A stretch of 64,000 bases of DNA from Tilletia caries (taxonomy: Eukaryota; Basidiomycota; Exobasidiomycetes; Tilletiales; Tilletiaceae): contig JALUTQ010000027.1 of NCBI GenBank assembly GCA_032718865.1, positions 1,169,311 through 1,233,310 of the forward strand. Reading direction: 5' to 3'. A program made the translations under genes and the position numbers. Shown here in pieces: positions 1 through 64,000 of this stretch; position 1 is the first letter of the stretch; each line of letters opens with the position of its first letter. The notes under the pieces are model-generated. The model was given only the letters and a program-made list of their open reading frames with translations, did not search any database and was not told where the DNA came from.

Positions 1-2005
1 ATAGAACCTGTAAGACTGAAATTTGGATCGGGGAATGGGGCGTGGTAAGGAAAAATGGATATGTATTGAGATGAACAAGATAGAAACAGGATTTGCATAT
101 GCCCAGGGGTGTCAGAGAGTCACAGCAACGCCAGAAATGGTTCACGAGAACCGGAGTACACTGTAGAGTCATGAAAAGCTGAACTCACTATGAATCAGCG
201 GATTTGGGGACATCTGACGTCGCTGGAACTCAATGAAAGCCTGCAAGGAGATGCAAAAGGGTGGGAATGGTACATCAGTATATAAGGATGCTCTGTGAGA
301 GGTTTTGGAGACGTCTGTACTGTTTGAGCGGTATGGGTGCTGAAAAGGAAACAGGGATCAAGGGCCTGGAAGAGCCCAGAGTGTTTGCAACGGCGGCAGA
401 GATGCTGAACCACAGCTGGAAAGGGGAAAGAAGCTGTATTCCAAAGACGTATGCTACACAAAGATATGGGAGGAGTAAGGGATGATCAGAAAGAAAAGAG
501 GATCAGCAATATGGATGGATGGTATGGAAAATACGAGCATCAGCGTGTCAACGAAAAATATACGGGAGAAGATATAAGAAGCGTCAGAGTCATGGCATAA
601 TGGGACTGAAGTTGGTGTTAGTCGCCTTTGAAAGCCAGCTGATGGTCAGAATCAGCATCAATCTCACGCAAACGGCATCAGAAGTGACTTCATCACTACC
701 TGTACGAACCAGGCCTCGCTTTTGGCTTGGATGACTACTGTGTGTGTGAATGCCGTCAGGGCAAGAGCAGGGAAAGGTATGGTTGCGAGGAGTGAGCCTG
801 TGGAGTGACGATCATGATCATTGTTTCATCAAAAGGATGACCGTCACCCTTTTTCGACGTCCTGGATGCTTTTGAACGCGTAACATTTCGTCACCATTTT
901 CGTCACCATTCGGACCCGTGCGCCCTGATGTATCTTTCACATTCACCACCACCACCATCATCTCCCTCCACGAGCACGTACAACTTCACTGAGCGCTGGA
1001 GGCGCGCCGCGCGCACGACCTTCTTTCATCAAAACCCCGAAGGCGACAGCATCTCCCTCACTTAATCACTCACTCAAGGAGGGCATTCTTACTACGACAA
1101 TGGGACCTTGCCGGCAATAGTTATGTCTCAAGGAGGGAGAATCACGGTGAAGTCGTCCGATCCTGAATACGAAGAAAGCGACATGGGTGCATTCATAGAT
1201 GACCTCCCTTCAACTTCAGTCCCAGCTATCAAACCCGCGTATCTGGCCCAACTCTCTCCTGGAGCGGCCCCTACTGTCACCCGGCGTCGGTTTCTGAACC
1301 CTCCCCATCCATCGCTTCTCCATCCTTCGTAGATACACCACCTTCAGCGCAAAGCAACCCCCCCCCCCCCCCCCGGCGGCGCCGTCCAGCTCCCACGCCG
1401 CGCCTCACCTCACTTTGCGCGACGCGCACAGTCCGTCGGCAAGAGACGCCATCGAAGGCAACGAGGACGGGCTGTCAAACTGACTCCTGGAGGACGTGCT
1501 GGTGTTTGATCCCGATTTTCCTCCCTCCACTCTGCGAAAATCAAACGGTTCTCAGAAGGCATCCTTCCTGAGCAAAGCCGAGCAAGTGAAGGAACTATGG
1601 CGGTGCCAAGCACCGGGGTGCAAGACCTGGTGTCACAAATGTCTTGCATCGTCACTACAACCAAGTTCACCAGAACGGGGAGGGGGACTGAGATTGTAGA
1701 GATGTATTGCCCATGTGTAGATACGCAATGAAAGTTGACATCGACAGACCATTCGCAATGTGTGGAACACGAATAAGGTGTTAGAGACGACCTCCGCGAA
1801 GACGGCGGACCAGAGCCATGTCATTGGGCATGACGGTGACACGCCTGGCGTGGATGGCAGCCAGATTACTGAAATAAGGAAGAGGAAGGATGAGCATCAA
1901 AGAGGAGGAACAGTTAAGGAAGGAAACGGGGATGGTACTGACGCGCCTGACGCCTCCAGCGCCTTAACTTAAACATATAACATTAAAAAAAAAAAATGAT
2001 GCGGT
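1..2005. other. Unassigned region, no recognised gene
   Basis: Only short unconvincing reading frames are seen on both strands and none matches a family I know. Landmarks are a run of 17 C at 1358-1374 and a run of about 12 A near 1985-1996. The stretch 1490-1700 on the plus strand has a cysteine-containing reading frame (around C-x4-C) but no clear domain. It may be old degraded repeat or intergenic DNA. Confidence 0.5.
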
Positions 2006-2025
2006 CTCACTGTCTGTTTCCATTG

Positions 2026-2507
2026 TTTCGACATATTACATACTGTATCTTGTCACAATAGACTGTTGCAGTACTACTCTCTGCTAAAACATACTGTGTC
2101 CTGTCGGAAAATTTGGGCGGTTTCCAAAAAAGTAGTGTATCCTGTTTGGATTCCCTGGCGGCATACTGCAGTATGTAAAGGAGCGCGCTTCTTTTTGCAT
2201 TCTGCAGCATACCTGAAGGATACTGCCTTGAGCTACTATACTGGAACTATCCTGCAGTATGTTTCGTGACATATCTTCCTGTAAAATATGATGTGGACAT
2301 ACTGCAGTAGTACTGCGAGAAACGGTGCTGCAGTATACTGAAACTATCCCGCAGCATGTTTTCGGACACATCATCCTGTAAAGTATGATGCGAACATACT
2401 GCAGTACTACACTTCGTATACTTGAATTATGTTATCTTTGACAAGTACAGCTGCAGTAGTACTGCAGTATACTGTAATTACCTGAACTTTTGACAGTACG
2501 TTGGCAG
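2026..2507. repeat. TACTGCAGTA-rich repeat block (left part)
   Basis: Short motifs such as CATACTGCAGTA, GCAGTAGTACTGCAG and ACATACTGT recur in both orientations through the block. This is the texture of subterminal transposase-binding repeats of a DNA transposon. Similar motifs reappear at 12586-12720, directly beyond the right end of the 9.3-kb hAT-like element. Inference: both blocks are halves of one older element into which the MITE and the large element inserted. Confidence 0.55.
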
Positions 2508-2509
2508 TA

Positions 2510-3268
2510 CAGGCACCGGACATTGAGTGGATTGAGGGTCATTGAGTGGGTCGACCACCATAATTCACACACAACACAACGTTAGCAGCTACAAAGACAT
2601 GGATCCTATTCCTTAGCCCACAGTGACCTTCCCATGCAAATTTGAGGTGTGGTTTACTTGCTAACGGCAGTGCTATGGTGCTGGAAGCAGGTGAAGGTCG
2701 GTCTGAGATTTCAGGATTCATTGGAAAAACATTGTACATCGACTTTGAACACCAACCACACGACATCCAGCTGAATAAATATTGCTCAAGCAAAGAAAAG
2801 AACTGATCAGTGCCTCAAGATGAAGACGTAGCAGGTGGATTCAGCGTGTTTGGTTAGCTGGTTGAGGAGCTAGATGCGCTGGAGTACAGAGGTGTTTAGA
2901 GTTTTGGCGGGGCTCTTTTTGGGAGAGGCAGTGAGCAGTTTTGCGCTCACAAACCTCACCCAGAAGGGACTCGCGATCGATCGCCCGATCCTACTGACCC
3001 ACTCAATGACCAAAAACTTGAGCATTGCACATTCCTTCCAAACCACCGTTCTCGACGACCACACAATCAAACAGTCTCAAGGAAGCGGGAGGTTGTAGCT
3101 TACAATTATACCTAGAATACAGTCTCAAGGAAGCGGGAGGTTGTAGCTCACGATTATACCTAGAATCCCTTCCTTTGTGTGTCATCTGTTTGTGTATTAG
3201 TTTGCGAGGTTGGTGGTGGTGAAGGTCAAAATTTTCAGATTTCTAACCCACTCAATGTCCGGTGCCTG
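2510..3268 (-). mobile_element. Pogo-type MITE, deletion derivative of the Pogo-B family
   Basis: The ends are inverted copies of CAGGCACCGGACATTGAGTG, flanked by TA on both sides (2508-2509 and 3269-3270), as expected for Tc1/mariner/pogo insertion. Read on the minus strand, its first part resembles the left end of Pogo-B (about 32080-32960, including the palindromic GGGCGATCGATCGC). Its last part resembles the Pogo-B right end (about 41100-41364). It therefore looks like an internally deleted, non-coding relative of that element. The small reading frames inside have no recognised product. Confidence 0.85.
3071..3166. repeat. 48-bp unit repeated twice in tandem
   Basis: Units 3071-3118 and 3119-3166 each begin ACAGTCTCAAGGAAGCGGG and differ at only a few positions. 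The duplication lies inside the MITE and is not visible in the corresponding part of Pogo-B, so it arose in this derivative or its lineage. Confidence 0.85.
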
Positions 3269-3275
3269 TATTTAA

Positions 3276-3660
3276 CAAAGCTCGGACAGTTACTTACAGT
3301 TGTCCATTTTGGGTATACAGTACAGTACAGTTACAGTTATAACTTACCGCCAGCGCCTACAGTACAGTTACAGTTACAATTAAGTTACTTTAAGTTACTA
3401 CACTTACTGTATTTTTTTCCTCGCGCACGGACCTCCAACCTCAGTTTAAGTCACTGTTTAAGTCACTGTAGCAGTAACTAGCAGTTACTGTAGACAAAGT
3501 CTCAAAGTAACTGTAACTTAAAAACTTATTATGTCACATAACTGTAACTTAAAAAATATTTTAAGTCACAGTTTTGCCCTTCAAAATTGTCACCTAACAG
3601 TCCTTGAAAGTGACTGCAACTGTGACTTTTACAGTTCCCGCAGTTTTCAGTTCTCACGGA
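3276..3660. repeat. Left terminal and subterminal repeat array of the 9.3-kb element
   Basis: The terminus is followed by many direct and inverted copies of ACAGTTACAG, TAAGTTACT and AAGTCACTG. The block is matched in inverse orientation at 29340-29550 and 54400-54611. Such arrays normally bind the transposase. It ends shortly before the first coding exon. Confidence 0.85.
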
Positions 3661-3787
3661 ACCTCGCCGCTCAGCCCTTTCACCTCTTCACACCGTCCAC
3701 CTACCCAACGCCTCACCATCGCCATCGCCCATCCACAACGCATCCAGCAGCATTCCGCATTCCTCACCTCAGTCGCTCCACGCTATC

Positions 3788-6700
3788 ATGACCGAGGCTG
3801 CCAAGCCTCCGGCCAAGAAGACTCCATTCAACCTCACCCAGTATGACAAGGATCGTCGCCTCCTCGAAATCATGGGCGCCACCTGCTTCGAAGGACTTTC
3901 CAACGACGACCTCGAGACACAGCTTCACGAGCTCAATCTGGCTCCACTTCGCCTCTCCCAAGAACACAACTTCCAGCTCGGCATGAAGGAAGAGTACAGG
4001 GGAATTTTCTCGACGATAGGAGACACGCAGACCAGCTACCTGTCGGTTGGTCCCGAAGACGACATCTGGCTCGAACGGGTGAGAAAATGACCTGCTTATC
4101 ATGCCTTCTGGTATCTGCATTGACGTCCATATCTCTCTTTGCATCCGCAGCCAGTCGCTTTCACTCAGGAAGGTGAAGCAATGTGGAAAACCTTCCAGCA
4201 AGAAGCGACGGAGGACACTTTGAGGCTGCTTCTGGACGGAACTCATCCCTCCCAGTCGCAACGAGCCCCTCTAGCGGCTCAGGCCGTCTCGAAGAACCCG
4301 GCTGCTGGTTCGTCTTCCGTAGCCGCTGGGTCCACGTCCGCTGCTGCACCGCGTGACTCGGTGAGTGTCCAATCCAATACCGTCGTCCATACGCCTTCCT
4401 TATTGACTGATCCATGTTTTCTCGTCTGCCATAGTCGAAGCGGATTCGTAAACCCAATTCTCGCTTTTCGGATTACGAGCAAGACGAACCTTCTCGACTT
4501 CGCAAGCGTTCCAGCGGCACTGCCGCCGCCGCCGGCGTCAACCTTGCCACAGCGAACTACTCTGACGACAGTCTCGCCGATGAAAACTACAACGACAAGG
4601 ACGTTGAGAACTAGGACGAGTTCAGCGAAGAAGAAAACATCGGCGCTTCGGATCTCAGTCCAGCTAAGTCCAAAGGCAAGAAGAAAGCATCTGCCCCCGC
4701 CGTCAAGAAGGCGAAGCCCCCTCGCAAAATGAACCACCAAGAGCGGAAGGAATACAACAACGCCCTTCGCGGACGCGATGGTTCCGATGACTCCTCCTCG
4801 GACTTCTCGGACGACGACGACGACGACGACGCGCCGAACCGTCGCAAACGGCGTCGCAAGGGGTCCCGTCCGTCGTCAGGAAGCGCCACCCACCTGCAAC
4901 AGGCGAAGAAGCCACGCAAGTCGGAGCCTGAAGTGATCGTTATCATCGATGAGGAAGAAGATGAAGACGCTCAGAACGTCACTCGCTTCTTTCGGCACGT
5001 CAAGACGACCACCCAAAATCGACATCGCAACAAGACGGGAGCGCAATATACCGTCATCGTCGAGAATTGGGAGTGCCGACTCTGCGGGAATCACTACACC
5101 GGACACCCGACCAATCGGTCCAACCTCTCTTTGCATCTCAACCCCAAGACCAGCAAGTCCCCCTGCAAGCGACTGTACAATCCTCTCGACAAGTCTCTTC
5201 TCGGAGTCTTCAAGCCCCCCGTGAAGAAGGTTGAGCAGGCCCAGCCCGCCGGCGCACCGTTCGGTGATAACATCAAGGACGGCACGTCGTCTTTCGCCGG
5301 TCTTGGCCAACGAAGTCTCGACTCGTGGGTTAACGGCCAACGGCACCGCGCCCATGAGGTTCAGGCCTCCGTTGTCAGGCAGAAGGCACTGCTCTGGGTC
5401 ATCATGGATGCCTTGGCGTTCACGGCCCCGTCCAGCCCATGGTTGAGGGCTCTCATCACGGCGGCCAGTCCTGTCGCCGTCCAAGGACTTATGTCCGCTC
5501 GAACCATCGTCACTGATTTGGAGCGATTTTGCGATTCGCTGCTCGACCAAGCACTCAACGCCATCAAAAGAAGTCGCACTCCCTTCGCCATCCTGCAGGA
5601 TGCGTGGAGCTCTCCTTCTCAACGCCATACTTTCGTGGCTTTCGTGGTCACCTACCTCGACTCCGAATGGAAATACTGCCAATTCGTTCTCGACTTCGCC
5701 GTCCTCAGAGGCCGCCACGGAGGAGCTACGTTTGCTGCTCATCTCGTGAAGGCCCTCAAGAGGCATGGGATCTACGATCTTTGGACCGGGATCCTCGTTG
5801 TGGACGCCGCTTCGTCCAACGGCCGGATGTCCTCAATCATCGAGCAAGAGCCGGCCGTGGACAAGGTCTTAGACGAAGAATTGGACGAGCCCGAGGAGTT
5901 TCAAGAGAACTCGAGCAGCGGTCAGACAGTTCATCGACAGGCGGACCACGTCATCTATTGCTTCAACCATGCTTTGAATCGAGCGATGCAAGACCTCTAC
6001 CGAGTGCTGGGGGTTTCTTGCGCCGATGGAACGGGGGTACTGGGAGCTGCTCCAGACGGCACGGAGGAGGATGTCGCCATACCTACCAAGGCTACCAAGT
6101 TGCCGCCTTCAGGCGGGAAGGATGCCGAAGCTGCAAGTAGCGGCGAGGAAGACGATGCCGAAGCTGCTGGAGAGTCGGAGAACGAGGAGGGAGAAGGGTT
6201 CCTCGCCGCTAAAGATGCTGATACTCAAGATGCCGGAACTGGAGAAGTGGTGGGACTCGACGACGACGATGACATCTTTGTCGACCCTAAGGAGGCCCGA
6301 GCTGCTCTGTCGTTGATGCGCGACCTTCGTCAGCTGCCCCCCATAGCCGAAGAGAAGGACGAGGACGGAGAAGAAGCGACGCAGCCCGGACCCGAAGAAG
6401 AAGTACCTTCCGCCGACGAACCCCTCCAGATTTCGGGACCCCTCGGAAAAATCGCCCGCTTCGCCAAGGTCGTCCATAGCTCATCCGAGTCCAAGCGCGA
6501 GTTCGTCAAGTTAATGGGGGACGGGAAGAGCCGTACAGCAAGGAAGCAAGCAAAGAAGCAAGCCAAGGCGATGCCACCCAAGCTCAACCACACACGCTGG
6601 AACAGCCGTTTTGAGCAGCTACACTTCGCCATCAAGGTCCCGGAAGGCTACAACTTCGTCTGCAAGAATTCAAAGCGTCAAGGCCCAAACGGGTACACGG

Positions 6701-7596
6701 ACCTGACCCTGAGCGATCGCGAGTTCTCTCTGCTGGAGAACATCCACGACATCGGAGAGTATGTGCAGGAGCGCACCCTCGAGTTCGAAAAGAACGATGG
6801 ACACGCTTGCAAGATGCTGGCCCGCTTCGCCGTATTGGTGCACGTCCTCTCTGTCGAGATCAACAGCGCGAAGGAGAAGCTGAACGGACCGACCCGAAAA
6901 GATCCTTTCGCGAAGGACAGGGACAACGGGGCTGCTGATCTTTACATTCAAGCTATGGAGAAGATGCGCACCAAGATTCGACGGTACCAGACTCTCGCCG
7001 CCAGCACCAAGTCGATCATCATCGCCACTGCTCTCCACCCCAAGTACCGGCTGAGCATACTCGAGCGCGACTATCCCGGGCTGGCTACCCGCGCTCGTTC
7101 CTTGATCGAGGACGAAGTAGCCCAATACGTTTCGCGCACGAAAGAGCCTGCTCATGCGATCCTTGCTAGTCCCAGCCCAAAGAAGGACAAATGGAAGCGG
7201 GCACCAGTGGCGGGCATGGAGGCCCACGTCATTCCGAAGAACTCAGATGTTGAGGCCTATTTCGGAGGCCGGTATCCCTGGCAAGGGACTGCTCTTGGAC
7301 CAGATGCAGACGAAGACGTCATTCTCGGGTGGTGGCGTGACAACGAAAAAAACCTACCAATCCTGTCGAAGGTTGCTCGCAAGTACCTCTGCGCGCCGGC
7401 CTCAACTTCCGCTGTAGAGCGAGTCTTCTCGCGTGCCGGCAGATACGTGTCAAACAGGCGGCCTCTTGGACCCACCACGCTCCGTCATTTGGTGATCTCC
7501 AACTCTCTCATCCTCGGCGGCTGCGACCCCAATGCCGCATTCGACGCTACAGTGGGCAAGACCGCTGAACGCTCCAACAAGATAAGTGCAGCTTAG
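3788..7596 (+). CDS. hAT-family transposase, three exons, one in-frame stop
   Basis: DNA transposase of the hAT superfamily, expected to cut and paste the surrounding element. Exons by inspection are 3788-4078, 4151-4360 and 4435-7596. Both introns (72 and 74 nt, GTGAG...CAG/TAG) are phase 0. Exon 3 holds an acidic and basic low-complexity region, then a zinc-finger-like WECRLCG...H segment (BED-like) around 5070-5150. A catalytic-type DAWSS motif lies near 5600, VVDAASSNGRM near 5800, a long acidic insert at 6040-6420, and NHTRWNSRFEQ near 6590. The C-terminal hAT dimerisation segment, with ASTSAVERVFSRAGRYVSNR, is at 7395-7460. The combined length would be about 1220 codons, long for the family. 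One TAG at 4612-4614 interrupts exon 3. Either the gene is dead, or translation starts at the ATG at 4729 and gives 955 residues. Confidence 0.9.
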
Positions 7597-7689
7597 CCAT
7601 CGCGATGCGACCAGCCGTGGTACGATGTGTAGTTGAACAAGAAATAGATACGAATTCGAGTTGATCTGATGCTTCGACGAGATCCAGCC

Positions 7690-7835
7690 AGTGAAGTCAA
7701 CTGCTAGTTACTGCAAGTCAACTGAAAGCTACTATAAGTTGACTTAAAGTAACTTATAGTTGACTGAAAGTAACTTAAAGTATCACTGTAAGTAGCTGTT
7801 GAAGTCACTTACAGCTACTTTCAGTCGCTTTCAGC
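7690..7835. repeat. Internal AGTAACT/AGTTGACT repeat array
   Basis: This gene-free stretch between the transposase and kinase 1 has repeated units such as AAAGTAACTTA, AGTTGACTTAAAG and CAGCTACTTTCAG. It resembles the subterminal arrays at both ends of the element. It may be a transposase-binding array, or a leftover end of an older copy that was joined in. Confidence 0.7.
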
Positions 7836-7951
7836 AGAGATATGGTAGCCCTGTATCATGTATGTCCATTCCGGAGCTCGTGAGTCGTGAGAGTAGAGTC
7901 AAACAAGGCTCACGCCGATTGCAATTGCCACAGGACCACTCCTTCGGAGGG

Positions 7952-9224
7952 TTAAGGAGAGGTAGAGGGCATTCGGTCCGGCATGATAACCTCGGTGAAG
8001 AGGGAGTGCTGGAAAAGAGTTGCGACATGAGGTCGCTGCATGGGCTCGAGCCTGAGCATGGCGATTATCAAGCTGACGGCGTGAACGGGAAGGTCCATCA
8101 AGCGCTCGCGGCCATCTGCACGGAATGGGCTGTATGTCGTAGGGAGAAGTGTAGTGTTCTTGGTGAAGCTGTTGCGGCTGAAAATGCGACCGCCGTGATG
8201 GCCAGTGAAGCGAAGTATTTCCTTCATAGAGTCGAGTCCGTCCTCGGCAGAGAACAGGGAGCGTCCCCGATAAATCTCGGCCACTACACATCCAGTTGAC
8301 CATACGTCCGACTGGAAGGTTGCTTGGGCCATACCGATCAAGCATTCTGGTGCGCTATACCCCACTGTGCCGACGGTGCCCGCTTCTGCTGTCGTTCCGA
8401 CCTCCGCGGCCTTGCCGAAGTCGCTGATGTGAAGCGTTCCTGCGGCGTTGAGCAGAATGTTGCCCGGCTTGATGTCAAGATGAGCCAGTCCGAGGCGATG
8501 CATAGCGCCCACAGCGAGTAGCAGCTGCATTGAGAGGTTGCGTGCCGTTTCGTGTTGAAGTCCACCCAACTCTTGACCGATGAGATCGTCGAGAGAACCC
8601 CAGTAGATCGGCATTATGATGTCGATCTTGCCTCGTCGATGGCAAATGTCGATGAGCTCCACGAAGCCCTTACACTTCTGCAAGCGGAGCAGGGTCCGGA
8701 CCTCGAAGAGCAGCTGTTTTGAAGGTCCATCGTCATCGTATTCTTGTCTCTTGCGGGCGCGGTCAGGGCCGCCGAATGTATCGACCACACGAACGACCCG
8801 CGCGTACGCGCCTTCTCCGAGCACCTCCGCCTTGTTGCTTCGACGATATCGCCCACATGCGCGCCATTCGGGCGGTGCGACCCAGCTGTCTGTGTATGTC
8901 AGGGGGCCAGTTGTAAGCGATCGCAATAAGAAGCTGTCAACTTCACGATTCGCGAGCAAACGGAGACTCACTGCGCGGTAAACCAATCGGAACATCGTCG
9001 TCCGCGTCTTCTGGTGATTCCGAAACAACATCAGCTGCGGTATCTGCGACGTCCGGGCCATCGGCAGCACGCGCGCGCTTTGGAGCAGGTTGAGCAGGTT
9101 GGCCTGAGCGAGGTCGCCGGGGCTGCTGCTGGACGCGAGAGCTCTTGCTGTCTGGCGAGAGGGCCAAGCGCGTAGTATCCGAGGGATTAGGTACCAGAAC
9201 AGACGCGCGCAAAGGTTTAGCCAT
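7952..9224 (-). CDS. Protein kinase (CMGC/CDK-like), two exons, inside hAT element
   Basis: Predicted serine/threonine kinase of 396 residues. Exon 1 is 9224-8972, the intron 8971-8890 (82 nt, GTGAGT...ACACAG), exon 2 8889-7952; the ATG at 9224 (MAKPLRASV) gives the consistent spliced frame. Exon 1 is disordered, with a basic PKRARA patch that could be a nuclear signal. The kinase domain shows LGEGAYARVV (glycine loop), an ARK in the beta-3 position, GPSKQLLFE resembling the PSTAIRE helix of CDKs, HLDIKPGN (catalytic loop), SDFGKAAE (DFG), YSAPE (APE) and SDVWSTGCVVAEI. The usual HRD arginine is replaced (HLD), so it is a non-RD kinase. All catalytic residues seem present. Substrate unknown. 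It converges on the transposase gene. Confidence 0.88.
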
Positions 9225-9334
9225 GACTCTTGGTTGTTGATGTTCTGAGTGTGTAGTGTGTCGGTATCCTGTGTGGTTGGAGGAAGGGTGTTGAGGTTGT
9301 GATGGTCGTGGGTGTCTGTCTGGTGGAGGCACTT

Positions 9335-9405
9335 AAAGCCATTGAAAACCACTGAAAGTATTTATTTAAGCTACTGTGAAAGTAACTGTCAGCTACTTTC
9401 AGCCA
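9335..9405. repeat. Internal AAAGTAACT repeat array between the two kinase genes
   Basis: Short copies of ACTGAAAGTA, GAAAGTAACTGTCAG and CAGCTACTTTCAG lie upstream of kinase 1 and just past the 3' end of kinase 2. They match the texture of the subterminal arrays of the 9.3-kb element. They could also overlap the kinase 1 promoter. Confidence 0.65.
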
Positions 9406-9423
9406 TACATCGCGTCGACGAGA

Positions 9424-12135
9424 TCATGTCCTGAACGCGGCGGAGCGAAGAAGCTCCTTCGCCCTTGGTCTACTGACGGGATCGGCAACAAGGCAACGAT
9501 CCCTGAGTTCCAGGATGGGTTGAACGTTCTTCATGCTGACTGGAAGAGAATGGGGAAGGGCACGGGGATAGAACGGGAATGTCTTGTAACCGTGAAGCAA
9601 GTTTTCTTCAGAGTCTCCATGCTCTTCAGGCCCTGGAAACACACCGGGTAGTTTGTTCGCGCCTGGGAACACCTCGGAGATGTGATCGCCGACACGACCC
9701 AGCTCGTTACTTGTGCCGCAGTGACGCATGATAGCGTCGAACGTTGCGGGTGGATTATTGCGCAGATGACGCCAGGGGATCGATCCCATCAGCTCTTGTG
9801 TTACGACACCGAAAGACCAAATGTCGACCGTCACCGACAAGGAAGGGGACCTCAAGAACACCTCGGGTGGCCGATACTCGCACGTTACGACGGTACGCTG
9901 AGGATCCGGCTCGTTGGGCGGACGAGAAAGGCCGAAATCCGCAAGGCGAATACGCTCGTTCTTATCGACAAGTATGTTCTCGGGCTTGAGATCAAAGTGT
10001 GCGAACTTGCGCTGTTACGAGACAAGAGACGACGGGACGAATCAGTAGTGTAACATGAGAAGAAGGACATGCTTAAGAAGTGGTCCAGGGGAGGGAGGGA
10101 GGGGGGGTTCTCACATGCTCATGAAGATAATGCAATCCTTCCAGGATTTGACGAAGAAATGACGTGAGCGTCTGGAGACTGAAGTTGCGACCGAAACCCA
10201 TGTTGCTGGTGATGAGTGAGCGCAAGCTGCTGTCGCACAGAGGAAGAACGATGCCAATATCTGTCCCATCGAAGAGGATGTCGGTGAGATATACGATGTT
10301 TGCGTGAACTGCTGAACGGAGGGCGCTTATTTCACGCAGCATGGTGTTAGGGGGGGCGTCCTCGCGAATCGCATTTCGAGATCTTGACCGCAACCGGACG
10401 CTTGTGGAGAGTATCGATGCATTTGAAGACGGATCCTTGGGTGTCGACGCCAACACAGTCGCCCTTCCTGTAACGGTTGAAGTCGATACGCCACAACGGC
10501 GGTGGGGTGTATTGCAGATGTTTTGCAGTCCGAGGAACCGCTGGCTGCAAGGTATTCGCCGATGATGAGGATAGCTGGACGACAACGGCATCTGCCAGAG
10601 GCGCATGTGTTGGAACTTGAGGCTGCGAAGACGGCAATGAGGCGTATGGCGCGTTGGAAGAGACGTGTGCTGGTGGACCGAAGATTTCGCCCGGAAGGGG
10701 TGAATAACACGGCGTAACCTGTGGCTTCGCAGACGGTACCAAAGCAGACGGTACCAAAGCAGACGGTACCAAAGCAGACGGTACTGAAGTCGATGGCGCG
10801 TCCTCGTTCTCAACGACAACCTCAGTCGGGGGAGCCGACGCAACAGTCGGAAGTACCAACGGAGATTGAGGAGGTCGATCCGAGGATACTTGATGTTCGT
10901 CGGTAGAATCGACGCCCTGAGCGGATGGCGAGACCATACCTTTAGCTGAAATCGGAAGTGGAAGAGCTTTGAGAGGATCTGCTTTGTTTTCGAACGACGG
11001 ACCGTGTGGAGGCGCATCATGTGCACTGCCTTCTTCTCGTAGAACTGGGCCTGATAGAGTAGGAGGTCGGCGCAGTCCATTTGTCGTGGCTTGCTCCGAG
11101 GCCGCAGGGATTGCGCCCTCAACGGCTTCTGTGCACGAAACCAGGGCTGCAAGGGATGACGATGTGACGCTGTTTTCCCCGACGGCTTGAAGGAGGTTCG
11201 ATCCTTTGAGGAGAAGGCGAATCGTAGGACGATGGAGTCCCAGGAACAACATAGCAGGGGATCGGTCCGGGAAGTGAACGCGCAGGATGTACGCGATTTG
11301 GGTGGGATGAGGGCTGCGGGAGCTGCTGCTGAGAGTGCGAACTTGTCTCCTGTGGATGGGATGGCTGCTGGGCATCTTGCGTAGGCGAATGCTGTACCTG
11401 TGCGGTTGTGAACCGCGGATCCTGCTGCTGTATCCGATCGTCGGGCGGCAGATGCTGAGAGTTCGAGCCTGCAAGAGAAGCCGATGATGGTTGCTGCGGC
11501 GGAAGTCCTGTCACGACCTGCTGCTGTAGGACCGCTGCGGAAGTGGAAGTTGCACGGTCGATACGCTGGCGCTTCCGTGCGGTAGGTGATGGAGAGTGCT
11601 CCGTTCGCTGGGAGTCGAAGATGGCGGCGTCGGCTAAAGTGTTCAAAGCGAGCTCGGGGAAAGCTGGCGGGACACGAAGGGGATGGAAGACGCGTCCAAA
11701 GAGCTGGCCTTGGTGTAATGATTGCCGATTCTTCACCGCTCCGTAACCGCTGTCGACTTCGAGCAGCTCAAGAACAAGCTTGGGGATAACAAGACGGCTG
11801 AGAGTCAGCGCCAGATTGTCGGCAACCACTTTTCGCAGCTCATGAAACGCGGCGTTGAGAACGACCTGCTCGCCATAGGGTCCGTATGGGCCAGCGCCGC
11901 GCGTGTCGACAGGAAGAGCGTCGGGATCCATCGATCCTACGGAGAGCCGGATTCGGCGAAGGTGGTTGTGTCCCCGGGCTGCCTTCCCAAACAGTTTTGC
12001 TGCCACTGTTCCGAAATCGTACTCTGGTGGTGGCCACCCACGACGCAGGCCTTCTCGTCGCAGCAGGGCCACGTCGGTGGGATCTAGCTCGGTGAAGACT
12101 TGTTGTGAAAGTATGTCAAAGCTGCTGGTCGACAT
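9424..12135 (-). pseudogene. Second protein kinase, long disordered N-terminus, frameshifted
   Basis: The gene probably starts at the ATG at 12135 (MSTSSFDILSQQ). About 300 residues follow, turning into a Q/P/S-rich region with three VPSAL repeats (10740-10790). The kinase domain then starts near 10470 with YRKGDCVGVDTQGSVFKC and PVAVKISK (beta-3 lysine). The frame breaks in a run of seven G on plus (10350-10356) and continues one frame over with MLREISALRS. An intron at 10114-10012 (103 nt) is followed by the last exon, 10011-9424, with AHFDLKPENIL, ADFGLSR, CEYRPPE and VDIWSFGVV. HRD is replaced by HFD, as in kinase 1 (HLD). Another frame change lies near 11140-11200 and may be an unrecognised intron. 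A one-base homopolymer error in the assembly could explain the C7 break. Confidence 0.8.
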
Positions 12136-12229
12136 GGCGAAGGAAAAACATTGAGCTGTGAATGATCTGGTCGTCTGTACATAGTCCTGTCGAGTGTTTA
12201 CATTCCCAACGACGCCGCGTATTCCGATT

Positions 12230-12585
12230 TCCGGGTAAATGTTTTCGCCAAGGAAATGAGATTTGACTTAAGTAGGTGTGAAGTAACTGTAAGTAACTGT
12301 ACGTGGCTATCAGTGGCTGTAAGTGTTTTCTCAAACTGAAAGTGGCTGCCAGTAGTTTTTTCAACTTAAACAGTGATTTATAGTCATAGTAAGTTTGAAC
12401 AGTTTGGGGCCCGAATAAATTCCAACTTAATCCACTGTTAAGTTGACTGTACCCGGGCCCTACAGTTACAGTCAACTTAATTTTTCTTCCGGCTCCGCCG
12501 CCTACAGTACAGTTACAGTTATGACTTATTAAGTCAACTTACCTACAGTTACAGTGGGCACAGTTATACAGTCGCCGGGCCTTTG
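12230..12585. repeat. Right terminal and subterminal repeat array of the 9.3-kb element
   Basis: On the inverse strand this block is nearly collinear with 29010-29300 and 53724-54070, including GGGCCC-centred segments and the shared CAGCCAC...CACTTACAG motifs. It ends in inverse CAAAGGCCCGGCGACTG at 12585. Confidence 0.85.
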
Positions 12586-12760
12586 TATACTTGAAGGAAA
12601 CATTACCACTTTTTCCATACTGTCGCAGTAGTCAGACCTTCCGGACCAAAAACATACTGTATGCTGTGGTATGTTTTGAAAAGATTTCTGGTCCTCCAAG
12701 TATACTACGAAACACTGTCCCTCCGACGACGGCTGTCTTGCTGTTACAGCATCAGTCGCG
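12586..12760. repeat. TACTG-rich repeat block (right part)
   Basis: It contains CATACTGTATGCTGTGGTATG and AGTATACTAC motifs like those in 2026-2507. It lies immediately beyond the right end of the 9.3-kb element and probably belongs to the same older element as the left block. Confidence 0.45.
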
Positions 12761-12822
12761 CAAAAGGGGAGCAGAGAACGAGCTCAGTTGGAGTGATGAA
12801 TTTCGGCAGCAGATAGCGCTAA

Positions 12823-13874
12823 TCAAGCGAACAAGCGTTGCACAAAGGCATCCACGTCCACATTCCCCGCAGCATCGACGGTTCCCTCCAGGACATGATC
12901 CAGCCCTGCAACGGCGTGCCCGGCACCGGCACCTCTCCCCGATAAGACCTGCCGAAGTGATTCTGCAGTGACATTCCCCTCCGCACCGTCCCCACCCACA
13001 GATTCAATTAAGGAAAGGCGTCACCTCCGCGCCCTCGGCGGAGTTCCGCGTCCTCCGCGCCTCCGTACCGCAAAACTCCGCCGATTTTCCTCCGCCGGAG
13101 GACGTCCTCCGTACCGCGGAGGCTGACAGCGGAGGGGCGGACGGAGAAGTACCGCCAACGACTTGAACGCGGACGGAGGGCGGAGGGGTTTGAGGTTCCC
13201 GGACTTGAGCGCGGACGGAGGTGTCGACAGCACCAACTTCGGCGGAACTCCGCGCCTCCGCGCTTACTCCGCTCTGAGACTGAAAACCCAGGGGTTACAC
13301 AGGGTCTCTCCTATTGAAGGGGTCTCAGAAGACGGAGTCTCGGGTTTCATATCACGTGATCTCTAGTCACACCGGAGTCTCAAGACTTGAGACCCCTCTT
13401 CAAATGATTTTTCGCCGAGTTAAGCAAGTAACTCCAAAGTCTGAGACCAAGACTTGGGTCAGCAAGTTGGGATCGCGGAGGCGCGGAACTCCGCCGGAAC
13501 TCCGCCGGAGGAAGGGGGACGGAGGTTCCCTCCTTGGAAAACTCCGCCTACCCACCGCGGACGGAGGAGGCGGCCTCGGTGAGGACCACCCTGCTACGGC
13601 GGACGGAATGATACCGGCCTTGCCGACACCACTGTCTTGGGCGGACGGAATGATCCGCCCAAAAATGAGCGCGGAGTTTTGGCGGAGGTAGGCGGGCGGA
13701 GGCGCGGAGGCGCGGAGTTCCTCCGCGCCTTTCCTTAGCTTCAATGAGATAGATACTGTCCCGAATTTGCTGCTGCGTGAAGCGTGTGATTGTGGTCGAT
13801 TGGACGAAGGAATTCACTTCCTCGTACGTCACATTTTCCCCTAACCCGCTGCCAATTTTCTCGAGGGTGAAAGC
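12823..13874 (-). pseudogene. Unrecognised terminal exon split by a MITE
   Basis: A 3' splice site (TAG at 13877-13875) opens an exon beginning AFTLEKIGSGLGENVTYEEV. It runs to 13738, is interrupted by the MITE at 13009-13737, and resumes at 13008 in the same frame if the insert and one target copy are ignored. It ends at a TGA at 12825-12823. The joined part is about 110 residues. The spacing (an FTLEKIG-type helix, short loops, a closing DVDAFVQRLF) recalls EF-hand proteins such as calmodulin-like light chains. However, the loops lack convincing calcium ligands, so no function is claimed. Upstream exons were not identified. Confidence 0.4.
13009..13737 (-). mobile_element. GC-rich MITE (CGGAGG family), copy 1
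   Basis: The ends are TAAGGAAAGGCG and its inverse. Flanks GATTCAAT and GCTTCAAT form an 8-bp duplication with one mismatch. The interior is rich in GCGGAGGCGCGGAGTTCCGCC and is close to identical, in inverse orientation, to the copy at 20739-21479. It has no coding capacity of its own. Confidence 0.88.
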
Positions 13875-13877
13875 CTA

Positions 13878-14974
13878 CGACGCATGGTACGGTGGCGACC
13901 TCGTTCATGGCACTTGTAATCTGTACTGAAGCTGTCACAGCTGAATGGGACGAGAGAGTTCGGGACTGCAAAAAGATAAGAGCAGCAGGAGCAGCACCAT
14001 GATGATGGTTCAGCGTTCCATAGCACGCCGACGCCATGCGGATCAGCAACATCACTCACCACGGGCGAGACTTGGAGGGTGGAAGGCGGAAGGTGGATGA
14101 TGCGCAGCTGAGGTAGCGAACACGGGAGGTCGTTAAGCTGTACAGCTTTGAAGGGGTGATAGGATGGGATGATGGTGTGTTGGATTGGATGGTGGTCAAA
14201 AGCAAAGTTCATTTCCTGAGTTCTTAAGCAGAACGCTCAAAAGGAAACATGGAATGTAAATAGTGAATTCGCCTGGCTCTTTTTCACACCGCTGTAGCAT
14301 GAAGCATTCGAACTGAATACCAGCCTTGAGTTCAGATGCTCTATGTCCCGTGACTATGGCACGGAGGAGAAGGACTTCTTCCGTGATGTCTATGCGTTGT
14401 TTGGTGTTGTTGAGTCGTGGTGCAAGTTCTTGAAGCGTTAGGGCGAAATGTAAGAAGCAAAGTGCCCTTTTCCTTTTGCTTTTGCTTTTGCTTCGCTTTT
14501 GCTCTTGCTCTGTTCTTTCATCAATCTGCTTCTCGATCTTGCCGACTACCCCAGCGCACCTCTTCTTCGGCCCATTGCAACTCCCCCCCCCGTTTCCTCA
14601 TCTTGAACAGTACGCACGGCTTGCGCAGTCGTACACATCCGTCAGTTGGCCTGCTGGTTTTCCCGTTTTCCCCTTTTTTCTCGTGCAAATGTCAGTGCAA
14701 ATGCATTTGTAAATTTTTGCTTCCTACCACCACAGTCTGATCGCCAAACTATCTTCAAACCTCTCTCTTGCCCCCCTCGTCGTCCCTCTCTCACCTCCCT
14801 CCTGCCCACAGCAGACATTGATCCCCATCGTTTTCCATCAAGACCCGCTCGAAACGAACATCGTTCGCCTTTCCCCCGGAAAAGCTGTCACAAGCTACGA
14901 ACATCTCATCCCCATCAAGCTGGTCAGAAGCCGTCACAGCAGCGAAGCTGACCACGGCCGGTGTATCAGCCCAG
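13878..14974. other. No recognised gene; low-complexity stretch
   Basis: Plus-strand 14470-14530 is a CTTTTGCTTTTGC-type low-complexity run that gives an F/C/A-rich meaningless reading frame. Near 14210 and 14410-14970 there are pyrimidine-rich segments that may be introns or a 5' region of the exon at 15910. No domain is seen. Confidence 0.5.
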
Positions 14975-15763
14975 TAAGGATGGGCGCGGAGTAAGCCCCG
15001 GAGTGGGTTTCCCGGAGTTCCCCGACTAGTCGGGGCCTCACTCCGGGGGAGTACGGAGTACGGAGTGCATTTTCGAGGATTTACTCCCGCTGATTGAATT
15101 CTGCAGGAGTACGGAGCGCAAGCCTGTCATGTCCCCGGAATACGGAGTACGGCAAGGCCTGGAGCTGATTTTTCCCCGGAGTACGGAGTGACTAGCTCGA
15201 ATGCCAGACGGAGTGCGGAGTTTCGCCGAAACTCCGGGGCGCTCCGGGGCCGTCCCTTTTTCAAAATCAGGTCGCAATTTTGAAAATTACAGTCAGAAAT
15301 GGTCATATTTTGCTCTGAATTTCAAAAATTTAGCAAAATTCTTTTCAGATTTCTCATTTGGGGTTCATATTGTGTGTTGGTGAGCTCTACGACCGTCAAC
15401 GATGATTCTGTCGAACAAACACGTGGATGGAAGGGCGGCAATCAATGTAAGGGTCCCGATTTCTCAAGTTTTGTAGGACCTCTGCGAACGTTCCCCGGAG
15501 TACGGAGTTTCGGGGGGGAGTAGTCGCGCTTCGTCACCCCGGAGTGCGGAGTGGACTTTGAAATTTATTGAAATTTAGCCGGAGTACGGAGCTGGCGCAA
15601 TGAGATGGGGAGATTTTGTGCGGAGCGCGGAGTGGAGTTGGGGCGACTGCCTAAAAATGAGCGGAGTACGGAGCGCGAAAATGCATCTGAAAATCAGCCG
15701 GACTCAGCCGGAGTAGGGGCCCCAGAGTACGGAGCACTCCGGGGCCCTCCGCGCCCATCCTTA
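14975..15763 (+). mobile_element. GC-rich MITE (CGGAGTACGGAG family), copy a
   Basis: The terminal inverted repeats begin TAAGGATGGGCGCGGAG. An exact 8-bp target duplication CAGCCCAG is present (14967-14974 and 15764-15771). The interior carries many CCGGAGTACGGAGT units. The 789-bp element is non-coding. The duplication length and the TIR-only structure suggest mobilisation by a hAT-like transposase. Confidence 0.93.
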
Positions 15764-16262
15764 CAGCCCAGTCTCCAGAAGCTGTCACAGCTGCATACAT
15801 CCTATCTCCTCAACCTGGTCCCGGTGAGTGTTGTGCCGCATCAGGCCAGCTTGCATACAGGCTCAGCGCTGACCTTGTTGATCTCTGCTCTTTCGTCTAC
15901 AGCGCCTCAATGTCTGATCATGGCCCTTCATTTTCGGTCGACCCAAAGCCATCCGAGCTGTTCCGCTTGTCCCCCAAAAATCGAACGAACACGGCATGGA
16001 CCGAACTGAGAATTGTTCCACCGAAAAAGCTTCCCAGCCGCACAGGCAGGCCGAAGAACCTGGTGCCCCGCGGAGGCAAACCCTACCAGGACTGCTACTA
16101 CATCGTCAAGCAGACCGCACGAGGCATCAAGCGGTAGACTAGCAAGAAAGATCTCGCCAAAGTGATGCAGCTGGACGGGAGGGACAGCCAAGGCCTCCTG
16201 TATTCCTTTCCCACGGAGGCAACCTTCAAGGTACTCGAAGAGAAGGACAAGATCTCTCTCCT
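15764..16262 (+). pseudogene. Fragment of an unrecognised two-exon gene
   Basis: An intron-like segment (GTGAGTG at 15836 to CTACAG near 15902) precedes a reading frame at 15910-16137 starting MSDHGPSFSVDPKPSELF. The frame stops at 16137, but readable coding-like sequence continues (KKDLAKVMQLDGRD, TEATFKVLEEKD) to about 16260, where a MITE end cuts it. The codon texture looks genuine. I do not recognise the family. Confidence 0.4.
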
Positions 16263-16281
16263 TCCTCCGCGCCTTTCCTTA
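16263..16281. repeat. Solo end of the CGGAGG-type MITE
   Basis: CTCCGCGCCTTTCCTTA matches the terminus of the 13009 and 20739 copies. The rest of the element is missing, so this is a truncated remnant marking a breakpoint. Confidence 0.6.
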
Positions 16282-16431
16282 CACTTTGCAGGCAGGCCGC
16301 AGGTGTAAAGTAGTAAGTAGTATCTGCAGTAAGCAATCAGCATGTCTAGCGGCCCTTCAGGTTCAGAGAGGGGGCATGGGAAGAATCGGCACGTGGAAGG
16401 GAGAGAAAAGGCCGGAAGAAAGGACGATTAA

Positions 16432-17064
16432 TTATTGATTCCCAGCAGCCTTTTGTCGAAGAGAGAGTGCTCCTGCTTTACGCAGCTCGTCGTAAGCACC
16501 GCTCATCGCTTTAAAGATGTCTTGCTTGGAACGGTTTGCGGCCGATGTACGGCCTCTTATTGCTCGATCCAGACCTCGATCTCGGGAGGCGGCGGGGCTG
16601 GTGAGAATGTCGATGGCTCTGGCGATACATTCGTAATTCGTCCTTGTTCGTACACCGAGTGGATCCCAAAGCCAAGGCGAACTCGTTCTTGGTCCGACGG
16701 AAGTCGGCCTTATAAGCATCGCTTTCCCGCTGGATAGTGGCCTGGCTGAAAATCGCAGCCCGCTCCTTTTTTCAGCTACGACGACCTTGTTGCGCTATTC
16801 CTCGTCTTCTTGCTTCAGAACAGAGATGTCTCGCGCTTGCAGCGCGTTGATGACGACGTTATGACCAAGGATTTCGGCGATGTCTGGCCGTGCGTGGGGA
16901 GAAAAGGAGACCATTGTCACCAACATCTGCTTAATGTCCTCAAAGGCTTCGTGGACACTTGGTCGGCTCCTCATGGCGTCCAAACGTGTCTGCAGCGTGG
17001 ATCCCTGGAATGGAAGCCTGCAGGGAATGGTAAAACTACACAGGATTGAGTTGTTCACGTTCAA
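16432..17064 (-). pseudogene. Kinase C-lobe fragment
   Basis: A likely 3' splice site (CCCTGCAG near 17020) is followed by LPFQGSTLQTRLDAM and then MLVTMVSFSPHARPDIAEIL. This is the spacing of kinase subdomains X-XI, where the conserved arginine precedes Pro. The frame ends at 16795; a further coding-like stretch (TNYECIARAIDILTSP, ending QKAAGNQ at 16432) is in another frame. No catalytic loop or DFG is present, so only the C-terminal part of a kinase gene survives. Its relation to the kinases in the 9.3-kb element cannot be decided by eye. Confidence 0.45.
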
Positions 17065-17281
17065 ATTTATCTGCCAAACAGACGCATGTACGAGGCTTTC
17101 AAGTTGGATTGCTATATTAGTTCCAATCAGTCAACTTGTAAGATTGTTGTCACAGTGTTCTGTCACAGCGTTGCTCGGATTACGGTCAACCTTGAACCAG
17201 CACCATACGGTTTTTGGGTAATGATAAATATTAGCCCAATGAAATTTGATCAAGGTACTTTGAGCGGTTCCGCGTTTGATC

Positions 17282-17847
17282 GGCCCAATGCTCTTGCGCA
17301 GTACGGGAATCAAAAGAACAGCTCAAGATAGAGGCGTGGGAGTTCGTTTTCGACCTAACGAAGTCGCCTTTCGGCTCAACAAAACGATGGATCTTGGATG
17401 CGTCCGTTCGAACTGATGGTGTCGCGATTTCAGTTCACAAGCGGCCAAACAGGATGAAACTCTCAAAGCCGGAGGCAAAGGCGAAGATACAAGAGCGCCA
17501 GAGGATCTGCGGCACAGGCTCGCGCAAAAGCTAAAGTGTTTCAAGCCCTAGAAGATTTCCCCGAGCTCGAGACGCTCACCGATGAGGAGATACGCAATGC
17601 GATGGGACGGGCCGATTTCGTCGATCATTCCAAGCGCAATCTCCTCACTGTGGTTGGAGAACACTCCAAGTCCAAGAAGCATGGAGCTATTTTGCTTCAG
17701 TACTCTGCTTCACAGCCCGCAGCCTCGCCTGTTACGGCAATGTTCAAAAAGCGACTTACCAAACGGGAGCTTCGAATGGGCCCCAGGCTTTCGGAGGTCA
17801 TCGCAAGCCTCAGCCGGCTGATTACTACTGACCCATTCACTTCTTGA
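17282..17847 (+). pseudogene. Possible Fanzor/TnpB-like nuclease remnant
   Basis: One frame (stop at 17532) reads EAWEFVFDLTKSPFGSTKRW and then DASVRTDGVAISVHKRP. One frame over, from about 17521, it continues FPELETLTDEEIRNAMGRADF, DHSKRNLLTVVGE and ILLQYSASQ, stopping at 17847. An xTDGVxxSV segment followed by a D-x-(S/G)-K-R-N-L-L motif and then a YxS-type strand is the order seen around the RuvC-I site of eukaryotic Fanzor (TnpB-related) proteins. The downstream RuvC-II/III parts and zinc site are not seen, so the gene is truncated and frameshifted. The assignment rests on motif order alone. Confidence 0.4.
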
Positions 17848-18660
17848 CACTTTCACTTGCTGCTGCCTGCTCTCTGATCAGGCTCTTACTCGTTCGTCAC
17901 CCACTGCGTTCAGCATTCCGCGGCCGCCCATATAGCCCATCCATAGTTCCACACACACACGCCACACGCCCCTCATCCTCGCCATCTACACACGCGCCAT
18001 CAGTTCGGTTGTTCGTTGGGTGCACATACCCATCCCCTTCGCTGCTCACCGTTCCCACTTCTCAGTATGCTGACTCGTTAACGTCTTGTATTTCTCACAC
18101 TCTGATCAGGCTCCTATAAGTCATTCGACATCGACCTTAATCCTCACCGACCACCGTCACAGCGTCACCAACACTCGATACTGTGAGTGCATACTTTCCA
18201 ACACCGGTTCCGCAGTCACTGTTGTCCCTTCCTCCTTGTGTCCCTGTCCTTCCACTCGACCTTAACATCCTCGATGCTTCCTGCACCAACCTTTCATCTC
18301 ATCTCAGCTGTGCTCGTCTGATGTCGGCCATCTCAGCTTGATGCTGACCAGTGGCTGCAACCTGCGCATGCGCGGATCAGAGTCACTTCATTTCACGCAG
18401 CTGATCTCATCCGTTTCAAACTTTTGAACCATGGATGGTTGAGTGCCCCTATGTCCACCTGATCCACATTCCGACCTTCTTCCTCATCTCATACCGGCGG
18501 ATCTAATTTCAAATTATCAATCCCTTGCGGCCGTGCCTCATGACCCTACATCTCGTTCCGTCTCATATTCCATCCTGCACCTCATCAATGATCTCATTCC
18601 ATATCATCTCATTTCCATGCTGACACTGACTATGCTTTCCCGTGTTCATCCACAACGCAG
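17848..18660. other. Pyrimidine-rich region upstream of the MULE gene
   Basis: No recognised gene. Repeated short runs CTCATCTCA/CTGATCAGGCTC and C/T-rich stretches lie just ahead of the MULE start codon and could be its leader with introns. No terminal inverted repeat of the MULE was identified here. Confidence 0.4.
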
Positions 18661-18897
18661 ATGCCGTCAAGAGCTGCTCTCATGCCTGCCGAGGCATCGT
18701 ATGCTACCGAAGAGCTCTGCGTCAAACCAATGAACGCGTTCACCTCTCGGCACGGATACGCTCTGGTCATCGGAAATTCGTACAAGAAGAAGAACATCCG
18801 CACTGTCTGCTTCCAGTGCGACCGAGGTGGCAACTATCGCAACCGCCATCATGTTTCTAAATCCACGAGACAGAAGAAGAGGGGGAGTCGCCTGTGT

Positions 18898-19631
18898 TAA
18901 GGATGAGCACGGAGTAAGCCCCGGAGCGGCTTTGCCGGAGCGCCCCGTTTATCCGGCCTCCGGGGTCGCACTCCGGGGGAGCCGGGAGTACGGAGTGAGA
19001 ATCGAGAGGTTACCTCACCGTTGCCGGAGTACGGAGCTGACGTTTAAGCATTGTAGGAAATTCCTCGGAGTACGGAGCTGACCTCTGGGCGTTGCAGAAA
19101 ATCCCCCGGAGTATGGAGTAAATACCTGTGATATGTGACGGAGTACGGAGTTACCCCCGGAGTCCGGGGCGCTCCGGGACCTCCACATTTTTCTCATAAG
19201 GCAGGTATTCCCATAAACATGAGTATTTTGAGGGTATTTTGGGTCAATTATCAAAATTCATTTTCACAAATCTCATCTCACAGTCTAAATCTGACCAAAA
19301 CAACTCTTCAAGCGCTCTCAGCCTGTTCTCTTAACCACAGCTGCTGCAAGCTTGATTACGAGCATACACTTTTCTGAATTTTGTACCATATTTCGAGATT
19401 TGTGAGATCATCTCCCGGAGTACGGAGTAGACTTTCTGAAACACTTCATGATTTGACGGAGCACGGAGTAAGTTTTCCCTGGTGCTCCTTATCGTGACGG
19501 AGTACGGAGTAAGATGCTGGTGCAACTCTGGAAAAAGACGGAGCGCGGAGCACCACAGAAAGTCAGCGGAGCGCCCCGGAGTATGGGCCCGGGAGTACGG
19601 AGCACTCCGGGGCGCTCCGGGCTCATCCTTA
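18898..19631 (+). mobile_element. CGGAGTACGGAG MITE, copy b
   Basis: Begins TAAGGATGAGCACGGAG and ends in the inverse orientation at 19631. The left flank is GCCTGTGT and the right flank GGTTACCC, which do not match each other. The right flank is instead the inverse of the flank after copy c (GGGTAACC at 20600), as explained by inversion of 19632-19830. It is nearly identical to copy c in the opposite orientation. Confidence 0.9.
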
Positions 19632-19830
19632 GGTTACCCCCACCGACAGAGTTTGGACCACCTCCCGCTTGGCGGCAGGTTCCAGCTTGCGAAAGGAGCA
19701 GTGTGCACTCGAAATGGTGCTCAGATCGTAGTTGTGGACCGCGCGAGTAGGGTCCGAATCGTGCAGCAGGAAAAACGGCCCATCCACCTGTTCCTCGAGC
19801 TTGAAGCGGAAACGACACCCACACAGGGCC

Positions 19831-20599
19831 TAAGTATGAGCCCGGAGCGCCCCGGAGTGCTCCGTACTCCCGGGCCCATACTCCGGGGCGCTCCGCTGAC
19901 TTTCTGTGGTGCTCCGCGCTCCGTCTTTTTCCAGAGTTGCACCAGCATCTTACTCCGTACTCCGTCACGATAAGGAGCACCAGGGAAAACTTACTCCGTG
20001 CTCCGTCAAATCATGAAGTGTTTCAGAAAGTCTACTCCGTACTCCGTAGCTACGGAGCCCGGATACTCCGGGGGAGCTCCGTACTCCGGGAGATGATCTC
20101 ACAAATCTCGAAATATGGTACAAAATTCAGAAAAGTGTATGCTCGTAATCAAGCTTGCAGCAGCTGTGGTTAAGAGAACAGGCTGAGAGCGCTTGAAGAG
20201 TTGTTTTGGTCAGATTTAGACTGTGAGATGAGATTTGTGAAAATGAATTTTGATAATTGACCCAAAATACCCTCAAAATACTCATGTTTATGGGAAAATA
20301 CCTGCCTTATGAGAAAAATGTGGAGGTCCCGGAGCGCCCCGGACTCCGGGGGTAACTCCGTACTCCGTCACATTTCGCAGGTATTTACTCCGTACTCCGG
20401 GGAATTTTCGCAACGCCCAGAGGTCAGCTCCGTACTCCGGGGAATTTCCTTAATGCTGAGAAGTCAGCTCCGTACTCCGGCAACGGTGAGGTAAACGCCC
20501 GATTCTCACTCCGTACTCCCGGCTCCCCCGGAGTGCGGCCCCGGATAACCGGGGCGCTCCTGCAAAGTCGCTCCGGGGCTTACTCCGTGCTCATCCTTA
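19831..20599 (-). mobile_element. CGGAGTACGGAG MITE, copy c
   Basis: Starts TAAGTATGAGCCCGG (one change from TAAGG) and ends GTGCTCATCCTTA. It mirrors copy b across the 199-bp spacer. The flank GGGTAACC at 20600-20607 pairs with the inverse of GGTTACCC at 19632-19639, giving a perfect 8-bp duplication once the spacer is turned round. Confidence 0.9.
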
Positions 20600-20738
20600 G
20601 GGTAACCCCGAAGCAGATTCTTGCCCTGGAGGATCCCACCGCCAGCATTGCCCCCCTGATCGCGAGGGATGTGTACAAGATCGGGGCAGCTGCACGACGA
20701 GAGGCCAGCCACTGTCGCGAGCCACCGGAGGTCCTGCT

Positions 20739-21479
20739 TAAGGAAAGGCGCGGAGGAACTCCGCGCCTCCGCGCCTCCGCCCGCCTACCTCCGCCAAAAC
20801 TCCGCGCTCATTTTTGGGCGGATCATTCCGTCCGCCCAAGACAGTGGTGTCGGCAAGGCCGGTATCATTCCGTCCGCCGTAGCAGGGTGGTCCTCACCGA
20901 GGCCGCCTCCTCCGTCCGCGGTGGGTAGGCGGAGTTTTTCCAAGGAGGGAACCTCCGTCCGCCTTCCTCCGGCGGAGTTCCGGCGGAGTTCCGCGCCTCC
21001 GCGATCCCAACTTGCTGACCCAAGTCTTGGTCTCAGACTTTGGAGTTACTTGCTTAACTCGGCGAAAATCATTTGAAGAGGGGTCTCAAGTCTTGAGACT
21101 CCGGTGTGACTAGAGATCACGTGATATGAAACCCGAGACTCCGTCTTCTGAGACCCCTTCAATAGGAGAGACCCTGTGTAACCCCTGGGTTTTTCAGTCT
21201 CAGAGCGGAGTAAGCGCGGAGGCGCGGAGTTCCGCCGGAACTCCGCCGAAGTTGGGGTTGTCGACACCTCCGTCCGCGCTCAAGTCCGGGAACCTCAAAC
21301 CCCTCCGCCCTCCGTCCGCGTTCAAGTCGTTGGCGGTACTTCTCCGTCCGCCCCTCCGCTGTCAGCCTCCGCGGTATGGAGGACGTCCTCCGGCGGAGGA
21401 AAATCGGCGGAGTTTTGCGGTACGGAGGCTCGGAGGACGCGGAACTCCGCCGAGGGCGCGGAGGTGACGCCTTTCCTTA
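20739..21479 (+). mobile_element. GC-rich MITE (CGGAGG family), copy 2
   Basis: TIRs TAAGGAAAGGCG; exact 8-bp target duplication GTCCTGCT at 20731-20738 and 21480-21487. It is inserted in the MULE coding sequence between EPPEVLL and FHLQAEG. It is 741 bp, non-coding, and an inverse match to 13009-13737. Confidence 0.95.
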
Positions 21480-21700
21480 GTCCTGCTTTTTCATCTACAA
21501 GCGGAAGGCTACAAGACGGCCGTTCCATCTGAGCGCCTTTCAGAGACCACCTCTCAAATGACCGGCGTGGTCTTCTCGCATCCGGATGCCATCGCAATCA
21601 CCAGGCGATACAGCCTTGCCATCACTATTGATGCCACTTACAAGACAAACAAGTACGGCATGCCCTTTGACCGATGTGCGCGAGTTCAAATAACCTGGTC

Positions 21701-22219
21701 GGTGGTGAGGGCGAAGGAAAGCCGGGATCGCCGGAGCGATCCTGCACTGCTGCATGTTTTGGCGGAGCCTTGTGCCTTCGGCCGTGTCTTCCGCTGAGCG
21801 TGGAGGGGAGGTCAGGGACAAGAGCTTTGGCGGAGTGCCAGCCAGCGCGGTCAAAACGTGCACGTCGGCCTGGCGTAGCGTGAGGGTTGGTGGGGTCGTG
21901 GCGGATACGGGAAGCGGAGCGGCAATACTGCGAGGGTGGCGGGCGGGGTGTTGGGTGAGCGTGGCGCGCATCGCGACGCGGATTTCGTGTTTAAACAGCG
22001 TTGCTGGTGAACAAAAGAGCTGGCAGGGCCTGAGTGGATCATGAGAGGGTATAAGATGAACTGTCATCGAGACCATGCTGGTTGAAAGGAGGGCGCTGCG
22101 CCAGTGCGTGCGCCAACGCGTCTGTACTGTTGTCGGATGGCGCGGATGGTGTGAAGAGCTGCTCGCAAGAAGGGGGATCGACGGACCGGTTGATGCGAAG
22201 AGAACAGTGCTCCGCAGCG
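21701..22219. other. G-rich unassigned stretch
   Basis: The MULE frame dissolves after about 21690 and nothing recognisable replaces it. Reading frames on either strand have no domain. It may be a degraded continuation of the MULE or a separate old insertion. Confidence 0.4.
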
Positions 22220-22339
22220 GGCCTCCGGGCGGGCTTATCCGGGCTTGAGCACTTCTGAGTCTGGCCCGCTAAGATCGCACCCATTTTGCACCAGGCCCGA
22301 TGCAAACCAGGCGGGCCACCGAGCTTGCTTACATAACCA

Positions 22340-23105
22340 GTCTAAATCTAATTTCCGTTCAAAGAAGATTCTGGAACGTTCCATCACGTCTCGTACCGTC
22401 CTCACACCGTTCCAGAACTTTCTACAACGTACCACACGGGTCCGTGCGCATCCAGCTGCAAAGGTATAAAAGCATGGATTCTCTCTCCAGTCTCCAGCTT
22501 CCGGTTTCCTGGAGGCATTTCTGTTCTGTTTTGCGGCTTGGGCACAGCTTCTCAGCACCATGCGATGAGCATGTCAGGTAAGTTGTGGAGAGCAAAGGCT
22601 AGTCTATTGCTGCCTTCCCTGGGACATCAGGCCGACCATAGCTATTGCTCAGGCGCTGGCACGGGAATAAAGGTGGCAATAGGAATCTGGGGCGACTAGA
22701 CGGTTCTGTAGCATAGATCCTCCGATGGCCTTAGAGGATCCTGCAGTGGTTGTATGCCTCAAGCTTGTCTTACGGACTTGCAGCCGGCGCAGCCCAAGTC
22801 TTAGTACCCCCAGTGCCACGAGCTATGACCCACAACTTGTCTGTGACAGATCTCACAGAATCCTCCTGATTCAGACTCCAAGTCTGATCAAAGCCTTGAA
22901 CGACAAGACCAAAGAGGTGAGTACAGCTAAGTAGTCACAAGACTTTCTTTGGGTCTTTAGGTAAGTGACTTGCTCAAGAGTAAAGGTAGAAGGTGGGTGC
23001 ATAGTATTTTGGTAGCGGTGTAGAGGTGGAAGACAGTGGGAGGCGAGAGCATTTTGGGGTGCGAGACTTGGAAGGAAGAAGTCAAGGAGACGAGACTACT
23101 GGCCC
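22340..23105. other. Non-coding part of the hAT relic
   Basis: Between the presumed left terminus and the 3' end of the transposase no gene is recognised on either strand. A TATAAAAG-like motif near 22465 is followed by low-information sequence. Confidence 0.4.
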
Positions 23106-25166
23106 TCATGCGGCAAATGAGGAGCCAAACTGGGTCAACCAGTTGTCAAGGCACATCATTCTGGCGACTGTGGAGGATGTAAGAGAGTTTCGGCGGTCAC
23201 TAATGAGCAGCTTGCCGCGCGAGAACATGGACTCAGAGGGGGCAGTTGAGGCAGGAATAGCCAGCAGGTCGCGAGCCATCTTGGCCAAGGCAGGGTAGCG
23301 CTGCGCCTTCTCCTTCCAGAAGTCGGTAGGAAGGTGCACCTTAGGGACCAGAGCATCGGTGAGGTACGACTCCACCTGCTGGTCAAGACCAAGGCCAGCA
23401 GTGAGCAGCAGTGCTCATTCCCTGATGCTCTTGGAGAAGGTCGAGGAAGGTGGATCGGATCGCCAACGGGGGGAAGACGCGATCCATCACCTGTAGTCGC
23501 TGGGGAGTAGTGGGCTGACAGGTAGGTGTGGAACTCCTGGCGAAGAGCTACGGGATCACGGGACTGACCCACAAGGCTCATCTTCACCGCAGGGTGCAGA
23601 ATGGTGGCAAACTGGGTGGCGGTACCGTCAATGAGGTGGACGCAGTAGTGCTGCAGATGAGCTCCGAGGTGAAGGGCCAGGCTGTTTCCCCAGGCTGTGA
23701 GCGAAGCGTTCGTCTCGCGGAGGGCAGCTCGATGAGCCAAGTAGTCCACGGTCTGCGCGACCGTGCCGAGGGTGAAGAACTTCAGGCCTTGAAGGAACTC
23801 GGTGGCCTGGGCGAAGGGAGCGAGGATGGCAACGATGTCCCTCATGTAGCTCCAGGTGATGGAGGAGAAGGCGACATCCTGGAGGTCGGAATCGTCGCGG
23901 AACAGGCGTGCGATTGCCGTCTCCATGGATAGCAGGCCTTGGAGCATCGTATAGGTGGAGTTCCACCTGACATCCATATCCCGCTTGGGTCGGGAGTAGG
24001 TGTCCCCGGTGCGTGCGCACATCTCCTTGAGCTTCTGGCTGAGCGGGATAGAGCGACGCACCGTGTTGGAGAACTTGCGAAGGGGCTCGAGGATGTCCGA
24101 GGTCTTCGCGTCGGCAAGGCCATGCTTGATGGCCAACTGGAGAAGGTGGGCGGAGCAGCGCATCTTGTGGAAGGGGCGGGGGGCCACGGCAGCTTGCAGG
24201 TGAGTGGAAATGTTGTAGGCGCTTGCAGTTGCTGTGTTGTCCGTGACGCATGCGCTGATCTTGCGGTCGATGCCCCAGTCTCGGATGCAGTCCCACAGAA
24301 GCTGAAAGGCGTTCTGGGCAGAGTGAGGGGCGGGGAACAGAACGAAAGCCAGAAGGCAAGATCGGTGCTGCCAGTTGGGCGTGATCCAATGGCCGGTCAG
24401 GCAGAGGTAAGGGTCGTCGTTGGGAGCCGTCCATCCGTCTGTGGTTAGCGCGATCGCGCTGTCCAAGCCTTCGAAATGAGTCTTGAGCTGTTTGAGAAGG
24501 AGAAGAGATGAAGTCAGCGTAGAGCTCGGCAGTCTCTGACCAGGGAAAGGGGACCAACCTTCGCCTTGGACTCATCGTACTTGGCCATCAAGTGACGGCG
24601 AACGGTGTCGGCGGAAGGAGGCTCGTACTCCTGCCGGAGGGTCTTGACAAAGCGGAGGAAGGCAGGATGCTCCGTGGCCAAGAAAGCTTGCTGGTCGTTG
24701 GCAATCCAGTCGTATAGCGCTTCGCTCGCCAGACGGGTCTCATTTTTGCCGAAAGCTCGAGCAAACACCAGCAGCTGCTGACCACGCTCCTGGCCCAGTC
24801 CGAAGCAAAAGGTAGCACGAGCCCAAACGTGACGATTACCTGCGAGAATAAGGAGTATGGGTTCAGTTTGTGTCTCGGTTGACCGCTCTCGAAACATGTG
24901 CTCTACTGACCACTGCTGCTGTCGACCTTAGAAGCAAGTAGCTTCCCACACTTCTTGCACGGGAGTTTGTCGCCTACCCGCTTCTCCTGGTCAATGTACT
25001 CCCACACATCGGATTGATTGGTTCGTCGCTTGCGCTTGGTAGCCGCGGAAGAAGAAGAAGAACCACCTGTGACGGCTTCATTTCCATCGTTGGTAGCTGC
25101 AGATGGAGGAGCTGGAGCCAAGTCCCCTCGTCGTTGATCTCAATGGCGGTTGAAGCTGACGCCATC
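23106..25166 (-). pseudogene. hAT transposase with zf-BED domain, frameshifted
   Basis: Exons by inspection: an N-terminal exon ending near 24914 with a BED-type finger (SDVWEYI...CKKCGKLLA); a middle exon from about 24840 to 24559 (NRHVWARATFCFGLG...DESKAK); and a long exon from 24487 (LKTHFEGLDSAIALTTDGW). The intron 24558-24488 has a GTTGGT donor and an AACAG acceptor. The core shows ALTTDGWTAPNDDPY (catalytic Asp region), CVTDNTATASAY, RCSAHLLQLAIKH and DVRWNSTYTML. The C-terminal dimerisation part is in another frame (23375-23106: IPASTAPSESMFSRGKLLIS), so there is a frameshift near 23400. A further frame problem exists between MASASTAIEIND and the BED exon. Non-functional as it stands. 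Confidence 0.88.
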
Positions 25167-25699
25167 TGAATTCTTGAAGGAGATGATTCAAGCTGAGACT
25201 GAAAAGAGAGGACGCGAAGAGTGAGGAAGAGAGACCAGAGGTTAGAGAGCAACGAGAGCAGACTTTCAAACTCCGACAGAGCGATGAGCATGTGCGAAAA
25301 AAAAATAGATTTTTACAGCGTTGACTTGGCGCTCAGGAAAAATTGAGACGCTGTTGAGACGCTGTGGGAGCTGCCCAGACGCTGCTGCGACGCCGCACAC
25401 GCTGCTGAGACGCTCTCAACGCGACCGAGCCCGCTCTCGTTTCGATCATCTCCCGACTCTCTCTCCTTTTTCTGTCGACAGGCCGCGGAGACGCTCACGC
25501 TGAGCTGTATAAGAACGTGTTGCATTCCCTCATTTCGACCGTAAGTGCTCGCCGCCGAGATGCTGCAGAGACGCTGCGTGTCGCACTGATAACTTAGCAC
25601 ATACAACGCCATTGCCATCCACCGCCTCGTCATGACCATGACTATCACCGTGTCTCAGTCCCGAATTATGCTGTAGTCTCATTGATCACATACGCGCGC

Positions 25700-26222
25700 G
25701 CTCACTCTCTCTCTTTTTGACTGACAGTAGCGATCGTCGTCCACGCCCGTCGACTGATCCTGGCGGCTCGGGCTGCAGCGACCCACGCCGTCTTCGTCTC
25801 TCTGTGGCCTCGCCGAGACACATATATGCGCTTCACCGCTTGCTGCAAGTCGATGCTAATCGTTCTTTCCGTTCTTCCTGTGACTAACCCAACCACAACA
25901 ACAACAACGCCACCGCCAACACGTCCATCGACTCCTCCTCTTCCGCCGATCACAAAGTAAGTGCATACATCTACCCTTCATTTCCTAACTCTTCATTGCC
26001 ACTAATCAGTGGCTTTCTCTGCTCGTCTGCCCACAGACTCAAATCTTCAGCAAGGCCGCTCAGCACGCTGCCAACGCTTCCGTTAATACAAGCAACGATG
26101 AGGTGAAGCACCAGGGTTCCGCAGAACAAATGGTAGATGAGGGAGGAGCGACCTGCGTTCGAGAAGCTGCCCAAGTACAAGAGCTTGACCGAGCACTTCG
26201 ACCTGGTCTGCAAGATAGGAGA
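25700..26222 (+). pseudogene. Captured gene fragment, probable kinase N-terminus
   Basis: Three exon-like pieces are separated by introns (GTAAGTGC at 25956 to CCCACAG near 26037; another ahead of 26150). The last reads LPKYKSLTEHFDLVCKIGE and stops at a GTGAGT donor at 26223 in a phase that would continue into a GxG loop. A Y...F-x-L-V-x-K-I-G-E lead-in is typical of the first strand of a kinase domain, and the wording resembles Cdc7-type kinases. The downstream kinase exons are absent, because malate dehydrogenase sequence follows. Confidence 0.5.
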
Positions 26223-26307
26223 GTGAGTCGTCGTTCCGCTTCGGTATGGTCAACAAAAAGTGACCTTTTGACCTGATCTTCTCATCTTTGATTTGACTTC
26301 TGCTTCG

Positions 26308-26965
26308 CATTGTTCGCGATATCTCCCTTGGTATCGCCGCCAATGCTCTCAAGACTTTCATCCTGGTCATCTCCAACCCCGACCGGCCGAGGTCCTCAAG
26401 CAGACCAGAAGGGCGCTTACGACCCCAAGCGGTACGTTTTGACTGTTATACTCCTCTCCAAACTCAAATCTTCCCTTTCTTGCTTCCTCTGCTGACGCGT
26501 CATTCAATTTTCGTTGGCAGTCTCTTCGGCGTCACCACCTTTGACGTTTTCCGCGCACTTCCCGTCGCCCCAGAGATCGCCCGAAGCCGAGCGAGTCTCT
26601 CAGCCTCAGCATCTCCGTCGCCGGTGGCCACTCCGGCAAGACCATTCTACCTCTGATCAATCAGTGCTTTCCCTCTCTGGTGAGTCCAGCACGGCGCGTG
26701 TTCATCACTCCTTTCGATTGCTGGAGCCTGGAGGCTGACGCGCCTTTCAACTTCTCTCTTTCTCTCTCTCTCTATGTAGTTTCTATCGGTAACTCTCTCT
26801 CTGCTCTAACCCTGCCACAGTCGACCGAGATTTGAGGGCGAGACGCGGGACAACCGACACGTTGATGACCGTATCCGGTTTGGTAGTGACAAGGTCGTCA
26901 AGAGTCAAGACCAAGGACGGTGCCGGTTCAGCCACCCTCTCAATGGCCTTCTCCAATCGCCGGTG
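26308..26965 (+). pseudogene. Captured malate dehydrogenase exons
   Basis: NAD-dependent malate dehydrogenase pieces in order: IVRDISLGIAANALKTFILV then ISNP (26310-26375), AEVLKQ and KGAYDPKR (to 26431), intron 26432-26520 (GTACGT...TTGGCAG), LFGVTTFDV (26521 on), VAGGHSGKTILPLINQ (about 26610-26660, the substrate-loop and catalytic-His region), a GTGAGT donor near 26681, and after an intron RFGSDKVVK and KDGAGSATLSMAF (26875-26955). Small deletions and frameshifts occur (the NSTVPI part after ISNP is missing). Retained introns show the capture was of genomic DNA, not of an mRNA copy. N- and C-terminal parts are absent. Confidence 0.82.
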
Positions 26966-27510
26966 CGCGCTTCGTCATTGGGCGTGGGAGACGGGAAGTA
27001 TGCTGGTGGCTCGTGGGCAATGGTCAGCGGTCTAATAGCAGTGTACCAGCAGTGTGCTGGCAGTGGCATAGCAGCGTATTGTCTTCTCAGATGAGAGTGT
27101 AAAGCGAGCGTCTGATCAGTGTCTGAGCAGCGTATGAGCAGCGTATTGTAAAGCGTCCTGAGCGTGTCAGGGCAGCGTATCAGAAGCGTTCCGGCAGCGT
27201 TCTGATTGGCAGCAGCGTTCCGACAGCGCTTGGAAGTCAGCGGGCAGAGGCAAACTTTCCCCCTTAAGACGCTATCGAGACGCTGTTGAGACGCTGCGTT
27301 TCAACAGCGTCTGGACTGGAAAGCGTCCAACAGCGTCCCACTTTTTCCTGAGCTTGGCGGGCCACCCGCGAAAATTCGGGCTTGGCCCGGTCTCCTCAGC
27401 ACTGTTTTTAGGCCCGATAAATTTGGCTATTTCGAGGAAAAGTGAGCCCGAACCTCCAGGCATTAGGCGGGCCTCATCGGGTCGGGCCTGCGCGCGGAAC
27501 ACTGGATGAG

Positions 27511-28096
27511 AAGCAGCGAAGGGTAACAAGCGGGAAAGAACGAGAGTGGACATGATGCGAGTTCATTGCTACTCATTCTTGAGAATGTTGAGGCCATTCG
27601 TTGATGCGACCCCAACATGTGCCTCTAGGGCTTATATATCGGCTGGTGGCGTCTAGTCTAAATGCCTAAGCGGAGGTCACCTGAAGCCTGAAGGTGATCA
27701 TCCCACGTGGTGGGCTACCGCTGGACGACGGTAGCAGTTAACCACGCAAAAGGTTTCCACCACACATATATATACCATGCAAAACTTTGCTTGAACGACT
27801 GACCTTAACACTTACCTACACGCAATATTCTGCCCAACACAGTCAGCTTGTACAATAGGAGTGCTCAGGGAAGGCTGCAGAGTGAGCGGTTTGCTCAAGT
27901 CAAAGAAAGGCAATTTCATGGAAAGACGCTTTCAAGTCGCGTCCCAGTCGCGTAGACGCAGACTTCAAATCTTTGAGAAATGATCCAAAAAATTAAATCT
28001 ATTTGAGACACATCTGTGCAGCGTCTCGAGTCTGCCCAACGCGTCTGCGAGCAGCGTCTGTGGCACGTCTCTGTCGCGTATGCAGATTTCCTGAGG
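27511..28096. repeat. Unassigned stretch ending in a fragment of the AGACGCTG family
   Basis: 27511-27890 shows nothing recognisable. From about 27920 to 28096 there are GACGC/GCGTCT motifs and a terminal ATTTCCTGAGG, resembling the right end of the Pack-type element. It is probably a truncated terminus of the same family. Confidence 0.45.
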
Positions 28097-28099
28097 GAG

Positions 28100-28230
28100 A
28101 CATCCAGTATACTTTTTGAGTACTATAGTACGTTTGTATGCTACAGTGGGATAGTTCTAGTATAATTTTTCGCAATTGAGGCTAAACATACTATTGTCAT
28201 ACTATACTACCGCCGCCAAAACCACATCAG
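28100..28230. repeat. AT-rich TACTATAGTA repeat block
   Basis: Motifs AGTATACT, GTACTATAGTACG and CATACTATACTACC recur, and the stretch ends CCGCCGCC. It resembles the block at 41960-42310, which ends CTCCGCC. This is probably the subterminal region of an unidentified DNA element. Confidence 0.5.
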
Positions 28231-29001
28231 CTCATTATATAAGTTATGTTTGATGCCGCGTGGTGGAGAGCTCGAAGGGTAGCGAGCCTACTCCAAAAGC
28301 AAGGCGTAGAGGGCACCAGTATGAATCGATTGGTTAATTTTGTTCTGTGGGTGATCGTTCATATTAGTTTAGCGATTAAAACGAGAGAAACGAACAGCCT
28401 TGCAAGAAGTGGAGGTAAGGAGGAAGAAAATTTGCATCGCAAGGTGGACAACCACCATCTTTCTTCACTTTCCTCCCCTTCTGACTCGCGAGCCGACAAA
28501 TTTTTGACCCCACCCACCTCCCCGAAAGGTGCTTTCCCTTGGTACATGCGCTCCCGCAGCCGCACGGGCGATCGCAGCGTTCGAGCGGATCAACTTCGCT
28601 CAAAACCCATATACGCGTCTCGTTAGAGGCGTAAGGAAGTGCTAACACGCTAACGCTGACAATTACGTTGCATTACACACAGACAGACGATACCACAGCG
28701 AGCGAAAAAAGCGGGATGTATTACACATCACACCTTTCAAGAGTTAGGGTTTGAGATATTCAGATGAAAAAACATAAAGGGCGAAGGCGTGCGTGTTTTT
28801 TCCTCTCTCTCATTGGATGTTCGTATTACGTAAACTTGTGGCCTTAAAAAGCCTGAAAAATACCCTGGTTTGAAGACAGGCCAGTGGAATATTTGGATCA
28901 CACCCTGCCAATTTATTCTCACACATGCCTTCTTCCCCTCACTGTACCTGTGTCGCAATACTCGACTTACACTTGCTGTGATCTAAGGCAATTCTGAATC
29001 A
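28231..29001. other. No recognised gene
   Basis: A 126-codon frame at 28246-28626 has no domain and is not supported by context. Nothing else is seen on either strand. Confidence 0.5.
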
Positions 29002-29009
29002 CCTGTACG

Positions 29010-29550
29010 CAAGACCCGGCGACTGTATAACTGTGCCCACTATGACTGTAGGTAAGTTGACTTAATCAGTCATAACTGTAACTGTACTGTAGGCGGCGGA
29101 GCCGGAAGAAAAATCAAGTTGACTATAACTGTAGGGCCCAGGTACAGTCAACTGTACAGTTGATTAAGTTGGAATTTATTCGGGCCCCAAACTGTTCAAA
29201 CTTACTATGACTATAAATCACTGTTTAAGTTGAAAAAACTACTGGCAGCCACTTTCAGTTTGAGAAAACACTTACAGCCACTGACAGCCACGTACAGTTA
29301 CTTACAGTTGAAAGGCAAAACTGTGACTTAAAATACTTTTAAGTTACAGTTACTTTGAGAGTTTTTTTACAGTGACTTAAACTGGGATTGGAGGTCCGTG
29401 CGCGACGAAAAAAATACAGTAACTGTAGTAACTTAAAGTCACTTAAGTGTAACTGTAACTGTACTGTAGGCGCTGGCGGTAAGTTATAACTGTAACTGTA
29501 CTGTACTGTATACCCAAAATGGACAACTGTAAGTAACTGTCCGAGCCTTG
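29010..29550 (-). mobile_element. Short derivative of the 9.3-kb hAT-type element (541 bp)
   Basis: Starts CAAGACCCGGCGACTG, ends GTCCGAGCCTTG; exact 8-bp target duplication CCTGTACG at 29002-29009 and 29551-29558. Its left 290 bp match the inverse of the right end of the large element (12290-12585). Its right 240 bp match the inverse of the left end (3276-3560). Everything between, including transposase and kinases, is deleted. Confidence 0.95.
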
Positions 29551-29900
29551 CCTGTACGATTCCGAAGTCCGATCGAGCGTGTGGATATTAATCAGAAATT
29601 GTTTGATTGTTACGGGTTGAGAACTGCAAGAAGAGAGAGTATAGGGACGCGAACCTGAAGTGGGTGTTCGTATTGATTATTATCACAGTAGTGTTGTGTT
29701 TGTATAATTGACTGTGGAACGCTCGAGCCCAATGGTTGTCGGTTGCATACTCCAGTTTCTTAGCAAACAAAAAAGCCCTCTCCACAAGAGAGGGCCTCCA
29801 AGCTCAATGAGGACGACAAGCTCAATGAAGAAAGCAAATGGTTACATTCCTTGAGTCCGTCATCGAGACCATCCTCGTCCTCACCATCACCGATGCAATA

Positions 29901-31940
29901 CTCGGGCCCAATGGTGGAGGAACGGTCTTCCGCATTTTTTGCTGTCACGAAAAAGCCCTCTCTGCAGAGAGGGCCCGCAAGCTCAACGATAATTACTAGC
30001 TCAACGATAATTTCCAAACATTACTACTGGCGCTCTCCATACACATCCTCCCAAATGAGATCCTCAACGTCCATCTCTGGCTCCGAATCTGATATCTGAG
30101 GGGCTGAGTTCTTCCGCTGCTTCTTGATCTTCCTCCGGAGCTCCGCATGAAGTTTGCCCCAACCTTCAGCCTTGCGCTTCAAGACCGCCTTTTTCTGCTT
30201 TGCCCAATCCCGTTTGGCCTCCTCTCGCTGCTCCTTGGCTAACTTTTCCTCCGCTATTTCCCGTGCCTCCTCAACCGAAAGTACCCCACCAGACTGTGTT
30301 ACTTTGCGTTGCCGCTCCTTGCGTCAATCCCGCTCCTGCTGCGCCGCCGTTTGGACCTCCAGCGCCGTTACTGCAAGGTTGCCTGCTTGAACCTGCTGCA
30401 GCGCGCCACGAACAAACGCCTGCATCTGGCGACACAGCGTTGGAGAGAGTTGCTCCGTTCGACCTTCCAGGAACGCACCGGCACGGCCAAGCGACCTGAT
30501 CGTGCGTGGCGTGGAGGGAACGGCTGTAGCTGTGGTGGGGGATTGCGGAGGGGAAGAAGAAAGGAGTACGGGTGCGTCCGGCTCGATGAACCGCTGCAGA
30601 ACTTCCTACGGGTTGAATGGCTCGATGCCCGTACGACGGAAGCCGGCCTTAATTGTGTTTGGGTTTGAGCGCGGCGAGTCGGATGCTGTTGAGCGCGGCC
30701 AGAAACTCTGTTTTTCCGAAGCTGGTGCATCCGGTGCGCGTTGCCTTGTCGATGGCGTCTCTGTGCCAGTGCTTGTATGGCTGGAACACGGCAACGTCCA
30801 GGGGCTGCAGGAAGTGGGAGGAATGGGGGGGAAGGCTGAAGGGAATGATGTCGTTGTCGGTACAAACTTGCAAGAACTGCTTGGTGCAGTGGGATCCGTG
30901 GCCGTCGAATATCAAGAGGCGTTTGTGCCCCCTGCTGAGATTCTTGGTCTTGACGTTGAAGTGCTTGATCCAACGGAGCGCGAGAATGTCGTCCGAGTAT
31001 CCGGACTCCGAGACGGCGATGAGGGTGTCCTTGTCGAGATCGTTCTTGACCCAGGCCTCCGAGTGTTGACTGGCCGCAAGGATGACCATCGGTGGGATGT
31101 GGGATCCGGACGCACTAACGGCCTCCACGCAGGTGACGGACTCGCGGCTGGTGTTGATAGCAATGCGAGCCTCCCGAGACGGACACAGAGTAACGATCCA
31201 TTGCTGTCCACCGATCTCAATCCTAAACCCCACCTCGTCCATGTTCCAGACGTCGCTGGGGGTGATGCCGTTGTCGTCGATGACCTTCTTGAGCTTGCGA
31301 AAGAAGGCAGAGCAGGTCGAGCGGTCGTGAATCATGCGCGTAAGCTCTTGCGCCTTCTGCTTGACAACCGAAAGATCCGGATGTCGGTAGAGAAAGTTTC
31401 GAACCCAGTTCTCCCCAACGACGGGTAAAGGGCCGGCATCCGTGTGTGCCTCGCGGAGAAGCTGGTTGGCGGACGCCTCGATGAGGGACGGGCGAGCTGA
31501 CAGCTCCAGCTGGTCCAAAACGTCGATCCAGGCCAGGATGGCCGACTCCTGTGCGTCCGTCAGCTTGCGGTTGGTGGGGGCGCGCGTGGTCTTGCTCTCC
31601 TTGCCCTTGTAGCGGCGCGTCAGGCGCTGCATATCGACGCCATACTTGCGAGCCAGAGCCGAAATGTTGACCTTGCCGACCGTACTGCGCGCCTCTTCAA
31701 GTGCGCACTGGAGCTTCTCCTCGTCTTCGTGGTAGTTAGAAGGCATGTTCAGAGAAACGGGGTTGATTGCAAGGAGTTGATGGAGGTACAGAACATAGAA
31801 GTTGAGCAGGAGACGCGACGTGTTTGGAAATTATCGTTGAGCTAATAATTATCGTTGAGCTTGCGGGCCCTCTCGGCAGAGAGGGCTTTTTCGTGACAGC
31901 AAAAAATGGGGAACACCGTTCCTCCACCATTGGGCCCGGG
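29901..31940 (-). mobile_element. Pogo-C, pogo/Fot1-like element with long TIRs
   Basis: Inverted repeats of about 120 bp begin CTCGGGCCCAATGGTGGAGG at the left and the inverse of CCCGGGCCCAATGGTGGAGG at the right, with TA immediately outside (29899-29900 and 31941-31942). Each repeat contains the perfect palindrome GCCCTCTCTGCAGAGAGGGC (left copy; one change at the right) and paired AGCTCAACGATAATT units. It is 2040 bp with one transposase gene on the minus strand. Confidence 0.93.
30606..31746 (-). pseudogene. Pogo-C transposase, C-terminus broken
   Basis: Starts at the ATG at 31746 (MPSNYHEDEEKL). An N-terminal psq/CENP-B-type helix-turn-helix (VNISALARKYGV) is followed by the second CENP-B HTH (LTDAQESAILAWIDVLDQL...VVGENWVRNFLYRHPDL). 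The DDE core has WNMDEVGF (first Asp), LLIFDGHGSH (second Asp) and SSHFLQPLDVAVFQPYK (third Asp). The open frame ends at 30649 (AALKPKHN). The conserved end GFRRTGIEPFNP is in another frame to 30606, followed by a TAG and then further readable sequence. So one frameshift and one nonsense codon near the end make it probably inactive. Confidence 0.9.
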
Positions 31941-32168
31941 TACACAAAACATCAACAATCAACAAACATGAAGTACAAAGGAGACGAAGACCTTATACTG
32001 GACGCAGTGGGAGAAGCACAAGCAATCGTAGCAGCCGGGGGGACCAAGCCCACCTTGTCAGCACTCGCCAGGAAATATACAGAGACCGGTCAGTGTGTGG
32101 GTCGGAAACCAGCGGTTTTTTGACACAACACCACGCAAAACACCACATTCAATAAAGAAAGACACAGC

Positions 32169-32773
32169 CAGAGGTCGGCATGGGTTAGGTATTGGGTATC
32201 TGGGGTCCCATACCCATACCCGAGGGTATACCCTTTTTCCCGACGAGACCCATACCCATACCCGAGGGTATACTCAAGGTATACCTGCTTATGTAATCAA
32301 CCGATTTTTTTGGCCATTTTTAGATTGTATTTACCTACGTTTACCTGCGTTGGACTTGGGTATACCTAGGTATACCCATCTTGTCTGGCTTCTGACCTTT
32401 TTTGTACACATACCCAGATTGTACACTTGTACCTAGGTATACCGTATACCCTGCATTTCATAATTATACTCAAGTAATGCAAGTGTACCCAAGCAAGACT
32501 CTGTGTATACCTGGAATACCCTGTGCATACCCAGATTATACCTGCGTATACCCAGAATATACCTACGTGTACCCAAGATATACCTGCGTATACCAGGGAG
32601 AACATTCAGATGGGTATAAGGTGGGTACAGGTCAGGTATGGTGGGTATACTCAAGTCATACCCACATACCCAACCTCTTGGGTATAGCGGACCCCATACC
32701 CAATACCGTACCTGTACCCACAGGGTAGGTACTGGGTATACCCAAGATGTACCCATACCCACGCCGACCTCTG
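32169..32773. mobile_element. MITE with TATACC-type internal repeats
   Basis: TIRs CAGAGGTCGGCRTGGGT; exact 8-bp duplication GACACAGC at 32161-32168 and 32774-32781, hAT-like. The interior consists of degenerate GGTATACC/TGGGTATACC units in both orientations, which gives meaningless Y/P/T-rich reading frames. It is inserted in the left non-coding part of Pogo-B. Confidence 0.9.
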
Positions 32774-34450
32774 GACACAGCAGCACAAAGGAAAACATTG
32801 TAGCTATCGTAGAGCCTGAGCACCTCCCACTTCCGCAAGGGTGTTTGATTATTGTGTTGCAAAGTTCGGTGATGCTGAGGTGGTGTACGATTCAGAGGTT
32901 TTTTTGACAGTGAGCGAGTCAGTTGGATCGGGCGATCGATCGCCTTTCCCAATTTGAATTCTTTCTGGAACTTTCCTTTTCCGTCCTGAAAAAAAAGGCT
33001 GGAGGGGTATGTGGACACAGGGCTGATGCCTACATTCACCACGTCCACAGCACTTAGGCACACAAGCATCAATTACAGAAAGCCAACCAAATTTCGCATC
33101 ATATCCGCAACAGGATCAGCGCAGTCTCCGAGAATCGATGATGGGGAAGCGCGAGTTTTAGCCGGAATCGTGCTAGTCGAGACCGGCTATACTTACAAGG
33201 CAGCAGCTCGGCTTACTGGAGCAGCTAAGGAGACGATCCGCCGCCGCCGCACTGGCATTCAATCTACTAGGAGCAGCATGGGTAATCACGGGCTCCAGCG
33301 CCTCACCGACGCGGAGGAAACTGCGCTTGTGAACTTCATCCTTCAGATGGAGACCTTTGGGTTCCCTCTCCGTCGTGTCGACGTCGAGCAGTCAGCAATG
33401 GGACTCATTTCAGCTCGCTGGTTCGACGATGCTCCCCCCCTTCCCCTCGGAGAGAAGTGGTTTCCCCGGTTCATCGAGCGTCAGTCCCCGCTCAGTTTCC
33501 GCACTAAGAGTCTCTCTCGCGCGAGCGCACTAAGGGTTTGTCCCGAAACAATGCGGCTCACTTCTATGGCCTGGTAAGTGCGCCGCTTGAGCTTCTGTTT
33601 TTGTATTCCGCGGCTATACTGATAAATTGCTGTCCTCTTGTGCTACCAACAGTTGTCTCAGATTATTCGAGACTACAACCTCACCGCTTCCCGGATTTTC
33701 TCTATGGACGAGACTGGGGTTCAATACGGTGTCTGCAGCAAGAAATTCAAGTTTGCTGGGTCTTCCAAGTCTCGCAAGGAGATCGTCACTGCGAAACAGG
33801 GTACGTATGAATACAACCTCATTGTGTCTCCCTCCTCCTCTTCGCCCTGATGCCATGGTGTCATGGCAGCTGTGGGACTCAGGACTCAGCGAGGGGAATA
33901 GGATCTTAGGCTGGGGAAACTCAATAGACCAGTGTTCACTGACTACTTTGTTTCATGTTGTTCACAGACGGGTCTCAGGAGTTAACGACCATCATCGAGG
34001 CTATTTGTGCCGATGGTAGCGCGTTGCCTCCGGCCTACATTTTCAAAGGGAACCGATGGACATTACCCTCGCCCTCGATGCCCAGACGAAGGGTTCTGTC
34101 ATTACGGCGAGCGAGACCGGTTGGACCAATGTTCTCATTATCCAGCGCTGGTTCGAGAAGGTGTTTGTCCCCTACAGCGAGGCACAGTGTGGAAGGGAAC
34201 TCATAGGTTGCTGATCATGGTGAGAGTCCAGACTCCAGACTTTAGACCGCTTTAATCACAGTGACTCGCAAAACCGTCCCAATAATCACAACAATCTGAC
34301 ATTCACCATCTGTTCTCTCCAATCTATAAAACAACCACAGCTGAAATACATATGGCTAAAAGGACAGCGTAACCACATTCCATGGTTAAAGTCCGAGCAC
34401 GATTTGATGGCTTGGTCATGAAAACGTTATGGGTTAGATTGCCAGAGGCA

Positions 34451-35680
34451 TTGGGCCAGTTTTGCAGGGTGGGGATTAGGCTTTACAGAGCCGCTGATGT
34501 CAATATTTGGTATTGCCGCCTTTGGCTTGAACCACAGCTGCGCATCGCCTAGGCATGCTCTGTATCAATTTCTGTCCCTCTGTTGCTGTCAGTTGGTCCT
34601 ATTCCTTTTGCACTCTGTCCCACAGCTCCGTAGCGCCTTTTGGGTCAGTTTCGTATCGAGCAAGCCGCCGTTTCAGCGCCAACCAAAAGTGTTCGATAGG
34701 GTTGAGGTCGGGGCTATTCGCGGGCCATGTGATAGGCTTGAAGTTGTGGCGGTCGAACCAGTTTTTCGTCCATTTTGACGTGTGCTTGGGATCGTTGTCT
34801 TGCTGAAACAGCAGCTTATCGCGGTCTGGGTTGCCGGGGGTGATTGCTAGGGCGTCGAGAAAGGGTAGAAGCTTTCGGTCTAGGATCTCTGTGTATTGCT
34901 TAGAGTCCATACGACCTTTAACAAGCTCTATTCTACCGGGTCCGCTCCAAGTCATGCACCCCCAGACCATGACGTTGCCCCCACCGAACTTGACCTTGCC
35001 ATTGATCCTTCCTTGCGGCAGACCAGTGTTTCCCGCTGCTCCAGCAGCCAGACCCAGTGTCGCCCATCACTACCGAGCCGATTGACCTTGGTTTCGTCGG
35101 AACATACGACCCTAGCCCAGTCGTCGACGGTCCATTCCAGATGTTCGAGTGCAAACTTGAGTCGGGTCGCCTTGTGTTTGCGGGTGAGCAACGGTCTGTT
35201 GACTTTGACGACGGCAGTGAAACCCTGCCTGCGTAGCGTCCGTCGGGCAGTGTCCACGTGTACCGACGGGCCCCCGTTGGCCGATAGCTCCCGCAGCGCT
35301 TGGCGTGCAGAATCAGCCTTTTGAGTCCTAATTGTTCGGGTGATGATGGGCGTGTCTCGCTTGCTGAGCTTCGGCGGGCGGCCGCCGGCCTTGGGGGGCG
35401 GGAGACCTTCGAGCCCATCCCTAATTAGGTTCACAGACGATTTTCCGATGCCACATTGGCTGGCTATGTGCCGGCTAGATCTACCCTTATGCAATTCCGC
35501 CTTCACGGTGGCCCGAAAAGCAGGAGACAGCCTTTTCATTATGAACGTACAAATCTGTAAACGTAGACATGTTTGTTCAGCAAATAGACAGCCAGCGCAG
35601 CTGTTTTGCCGCACTCACCAAGTGTATATCCAGGGTCCAGGGCTGTAGGGGAAGGGTGATAGCAAAACTGGCCCAATGGC
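34451..35680 (-). mobile_element. Tc1-like element inside the Pogo-B intron
   Basis: Inverted ends contain CATTGGGCCAGTTTTGC (about 34451-34467 and 35662-35678). No TA pair is evident immediately outside, so exact ends are uncertain. It carries one transposase gene on minus. Confidence 0.75.
34500..35539 (-). pseudogene. Tc1/mariner-type (DD34E) transposase, broken
   Basis: Starts at the ATG at 35539 (MKRLSPAFRATVKAEL). Two HTH segments follow (HIASQCGIGKSSVNLIRDG; a GGRPPKLS linker between them), then VVCSDETKVNRLGSDGR (first Asp), FQQDNDPKHTSK (second Asp) and WPANSPDLNPIEHFW (third acidic residue, Glu). A one-base frameshift lies near 34990 and a TAG replaces Trp near 34602 (QKE-stop-DQL). 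The last codons (GGNTKY, TGA at 34500-34502) are recognisable. Length before decay would be near the usual 340 residues. Confidence 0.92.
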
Positions 35681-36659
35681 CTTTTTTCTTAAGACAGCTG
35701 GTGCTCGCCCACCAGCGGGGCTTTCCCGCGGAATTGCAGGCTTGAGAAGATGCTAGATTGTTCTAGAACTGCTGAAATAATGAGGTCACGTTGTTTCGCA
35801 TTTCTGTGGTTTTCGAGAGCTACATGTGGACTGTGAGAAAACAGCGGGCCGGTTTTGCGGGTCACTGTAGGGATCTTTCGCAATATGCCGTTGGTGCCAG
35901 AAATGCATTGTTTAGTCATCTCGTAATCATGCCACGCTACGGGCCTGATCATCTTTCGCACCAGGTCGGGCCAGACCCAGACCAGATCAGCATAGATAAG
36001 ATAAGCACAGCAAAATTTTCTGCCAAGTGACCAAGGCGCACCAGGCCCCTTTCCGTCCACAACCACCACCAGCTTCCCATCCTTTCTTGAGTGAGTATTT
36101 CGCTTCGTCGGTCTTCATCACTGTTCATACACTGACATTCTCTTTGCTACTAATCTGCTTTAGATCAATCGTCCTCCGCGCCTGGCTGCTCCTGCCCTGC
36201 CCTTGCTGGTCCGCTGTCCCTGCTTGGAATCCCGTGCCTGTGTCTCGTGAGTATCTCTCTCTGCTACTCTCTTCTTCCCGTTGCTGACTGATATCCCTTG
36301 CCCTCCGCCTTCCGCGTACAGATCCTACATCATTGCTTCTCTCTTTGCCGTCCGCGCCCGTGCCCATGTCGTTGCCGCGCGCTTGTGCCAGCCCCATCAT
36401 CATCGCGACTTTCGCCCCCATCATCATCGCCGCTATACGACACGGGCACTGGCCACCCGCATCTTTCACAACACCACGCTGCGTAATATATCCGACATAA
36501 TATCAAATCTTAGTTGCGCAGCAAAGACCTGGTGTGTGGTGAGAGAGAGTCATGGATTCGGTCACGAGCGTGTCAATAATCCCTAGTACCTATTTGTTGA
36601 CACGTATGATTGCCTTCGTCATATAGGTACATAACACAATACACAACAGCATGCAATCA

Positions 36660-37691
36660 CTCTCTCTCTCGTCACTATCGCTGCTGCTGCTATTGTCGGC
36701 AACCCCCCTCGTAGCTCGTTCGCGCCTCTCAGTCCACGCCCGACGCTATCGGACATACTGCAATACTCAGATTTCCAATCCTTTTTTCGCTTGGCGCCGG
36801 CGGAATACACACAAATTCACACTGCACTTCGAATGCCTGAGACGATAGAGACCTCCTCCCGCGACGTGATCACCTCAGAGATTGCGCTCTTGATCTTGCT
36901 GGGCTTTCTCGGCGGTGCTCGCTTGCCAACTCTCTCCCGCGCGTCTGGACGATCGGAATCGGCATGCTCGCGCATCTACACTGCTATTGCCAACGAAATA
37001 TATACAACATGGTCTCATCTCCTGGACATTCGTCGCGCCCATGGCTCTCTTCTGCGTCCGCGTCAGCTCCGTCGGACCGTCGCTACGCAAACTCGATCGC
37101 GGCTCAACAGTGTCCGCTCGAGAATTTATGGGGGTTCATCGACGGCACTGTGCGGGCCACTGCTCGCCCCATGCGAAATCAAAAGGAATACTATAGCGGG
37201 CACAAGCGTCACCATGGTCACAAATACCAGGTGGTCATCACGCCTGATGGGATGATGTGGATCTTTGGGCCAGTGGCAGCGCGAAGGAACGATTCTTTCG
37301 TGCTACAGGACACTGAAGGCAGCGAGCTGCACCAGTGGCTAGATGAGCACTCAAGGGACGAGAACGGAAAGGACCTCCTCATCTTTGGCGATAAGGGCTA
37401 TGCCGCGCATGGACACCTGGTGGTCCCACACAAGGAACTGTTCCTCACGCCCGCCCAAGACCAATTCAACCTGCGGCTCTCCAGAGTCCGCATTGCCGTC
37501 GAGTGGGCTATCGGCGGCGTGACCACTCTCTTCCCGCGTCTCGACGTCAAGCGCGCGCAGCGCATGCTCCACAGCGATCTACCATCGCGGTGCTGCTGCG
37601 GAACGCCCTGTCCTGCGTCTCTTCGAACCAAAGGAGTCAGACCTTTCAATGTCCAACTCCAACCCTGGAAGAATACTTTGTACCTCAGTAG
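36660..37691 (+). pseudogene. PIF/Harbinger transposase (DDE_4), frameshifted
   Basis: Readable from TLSDILQYSDFQSFFRLAPA (about 36745), through VITSEIALLILLGFLGGARL and SRIYTAIANEIYTTW in one frame, to NLWGFIDGTVRATARP (first Asp), YYSGHKRHHGHKYQVVITPD, GPVAARRNDSFVL, DLLIFGDKGYA (second Asp) and RVRIAVEWAIGGV (Glu) in the next. The end, IAVLLRNALSCVSS...LEEYFVPQ to 37691, lies in a third frame. At least two frameshifts (about 37060 and 37580) are needed to connect them, so it is not active here. Confidence 0.88.
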
Positions 37692-37806
37692 TGCCATTGA
37701 ATCTCAAATATGCCCATGCTCATAGCATTCCAGTCCCCACACAACAACGAAAGAAGTGACTGATAGATGTATTCAAATGCACAATGCACATACAGACCAA
37801 GACCTC

Positions 37807-39177
37807 CTACTCGAGCCTCTCCTTCAGAAACGCAAAGAGATCGTCAATCTTACTCTCCACAGCAACCACTTGCGCATCTCTCTGTGCCTCCTGGCCTGCC
37901 TGCGCCTCTTGCAGATCCAGCCTCCGGTCCTCGCGAGTGAGCAGGTCCTTGTGCTTCCGCTGCTCGAGCTCGCGCGCGCGCTCGGCCTGGCGGAGCAATT
38001 TCTCGTGGTGTTGCTGCTGCTGCTTGAGGGTCTCCGCCGCCGCCTCCAGCTGCCGGGAGCCCATGCTCTCGACAGCGCTGGTAAGCTCCGAGCTGGCGCC
38101 GTTCGCGCGGCTTGTGCGGAGACGCTTGGTCGTCTTGCGGCCGTCGGACGTGGCCGTGAGCGGGTCGTCCTCCGTGCTCGTGTCGCGCTCGCGGGCGGCG
38201 CCGGAGGCGCCCTCGACGTTGGAGGGCTCGTCCGACTTGGCTGTGGCCTTGTCCCGTGCGTCGAGTGCCTTGGCCTTGTCGGGGTTCTTGGCCTTCTTTT
38301 TCGCTTCCTGCTTCACCGCCTCATCTCGCACGCTCTGTTCCCACTGCTCCTTCAAATGTTGACACGCTTTCATTATCTGAGGCTCGTCCTCCTTCGGGCC
38401 ACTCGCGATCTCTGACGCGCTCTGACCCGCTCGGATCGCCTGATAGAGACTTCGGCGCCACTTTGTGTCGCACGCCTCCACGGTGCGGACCGGGAACCGC
38501 CCGTTCTTGCGGAGATTGAGTTCGTTCCATTTGTTGAGCTCCTTGACCGCGTCCAGCCACGATTGACTACGCTGGTCCGCAGTCCGTGTCGGGTTGAAAA
38601 CGTCGTGGGAGAACATGGCGACCAGCAGCGCTCTCAGTTCCGGTCCATTCCACTGCAGCGAGCCTTGTTGACGACCGGCCTTCTTTTCTTCGTTCTCCGC
38701 GGCCTTGTCTGCATCTATGAAGACCTTGTCCACGATGCTGGCCTGCGTTGGAACTTCTTCTTCCTCATCCTCGATCGTTGTATTGCCGGCGTTTGCTTCT
38801 GCAGTAGCAACCAAGTCTTCTTCGTCACGCCGCCGAGCAATGCTGCGAGCCGAAAGCTGCCTGTCAGGAGTGGTAGAGCGCGAGGCTCCGGGAGACTGCG
38901 AATGAGGAAGAGGGGAGTCTGATTGCGCAGCTGCTGAGGCCGAGAAGAAAGGCGCAGGAGGCGGAATTCCTAGTGGATTGGCGCCATCGTCAGAGGACAT
39001 TGATGGGATCGACATGGCCGGAGGATCTAATGTAGGAAAGGGACAGAAAGGAAGAGGAAGCCTGCGCCGAGCAGGGTGGTGAGATGAGATGAGCTGGCGA
39101 TGATCACTCTTGATCACAGTCATTTCCTTGGTAAATAAAATTCTCGTTTGATTTATCCCTGCCGTAAAGGGCGGCAT
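37807..39177 (-). CDS. Myb/SANT-like Harbinger accessory protein
   Basis: A single open frame of 456 codons from the ATG at 39177; the MSIPSM start at 39015 is an attractive alternative. The N-terminal part is low-complexity and acidic (DEEEEVPTQAS). A Myb/SANT-like segment (WNGPELRALLVAMFSHDVFNP..., VRTVEACDTKWRRSL) occupies roughly residues 170-250, followed by a charged region and a C-terminal coiled coil (LEAAAETLKQQQQHHEKLLRQAERAREL). In PIF/Harbinger elements the Myb-like protein helps nuclear import and DNA binding of the transposase. It is convergent with the transposase, 115 bp apart. Unlike its partner, the frame is intact. Confidence 0.85.
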   Translation of the reverse strand: MPPFTAGINQTRILFTKEMTVIKSDHRQLISSHHPARRRLPLPFCPFPTLDPPAMSIPSMSSDDGANPLGIPPPAPFFSASAAAQSDSPLPHSQSPGASRSTTPDRQLSARSIARRRDEEDLVATAEANAGNTTIEDEEEEVPTQASIVDKVFIDADKAAENEEKKAGRQQGSLQWNGPELRALLVAMFSHDVFNPTRTADQRSQSWLDAVKELNKWNELNLRKNGRFPVRTVEACDTKWRRSLYQAIRAGQSASEIASGPKEDEPQIMKACQHLKEQWEQSVRDEAVKQEAKKKAKNPDKAKALDARDKATAKSDEPSNVEGASGAARERDTSTEDDPLTATSDGRKTTKRLRTSRANGASSELTSAVESMGSRQLEAAAETLKQQQQHHEKLLRQAERARELEQRKHKDLLTREDRRLDLQEAQAGQEAQRDAQVVAVESKIDDLFAFLKERLE

Positions 39178-39239
39178 GAAGGTTTCTCATCAAGCCGCGT
39201 CATTCGAGGGCGGCAAGGCAAATCTGGGTTTCGGACAGT

Positions 39240-39999
39240 TAAGGATGAGCCCGGAGCGCCCCAGAGTGCTCCGTACTCCCGGTCCCATGCTCCGGGGCGC
39301 TCCGCTGACTTTCTGTAGTGCTCCGTGCTCCGTCTCTTTTCAGAGTTACACCAGCATCGTACTCCGTACTCCGTCACGATGAGGAGCACCAGTGAAAACT
39401 TACTCCGTGCTCCGTCAAATAATGTAGTGTTTCAGAAAGTCTACTCCGTACTCCGTAGCTACGGAGCCCGGATAATCCGGGGGAGCTCCGTACTCCGGGA
39501 GATGATCTGACAAATCTCAAAATATGGTGCGATTTCAGAAATGTGTATGCTCATGATCAAGCTTGTAGCAGCTGTGCTTAAGAGAACAGGCTAAGGGCGC
39601 TTGAAGAGTTGTTTTGGTCAGATTTAGACTGCGAGATGAGATTTGTGAAAATGAATTTTGAAATTTGACCCCCAAAATACCCATGTTTATAGCAAAATAC
39701 TTTCCTTATGAGAAAAATGTGGAGGTCCCGGAGCGCCCCGGACTCCGGGGGTAACTCCGTACTCCGTCACATTTCGCAGGTATTTACTCCGTACTCCGGG
39801 AAATTTCTGCAACGCCAAGAGGTCAGCTCCGTACTCCGGGGAATTTCCTACAATGCTCAAGAGTCAGCTCCGTACTCCGGCAACGGTGAGATAAACTCCC
39901 GATTCTCACTCCGTACTCCCGGCTCCCCCGGAGTGCGGCCCCGGATAACCGGGGCGCTCCGGCAAAGCCGCTCCGGGGCTTACTCCGTGCTCATCCTTA
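39240..39999 (-). mobile_element. CGGAGTACGGAG MITE, copy d
   Basis: Starts TAAGGATGAGCCCGGAG and ends GTGCTCATCCTTA, close to copies b and c. Flanks CGGACAGT and CTTTCGGT do not form a clean 8-bp repeat, though TTTCGG occurs on both sides. It is inserted within the Harbinger element just upstream of the Myb-like gene. Confidence 0.9.
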
Positions 40000-41710
40000 C
40001 TTTCGGTTCATCCCGCCAGGTTCGCGGCTTATTATGCCCTGCGGCATATTGCGAAAGATCCCTATTATGTATGAGCACGCACTAGGCCGCTAGCCAGTAG
40101 CCTATAGGGACCTACCTGTTAGGGGCGGGGAGCGGTGCTCTAAAGTGCCTAATTGCTGACGCTCTGGCTTTCTAAACCTGCAGGATGGCCATGCATCTCA
40201 TTTCACGCTCGACATGCTCAAGCTCGAAAACAAGAACAACGTTCACATCTTGTCCCTGCCTGCTCACAGCACCCACGGCATGGCCCCACTCGATCGCACC
40301 TGCTTTGCCCCTTTGAAGGTGGCTTGGGCGGATTGTCAGCGAATTGAGTTCTTTTTGAATGGTAGGACCCGTCGGGAAGATGTGGTGAGGTTAGTGCACT
40401 GAGAGGATAGAAGAAAGTTGGGGTACAATACAGGTGGCTTTCGGCACTAATCGCTAATAACATCATTGTCCCTTTATCTGTTTGTTCTATGCAGGCTCTA
40501 CGAAACCGCGCGGAAGAAGGCGATGACCCCGACCAAACCATCGCCGGATACGCCGCCACAGGCATTTGACCACTCACTGGCCTCGCAGCAATTCCCGAGG
40601 CGATGTTCGCCAAAACGGCTCTCAGCAATTGGAGGAATGCATTGCTAAGATGGAGCAGGACAGGAAGGAGAAAGAAGACAGGGCGGCGCGCTTGGAAGTT
40701 GAAACAGGGTCGCGTGGAGAGGGTTCAGAGGAAGGAGGCAAAGGAGAAGGAGGAAGAGGAGAGGAGGAAGATGCGCGAGCAGCAGAAGGTGGCTCGATTG
40801 GCGAAGAAGCTGGAAGAGGAGAGGGCAAAGAAGGCGAGGAAGGAGCTCGCACTCAAGCGTGAGGCAGAAAAGGAGGCGGTGGAGGCCAATAAACCGCCGA
40901 AAAGGTCCCGCAAAAGCACCTCCACAATCTCTGAATCGCACACTGCCGATTCGAACAACACCCCCTCAGACTCCCCTAGCACCTCCGTCTTGTAACCCAC
41001 ACAGCTCCTCAACCAGTAGACCAATCCACCTCAAAACACCAGCTGCTTTTCCTTCTTCGATAACAATTCAAATCCTTTCTTGACTTGAACATGGACTGAT
41101 TAGTAGGACTTGGCGTGGTTGGTGTTCGAAGTCGATGTACAATTTTTTTCCAATGAATGCTCAAATCTCAGACCGACCTTCACCTGCTTCCAGCACCATA
41201 GCACTGCCGTTAGCAAGTAAACCACACCTCAAATTGACATGGGAAGGTCACTGTGGGCTAGAGACTAAGACCCATGTCTTTGTAGTATCTATTGTTGTAT
41301 TGTGTGGAAGTGGTCGTGCTTGACCCACTGACTGACGGACGACCCACACACTGTCCGGTCTCTGTAAGATCGATGTCCAGCGCTTGCCAAACAAGAAGCT
41401 TACGGAGCTGCAAGAGAAGGCATCGCTGGAGTACATAGCAGTTTTGGACCGTCTCGAAATCTCAGCAAGAATGTCCCTAGTTCAGACGTCTACAAATCAG
41501 CTGCTTCGCAATGCGCATCGGGACAGCAATACAGTGCCGCCCGTTGTAGGCAAGAATTGGGTCCAGAACTTCATGAAACGTTATCCACAGGTACACAGGA
41601 TCAAACAGAAGCCGCGGGAGACCTCCAGGATGACTCAGAATTGTGAAAATCTCTCCTGGTGGTTCAAGAAATTGGAGAGGCGTCGTCAAGAAGCAGGGCA
41701 TCCTCCCTAA

Positions 41711-42350
41711 AGAAATAGGTCCACCCGGCCTACACTTCGGGTGTACTTTCTCGGGCACACCATTGCCTCTGTGGCATGACGAAGACGTCAGGAAAAGAGG
41801 AGAAATGAGTTAGCGCATAGGAACATGTGGAAATGATTATTTCACGAAAATCTCTTGCATTGAGTCATACCGGCGAAAAGCTTAGAAGTTAGAAGTTTTC
41901 AATGATTCAATATTTGCGTTCATCGATTCTTGGGTTTGTCTCTCTGCGTCTAGAAAATTTGCGGCCGCGGTACAATGTACTATAGTAGTATTATAATACT
42001 TAAGTCCTTCCTTCTCAAACGCATTCCAGGCAACGAAAATATATTTTAGTAGGGCTATACTAGTGCTATAGTAATAGTATATGCACATTATAGTGCTACT
42101 ATACACTATCGTACAAGTATAGTATAATTGGCAGGTAGTATAGTATGCTGATGAGTATATGTATACTATAGTGATAATTTTACTATCATAGAAGTATAGT
42201 ATAATTTTCAGAGAGTATAATATACTATAGGTATGCTATAGTACTTTGAGACGACGTGCTGGGGTCTCGGACTAAAATTGGTACTATAGTATACTATAAC
42301 CTCCGCCAGATTTTAGAAATAGTATCTAGTATGTTTTCCAAAAAATATTC
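41711..42350. repeat. AT-rich TACTATAGTA repeat region
   Basis: After the Pogo-A remnant, 41960-42310 is dense in ACTATAGT, GTATAGTATAATT and TATACTATAG motifs in both orientations. It resembles subterminal sequence of an unidentified DNA transposon. Related to 28100-28230. Confidence 0.6.
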
Positions 42351-42640
42351 CCGGGACCCGATCCATCGAAATCGATGGTATTCCTGAATTTTTCGGGCTT
42401 TGGATTTTTGATTTTTTGATTTTTTGATTTTTACTTTTCCTACCTTCCGCGGGACTGAGCCTGCTCACGCGATTGAGTCGCGCTTCGCGTATCTTAAGCG
42501 CTTTGCGACTCTCTCTCTCTCTCGCTCGCGATATACACACGAATAGGGCTAGTGCCAATGCTCACACGCTCTTATCACTTGAGCACCTCTTAAAGTTGTG
42601 GCGTCGCGTCGATGCGCGCCGCTTTGCTGCCCCTCGGCTT

Positions 42641-42657
42641 CTGTCTGTCTGTCTGAC

Positions 42658-42689
<32 letters not shown>

Positions 42690-42690
42690 A
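42641..42690. repeat. CTGT tetranucleotide microsatellite
   Basis: About twelve tandem CTGT units with one interruption (CTGACTGT). Confidence 0.95.
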
Positions 42691-43742
42691 CCCGGTACGA
42701 TTCTACGTTCACAGGCTACGTAGCTTCTATACATTTAGTTCAATACACAATGCATGCAAGCTGTAAGACGTGATCGCAGTTGTGGTGATAGGGTATTAGA
42801 ATCAGGGGAACAAAAGTAAGAAGGAAGACAAGAGAAGAGAAGAGAAGGAAAAGAGAAAATACAGTGGAGCATATGACATCCTCAATGATGAGTACGCGTT
42901 CTCTGGACTCAGCGAGATGGCTGTGTCCTTCTTTTAGTAGGAGTCGAGAGGCTCAGGGTGTCGATGGATGCCGAAGTGAGAATCGCGCTGCTATTAGCAC
43001 TTGCGGGCTCTACTCTCTAGGTCTTGTCCGTGCACCTGCTTCGGTGATGACGGTGGGGATGGTAGAAGATGGTTTCGATATAGTGTCTCGATTCAAGCGC
43101 CCGGGTCGGGCGACGAGCGGCTGGTCGGATCTCCATCGTAACGAAGGAAGTTGCTGATAGCATTCATCCTGGTAGCGTCAGCATTGTTGGGCTCTTGCTG
43201 TTCATGTTCAGCCGTGCCGACCGATGCCCCAACCCTGCGAAAGGATGGTGATCAGGGTGAGTTTCGATCGGGAAGCTGGCACCAATGGATGAGAATGAAC
43301 ACACCAGATCGTGGAATGATGGTTGGAGTGCTATTACCGCATTGATCAAAGAGGATTCTTTCAGTACCTTGACCAGTATGGACCAGAGCTTGTCGCGCTC
43401 TCCCCGCTCAGGTGGCTGAAGTCGATTTGGATAAGATCTGATGTTCTTGTTGATGCACCTGATACTAAGCTCCGAAAGCGTGTCAAGGGCTTCGATAAAG
43501 CGAGCTCTGTTTCCAAACCAGGTCTGGCCTGGAGCAGATTTTGGTCATGATCGCGTTGAGGCAGTCCTGCAGCAAGCTGTGGCGCAGTTCGATCGTGCGG
43601 TTGCCCAACACTTCCAACGACGTGGAAGACATCAAGACGGTACTGTCCTCGAAGTTCGATCGCGTCGGATCAGGATCGCATTGTATGCTATTAGCAGGTG
43701 TCTCTCTTCTCCACCACACGACCATCTGCATCACAATTCACA
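42691..43742. other. No recognised gene
   Basis: Coding-like texture appears in short pieces around 43300-43720 on both strands, but no domain or consistent exon chain could be recognised. It may include the upstream exons of the fragment at 43743. Confidence 0.4.
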
Positions 43743-44126
43743 ATGGCAAGAGGAAACAAAGTTCCACCCCGCTCTGGACCCTACGTGGTGGCCGAGGAGC
43801 GCCTCCAGCGCCTCCTTAAAGCCCGCGAACAACACGGCAACCACAACCGGAACAACCTCCGCGCGACGAGGAGCCGACAAGTCCATATGAACGAGTATCA
43901 TATCGGCAGCTCGTTCCAAGGATTGACTGGCCCTATATCTGACATGAGCTTGCTATTGCAGCGGGCTAGGAAGGCGGACGTGCTCCAATTGGAGCTGCTG
44001 GAAGAGCGCAGAAAGGCTCAGAAGTTGAAGGAGCAAGTCTCTCCCCTCTCCCCTCCCCCCTCCCTCCTTCTTCTATTGAACTAGTCACTTCTTCTCACTT
44101 ACAGCCGTTTGTGGCGAAGGAAAATG
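43743..44126 (+). pseudogene. Small coiled-coil gene fragment
   Basis: ATG at 43743 (MARGNKVPPRSGPYVVAEER) opens a frame with a basic N-terminus and a heptad-like end (LLLQRARKADVLQLELLEER...KLKEQ). A plausible intron (44037-44104, GTCTCT...CTTACAG, pyrimidine-rich) is followed by PFVAKEN before the GC-rich inverted-repeat element at 44127 cuts it. Family not recognised. Together with neighbouring insertions it looks like a truncated gene. Confidence 0.4.
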
Positions 44127-44812
44127 CTATTACCCGCGCTTCCGCGGTACCCGCGCCCCGGGCGCGGTGTCATATGAGAACCGCGCCCTCACCGAAAAGC
44201 GCGGTAAAATTCTGTGAACCGCACGTGAAACTCTAAATTTCTGTCAGACCCTCATCCAACCTTAAACTCTCTTGTTCAACTCGGGACCCAGTGCGCTTCC
44301 CGCAGTCAACCTAAAGGCACAATATGTCATCCTCTGGTGTTTTCAAAGGCGTCTGCCCAAGCAAGACCTCGTAGGTAGCCACCCAGCCACCAGGTCTGAC
44401 ATCTGACAGCTTTTCCCCTTATTGCTGCGGTGCTTGCCTCATAAGGCCTATGGCCTACATGTGGCATCTATTTTAACTTTGAAATTTCAGGCCGTAAGAC
44501 TGTAAAATGGAGTCTCAGGGGTCATCAACACTCATTGAACCGGCAATAGGTCACCATCGCCTTTGGTCGGGCATCACCTCGGCGATGGCGAAGGGACAAG
44601 GAAGTAAGGTTGTGTCCATGCCTCATCTGCGCCAAATCTGGCATCCAGAGGTCCAAGCGCGGCCGCGGGAGGTCTAAGTGCGGCCCTGAGAGGTCCCAGC
44701 GCAAAGCTTGTGCACGTAATTATTTTGTGACACGAGGCGCGGTCTGCAGAAGTTTCCCTTTGTTACTCGCGGGCGCGTTCAAACCCAAAAACCGCGGGGG
44801 CGCGGTAAATAG
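44127..44812. mobile_element. Possible GC-rich MITE with CTATTACCCGCGC ends
   Basis: The left terminus CTATTACCCGCGCTTCCGCG and the inverse of the right terminus CTATTTACCGCGCCCCCGCG are similar. GCGGTACC/CCGCGCC units lie near both ends. No target duplication is visible, so the call is tentative. Confidence 0.45.
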
Positions 44813-45814
44813 AATAGTCCTGTGGCGAAACCGCCATCGCAACGAGACTCCGGATCTTGCTGATCTGTCGGCAATGTTCCGTCGAATAATCACTCCCTCT
44901 CTTCGAACAGCTTTCAAGGTCCCGGTTCTGTACACTGCGATACCCCCGCCGCCTCTCTGTATTCCTTCTCCCAATCGGTGTAGCTCTCACCTTCGCAGGT
45001 CCCTTCATGGGCGCCTTCATGGTGCTGGCCGCCTAAAGTCCTCAAGCGCAACTGCGACCTACACTTCGCTATGAATCTTCATTCGGACGATTGATTCGTT
45101 CCGCAAGCGTTCAAAGGACACGCTTTCTATTCTTCTCCGGAGTGTGTTCTCACTTCTCACCCAATTCCCCCTCAGAGATTCACTTGATCTCTGCAATGAA
45201 ATTGAATTTCTTCTGATCGATCGCAGATGTGAACGATTTACCATGCCTGCGAACATGTTCAGACGCTACTTTGAGCGAGGTGACCACAGCGTCACAAAAG
45301 GTCTCATAGGATACATCGACATGAGCAGTCCCGCGCGGCCGCAGGCAATAACATGAGCACTTGTTGGTATATATTGTAACAAATGGAGTCAATTCTGTAT
45401 TAATTGCTGATAGTATAGGTGTTAGTCTGTGGATGTGGAAGTGTGTCTGGTGGCAGGTCGCAGGATCGATTCTCTATGTGCAGATTTTTCTTATTTTCCA
45501 GGTTTGATTTTGAGCCGCTCTGGGATTGAGGCTTATGTAAGCATCTTCTTGAGTCTCTAGGAGCCAATACTCGGGAGGGCCTCAGAGGGGAGCCTTCCTA
45601 ATGGGCAATGGCTCCCATTTACGCTCTAATACCTCCGCAATCCTCATGATGTAACCTCCTACAGTGGTCTCGTAGCACTCTGAGGGGCTTCGGCTAGCAT
45701 TTAAGTAACGCTAGAATCAGTCGGCTGTGTAGTTTCGGAATGGTGTGGATTGTGGAGAGAACAATCTCCATCAAGGCATTGCGAATGTTTCACAAATTAA
45801 GGCGAGTACTTGCG
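44813..45814. other. No recognised gene
   Basis: Reading frames on both strands are short and without domains. From about 45380 the sequence becomes AT-richer towards the mitochondrial insert. Confidence 0.4.
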
Positions 45815-46260
45815 CTACTGAGAACTGCCCTTCATTGCTGGGAGTTCTAGTGTTTCTGAATCTATCCATCTAGTAAATTTGATAGACGCGGGGGAATCTG
45901 AAAGTCCTACTTCAAAAAAAGCAACTATTGCTAGAATTCTAGATATAATAATACAACTACATGTTATAAAATGAGCTCCTGTAGTCCCTATTTTTCGACC
46001 GAATATTCCAGCTCTAATTGAACCTAGCATAGGAAGAAATAGCAGTGTAAGATACATATCAATAATCTATATATTTACATAAATAAACTTTATATTTACA
46101 CTTTTCACTTTTTAAACCTTTTTAAACGCCTCCCTTCTTCTTTTTTCTACTTTTTTCATCATGTTAAAAAAAGCAAACGGCTTTGCCGATAAGATAGGAA
46201 AAAAGCTCCGGCGCTCCCTTTGTTTTTCCTTCATTATATCTCATTGGCAGGTAAAGAGAG
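45815..46260 (-). pseudogene. nad5: NUMT: mitochondrial nad5 5' end and leader
   Basis: On the minus strand, from the ATG at 46057, the sequence reads MYLTLLFLPMLGSIRAGIFG, RKIGTTGAHFITCSCIIISR, then RWIDSE. This is the N-terminus of NADH dehydrogenase subunit 5, a membrane subunit of respiratory complex I encoded in fungal mitochondria. The match runs about 70 residues and ends near 45840. The flank 46060-46260 is strongly AT-rich with small GC clusters (AAGCTCCGGCGCTCC), like fungal mitochondrial intergenic DNA. Base composition contrasts with the surrounding nuclear DNA. It is a nuclear insertion and not functional. Confidence 0.85.
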
Positions 46261-46679
46261 CCGTTTGCTTTTTTGTTCATCGGGCAAGGGCGGATCAAAT
46301 TGCTGAGCGCTGCTTCCCTCTTTGAAAATGGTCCTGCGTCACCATGTCGGCAAAGCGTTCAGTACAGCCACAACGCGGAAACTTCGACAACTACTCTTCG
46401 ATACGATCTGCTGTCTGTGTTTGGACCCTTCTCTAGAGCCGCAACAATTTACATGACCAGTGGCTGGAAAACGTTATGGGCGGGCGATGAGGTGGTGGCA
46501 GGACTGGTCGAAACTGAGATACGGTCGCTGGTCAGTGAGTGATAAATGGGTCAGTGAGTGATAAATACTCGACATCACACCAGAAAAAAAAGCTACAAAT
46601 CCGGATGAAAGTGCGTTTTAACGCCTATCACACGGTGAGCATACTGTCCAAGTTTGAAGTGGAAAGAAGGTGTTGGTGA
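46261..46679. other. No recognised gene
   Basis: A short tandem duplication (GTCAGTGAGTGATAAATG-like, 46527-46566) is the only structure seen. The 89-codon frame at 46273 has no recognised domain. Confidence 0.4.
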
Positions 46680-47376
46680 TAAGGATCTTCCCGGAGTAGA
46701 TCCCCGGAGCCCGGACTCCGGGGCGGCGCTCCGCTCAGCTCCGTCTGAGCTCTGGCCAGCTCCGCGCTCCGCAAAATTTCTGGTGATCAGCTGGAGAGCA
46801 CTCCGTGCTCCGTCGAAGTTGCCGTTGCGCGCAAGAATCTACTCCGTGCTCCGTACATTTTTCACAGGCGGACTCCGTGCTCCGCAAAATAGCTCCGCGG
46901 ACTCCGGGGTACTCCGGGGTGTCATGAAATGAGTCCAACATGGGCTCAGGAGAAGGTCAAATCTTATTGAAACAGTTCAATCGCAGCTTTAGAAGTCTAT
47001 ATCATTTCTTTCCAAGGGTTTACTGCCCCATAAAAGCTGAAATACACAGTATTTCGACCTGATTCGGCCGAGAAATCCCTCAAAAACCGGTCACGTGACT
47101 CAGTTTTGGTCATCACGTGACCCACTTTGCCATCCCCGGAGCTCCGACGGACTCCGGGGTCTGCTCCGTACTCCGGGGCTTTTTTGACAATAAAAGCAAA
47201 CTCACTCCGTGCTCCGGGGCGTTGCAGCCATACCTTCGCGGAGTAGCTCCGCAAACTTCAAGCTAGTAAAAAACGCTCAAATCTCGCTCCGTGCTCCGTA
47301 CCCGTGCAGAGCATCCCCCGGAGTCCGCGGAGCTCCGGGGAATGCTACTCCGGGGCCTACTCCGGGAAGATCCTTA
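46680..47376. mobile_element. GC-rich MITE, divergent TAAGGATCTTCC subfamily
   Basis: Ends TAAGGATCTTCCCGGAGTAG and its inverse (CTACTCCGGGAAGATCCTTA variant). Internal CTCCGTGCTCCG and CCCCGGAGTCCG units place it with the CGGAGTACGGAG MITEs. No 8-bp duplication is seen (GTTGGTGA versus CTGCCGTC). Confidence 0.8.
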
Positions 47377-49685
47377 CTGCCGTCTCTCTTATCGTTAGAG
47401 CTCAGAGACCCCATTTTTTTCTTATGCCCCCTCCCTTCTCGTCCACCCACAATACAACTTTCATGCTTCTTCTATACACACATTTATCGGCCGATAGTGG
47501 GTGAGAACGGAAATGGGTCATGCTGTGGTGACTGAAGAACGGTAGATCATGTTGTGGTTTTAAAGGTGAAAATGGGTCATCCTGTGGTGTTTCTCGTTGA
47601 AATTGCCACATGAGAAACGGTGGATCGGGGCGAACTGAACCAAAACCCTAACTTGGAAATAAGGTTGGCGTCAAAGCTCCGGAATTGAAACTGGCCACAT
47701 TCATTTCCGGTCCATTCTCGGTCCATTTCCACCTTTTTATCCATTTTTCTGTGCCCGCTCGCTCCAGGAAGTAAGGTATGATTCTTCGCTTGCTGTGTTC
47801 CAGTGCTTGCCGGAAGTGGCCGTTCCGAGGATGAGATAGGAAGTTGTATTGAGTTGTATCCCACGGAAGAATCCGTCACGTCGTCGTGGATTGGTTGGGC
47901 CAGGTCCAACGCGATGTCCGTTCCTCCACACTCGTCCAGCATGAGCAGCTCTTCAATCGACCCCTCCGTCTCCTCCGCCATCCCCACCGCGACACGTCCC
48001 AGAGCGGCCATCTCCACTCGCTGTCCCTCAAAGGTGACAGCGGAATGGTCCAAATCCCACGCGAACGAATCGATTTGGGAATACACAAATTTGAGAGCGT
48101 AAAGTCGGAGCCAATGGAAGTAGGATACCGATGTGAGGCTTGAGAGGGTGAGGACTTCTTTCGGTAGTCGAGGAAACCTTGGACAAAGTACATTTGCTAC
48201 ATCTCAAGTGCGAGAGTGACTATGGGCATCCTGGTTCTTCACGCGGGACAAATGAATGGAGCTGTGGCCGCTGATGCGAGACGGGGGAGAAGTCGAGGCG
48301 ATAATCAGATCTATGTTGCACAGGGAGGTGGTAAACCAGTGCAAGACCATAAATTCTGTGTACAATGGTAAAAGTGAGAAACAAGGTTTTAGACTGTAGT
48401 CTGTAGAGCGGGTGGTGAAAAAGAGAAATTATGGCCTGGGGGGGGGGGGTGTACTAAACTAGAGATAGCGATCAACTAGTAGCAACGCAGTGAGCAGTGA
48501 GTGAGTGAAGAGCAATGATTAATGACAATGAAAAGGGAGAGAAGTACAAAGGATGAGCTCGAGAAGGAAAGGGATGAGAGCGAGAGGGTATAGCGTGGGA
48601 AATGTGGAGGGATCTGCTGTTGCTATGCGGATGCGTGAGAAAGGAAAAGGAGAGAGATAAGAGAAGGGAAAGATAAGGTACTGGCCATGTGGCGCAGCCA
48701 CGTGTTGCCAGCACAGAGGGGAGATGCATCGGTCTCGGCCATGCAGTTGCGACAGCCCTAATACGAGGTCCAGGCTTTTTCTCAATTAATTAGAAGTCAG
48801 GACTCGGGAATCAGACTACCCGCGTGACGCGTCTGCCCGTACAAATACCTCTGCAATTCTGTCCCAGCTCATAATCTTTCCCTCGAACTCGACCTTCGAA
48901 CCAAACATCTCGATTCCCGACGGGCGACTAGCCGACAACGTGTAAATTGTCGACATCCGAATTCCGAGCCGCACTCGACCGATGGGTCCACCGTTCACCT
49001 CGCTCATCATAAGTTTGACTTTCGCCTCCCAGATGGACTTGGTCACAAGCCAGTGGCCACTGCGGAAACTACAGTCTACATTCGTCCTTCCTGAAGGCGT
49101 TTGTGTCTAGAAGTGAAATTAAGGCAGATTATGTTGAGTTTTTACCAGCAAAATTATGGAAAAAAAAGTCCGAGTCCGACCGAATACCGACTGACTTTAG
49201 ACTTGATCACTTAAGTCTAGACTTGCCGACTGGCGACTATAAGCGACTGGCTACAGGGCTACAGGCTACTTCATACTTAGACAGTTGTTTTATTGAAAAC
49301 GATCGCAGGGCGCAGAATCATTCCCGCGGCCCGCCGGGAGCCGTTGAGTTTACAGTAATAGTAAGGACTAAGGATGGGCCCCTACGAAGTACGACCGCTA
49401 TGTATGTACCCACACGTCACTACTGCTAAAAACGGCATTTCGTGCGGTAAAAGCCTGGGAGATTTCCCTTGGCACCAACGCTGCCAGCAATTTTACCGCC
49501 TGACTTTTTTTTATCGGTGCTTGCGCAACATGTCGAGTGAAAAACATCAACATGATATATAAACCTTGAGCATTTATGGTGACGACAGCGATACCACCAC
49601 GAGCTCCACCAGCACCACCAGCTACTCCAGCATCACCAGCACCAACAGTCCCAACAGATCCACCAGTGCGCCGGACACCGCTGCT
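47377..49685. other. Degraded gene-like pieces, none recognised
   Basis: On minus, 48086-47800 (SFAWDLDHSAVTFEGQRVEM, then EELLMLDECGG) and 49046-48816 (SIWEAKVKLMMSEVNGG, then MSWDRIAEVFVRAD) have convincing coding texture. They lack a full frame or a domain I can name, and are probably exons of decayed genes. 49570-49680 on plus is a Ser/Thr-rich frame that may continue past the MITE at 51665. A G run of 12 is near 48439. Confidence 0.35.
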
Positions 49686-49810
49686 TAAGGATGGGCGCGG
49701 AGAGCCCCGAAGTGCTCCGTGCTCCGGGGCCCCTACTCCGGCTGACTCCGGCTAATTTTGAGACGCTATTTTGTGCTCCGTACTCCTCTCATTTTTGGGC
49801 AGTCACCCAA

Positions 49811-50996
49811 TGTAAGGATTATGGTCGAGTGTGCTGATCACTCGCAGCCACTCTTCCATATCCTACAGTTATACAAGATTACTACTTCTCACATATCCTA
49901 TTAGTCTCCCTCAATGTTCGTATTAGTGTGGGCATCAATGCTGAATTGTTGTTGCGCCTTCACTTAGTGAATAGTGGGTTTGAGTATGGTGGTGTATAAT
50001 AACCAACTGGTTATTGTTTCCAACTTATGACTGCATAGTCTAGTTCGTATTATGGTTGATTAAAATTTGTGTCGACAAAAGGTCGTGTGTTCGAATCCTT
50101 TTGTCGGAGACTTTTTGGTTATCAGTTCTTTTTGCCCCACATATATTTTCTCACCCAACCCGCGACGCGCGTCGTGCGTCCGTGCACCACCCGCACGTAA
50201 CCTGCAGGGCGCAATGCCGCAATCACCGTTTCATCTTCTCTCACTGATTCGCCCCTATCTCTGTCTCTCTCTTCCGTGCACCACCCGCACGGTAGCCGTA
50301 GGGCGCAATCACCATTCACCGCTTCATCCTCTCTCACTCTCTTTCTGCCCACTCTGACTCTCTCAACTCCCCCATTCCCTTTTGCTGCTTCTTGACTCAC
50401 CTTCTCTCAGTCTCTCTCTCTAAGTCACCAATATGTTCCGATGACTCTGTTTGTAATTAAGTTGTGCCAAGAGGAGTGACTGGGTTTTGACTCATGGATG
50501 CTTAATGGTGACTGTGCGACTTGACGTGGCTGTGACTTACTCGAGTCACCAGCACTCAAACGCGCTCTCGCCACACAACATCTCTGCAGCTCGCACTGCA
50601 CAGTGTGCTGCGCACTGCTGCGCACCAGGGCAGCCTGAAAGGTATAAAAGGAGCGCCCCTCTCGCCCTTTCCTCCCTTTCTGTCCCCCCAGCTCTATACT
50701 TTCACATACCTTGACACCTAACTTGGCAATCACATAACATTGCAGAGTTAAGTCAAACGTGTGAAGTCTGAGTCTCATCAAGTTTCAACAATTAGTCTCA
50801 TACACTTTATCACTTCTATACACCACACCTCCTGTAGGACTACTAACATCTAGATCAGTGATCGACCCAGTAGACATAGGCCAAAGTTCTAGCAGCGTGT
50901 CACTTCTGTCTCCATACAACGAGCGGTACTACATGTGGACTGTCCAACACCGAATCTACTAGGTCGATTGCTCTCTTGTAGTTGGGAAACCTTACA
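49811..50996. mobile_element. Solo LTR (1186 bp)
   Basis: Begins TGTAAGG and ends CCTTACA, i.e. TG...CA, with a 5-bp duplication CCCAA at 49806-49810 and 50997-51001. No internal retrotransposon genes are present. This is the footprint of LTR-LTR recombination. A DNA element with 7-bp inverted ends is an alternative. Confidence 0.75.
50083..50116. other. Hairpin containing a tRNA B-box-like motif
   Basis: CGACAAAAGG and CCTTTTGTCG form a perfect 10-bp stem around a loop that includes GTGTTCGAAT. The GTTCGAATCC core resembles an RNA polymerase III B box, but no tRNA cloverleaf can be folded around it. Function unknown. Confidence 0.45.
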
Positions 50997-51664
50997 CCCA
51001 AACTCCACTCCGCGCTCCGCACAAAATCTTCCCATCACATTGCGCCAGCTCCGTACTCCGGCTAAATTTAATAGAATTTCAAAGTCCACTCCGTACTCCG
51101 AGTTGACGGAGCGCGACTGTTCCCCCGAAACTCCGTACTCCGGGGAAAGTTCGCAGAGGTCCTACAAAACTAGAGAAATATGAACCCTTACATTGATTGC
51201 CGCTCTTTCATCCACGTCTTTGTTCGACAGAATTATCGTTGGCGGTCGTAGAGCTCAACAACACACAATATGAACTCCGAATGAGAAATCTGAAATAGAA
51301 TTCTGCCAAATTGTTGAAAATCAGATCAAAATATGCCCATTTCTGACTGAAATGTTCAAAATTGCGACCTGATTTTGAAAAAGGCAAGGCCCCGGAGCGC
51401 CCCGGAGTTTCGGGGAAACTCCGCACTCCGTCTGGCATTCGAGCTAGTCACTCCGTACTCCGGAGAAAAATCAGCTCCAGGCCTTGCCGTACTCCGTACT
51501 CCGGGGACATGACAGGCTTGCGCTCCATACTCCTGCAGAATCCAATCAGCGGGAGTAAATCCTCGAAAATGCACTCCGTACTCCGTACTCCCCCGGAGTG
51601 AGGCCCCGACTAGTCGGGGAACTCCGGGAAATCCACTCCGGGGCTTACTCCGCGCCCATCCTTA

Positions 51665-52160
51665 CCGCTGCTGCGTCTCCCAGCCAGCTCGCCTTGGTCG
51701 GCTGGAAGAATCCGCGCCTTTTCGGCCAGTGCGTCTCCTTCCTCCTCACCTTGGTGCTCCCCACCCTCATTGGTGTACCCAAACATTGGTTCATTACCAA
51801 CCTCTTCTTGCACAATCTGCCCGGCTTCGCCCAACGCAGCCTTTGGTTCCATGTTGCGCCTGCAAGCGGACGGATTCGAGGACCCCGAGGTCCGACGGGA
51901 AGCCCACAAATATTGCGACCCAAATGACGGGCCCGGCCGCACCAATTGTCTGAGTGCGGCTCCGTCTCAGTGGGTGAACTTTTCGATTCGCGAAGCAACC
52001 CGCAAGAAAAACACGTCAGGTCGCGTAAACAGGCGGCCTTACTTCTACCAGCTCTTCCTTGTCCACCCCCTTACTCCCTACTTCACAGAGTGCCAGCTTG
52101 GTTGCATTTGGACGTCGCACAGTAGGATGGTTCCGACCCCGGTCAGCTTCTAAATTTGGC
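51665..52160 (+). other. Gene-like fragment next to copy e, not recognised
   Basis: Two overlapping plus frames have coding texture: SQLALVGWKNPRLFGQCVSF (51670 on) and DGFEDPEVRREAHKYCDPND continuing through SAAPSQWVNFSIREATRKK to about 52070. The second is the more convincing. No domain is recognised. The MITE inserted directly upstream and may have disrupted the gene. Confidence 0.35.
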
Positions 52161-53723
52161 TCTCATATTCTCCTCTGTCCCTCCCTTCTTTCCTCCCTTC
52201 CTCTCTCTTCCTCCCTCCCTCCCTTTCTCTCCTGAAATCAATTTTTCATAATTTCTGGAAATCTTTTAAGCTCTTCACTGTGCCGCATCTGATGGTCTCC
52301 TCTTCCTTCCTTTTCCCGCCGGGATGACGGCCGCCGTTCTTCGTGCCACATGTAGCCAATCAGCACGCCCATCTGCACCAGTCCTTCAGTTTGACCCTTC
52401 AATGGCCTGCACACATGCAGTCTCAGCCGGTCCGACAGCCCTCCCTCGTTCGCATTATTGAATGCAAGTTAGTGGAATATCCCCCAGACCTGTTCGCTCA
52501 CTCGAGCAAATTTCCGTCGATCCTTTAAGGCAGACATCCGTTGATCCTGTACGGCACCTGTTCCTGTCCCGTTCGGCGACGCTTGCAACCCAGCAGCGCT
52601 CTCCGCGCCCCAATACATACGGCCGAACCTACTTTGTGGTCCACTCAGCCCCATATCGTAGATCCGCACGGCCATTAAGAGCCTACTCCATAATTTCACA
52701 GCACTTACATCTGACCTCCAAAGACATCCGCTCCCCAGTTAAGAGATAGAATATAAAGCTGTCGCAGTCTGGATTCTGGAGACAACGATGTCAATATCGA
52801 AGTTTAAGACCAATCGAAATCCAGATGCGGCGAGAGTCACGACTACGGACTCAGGCCTCGCAATTCCGACGAAGCTGTGAGGTCACGTGATAGTCGAAAA
52901 TAGGGGTCACGTGAGCTTGTTTTGGGTGCGCTCCGCAGGCATTCCGTAAAAGTTCCTCCGCATAAGTTCCGCGGAAATGTGTGGAATTCCGAGAAAATAA
53001 GCATCGTCGAGACACGCTCAGGGGATAAAAAAATCAACATTATCCGTTGAGAACTTCAAAACAACACTGGAGCCCATACCGCGACAATGTCGGACGGTGA
53101 AAGTATAGCTCTGATTGTATTAGCGTCATTCGGAGAGCAGCTTATTTCACTAATGCGCTCGACGAATTCCGCGAAATGGAGCTGAAATTTCAAATTTTGT
53201 AAAATTCCGTTGGAACGCGGAGCTGGTTTTTTCAGCTCTGTCTTAGTCTGCGGAGGCGGAGCTCGCCTCAAAAAGTCAAAATTCCGGCAAATTTACAACT
53301 GCAGAGGCGGAGCCCTCCGCGCTACTCCGGCGACAACCTTAACTGCAAAATAACGTAGTTAAGATAGAATTTCGGGCTTGTCCCCACCCCGTCCACTCGC
53401 CAATCCTTCGCCGTGCGTGATTCCCCAACCCTCAGGCTATAGCCTGGTAACAGGACCGGGCTTCGCTATCGACAGGTTCTACAGCCCACAATTTTTTTCC
53501 ACAGTCCCATGCGTCAGGCCCTCACATCAAGGCCCACGGCCGACCAGCGAGAAATAAGACAGTGTGGATGGGAAATGAAATTCGAGGCTCGAGGAAAGTT
53601 AGGGAGTAGGGGAAGATTCCAAAAAGGTGGAAATGAGAGGAAAGGAGAGAGACGGTGGAGGAGAAAGAGATGGACCACGCGAGATACATACGGAATGACT
53701 GGCCGCTTCTTCCCACCTCCTTC
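52161..53723. other. Degraded repeats, no recognised gene
   Basis: 52160-52240 is a CCTT-rich pyrimidine run. 52880-53342 has CTCCGC/TTCCGCGG motifs and ends CGACAACCTTA, resembling a decayed member of the TAAGG MITE group without a matching left end. 53500-53720 is purine-rich without a gene. Confidence 0.4.
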
Positions 53724-54611
53724 CAAGGCTCGGCGACTGTATAACTGTGACCACTGTGACTGTAGGTAAGTTGATTTGATAAGTCATAACTGTAACTGTA
53801 CTGTAGGCGGCTGAGCCGTAAAAAAAATAAGTTGACTGTTACTGTAGGGCCCGGGTACAGTCAACTGTACAGTTGACTAAGTTGGAATTTTTTCGGGCCC
53901 CAAACTGCTCGAACTTACTATGACTATACAGCACTGTTTAAGTTAAAAAATGGCAGCCACTTTCAGTTTGAAAAACACTTACAGCCACTGACAGCCACGT
54001 ACAGTTACTTACAGTTATTCACAGCTACTTTATACTTAGGTCAAATCTCATTTCTTGTCGAAAACTTTTACTCGGATTGGGGTAAGGAATGCAGAATGCT
54101 GCTGGATGCGTTGTGGATGGGCGATGGCGATAGTGGGACGTTGGGTATGTGGACGGTGAGGGCGGAAATCAGGGATGCTGTTTGTGAAGAGAAATGGGGT
54201 CGTTGGGGTGGTGTGTGCAAAGATAAATGAGATGAAGAGGTAAAAGGGCTGAGCGGCGAGGGTCCGTGAAAACTGAGAACTGCGGGAACTGTGAAAGTTA
54301 CAGTTGCAGTCACTTTCAAGGGCTGTATGGTGCCAATTTTGAAAGGCAAAACTGTGACTTAAAAATTAAAATACTTTTTAAGTTACATTTACTTTGAGAA
54401 TTTTTCTACAGTAGCTGTTAGTAACTGTTACAGTGACTTATACTGGGATTGGAGGTCCGTGCGCGACGAAAAAAATTCAGTAACTGTAGTAACTTAAATT
54501 CACTTAATTGTGACTGTAAATGTACTGTAGGCGCTGGCGGTAAGTTATAACTGTAACCATACTGTACTGTATACTCAAAATGGACAACTGTAAGTAACTG
54601 TCCGAGCCTTG
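53724..54611 (-). mobile_element. Second derivative of the 9.3-kb hAT-type element (888 bp)
   Basis: Starts CAAGGCTCGGCGACTG, ends GTCCGAGCCTTG; exact 8-bp duplication CCTCCTTC at 53716-53723 and 54612-54619. Besides both subterminal arrays it retains, inverted, the leader of the hAT transposase gene (matching about 3640-3775, including the CGCATCCAGCAGCATTC segment). It then jumps to sequence equal to about 12228 of the large element. The deletion thus removes everything from just before the transposase ATG to the far side of both kinases. Confidence 0.95.
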
Positions 54612-54950
54612 CCTCCTTCCGCTCCTTCTTCTGATGGAAGTGTGGAACGGATGTGACCGATTTCGGGATATCAGTGAGCGCGAGTGGCAGCGCTGCGGTC
54701 GACGGTTAGGTAGACATGCGGCGATGCGCGGTGGATCTCGATGCTGGGTATCAGTATTGATCAGCTAGCCTCATGATCGAACATTTCACACTGACCCTGC
54801 AAACGGTCTCCAGTTCGGCGACAACGTCTGCCCAGTCCCTGTTCCATCCGCATACCCTATCGCCCTCATCAGGAACGACATGACCAAGCACCTGTTCATC
54901 TCGAGCAGTAGCCTGTTAGGTAAGCCAGTCAGCAGGGGGGGGGGACTGAC

Positions 54951-55274
54951 TCACTTCGTCAACTGGGTGTACCTGAGCTGACATTCGACCCTTTTGTTGA
55001 GATCGAGATTATTGTCGAGCAGTAGGCGCTGCATCCACGGGTCCAATGCACTTGTTCCGTCTTTGAGGCAATTAGCGGTGTAGTCGTCCTGCGCGGTCTT
55101 GAGCTTGAGGGCCCAGGCACTCCAAAGGGTGTCGACGCCGGCGAGAATCGCACCTGCCCACTTCCAACTCTGATTAAGAATTGCCGCCGCAACCTGGGCG
55201 AGGATGTGCAAGACGCCGACAATCGCCAAACTGACACGAATTTTCGAAACCCAGACCCAATTAATGAAGTCCAT
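54951..55274 (-). CDS. Small putative membrane protein (partial gene)
   Basis: ATG at 55274 (MDFINWVWVSKIRVSLAIVG) opens 107 codons with hydrophobic stretches (IRVSLAIVGVLHILAQVAAA; WAGAILAGVDTLWSAW). This is reminiscent of small four-helix fungal membrane proteins of the MARVEL type, but no signature is decisive. A GTGAGT donor near 54954 and an AACAG acceptor near 54917 suggest a second exon with acidic coding texture (VLGHVVPDEGDRV), though the phases do not match cleanly. A run of 17 G lies just upstream at 55286-55302. Confidence 0.35.
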   Translation of the reverse strand: MDFINWVWVSKIRVSLAIVGVLHILAQVAAAILNQSWKWAGAILAGVDTLWSAWALKLKTAQDDYTANCLKDGTSALDPWMQRLLLDNNLDLNKRVECQLRYTQLTK

Positions 55275-55285
55275 GTTTGCTGAGA

Positions 55286-55302
55286 GGGGGGGGGGGGGGG
55301 GG
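55286..55302. repeat. Homopolymer of 17 G
   Basis: Uninterrupted G run 10 bp upstream of the small membrane protein start. Length may be unreliable in the assembly. Confidence 0.9.
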
Positions 55303-55689
55303 TTAGGTGGCTGATGGTGAACCAGAATGTTGTATCTGTGTGTAATTACTTGTGGTGGTTAGCGTACTGGTACTGCTGGCGCTGGCTTCCTGTCATTTAT
55401 GTTCAGAAAGGCCCCGAACGCCACGCGGCCACGGCGTCTCAAATCTCAAGCTTCAGCGCCTCAAAAGCGCGGTACATTACTCATCAGGCAATCCCCCACC
55501 CCGCACGCGCACCGACCCAGTGTCTCTCTTTCCCCTCTCTGCAGACCTCTTCTCATTCAGCAACAGGTTACTGGTCGCAAGTGTGTGCATCCCTCGCGCA
55601 TTCAGTCACATCAAAACACAGGCTCGCATGGCGCTGCCATGCCGACGTTCTACAAATTAAGTCCGACTTCAGCAAGGACCAGGCCACTG

Positions 55690-55765
55690 CAAACCCCGCC
55701 CACGTGTGTTTGGGAGTTTGGTGGGGTTAAAGGTCAAAATTTTCAGATTTCCGACCCACTCAAAT
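55690..55765 (-). repeat. Truncated terminus of the Pogo-B/MITE family
   Basis: GGTCAAAATTTTCAGATTTC followed by CGACCCACTCAAA matches the end of the MITE at 3225-3256. The match breaks off before the terminal CCGGTGCCTG. Confidence 0.65.
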
Positions 55766-56563
55766 AGGGATCTCTTGCAACATGCGGCGAAACGCTGCGT
55801 CGAGGCAAAAGTGGTTCTTTCCGAACAGCCGACAATACCTCACGGTAAGTAATAGCACGGAGTAGACCCCGGAATGGTTTGGCAGGAATTCTGGGGAGCT
55901 TCGGACAGAGTTCAGGCGGTGACCGGTACCCGGGACGCTAAATTTCTATTTTTGTCAATTCATTGAATAGTCCTTCTTAGTAGGAAGCCGGAATGTCCTT
56001 ATTCATCGACTTAAGGATGTTAAGAAACTCCGGCGATCTCCGGCTAAAACAGTGAGCCGGAGGGAGTTTTGGCCGGGAGTCGGGAGGTCATCAGAGCCGG
56101 TCGACGGAGCTCCGTGCTCCGGCTGAGGATGTAAAAACCTCGTTCTCGTCCAAGGCTCGGCAAGCTACTAGAGTTACCACTTTTCTGCGAAATAGTATAG
56201 TAGAGTTATAGTGAGTGCTCACCTCGGCGGAAAACAGTCAAGTGAGATATAGCTACTATAAGAACTAACAGTTACTATTTCAGCCATGCAAAATGTTCGT
56301 TGGCTTTTCGCTGAAATAGCTACTATAGTCACTTCCAGTAGCTGGCACCCTGGTTCCTCCTTGGCTCTTTTCTTTCCTTTCTTGGTTCACCCAACCCCCT
56401 GTTCCGTATTCTCCGACGCGGGTAACCTTGGCTCCGACTTCCCTTTTTCAGCGACTCGTTCCCTTACCCTTCCCCACTCACCCGCTGTTCGTGTTCTCCT
56501 TATAGCTGAAGTCTAGGCCGTCGAGACTCGAGCCGTGGCGGAGCTTTCCCACCCGCCCAGCTA
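55766..56563. other. Degraded repeats, no recognised gene
   Basis: 55855-56130 carries CACGGAGTAGACCCCGG and TAAGGATG...CTCCGG pieces of the GC-rich MITE group without paired ends. 56165-56330 has AGCTACTATAG motifs. Nothing coding is recognised. Confidence 0.45.
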
Positions 56564-56865
56564 TGCGGGAGCGGAGTAATTCACCTGAGACAACTGGACA
56601 ATAAAGTCAGTGATGTTCTATGGGAAAAGGCTAGTGGATTCGCTTATGAGGTACAAAGGGAACTCGGCTATTTATGGGAATGAGAGAAGCAGAAGGAAGA
56701 AGAGAGAAGCCGAGGCGTGAGAAGAAGGAAAAAGAGAAGAGCCGGCTGCCACGCCGTTGCGCAACGATCTGAGGGCGGAAAGGGGAAGAAACGTGGAGTG
56801 ATCGATCGAGTGTGAGAGAGAGAGAGAGCGGAACGGAGCGGAACGGGAAAAGGTGATCATGATCA
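56564..56865 (-). repeat. 3' LTR of the gypsy element (302 bp)
   Basis: On plus it starts TGCGGGAGCGGAG and ends GGTGATCATGATCA. It is nearly identical to the 5' LTR except that about 400 bp are absent between two copies of AGTGAT, which suggests deletion by slippage between short direct repeats. Confidence 0.88.
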
Positions 56866-56871
56866 AACTAG

Positions 56872-57602
56872 CTACTTGGGAGTAATGGTCTGGCTCTCCA
56901 GCACATCCCCACCGCCAGAAGCTGACCGTCCCTGGTCAGGAATAAGGCGAGAAAGGGCATCAGCGTTGGTATGCCGGGGTCCGGGGCGGTAAACGAATCG
57001 AATGTTGCCGAGGTGAGGCATAATGAAAGCCCGACAACGTGTGACTGTGGGCCCATACGTCGTGTTAGCCGAGGACCGCAGCATCCGCTCCATAGGGGCG
57101 TGGTCGGTCACGACGGTCAGGTCGGCGCCTTCCAGGAGGTGCGCGAACTTATGGAAAGCCCAAGCGAGGCAACCCAACTCGAGCTCCGCCGCGACAAGCT
57201 TTTTCTTCGGCCGGGGAGGTGAGTCGCGAGAGGAAGGCGACGGGTCGCTCGGTGAGGACGAGGAGGTGAGACCCTTCCTGGAAGGAGCGGGGCCGCGGAA
57301 GGGGCCCACGGAGCAAGTCTTGAAGCTCCGACGACGGGGCGGGGCGAACGGTGCCGACCTGGAAGTCCCGGAGACTCTCAGGCAGGGTTCGGACGCGACG
57401 CGACGAAGGCGGAACGACGGCAGCAGTGGCGTCGAGGAATTCGACCGTGTCGTCCTTCCCAGCGACGGGCGAGGTCGATGACGAATCCCCCTCCTCCTGA
57501 CCCGACAACGATCCCGCGCCCGACACCCGAGTCCCCGTCGCCAACACATCCGAAGGAGCACGAACCTCTGCAAAAGGGTCGTCGTCGGCCGGAGCGAAGT
57601 CG
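56872..57602 (-). pseudogene. Downstream pol segment with RNase H C-terminal half
   Basis: After the pol stop (TAA following NIE, at about 57602) the same frame continues LDFAPADDDPFAEV and a P/S/R-rich linker to ERPVAFLSRLTSPAEEK (about 57250-57200). One frameshift then gives LVAAELELGCLAWAFHKFAH, TVVTDHAPMERML (about 57120) and RFVYRPGPRHTNADALSRL, ending at 56872. These are the central and C-terminal motifs of a Ty3/gypsy RNase H (the ELE acidic residue, TDH, and ADALSR). They normally lie between RT and integrase, but here lie after the integrase C-terminal domain. Confidence 0.85.
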
Positions 57603-57604
57603 AG

Positions 57605-60600
57605 TTACTCGATATTGAGGACGGGGTTGATGTCCAGGTGGGCGGGGAGGCAGAGACGGACGCGATGGGGCGAAAGTACTTCTTCGACGACGAAAGGCCC
57701 TAGCTTCCTCGCGTCTAGCTTGTCGCCGATGGTGCCTGCTACAGGACGGTCTCGGAGCCGGATCCATGCGCTCATGCCGGCAGAGATGAGTGGAGGTCGC
57801 GCGCGACGGCCGTCGAACCGACGCTTTTGATCAAGCCGAGCAATGGCAATCTGACGTCGAGCCTCCGTCAACCGTTCATGTCCAGCCGCCAATCGTTCCT
57901 CAAACGAGCTGACCCCGAGATGCTCCTCGCCGTCAAACACGGCGTGCACCACAGACGGGTGGCTGAGGAAGACGAGATCGAACGGCCGGTGCCCCGTGAC
58001 GGATGATGGGCTACTGTTCATAGCGAGCTCGACGGAAGGAAGAAGGCGACGATCCCAATGGGCCTTCGAGTCGAGGGAGAGGACCTGTAAGACCTGTTGG
58101 ACAGTCTGCACGGCCCGCTCCACGCTATTAGCTTGTTGGTGGTAGGGACTGGACGGGGTGGGGACAGCGCCAAGCGACGCGGCGAGGGCGGACAAGACAG
58201 AACCAGAGACACGCGCCTCCGAGTCGGACACCAGGCGCTTGGGTCGCCAACCGAACCGGAGGATGCGATCGCTGACGATGGCAGCAACGCCTTCCGCCGA
58301 AATCTCCTTATGACAGGGTTCCAACAGGATCATCCGAGAGAATAAATCCTGCATGACCAGAGCAGCATCATTGCCGGACCGGGAGTGAGGGAACCCGTAG
58401 ATTAAGTCGAAGGAGACCGCCTCGAACGGCAGCGAGACATCTTTGGACACGTCGAGGACACCGGACTTGGGCGCCGTCTTCGTCCGTTGGCATGCAACGC
58501 AGTGCTTGACCCATGCCCGCACGGACGCGGCGAGTTGGGGGCGCCATAAGTAATCCCGGACCGCCATGAGGGTCTTGAGGAACCCGAAGTGGCCGCCGTC
58601 ATCGTGTACGGCCTTCAGTACGACCGGAATGGCGGCCGAAGGAAGGGCGACACGATCGTCCGCACGCCGTACCAAGATTCCATCCATCAGCACCCACTCG
58701 TCTGCAGCTCCGGGTGCGTCGCGTGCCTGTCGCAACAGAGGCGCAAAGAAGCGGTCCTCTTCGAGCCAGGAACTCCATCGCTGGCGAGCAAGGGGCGAAG
58801 GCAGTTGGGGAACGGTGAGGGTGTGGAGCTGAGCAGGAGCGTCGGTGGCCGTGACGGACGCCGGGGAAGAGGGGACCTGGTGTAGGATCGCGGCGAGAGC
58901 ATGTTTAGACGCATCTGTATACAGAATGTAGGGACGGGATGGGTCGGGGTGCGCGAGCACCGGAGGGTTCGCGATGGCATGTCGGAGACTCTCGAAACTG
59001 TCTTGTTGTTCCGCTCCCCACTCGATCGGAACCCGCCCGGCCGCGACGGCTTTGCCTTCCGTATTTATCAGCCGAGTGTGTCCGTCGGCCGACTCGTAGC
59101 GCCAGCCCTTCAGAAGGCGAGTAAGAGGCGCGGCCCGAGCGGCGAAGCTGGGGACAAAGGCCCGATAGTAACCAAAGAGCCCCAAAGTATGGTAAAGCTC
59201 CTGTAAAGTCGTGGGCCGTGCCAGAGTAGCAACGGCCTGGGCCCGATCCTCCCAGATGGCCACACCCGCACCCGAAACCTTCCGTCCCAGTAGTGTCAGC
59301 GAGGGAACGCCAAAGGTACACTTGGCGGGACTGAACTTCAGGCCCACGTCCGTCGCCGACTGGAGAAGGGTGTCAAGAGCCTGGAGATGCTCTTCCATGG
59401 TATCCGTGGCTACGACCGCGTCGTCGATGTAGACCACGGCCTGGTTCCATCGTAGCGGTCCAAGAACTTTGTCCATTAGCCGCTGGAAGACGGCGGGAGC
59501 ATTCCGGAGACCGAAAGGAACAGTCTTGTACTGAAAGAGGCCCTTGTGGCAGACAAAGGCTGTCTTCCAGCGATCGCTCTCCTGGACTCCGAGTTGGTGA
59601 TAGCCCCGAATCGCGTCAAGGGAGCTGAACACTTTCTTCCCGCAGAGCGTTTGGAAAATGGAGTCGATCGTGGGCAGTGGGTATCGGTCCGGAATGGTGT
59701 CGGCGTTGAGTTTGCGATAGTCGACGCAGAAGCGCCACTTGCCTTGTTGACGAACCATTACCACTGGAAACGAGACCGGACTGGCGGAAGGCTCAATGAC
59801 ATCCCAGTCCAAGAGCTGTTTGATGGCGGCGTCCATTGCCGTCTTTTTCTGGACTGGCGCGCCGGGGGGCTTCGGACTGCAGAACGGCGCCGGGCTGCAA
59901 ATGAATGCCCATGTCGTTGCCGATGATGCGACCAGGTCGGCCGTCCAAAGCGAACGCGACCTTGTGGCGGCGAAGGAGCGCGACGAGACCGGCATCGACG
60001 TCGCCTTGACCGTCGACACCGACGCGAAACGCCTCGTCCACGAGTTTTGTGGCCACGTGCTGAGCCAGAGATGGGAGTGCAGCCTCCTCGTCAGCGAAGG
60101 CATCGACGGGAAGCGCGGGGTCCACTTCCGCGACCGAGAGAGGAGAATCTAGCACGCCATCGTGCTGCGGCGTCAAGGGGGACAGCGTGAATGCCGCGGC
60201 AGAGGACGACACCGTATCGCCCACCCGCGCAGCAACAGCGTCAGCAATGACCGTCCCTCGAGGAAGGATGAAGGGAGCGACGCCGTGATTTCCAACCAGG
60301 ATATGTCGGATGGCCGCGTGAGTGATGACGCCTACGGGACCGGCGAGCCGTACCGTCTCATCCGGACTGACGCACATCCGAGGGCCCACAGTGTAGTCCA
60401 CGTCGGGAGCTAGGCACGAGGCGGCAACGGGGACCCAAGCCTGTGTACCGGCCGGCAAGTCCACGTCGTGTGCCACGCACAGCTCGGCCTCGGCGGTGAA
60501 CGGACCCACAATGCGCTCGTGCACGGGAAAGGTATAAGAACCGATCCGTCCGCGACCACGAACCGGGGAGATACCAACGCCATGGGCGTCGATAAAATCC

Positions 60601-61145
60601 AAGCCCAAGCACAGGCCGGGCGCGAATGACGGAAGGACATGAAAGTCCTGCTCGAGCTCGAGATGGGCGTGTTGACCGTGAGGGTCTTGTGCGTGGATGA
60701 AGAGTGGCAGTGTGGTCCACCCCAACGTCGTAGCGGCCCCAATGCCGTGGACCTTCATGGGTTCGCCGGTGGGTTGACCTCCCATCTTGCGCAAGAGGTC
60801 CGCGTCAATGCAGGACAGAGAGGCGCCAGTGTCCAGTAACGCGGACATAGCTCGACCGTCAGTGTCGTTGACTCGGACGTGCATGGTGAGAGGGACGTGG
60901 GACTGATAGCCCTTGCCGGTGCCCGTGGCCGCGCTGCGATCCAACGTTATGACCCGACCAAACGCTCGCTTTGGTTGGGAGAGAGGAGGCAACGAAGCGT
61001 TGGGTCGGAGATGACGAGCCGTTGTGAAGACGCTCTTCTGACTGAAGAAGATCTGAGGTTCAGGCTCGGACGAAGCAGTTGGTGGATCATCATGTGGAGC
61101 TGGGCTCGTGGAATTGGACATGGAGGGCGCAAGGCTTTGCTCCAT
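57605..61145 (-). pseudogene. Gypsy pol: protease, RT, partial RNase H, integrase
   Basis: From the ATG at 61145: retropepsin (ALLDTGASLSCID near 60830), a long linker, then a frameshift near 59870 into RT. RT motifs are FPVVMVRQQGKWRFCVDYRK, SSLDAIRGYHQLGV, FGLRNAPAVFQRLMD and VVYIDDAVV (catalytic YIDD near 59430). RNase H begins (RPYILYTDASKHALAAILHQ, near 58915) but is cut short. Integrase follows with HDDGGH and CVACQ (HHCC zinc site, about 58600-58490), the catalytic Asp residues at FDLIYGF and SDSEARVSG, the Glu at NSVERAVQTVQ, and the C-terminal domain to PVLNIE (stop about 57602). The long frame 60103-57605 is otherwise open, suggesting fairly recent decay. Confidence 0.92.
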
Positions 61146-61223
61146 GGGGATCTATGTGACAAGGGGGAAAACACATGAGAAAGGAACTAGGGGATGCAAG
61201 GGGAAGCAAGATCAAGGGCGCGC

Positions 61224-62940
61224 TCAACTCACGGAGGAGATGTTGTTCTCCTGCGAGAGACCTTCCTCCTCCACCACCGTCTGCACCGTGGCCTCCGCCG
61301 CAAACACATTGGCCGGACCAAAGTCGTCTTCGAAGGGATAGTCGTCGTCCTCGTGAACGGTTACCATGTTAACTTGAGGAACGAGGTGGACATGTTCGAA
61401 GTTGAAATGGTCGCCATTGCATTTGCTGCAGGGCCGGTTGAGACGCATCGGCGAGTCGCGGCCTTCGACCCGGTATTTGCGAGGCTCGCCATTCGCGGCG
61501 GGGATCACGCGGGCCGGGTCGTAAGCGGCGGCCATCGCCGACCGGGGGCGAACAGCAGGCAGCAGCGGCGCGGAAGCGGAGCGCACCATGGCCTGGCCTT
61601 GAAGTCGTCGCAGAGCCATAGGCTGGGGGGTACTGGGGGTGGTGCTGGGCACGCCGGCGCCGACCTCGGTGCTGGTGGCGGTCTCGGGGGGTGTGGGGAT
61701 GTTATACATCGTCCTCCACTGCGGCTCGCATTCGCCCATCTCGTCCACAAGCTGCTCGAGGGTGGCATCTTGGCGAGGGAGGCGAAGCATGGCCGTAAAG
61801 CTTGTGGGGAAACCATCTTTGATTTCCGTGACCAGCTCGTCGTCGGTTTGGTGATGACCGAAAGCTTGCCGTAGCGCGCGCAACTTGTCAAAGTAGTACG
61901 CGGCTATCCATTCCGCCGCAGGAACCCAAACACGGTCACGGGCCAGGCGACGTTGCTGGCTCTGATTCACCTTGAAGGTCTTGCGCATCTCCGCCTCCCA
62001 TTTTTCGTATGAGTCGAGAGCCTTGGCACGATCGTTCGACAGACTCTCGTGCCACTTGGCCGCGTTTCCACGGAGGGCGATCGCGGCTGAGGAAAGCATC
62101 AAGCCGGTACGGATCACCCGAGTAGTCGCCGATGAACTCTTGACGGCAGATCAGCGGCTGGCCGAGGCGTATGGTCGGCGCCGGGGAGAGTTCGGGAGTT
62201 GGGGTGTCCGCAACGTGGGCACGGAGCCGAAGCGGGCTTGCGCTGGAGTCCGCCGGAGTCGGACGAGCAGGAGTGGAGAGAGCCGGTGGAGGACTCTGCA
62301 TCGGTGGGTCCTCATCGTCGTCCGGTGGATCCTCGTCAGCGGCGGTGTCGACGGAGCCGAGGATGTGCTCCAACGACAGGCCGACACGCCCTAAGGCCTT
62401 CTTGATCCGTCCTTGTTCCGCCCCCGGTAGCAGTCGGTAACGGGCGAGGGGGACCGATCCGTATGGCGAGGTGGGTGGGGCGGGAGGGATGTTGGACGGT
62501 GGATGACGAGGGGTAATGGGTTGAACGGGACGAGGGTGAGTCGGACCGCGAGTGGTGTTGACGAACCGATCGTCGAGGCCGGCAGGACTCCAGGCAGTCT
62601 CAGCCGATGTACGGTGGCGATCAGGTGGATGGTGAACCGGGGCAAATGATGCCCGACGGTCGGCATCGGCGAGAGCTGTGGGGTCGATGCCGATAGAGTC
62701 GTCGACGGGGTTGTCGCGCTCCGGTTGCTGTTGGTGAAGTTGCTCGACAGCTGTCAGTCGAATGCTGACGGCGTCGAAGCGAGCGTGAAGATCCTCGCGC
62801 ATGGTGCGCATCTCGGCAATGATTGCGAGGGTGCGAGGGTCGAGGGTGGAGACGTCCAGGCCGGCATCGTGGTGCTGATGTGGTTGCACATGAGGACGGC
62901 GGCCCGGAAGAGACGGCGAAATGGACGCGTGTGAGGACAT
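61224..62940 (-). pseudogene. Gypsy gag, one frameshift
   Basis: The structural capsid protein starts at the ATG at 62940 (MSSHASISPSLPGRRPHV). The P-rich N-terminal part contains a short coiled coil (RTMREDLHARFDAVSIRLTA). At FIGDYSGDPYRLDAFLS (about 62120) a one-base frameshift moves to ALRGNAAKWHESL...YEKWEAEMRKTF, the retrotransposon gag core. A zinc-knuckle-like CSKCNGDHFNFEH near 61420 has CCHH spacing rather than the usual CCHC. The frame ends at 61224, 79 bp before pol begins in another frame. Confidence 0.88.
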
Positions 62941-63279
62941 ATTGATCTTGATGTCTGGACTCTTGAGGAAGGTAGAACGTAGAAGAGCGAAAAGAGGAAG
63001 AGAAGAGTGGAAGAGGTGCGAAGAGAAGTGCTAGAAGAGTCGGGAACGCAGAGGGTCGTGAGAGACTCGGCGTTGGCGACTGAAGTCGGAGCTGCTGAGA
63101 GCTGGGACAGGAGACTGGGGAGGTGAGGGCCGGAGCAGAATGCTGAGGCGGTCTTGGATGCTGGAGCCTTGGCTGGAGCAGGGGTGTCTCGACGAGGGAA
63201 CTTGTTGAAGTTGAGGTCGTCGTGGGCTGCTGAGAATCGTCGGGTCGATGGTCAGCAAGATAATCCTCTCATCACCATA
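62941..63279 (-). other. Gypsy leader between 5' LTR and gag
   Basis: About 340 bp of untranslated leader. Directly after the 5' LTR (minus strand) the sequence reads TATGGTGATGAGAGGATT, where a primer-binding site is expected. I cannot name the matching tRNA. No gene is present. Confidence 0.6.
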
Positions 63280-64000
63280 TGCGGGAGCGGAGTAATTCAC
63301 CTGAGACAACTGGACAATAAAGTCAGTGATGTTCTATGGGAAAAGGCTAGTGGATTCGCTTATGAGGTACAAAGGGAACTCGGCTATTTATGGGAATGAG
63401 AGAAGCAGAAGGAAGAAGAGAGAAGCCGAGGCGTGAGAAGAAGGAAAAAGAGAAGAGCCGGCTGCCACGCCGTTGCGCAACGATCTGAGGGCGGAAAGGG
63501 GAAGAAACGTGGAGTGATTGTATCGGTAGCGTGCCGATAGGGTACTGACCTGCGGGGAAAGTACGAGTAAGAGGACAACGTCTAAGGGGAACAAAGGCAA
63601 CGCCAGAGTGTAGAAAAGAGAGTGCAGATGAATGTGGAATTCGAATGGATAACTAAGTACAGGGAGCTGTTATATACTAGAGAGCAGCTTGTTAGGAGCG
63701 GGAGAGAGTATAGGGAGTTGTCGCAAAGGTGAGCGACGGAAAGATGAGGAAGAAGGAGCGCACCGTTGCGCAACGATCTGAAGGCAAAAGTGGGAAGAGG
63801 AAGTGGAGCTGATCGGAGTGGCACGGAGTGGAGCGGAACGGAATCGGAACGGAACGGAGGGAAGTGAAGCCAAGAGAGAATTGAGAGAAAGAAGAGAGCA
63901 CTGACCACCGTACAGCACAGTGATCGATCGAGTGAGAGAGAGAGAGAGAGCGGAACGGAACGGAACGGAACGGAACGGAACGGGAGAAGGTGATCATGAT
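63280..64000 (-). repeat. 5' LTR of the gypsy element (longer copy, reaches window end)
   Basis: Starts TGCGGGAGCGG like the 3' LTR and ends at the window edge in GGTGATCATGAT, so only about two bases are missing. It contains about 400 bp more than the 3' LTR (63518-63920). This part includes a second GTTGCGCAACGATCTGA motif and a GGAAC pentanucleotide run near the end (63950-63985). Confidence 0.88.

What the first reader, a model, noticed from the sequence alone, without database searches (positions are those of the whole stretch)
3276..12585. A 9.3-kb hAT-type transposon that carries two protein kinase genes
Seen: inverted ends and subterminal arrays at 3276 and 12585, of the same kind as two short elements with perfect 8-bp duplications, enclose a hAT transposase and two kinase genes on the opposite strand. 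Both kinases have replaced the HRD arginine (HLD, HFD). Known: hAT elements usually carry only a transposase. Inference: the kinases are cargo or accessory functions that move with the element, perhaps acting on the transposase (its long acidic, Ser-rich insert is a possible target) or on host cell-cycle control, given the CDK-like helix of kinase 1. This is the best candidate in the window for an undescribed system.
Basis: partly seen in the sequence, partly recalled or inferred. Interest (0 to 1): 0.88.

Follow-up and report, generated by a model that had tools for sequence, protein, structure and literature searches.

The report
Jumping gene carrying two protein kinases
A fungal cut-and-paste jumping gene carries two protein-kinase genes besides its own mobility enzyme, and distant relatives in the same genome carry such kinases too, some together with an altered histone, which suggests that these elements bring their own tools to manage the host cell.

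Summary
Window 3276-12584 is a hAT transposon with its transposase on + and two kinase genes (K2, K1) on -. This copy is worn: its flanking 8-mers match at 4 of 8, and transposase and K1 frames are broken. Two other full copies in the same genome (C4, C40) hold all three genes between the same ends with perfect 8-bp duplications, so the kinases lie inside the mobile unit. 25 of 32 two-ended copies, mostly short derivatives, have perfect duplications. Of 74 hAT C-terminal loci, 33 have a kinase convergent within 5 kb (chance ~0.5). K2 is under purifying selection (dN/dS 0.03-0.22). The kinases read have H[L/F]D in place of HRD. A sister family with similar ends also carries a histone H3 with K9F and K27S, K4 and K36 kept. 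Best reading: the kinases are genes of the element, not passengers; I favour counter-silencing (about 0.35). Nothing functional was tested. Kinase-bearing (alpha-kinase, IS3EU) and H3-bearing (hAT) fungal transposons are in print; CDK-like kinases in hATs were not found in 8 searches of an open-access library. Genus: Tilletia, by protein matches.

The parts
3276..12584 (+). kinase-bearing hAT transposon, family 1, window copy (9,309 bp)
   Evidence: ends shared with 31 other two-ended copies; full copies at C4 and C40 with perfect 8-bp duplications
3276..3600 (+). left terminal inverted repeat (CAAAGCTCGG here, CAAGGCTCGG in most other copies) and subterminal repeat array
12280..12584 (-). right terminal inverted repeat and subterminal repeat array
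3268..3275 (.). left flank 8-mer GTATTTAA; right flank 12585-12592 GTATACTT; 4 of 8 match, duplication not preserved
3788..7596 (+). hAT transposase gene, exons about 3788-4078, 4151-4360, 4435-7596 (exon ends inferred by comparison with the intact T. indica relative P0001, 1240 aa); one in-frame stop in this copy
7952..9224 (-). K2: CDK-like kinase gene, exons about 9224-8972 and 8889-7952, 396 aa, basic stretch in the N-terminus, HLDIKPGN, DFG; open
   Evidence: (P0006, T. laevis, 99%)
9424..12135 (-). K1: CDK-like kinase gene, exons about 12135-10115 and 10011-9424; N-domain (~155 aa), long Gln/Pro/Ser-rich linker, kinase domain with HFDLKPEN and DFG; frames broken in this copy
   Evidence: N-domain predicted helical in relative P0096 (poor model)
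29010..29550 (-). 541-bp derivative of the same family, perfect duplication CGTACAGG
53724..54611 (-). 888-bp derivative of the same family, perfect duplication GAAGGAGG

Best explanation
It is a hAT cut-and-paste transposon whose own gene set includes two CDK-like, non-RD protein kinases. SHOWN: the kinases lie between the terminal repeats in three full copies, two of them with perfect target duplications; related transposases, down to about 27-30% identity, have relatives of K1 and/or K2 placed convergently beside them; the K2 kinase domain is under purifying selection between copies. INFERRED: the kinases are expressed from the strand opposite the transposase, enter the nucleus (K2 has a basic N-terminal stretch) and act in trans to help the element, which is why selection keeps them. 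MOST LIKELY ROLE (about 0.35 on its own): they weaken host silencing or the chromatin or cell-cycle block on transposition, for example by phosphorylating chromatin proteins; sister families that carry a histone H3 with K9F and K27S, or with K9Y, would serve the same end by another route. The identity of the element and its kinases I hold at about 0.9; the figure below is for identity plus 'accessory function for the element, not cargo', without the specific target.
For: Full copies with duplications CGCTAGTC (C4) and ATTCCCCG (C40). 25 of 32 two-ended copies perfect, one more at 7 of 8. 33 of 74 hAT C-terminal loci have a convergent kinase within 5 kb downstream; 1 same-strand, 1 upstream; about 0.5 expected. 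14 of 15 diverged K1 N-domain loci and 18 of 20 K2-type loci lie beside a hAT. Transposase tree and K1 tree agree for families B, A, A'' and 1 (the B kinase row is partial and long). K2 dN/dS 0.12, 0.03, 0.22 between the three family 1 copies; 11 of 14 changes synonymous against 25% expected, P=4e-5; 0.09 between L080 and L088 (dS 1.9, near saturation). HxD Asp and DFG in every kinase stretch that covers them; catalytic Lys kept except in the decayed copy L082. Sister family A: similar TIR, duplication CCCAGTTC, 9,271 bp, transposase + H3 (K9F, K18L, K27S, K79R; K4, K14, K23, K36 kept) + K1-type kinase. Host genome: 2 Pre-SET loci, Piwi at 2 loci, no C5 DNA methyltransferase match.
Against: No expression, activity or mobility data. 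K1 is broken in the window and C4 copies and appears split between frames in C40; no copy in this genome was shown to have all three genes intact. Between window and C4 copies dN/dS is 0.45-0.57 for the transposase and 0.71 for K1 outside its kinase domain (0.91 in the linker), and 0.24 in the K1 kinase domain on only 7 changes, so selection on K1 is weakly supported on this time scale. No enrichment of full CDK sites in the transposases. Nothing links the kinases to chromatin except company: the H3 gene is in sister families, not in the window element. 41 of 74 hAT loci show no convergent kinase in the (truncated) list; at least 3 of these (C24, C33, C39) do have a K1-type match, but kinases are clearly not needed for hATs as such. 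The K1 model is poor (pLDDT 38.5).
Confidence: 0.65

Rival explanations
1. The kinases regulate the element's own transposase or the timing of transposition: they phosphorylate the transposase or host cell-cycle and repair factors so that excision happens when repair from a sister chromatid is available.
For: Both kinases are nearest to CDKs in sequence, K2 also in fold; convergent and co-inherited with the transposase.
Against: Full CDK sites not enriched in 14 transposase sequences (2 against 0.8 expected in the window one, P=0.2; bare [ST]P high in 1 of 14). No substrate evidence. Loss of the HRD arginine suggests regulation unlike that of host CDKs (general knowledge).
Confidence: 0.25
2. 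The kinases are passive cargo: host kinase genes captured and amplified, as published for 'transduplication' of histone H3, of no use to the element.
For: Capture of host genes by fungal hATs is published (PMC6710886, PMC3538342). Broken K1 frames; relaxed K1 linker.
Against: K2 under purifying selection; K1- and K2-type genes beside transposases of 27-40% identity; no close host kinase: beyond the hAT-linked group, full-length K2 matches fall to about 30%.
Confidence: 0.12
3. The kinases benefit the host (adaptive cargo, as argued for Starship elements; recalled, no call).
For: K2 is open and conserved; many loci.
Against: Copies decay repeatedly and the window copy sits among other transposon-like ORFs; no phenotype known.
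Confidence: 0.07
4. Chimera: the two ends belong to different elements and the kinases are neighbouring host genes.
For: Window copy lacks a perfect duplication (4 of 8).
Against: C4 and C40 copies with perfect duplications hold the same three genes.
Confidence: 0.01

Closest known systems
hAT superfamily DNA transposons (Ac, Tam3, fungal hATs)
   Same: hATC dimerisation domain, short terminal inverted repeats, subterminal repeats, 8-bp duplications, short derivatives made of the two ends
   Different: two conventional protein-kinase genes inside; 9.3 kb; long acidic insert in the transposase
IS3EU transposons of rust fungi with alpha-kinase and TET/JBP genes (PMC12730594; passages read)
   Same: fungal DNA transposon with transposase and kinase genes in opposite orientations; possible epigenetic helper
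   Different: other superfamily (6-bp duplications); alpha-kinase, not a PF00069 CDK-like kinase; a TET/JBP gene, which I did not search for here
histone-H3-bearing hATs of Pyrenophora and of Pseudocercospora and kin (PMC3538342, PMC6710886; passages and named sections read)
   Same: hAT with an extra histone H3 gene; sister family A here also carries H3, at 9.3 kb against ~9.5 kb in Pseudocercospora
   Different: the word 'kinase' occurs 0 times in the main text of either paper; they read H3 as captured or drifting; here H3 is full-length with K9F/K27S beside a kinase, while family 1 has kinases and no H3
cyclin-dependent kinases (CDK1/2/5, PfPK5, Pho85)
   Same: best sequence matches of K1 and K2 and best Foldseek matches of K2; PSTAIRE-like region in K1
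   Different: HRD replaced by H[L/F]D; extra N-domain and linker in K1; cyclin dependence unknown

Membership tests
hAT superfamily | hATC dimerisation domain (PF05699) | tested here: met
   E=1.9e-13, 50.4 bits over cut-off 21.4
hAT superfamily | 8-bp target duplication | tested here: met
   perfect in C4 and C40 full copies and in 25 of 32 two-ended copies; not in the window copy, 4 of 8
hAT superfamily | short terminal inverted repeats | tested here: met
   CAAGGCTCGG / CCGGGCCTTG
hAT superfamily | N-terminal BED zinc finger | tested here: inconclusive
   16.8 bits, below cut-off 20.6; 18.6 in P0001
hAT superfamily | RNase-H catalytic acidic triad | not tested
   PF14372 only below its cut-off; residues not mapped
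CDK / CMGC kinases | conventional kinase domain with catalytic Lys, HxD Asp, DFG | tested here: met
   PF00069; residues read; Lys lost in decayed copy L082
CDK / CMGC kinases | HRD motif | tested here: not met
   HLD (K2), HFD (K1)
CDK / CMGC kinases | branching inside the CDK group | tested here: inconclusive
   with CDKs against Chk2/SNF1 (99/96), but K1, K2 and CDKs unresolved; also unresolved in a second, quick tree
CDK / CMGC kinases | cyclin binding | not testable with these tools
   no experiment
IS3EU with alpha-kinase | alpha-kinase and 6-bp duplication | tested here: not met
   PF00069 kinases, 8-bp duplications
H3-bearing hATs | histone H3 gene between the ends | tested here: not met
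   none of the 65 PF00125 matches lies in the window element; met by sister family A

The most novel reading that the evidence does not exclude
A whole clade of hAT transposons carries a modular kit of nuclear regulators against host control: non-RD CDK-like kinases, and in some families a histone H3 that keeps the activating-mark lysines (K4; in family A also K36) but has lost silencing-mark lysines (K9 to F or Y; in family A K27 to S). The host has H3K9-methyltransferase-type genes and Argonaute but no C5 DNA methyltransferase match, so the transposons would attack the layer of silencing that this host appears to use, as TET-bearing transposons of rusts may attack DNA methylation.
Probability: 0.3. 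Interest if true: 0.93.

Novelty: new variant of a known kind. Interest (0 to 1): 0.82.

Why it matters
DNA transposons of eukaryotes are mostly thought to bring only a transposase and to depend on the host for the rest. A group of hATs that keeps its own CDK-like kinases would show that cut-and-paste elements can carry regulators, as large viruses do. It also gives a new reading of published histone-bearing hATs, treated so far as accidental gene capture: in a sister family here the histone lacks the residues that silencing marks use, which makes a counter-silencing role directly testable.

Tried and rejected
Transposase as kinase substrate: [ST]P.[KR] not enriched in 14 of 14 sequences (lowest P 0.12); bare [ST]P high in 1 of 14 (L071, P=0.022); [ST]xx[DE] high in the three family 1 rows, as the acidic insert would give. 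RIP as the cause of decay: no CpA bias among window/C4 transitions, and no PF00145 match. 'HLD is unique to these kinases': rejected; of 196 non-Tilletia kinases listed by the two kinase searches 155 are HRD, 26 HLD and 2 HFD (lists capped and, for K2, drawn by words that include HLD), and the 15 outgroups were picked by a pattern that excluded L and F, so their HRD is by construction. Tree with HLD, HYD and HCD kinases added (quick): K2 does not join the main bacterial-type HLD group. First transposase tree dropped: two rows were in the wrong frame; redone. K1 N-domain: no Pfam or PDB sequence match; the 50 Foldseek rows shown for the poor K1 model are almost all kinases and none was reported for the N-domain. 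A neighbouring element 7 bases left of the hAT does not explain the lost duplication. A pairwise alignment timed out; a Pfam scan of other window stretches failed on stop codons and was not repeated.

Limits: the genome search scores only its best candidates (the C40 copy was missed and found by protein); the kinase list is truncated; 113 'kinase loci' are merged pieces; copies within a family are not independent. The count leaves out three duplicate loci (L038, L039, L059) and the C4 and C40 full copies, which were checked apart.
Full report
WHAT IS THERE. The window is the end of contig C22 (1169311-1233310) of a 38.1-Mb, 40-contig genome. Protein matches place it in Tilletia, bunt fungi: K2 99% to T. 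laevis, the transposase 97% (47% covered) to T. controversa and 89% (whole query) to T. indica, K1 96% (63% covered) to T. caries; the species is not settled. The element spans 3276-12584. The transposase (three exons; the intact T. indica relative P0001 has 1240 aa) runs on +. K2 (396 aa, two exons) and K1 (about 855 aa, two exons) run on -, so K2 and the transposase are tail to tail. Exon ends are my reading of splice signals and relatives.

THE WINDOW COPY IS WORN. Its flanks match at 4 of 8 positions. Its transposase has an in-frame stop and K1 has two frame breaks; K2 is open. The C4 copy has its own breaks in the transposase and in K1; in C40 transposase and K1 also fall into pieces. Intact relatives of each gene exist in the databases (P0001, P0006, P0096).

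THE KINASES ARE INSIDE THE MOBILE UNIT. A search of the own genome with the element gave 77 matches. At C4:1625658-1636110 (97% identical, with a nested insertion of about 1.05 kb and an extra piece of about 146 bp) the element with all three genes is bounded by CGCTAGTC on both sides. At C40, about 615.15-625.37 kb, a third full copy is bounded by ATTCCCCG. Of 32 two-ended copies in hand (the window's three included, the C4 and C40 ones not), 25 have perfect 8-bp duplications, one 7 of 8, six 2 to 4 of 8. 28 of the 32 are 464-888-bp derivatives made of the two ends; one of 2.66 kb at C5 keeps part of K1.

A GROUP, NOT ONE ELEMENT. Six-frame searches gave diverged transposases, K2 relatives and K1 N-domain relatives. 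I then took all listed hAT C-terminal loci (74) and kinase loci (113 after merging; list truncated). 33 of 74 hAT loci have a kinase within 5 kb downstream in convergent orientation; 1 on the same strand (it lies between two hATs and is convergent to the other), 1 upstream at 2.5-8 kb; about 0.5 expected by chance. The 41 others include a high-scoring hAT group and family F, whose transposase is related (25-28%) but which has no kinase match nearby; three of the 41 (C24, C33, C39) do have a K1-type match; C4:981895 has a kinase in another arrangement. By DNA and protein comparison the pairs belong to several families: 1, A, A'', B, B', C (four subfamilies), and others known by coordinates only. 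Of 15 diverged K1 N-domain loci 14 lie beside a hAT (exception C19:1132437); of 20 loci that match K2 at 43% or more over 170 or more residues 18 do (exceptions C33:780318, C1:1311855).

TREES. Transposases: family F outside, then C, then B with B', then A with A'' next to family 1 (the C and F branches are long, and midpoint rooting was for drawing). Kinases: a K1 clade (91/84; 99/97 without the long, partial B row) with B outside A, A'' and family 1, in line with the transposases, and a K2 clade (100/100). Both fall with CDKs against Chk2 and SNF1, but whether K1 and K2 are sisters is unresolved. The nearest solved chains by sequence are PfPK5, CDKL2, CDK5 and CDK2 for K2, CDK5, CDK1 and CDK2 for K1; by fold PfPK5 and CDK2 for K2 (model pLDDT 66.8, pTM 0.71, TM about 0.55).

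CATALYTIC STATE. All 12 Tilletia kinases returned by the searches and the kinase stretches of this genome that cover the motif (family 1 K1 and K2; L063, L071, L080, L082, L086, L087, L088, L093) have H[L/F]D, and DFG; L080 and L082 have HLDITP; L089 is out of frame there. The catalytic Lys is kept except in L082, which also has stops. This looks like active non-RD kinases rather than dead ones (inference). HLD is not unique to them.

SELECTION. Between the three family 1 copies K2 shows 8 synonymous/3 nonsynonymous (C22-C4), 11/1 (C22-C40), 3/2 (C4-C40); taken as 11 of 14 synonymous against 25% expected, P=4e-5 (simple site count, no transition correction). Other near copies: L080-L082 0.38 and L086-L087 0.34, on 15 and 6 changes, both pairs with a copy that has stops. 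L080 against L088: dN 0.165, dS 1.93. The transposase gives 0.45-0.62 in its third exon (and 0 synonymous/3 nonsynonymous in exon 1), K1 0.24 in its kinase domain (4/3 changes), 0.37 in its N-domain (4/4) and 0.91 in its linker. So K2 is clearly kept; K1 is unclear on this time scale, though its kinase domain and N-domain are conserved across families.

THE HISTONE. Family A (C25:1175303-1184573, 9,271 bp, TIR CAAGGCTCGGCAA/TTGCCGAGCCTTG, duplication CCCAGTTC) has between its transposase and its K1-type kinase a histone H3 gene on the transposase strand. The tail is open in C30, C32 and C40 (one residue differs) and broken in C25; the whole gene is open in C40 and C32, while C30 is broken near the end of its core exon. 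The 136-aa protein of the C40 copy aligns with H3.3 almost end to end and has K9F, K18L, K27S, K79R; K4, K14, K23 and K36 are kept. The K9F tail pattern occurs at four loci, all family A. Family B' (L070) has a more diverged H3 gene, on the kinase strand, with K9Y and K4 kept, its frame broken. The genome has 65 PF00125 matches; most were not read.

HOST SIDE. Two Pre-SET loci, two Piwi loci, no C5 DNA methyltransferase match. This fits a host that silences by H3K9 methylation and small RNA, but the marks themselves were not measured.

WHAT IS IN PRINT. TET-bearing IS3EU elements of rusts have transposase and alpha-kinase genes in opposite orientations (PMC12730594, passages). [quoted passage not shown] A Tilletia comparative-genomics paper lists hAT among 15 superfamilies and does not contain 'kinase' (PMC9172201, passages). 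I found no report of CDK-like kinases in hATs in the searches (titles and abstract starts of the papers listed; two listed none); the library lacks most subscription papers, and Repbase could not be searched.

MECHANISM. Shown: location, linkage, orientation, selection on K2. Inferred: expression, nuclear action, help to the element. I rate counter-silencing first (about 0.35), because sister elements carry a histone stripped of silencing-mark residues and because fungal transposons in print pair a kinase with a TET/JBP dioxygenase; that a chromosomal kinase may protect chromatin from H3K9 methylation is proposed for fly JIL-1 (PMC6877644, start of abstract in the listing only). Transposase or cell-cycle regulation comes next (0.25); passive cargo (0.12) is disfavoured by K2's dN/dS.

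Noticed in passing
L076 3702-, L077 3376-, L079 (reverse strand), C25:1179744-1180286: Histone H3 gene inside sister hAT family A with K9F, K18L, K27S, K79R and K4, K14, K23, K36 kept, near a K1-type kinase; open throughout in C32 and C40. Possibly more surprising than the window element itself.
   Followed up: partly
L070 about 4361-4800 (C33:751089-), C27:532706-533035: A second, more diverged H3-like gene in hAT family B', with K9Y and K4 kept (read in L070), between transposase and kinase on the kinase strand; frame broken in L070.
   Followed up: partly
C19:343722, C30:498158, C5:1644247, C23:898191; C39:1051513, C27:891950, C39:797353 and others: Many further histone-fold loci, several in repeated spacing patterns; some may be H3 genes of other transposons. 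Letters could not be fetched.
   Followed up: no
C21:1099121, 1118937, 1138797: A K2-type kinase plus hAT unit repeated three times at about 20-kb spacing.
   Followed up: no
window 2510-3268: A 759-bp element with inverted ends (26-nt repeat, 96%) and TA flanks lies seven bases left of the hAT's left end.
   Followed up: partly
window 23136-24466 (-): Remnant of another hAT transposase (PF05699 match; ORF) with no kinase match within 6 kb.
   Followed up: no
window 30649-31746 (-): ORF of 365 aa that looks like a pogo-type transposase (by eye; no family search).
   Followed up: no
window 57605-61145 (-): Overlapping ORFs that look like a gypsy-type retrotransposon polyprotein (by eye; no family search).
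   Followed up: no
P0097, C-terminal 40 residues (T. controversa): K1-type kinase model ends in a Cys/His cluster that resembles a BED-type finger; no Pfam hit, may be a gene-model fusion.
   Followed up: partly
K1 residues about 1-150: Conserved N-domain, predicted helical in P0096, without Pfam or PDB sequence match; shared DxRGAGPYGP motif.
   Followed up: partly
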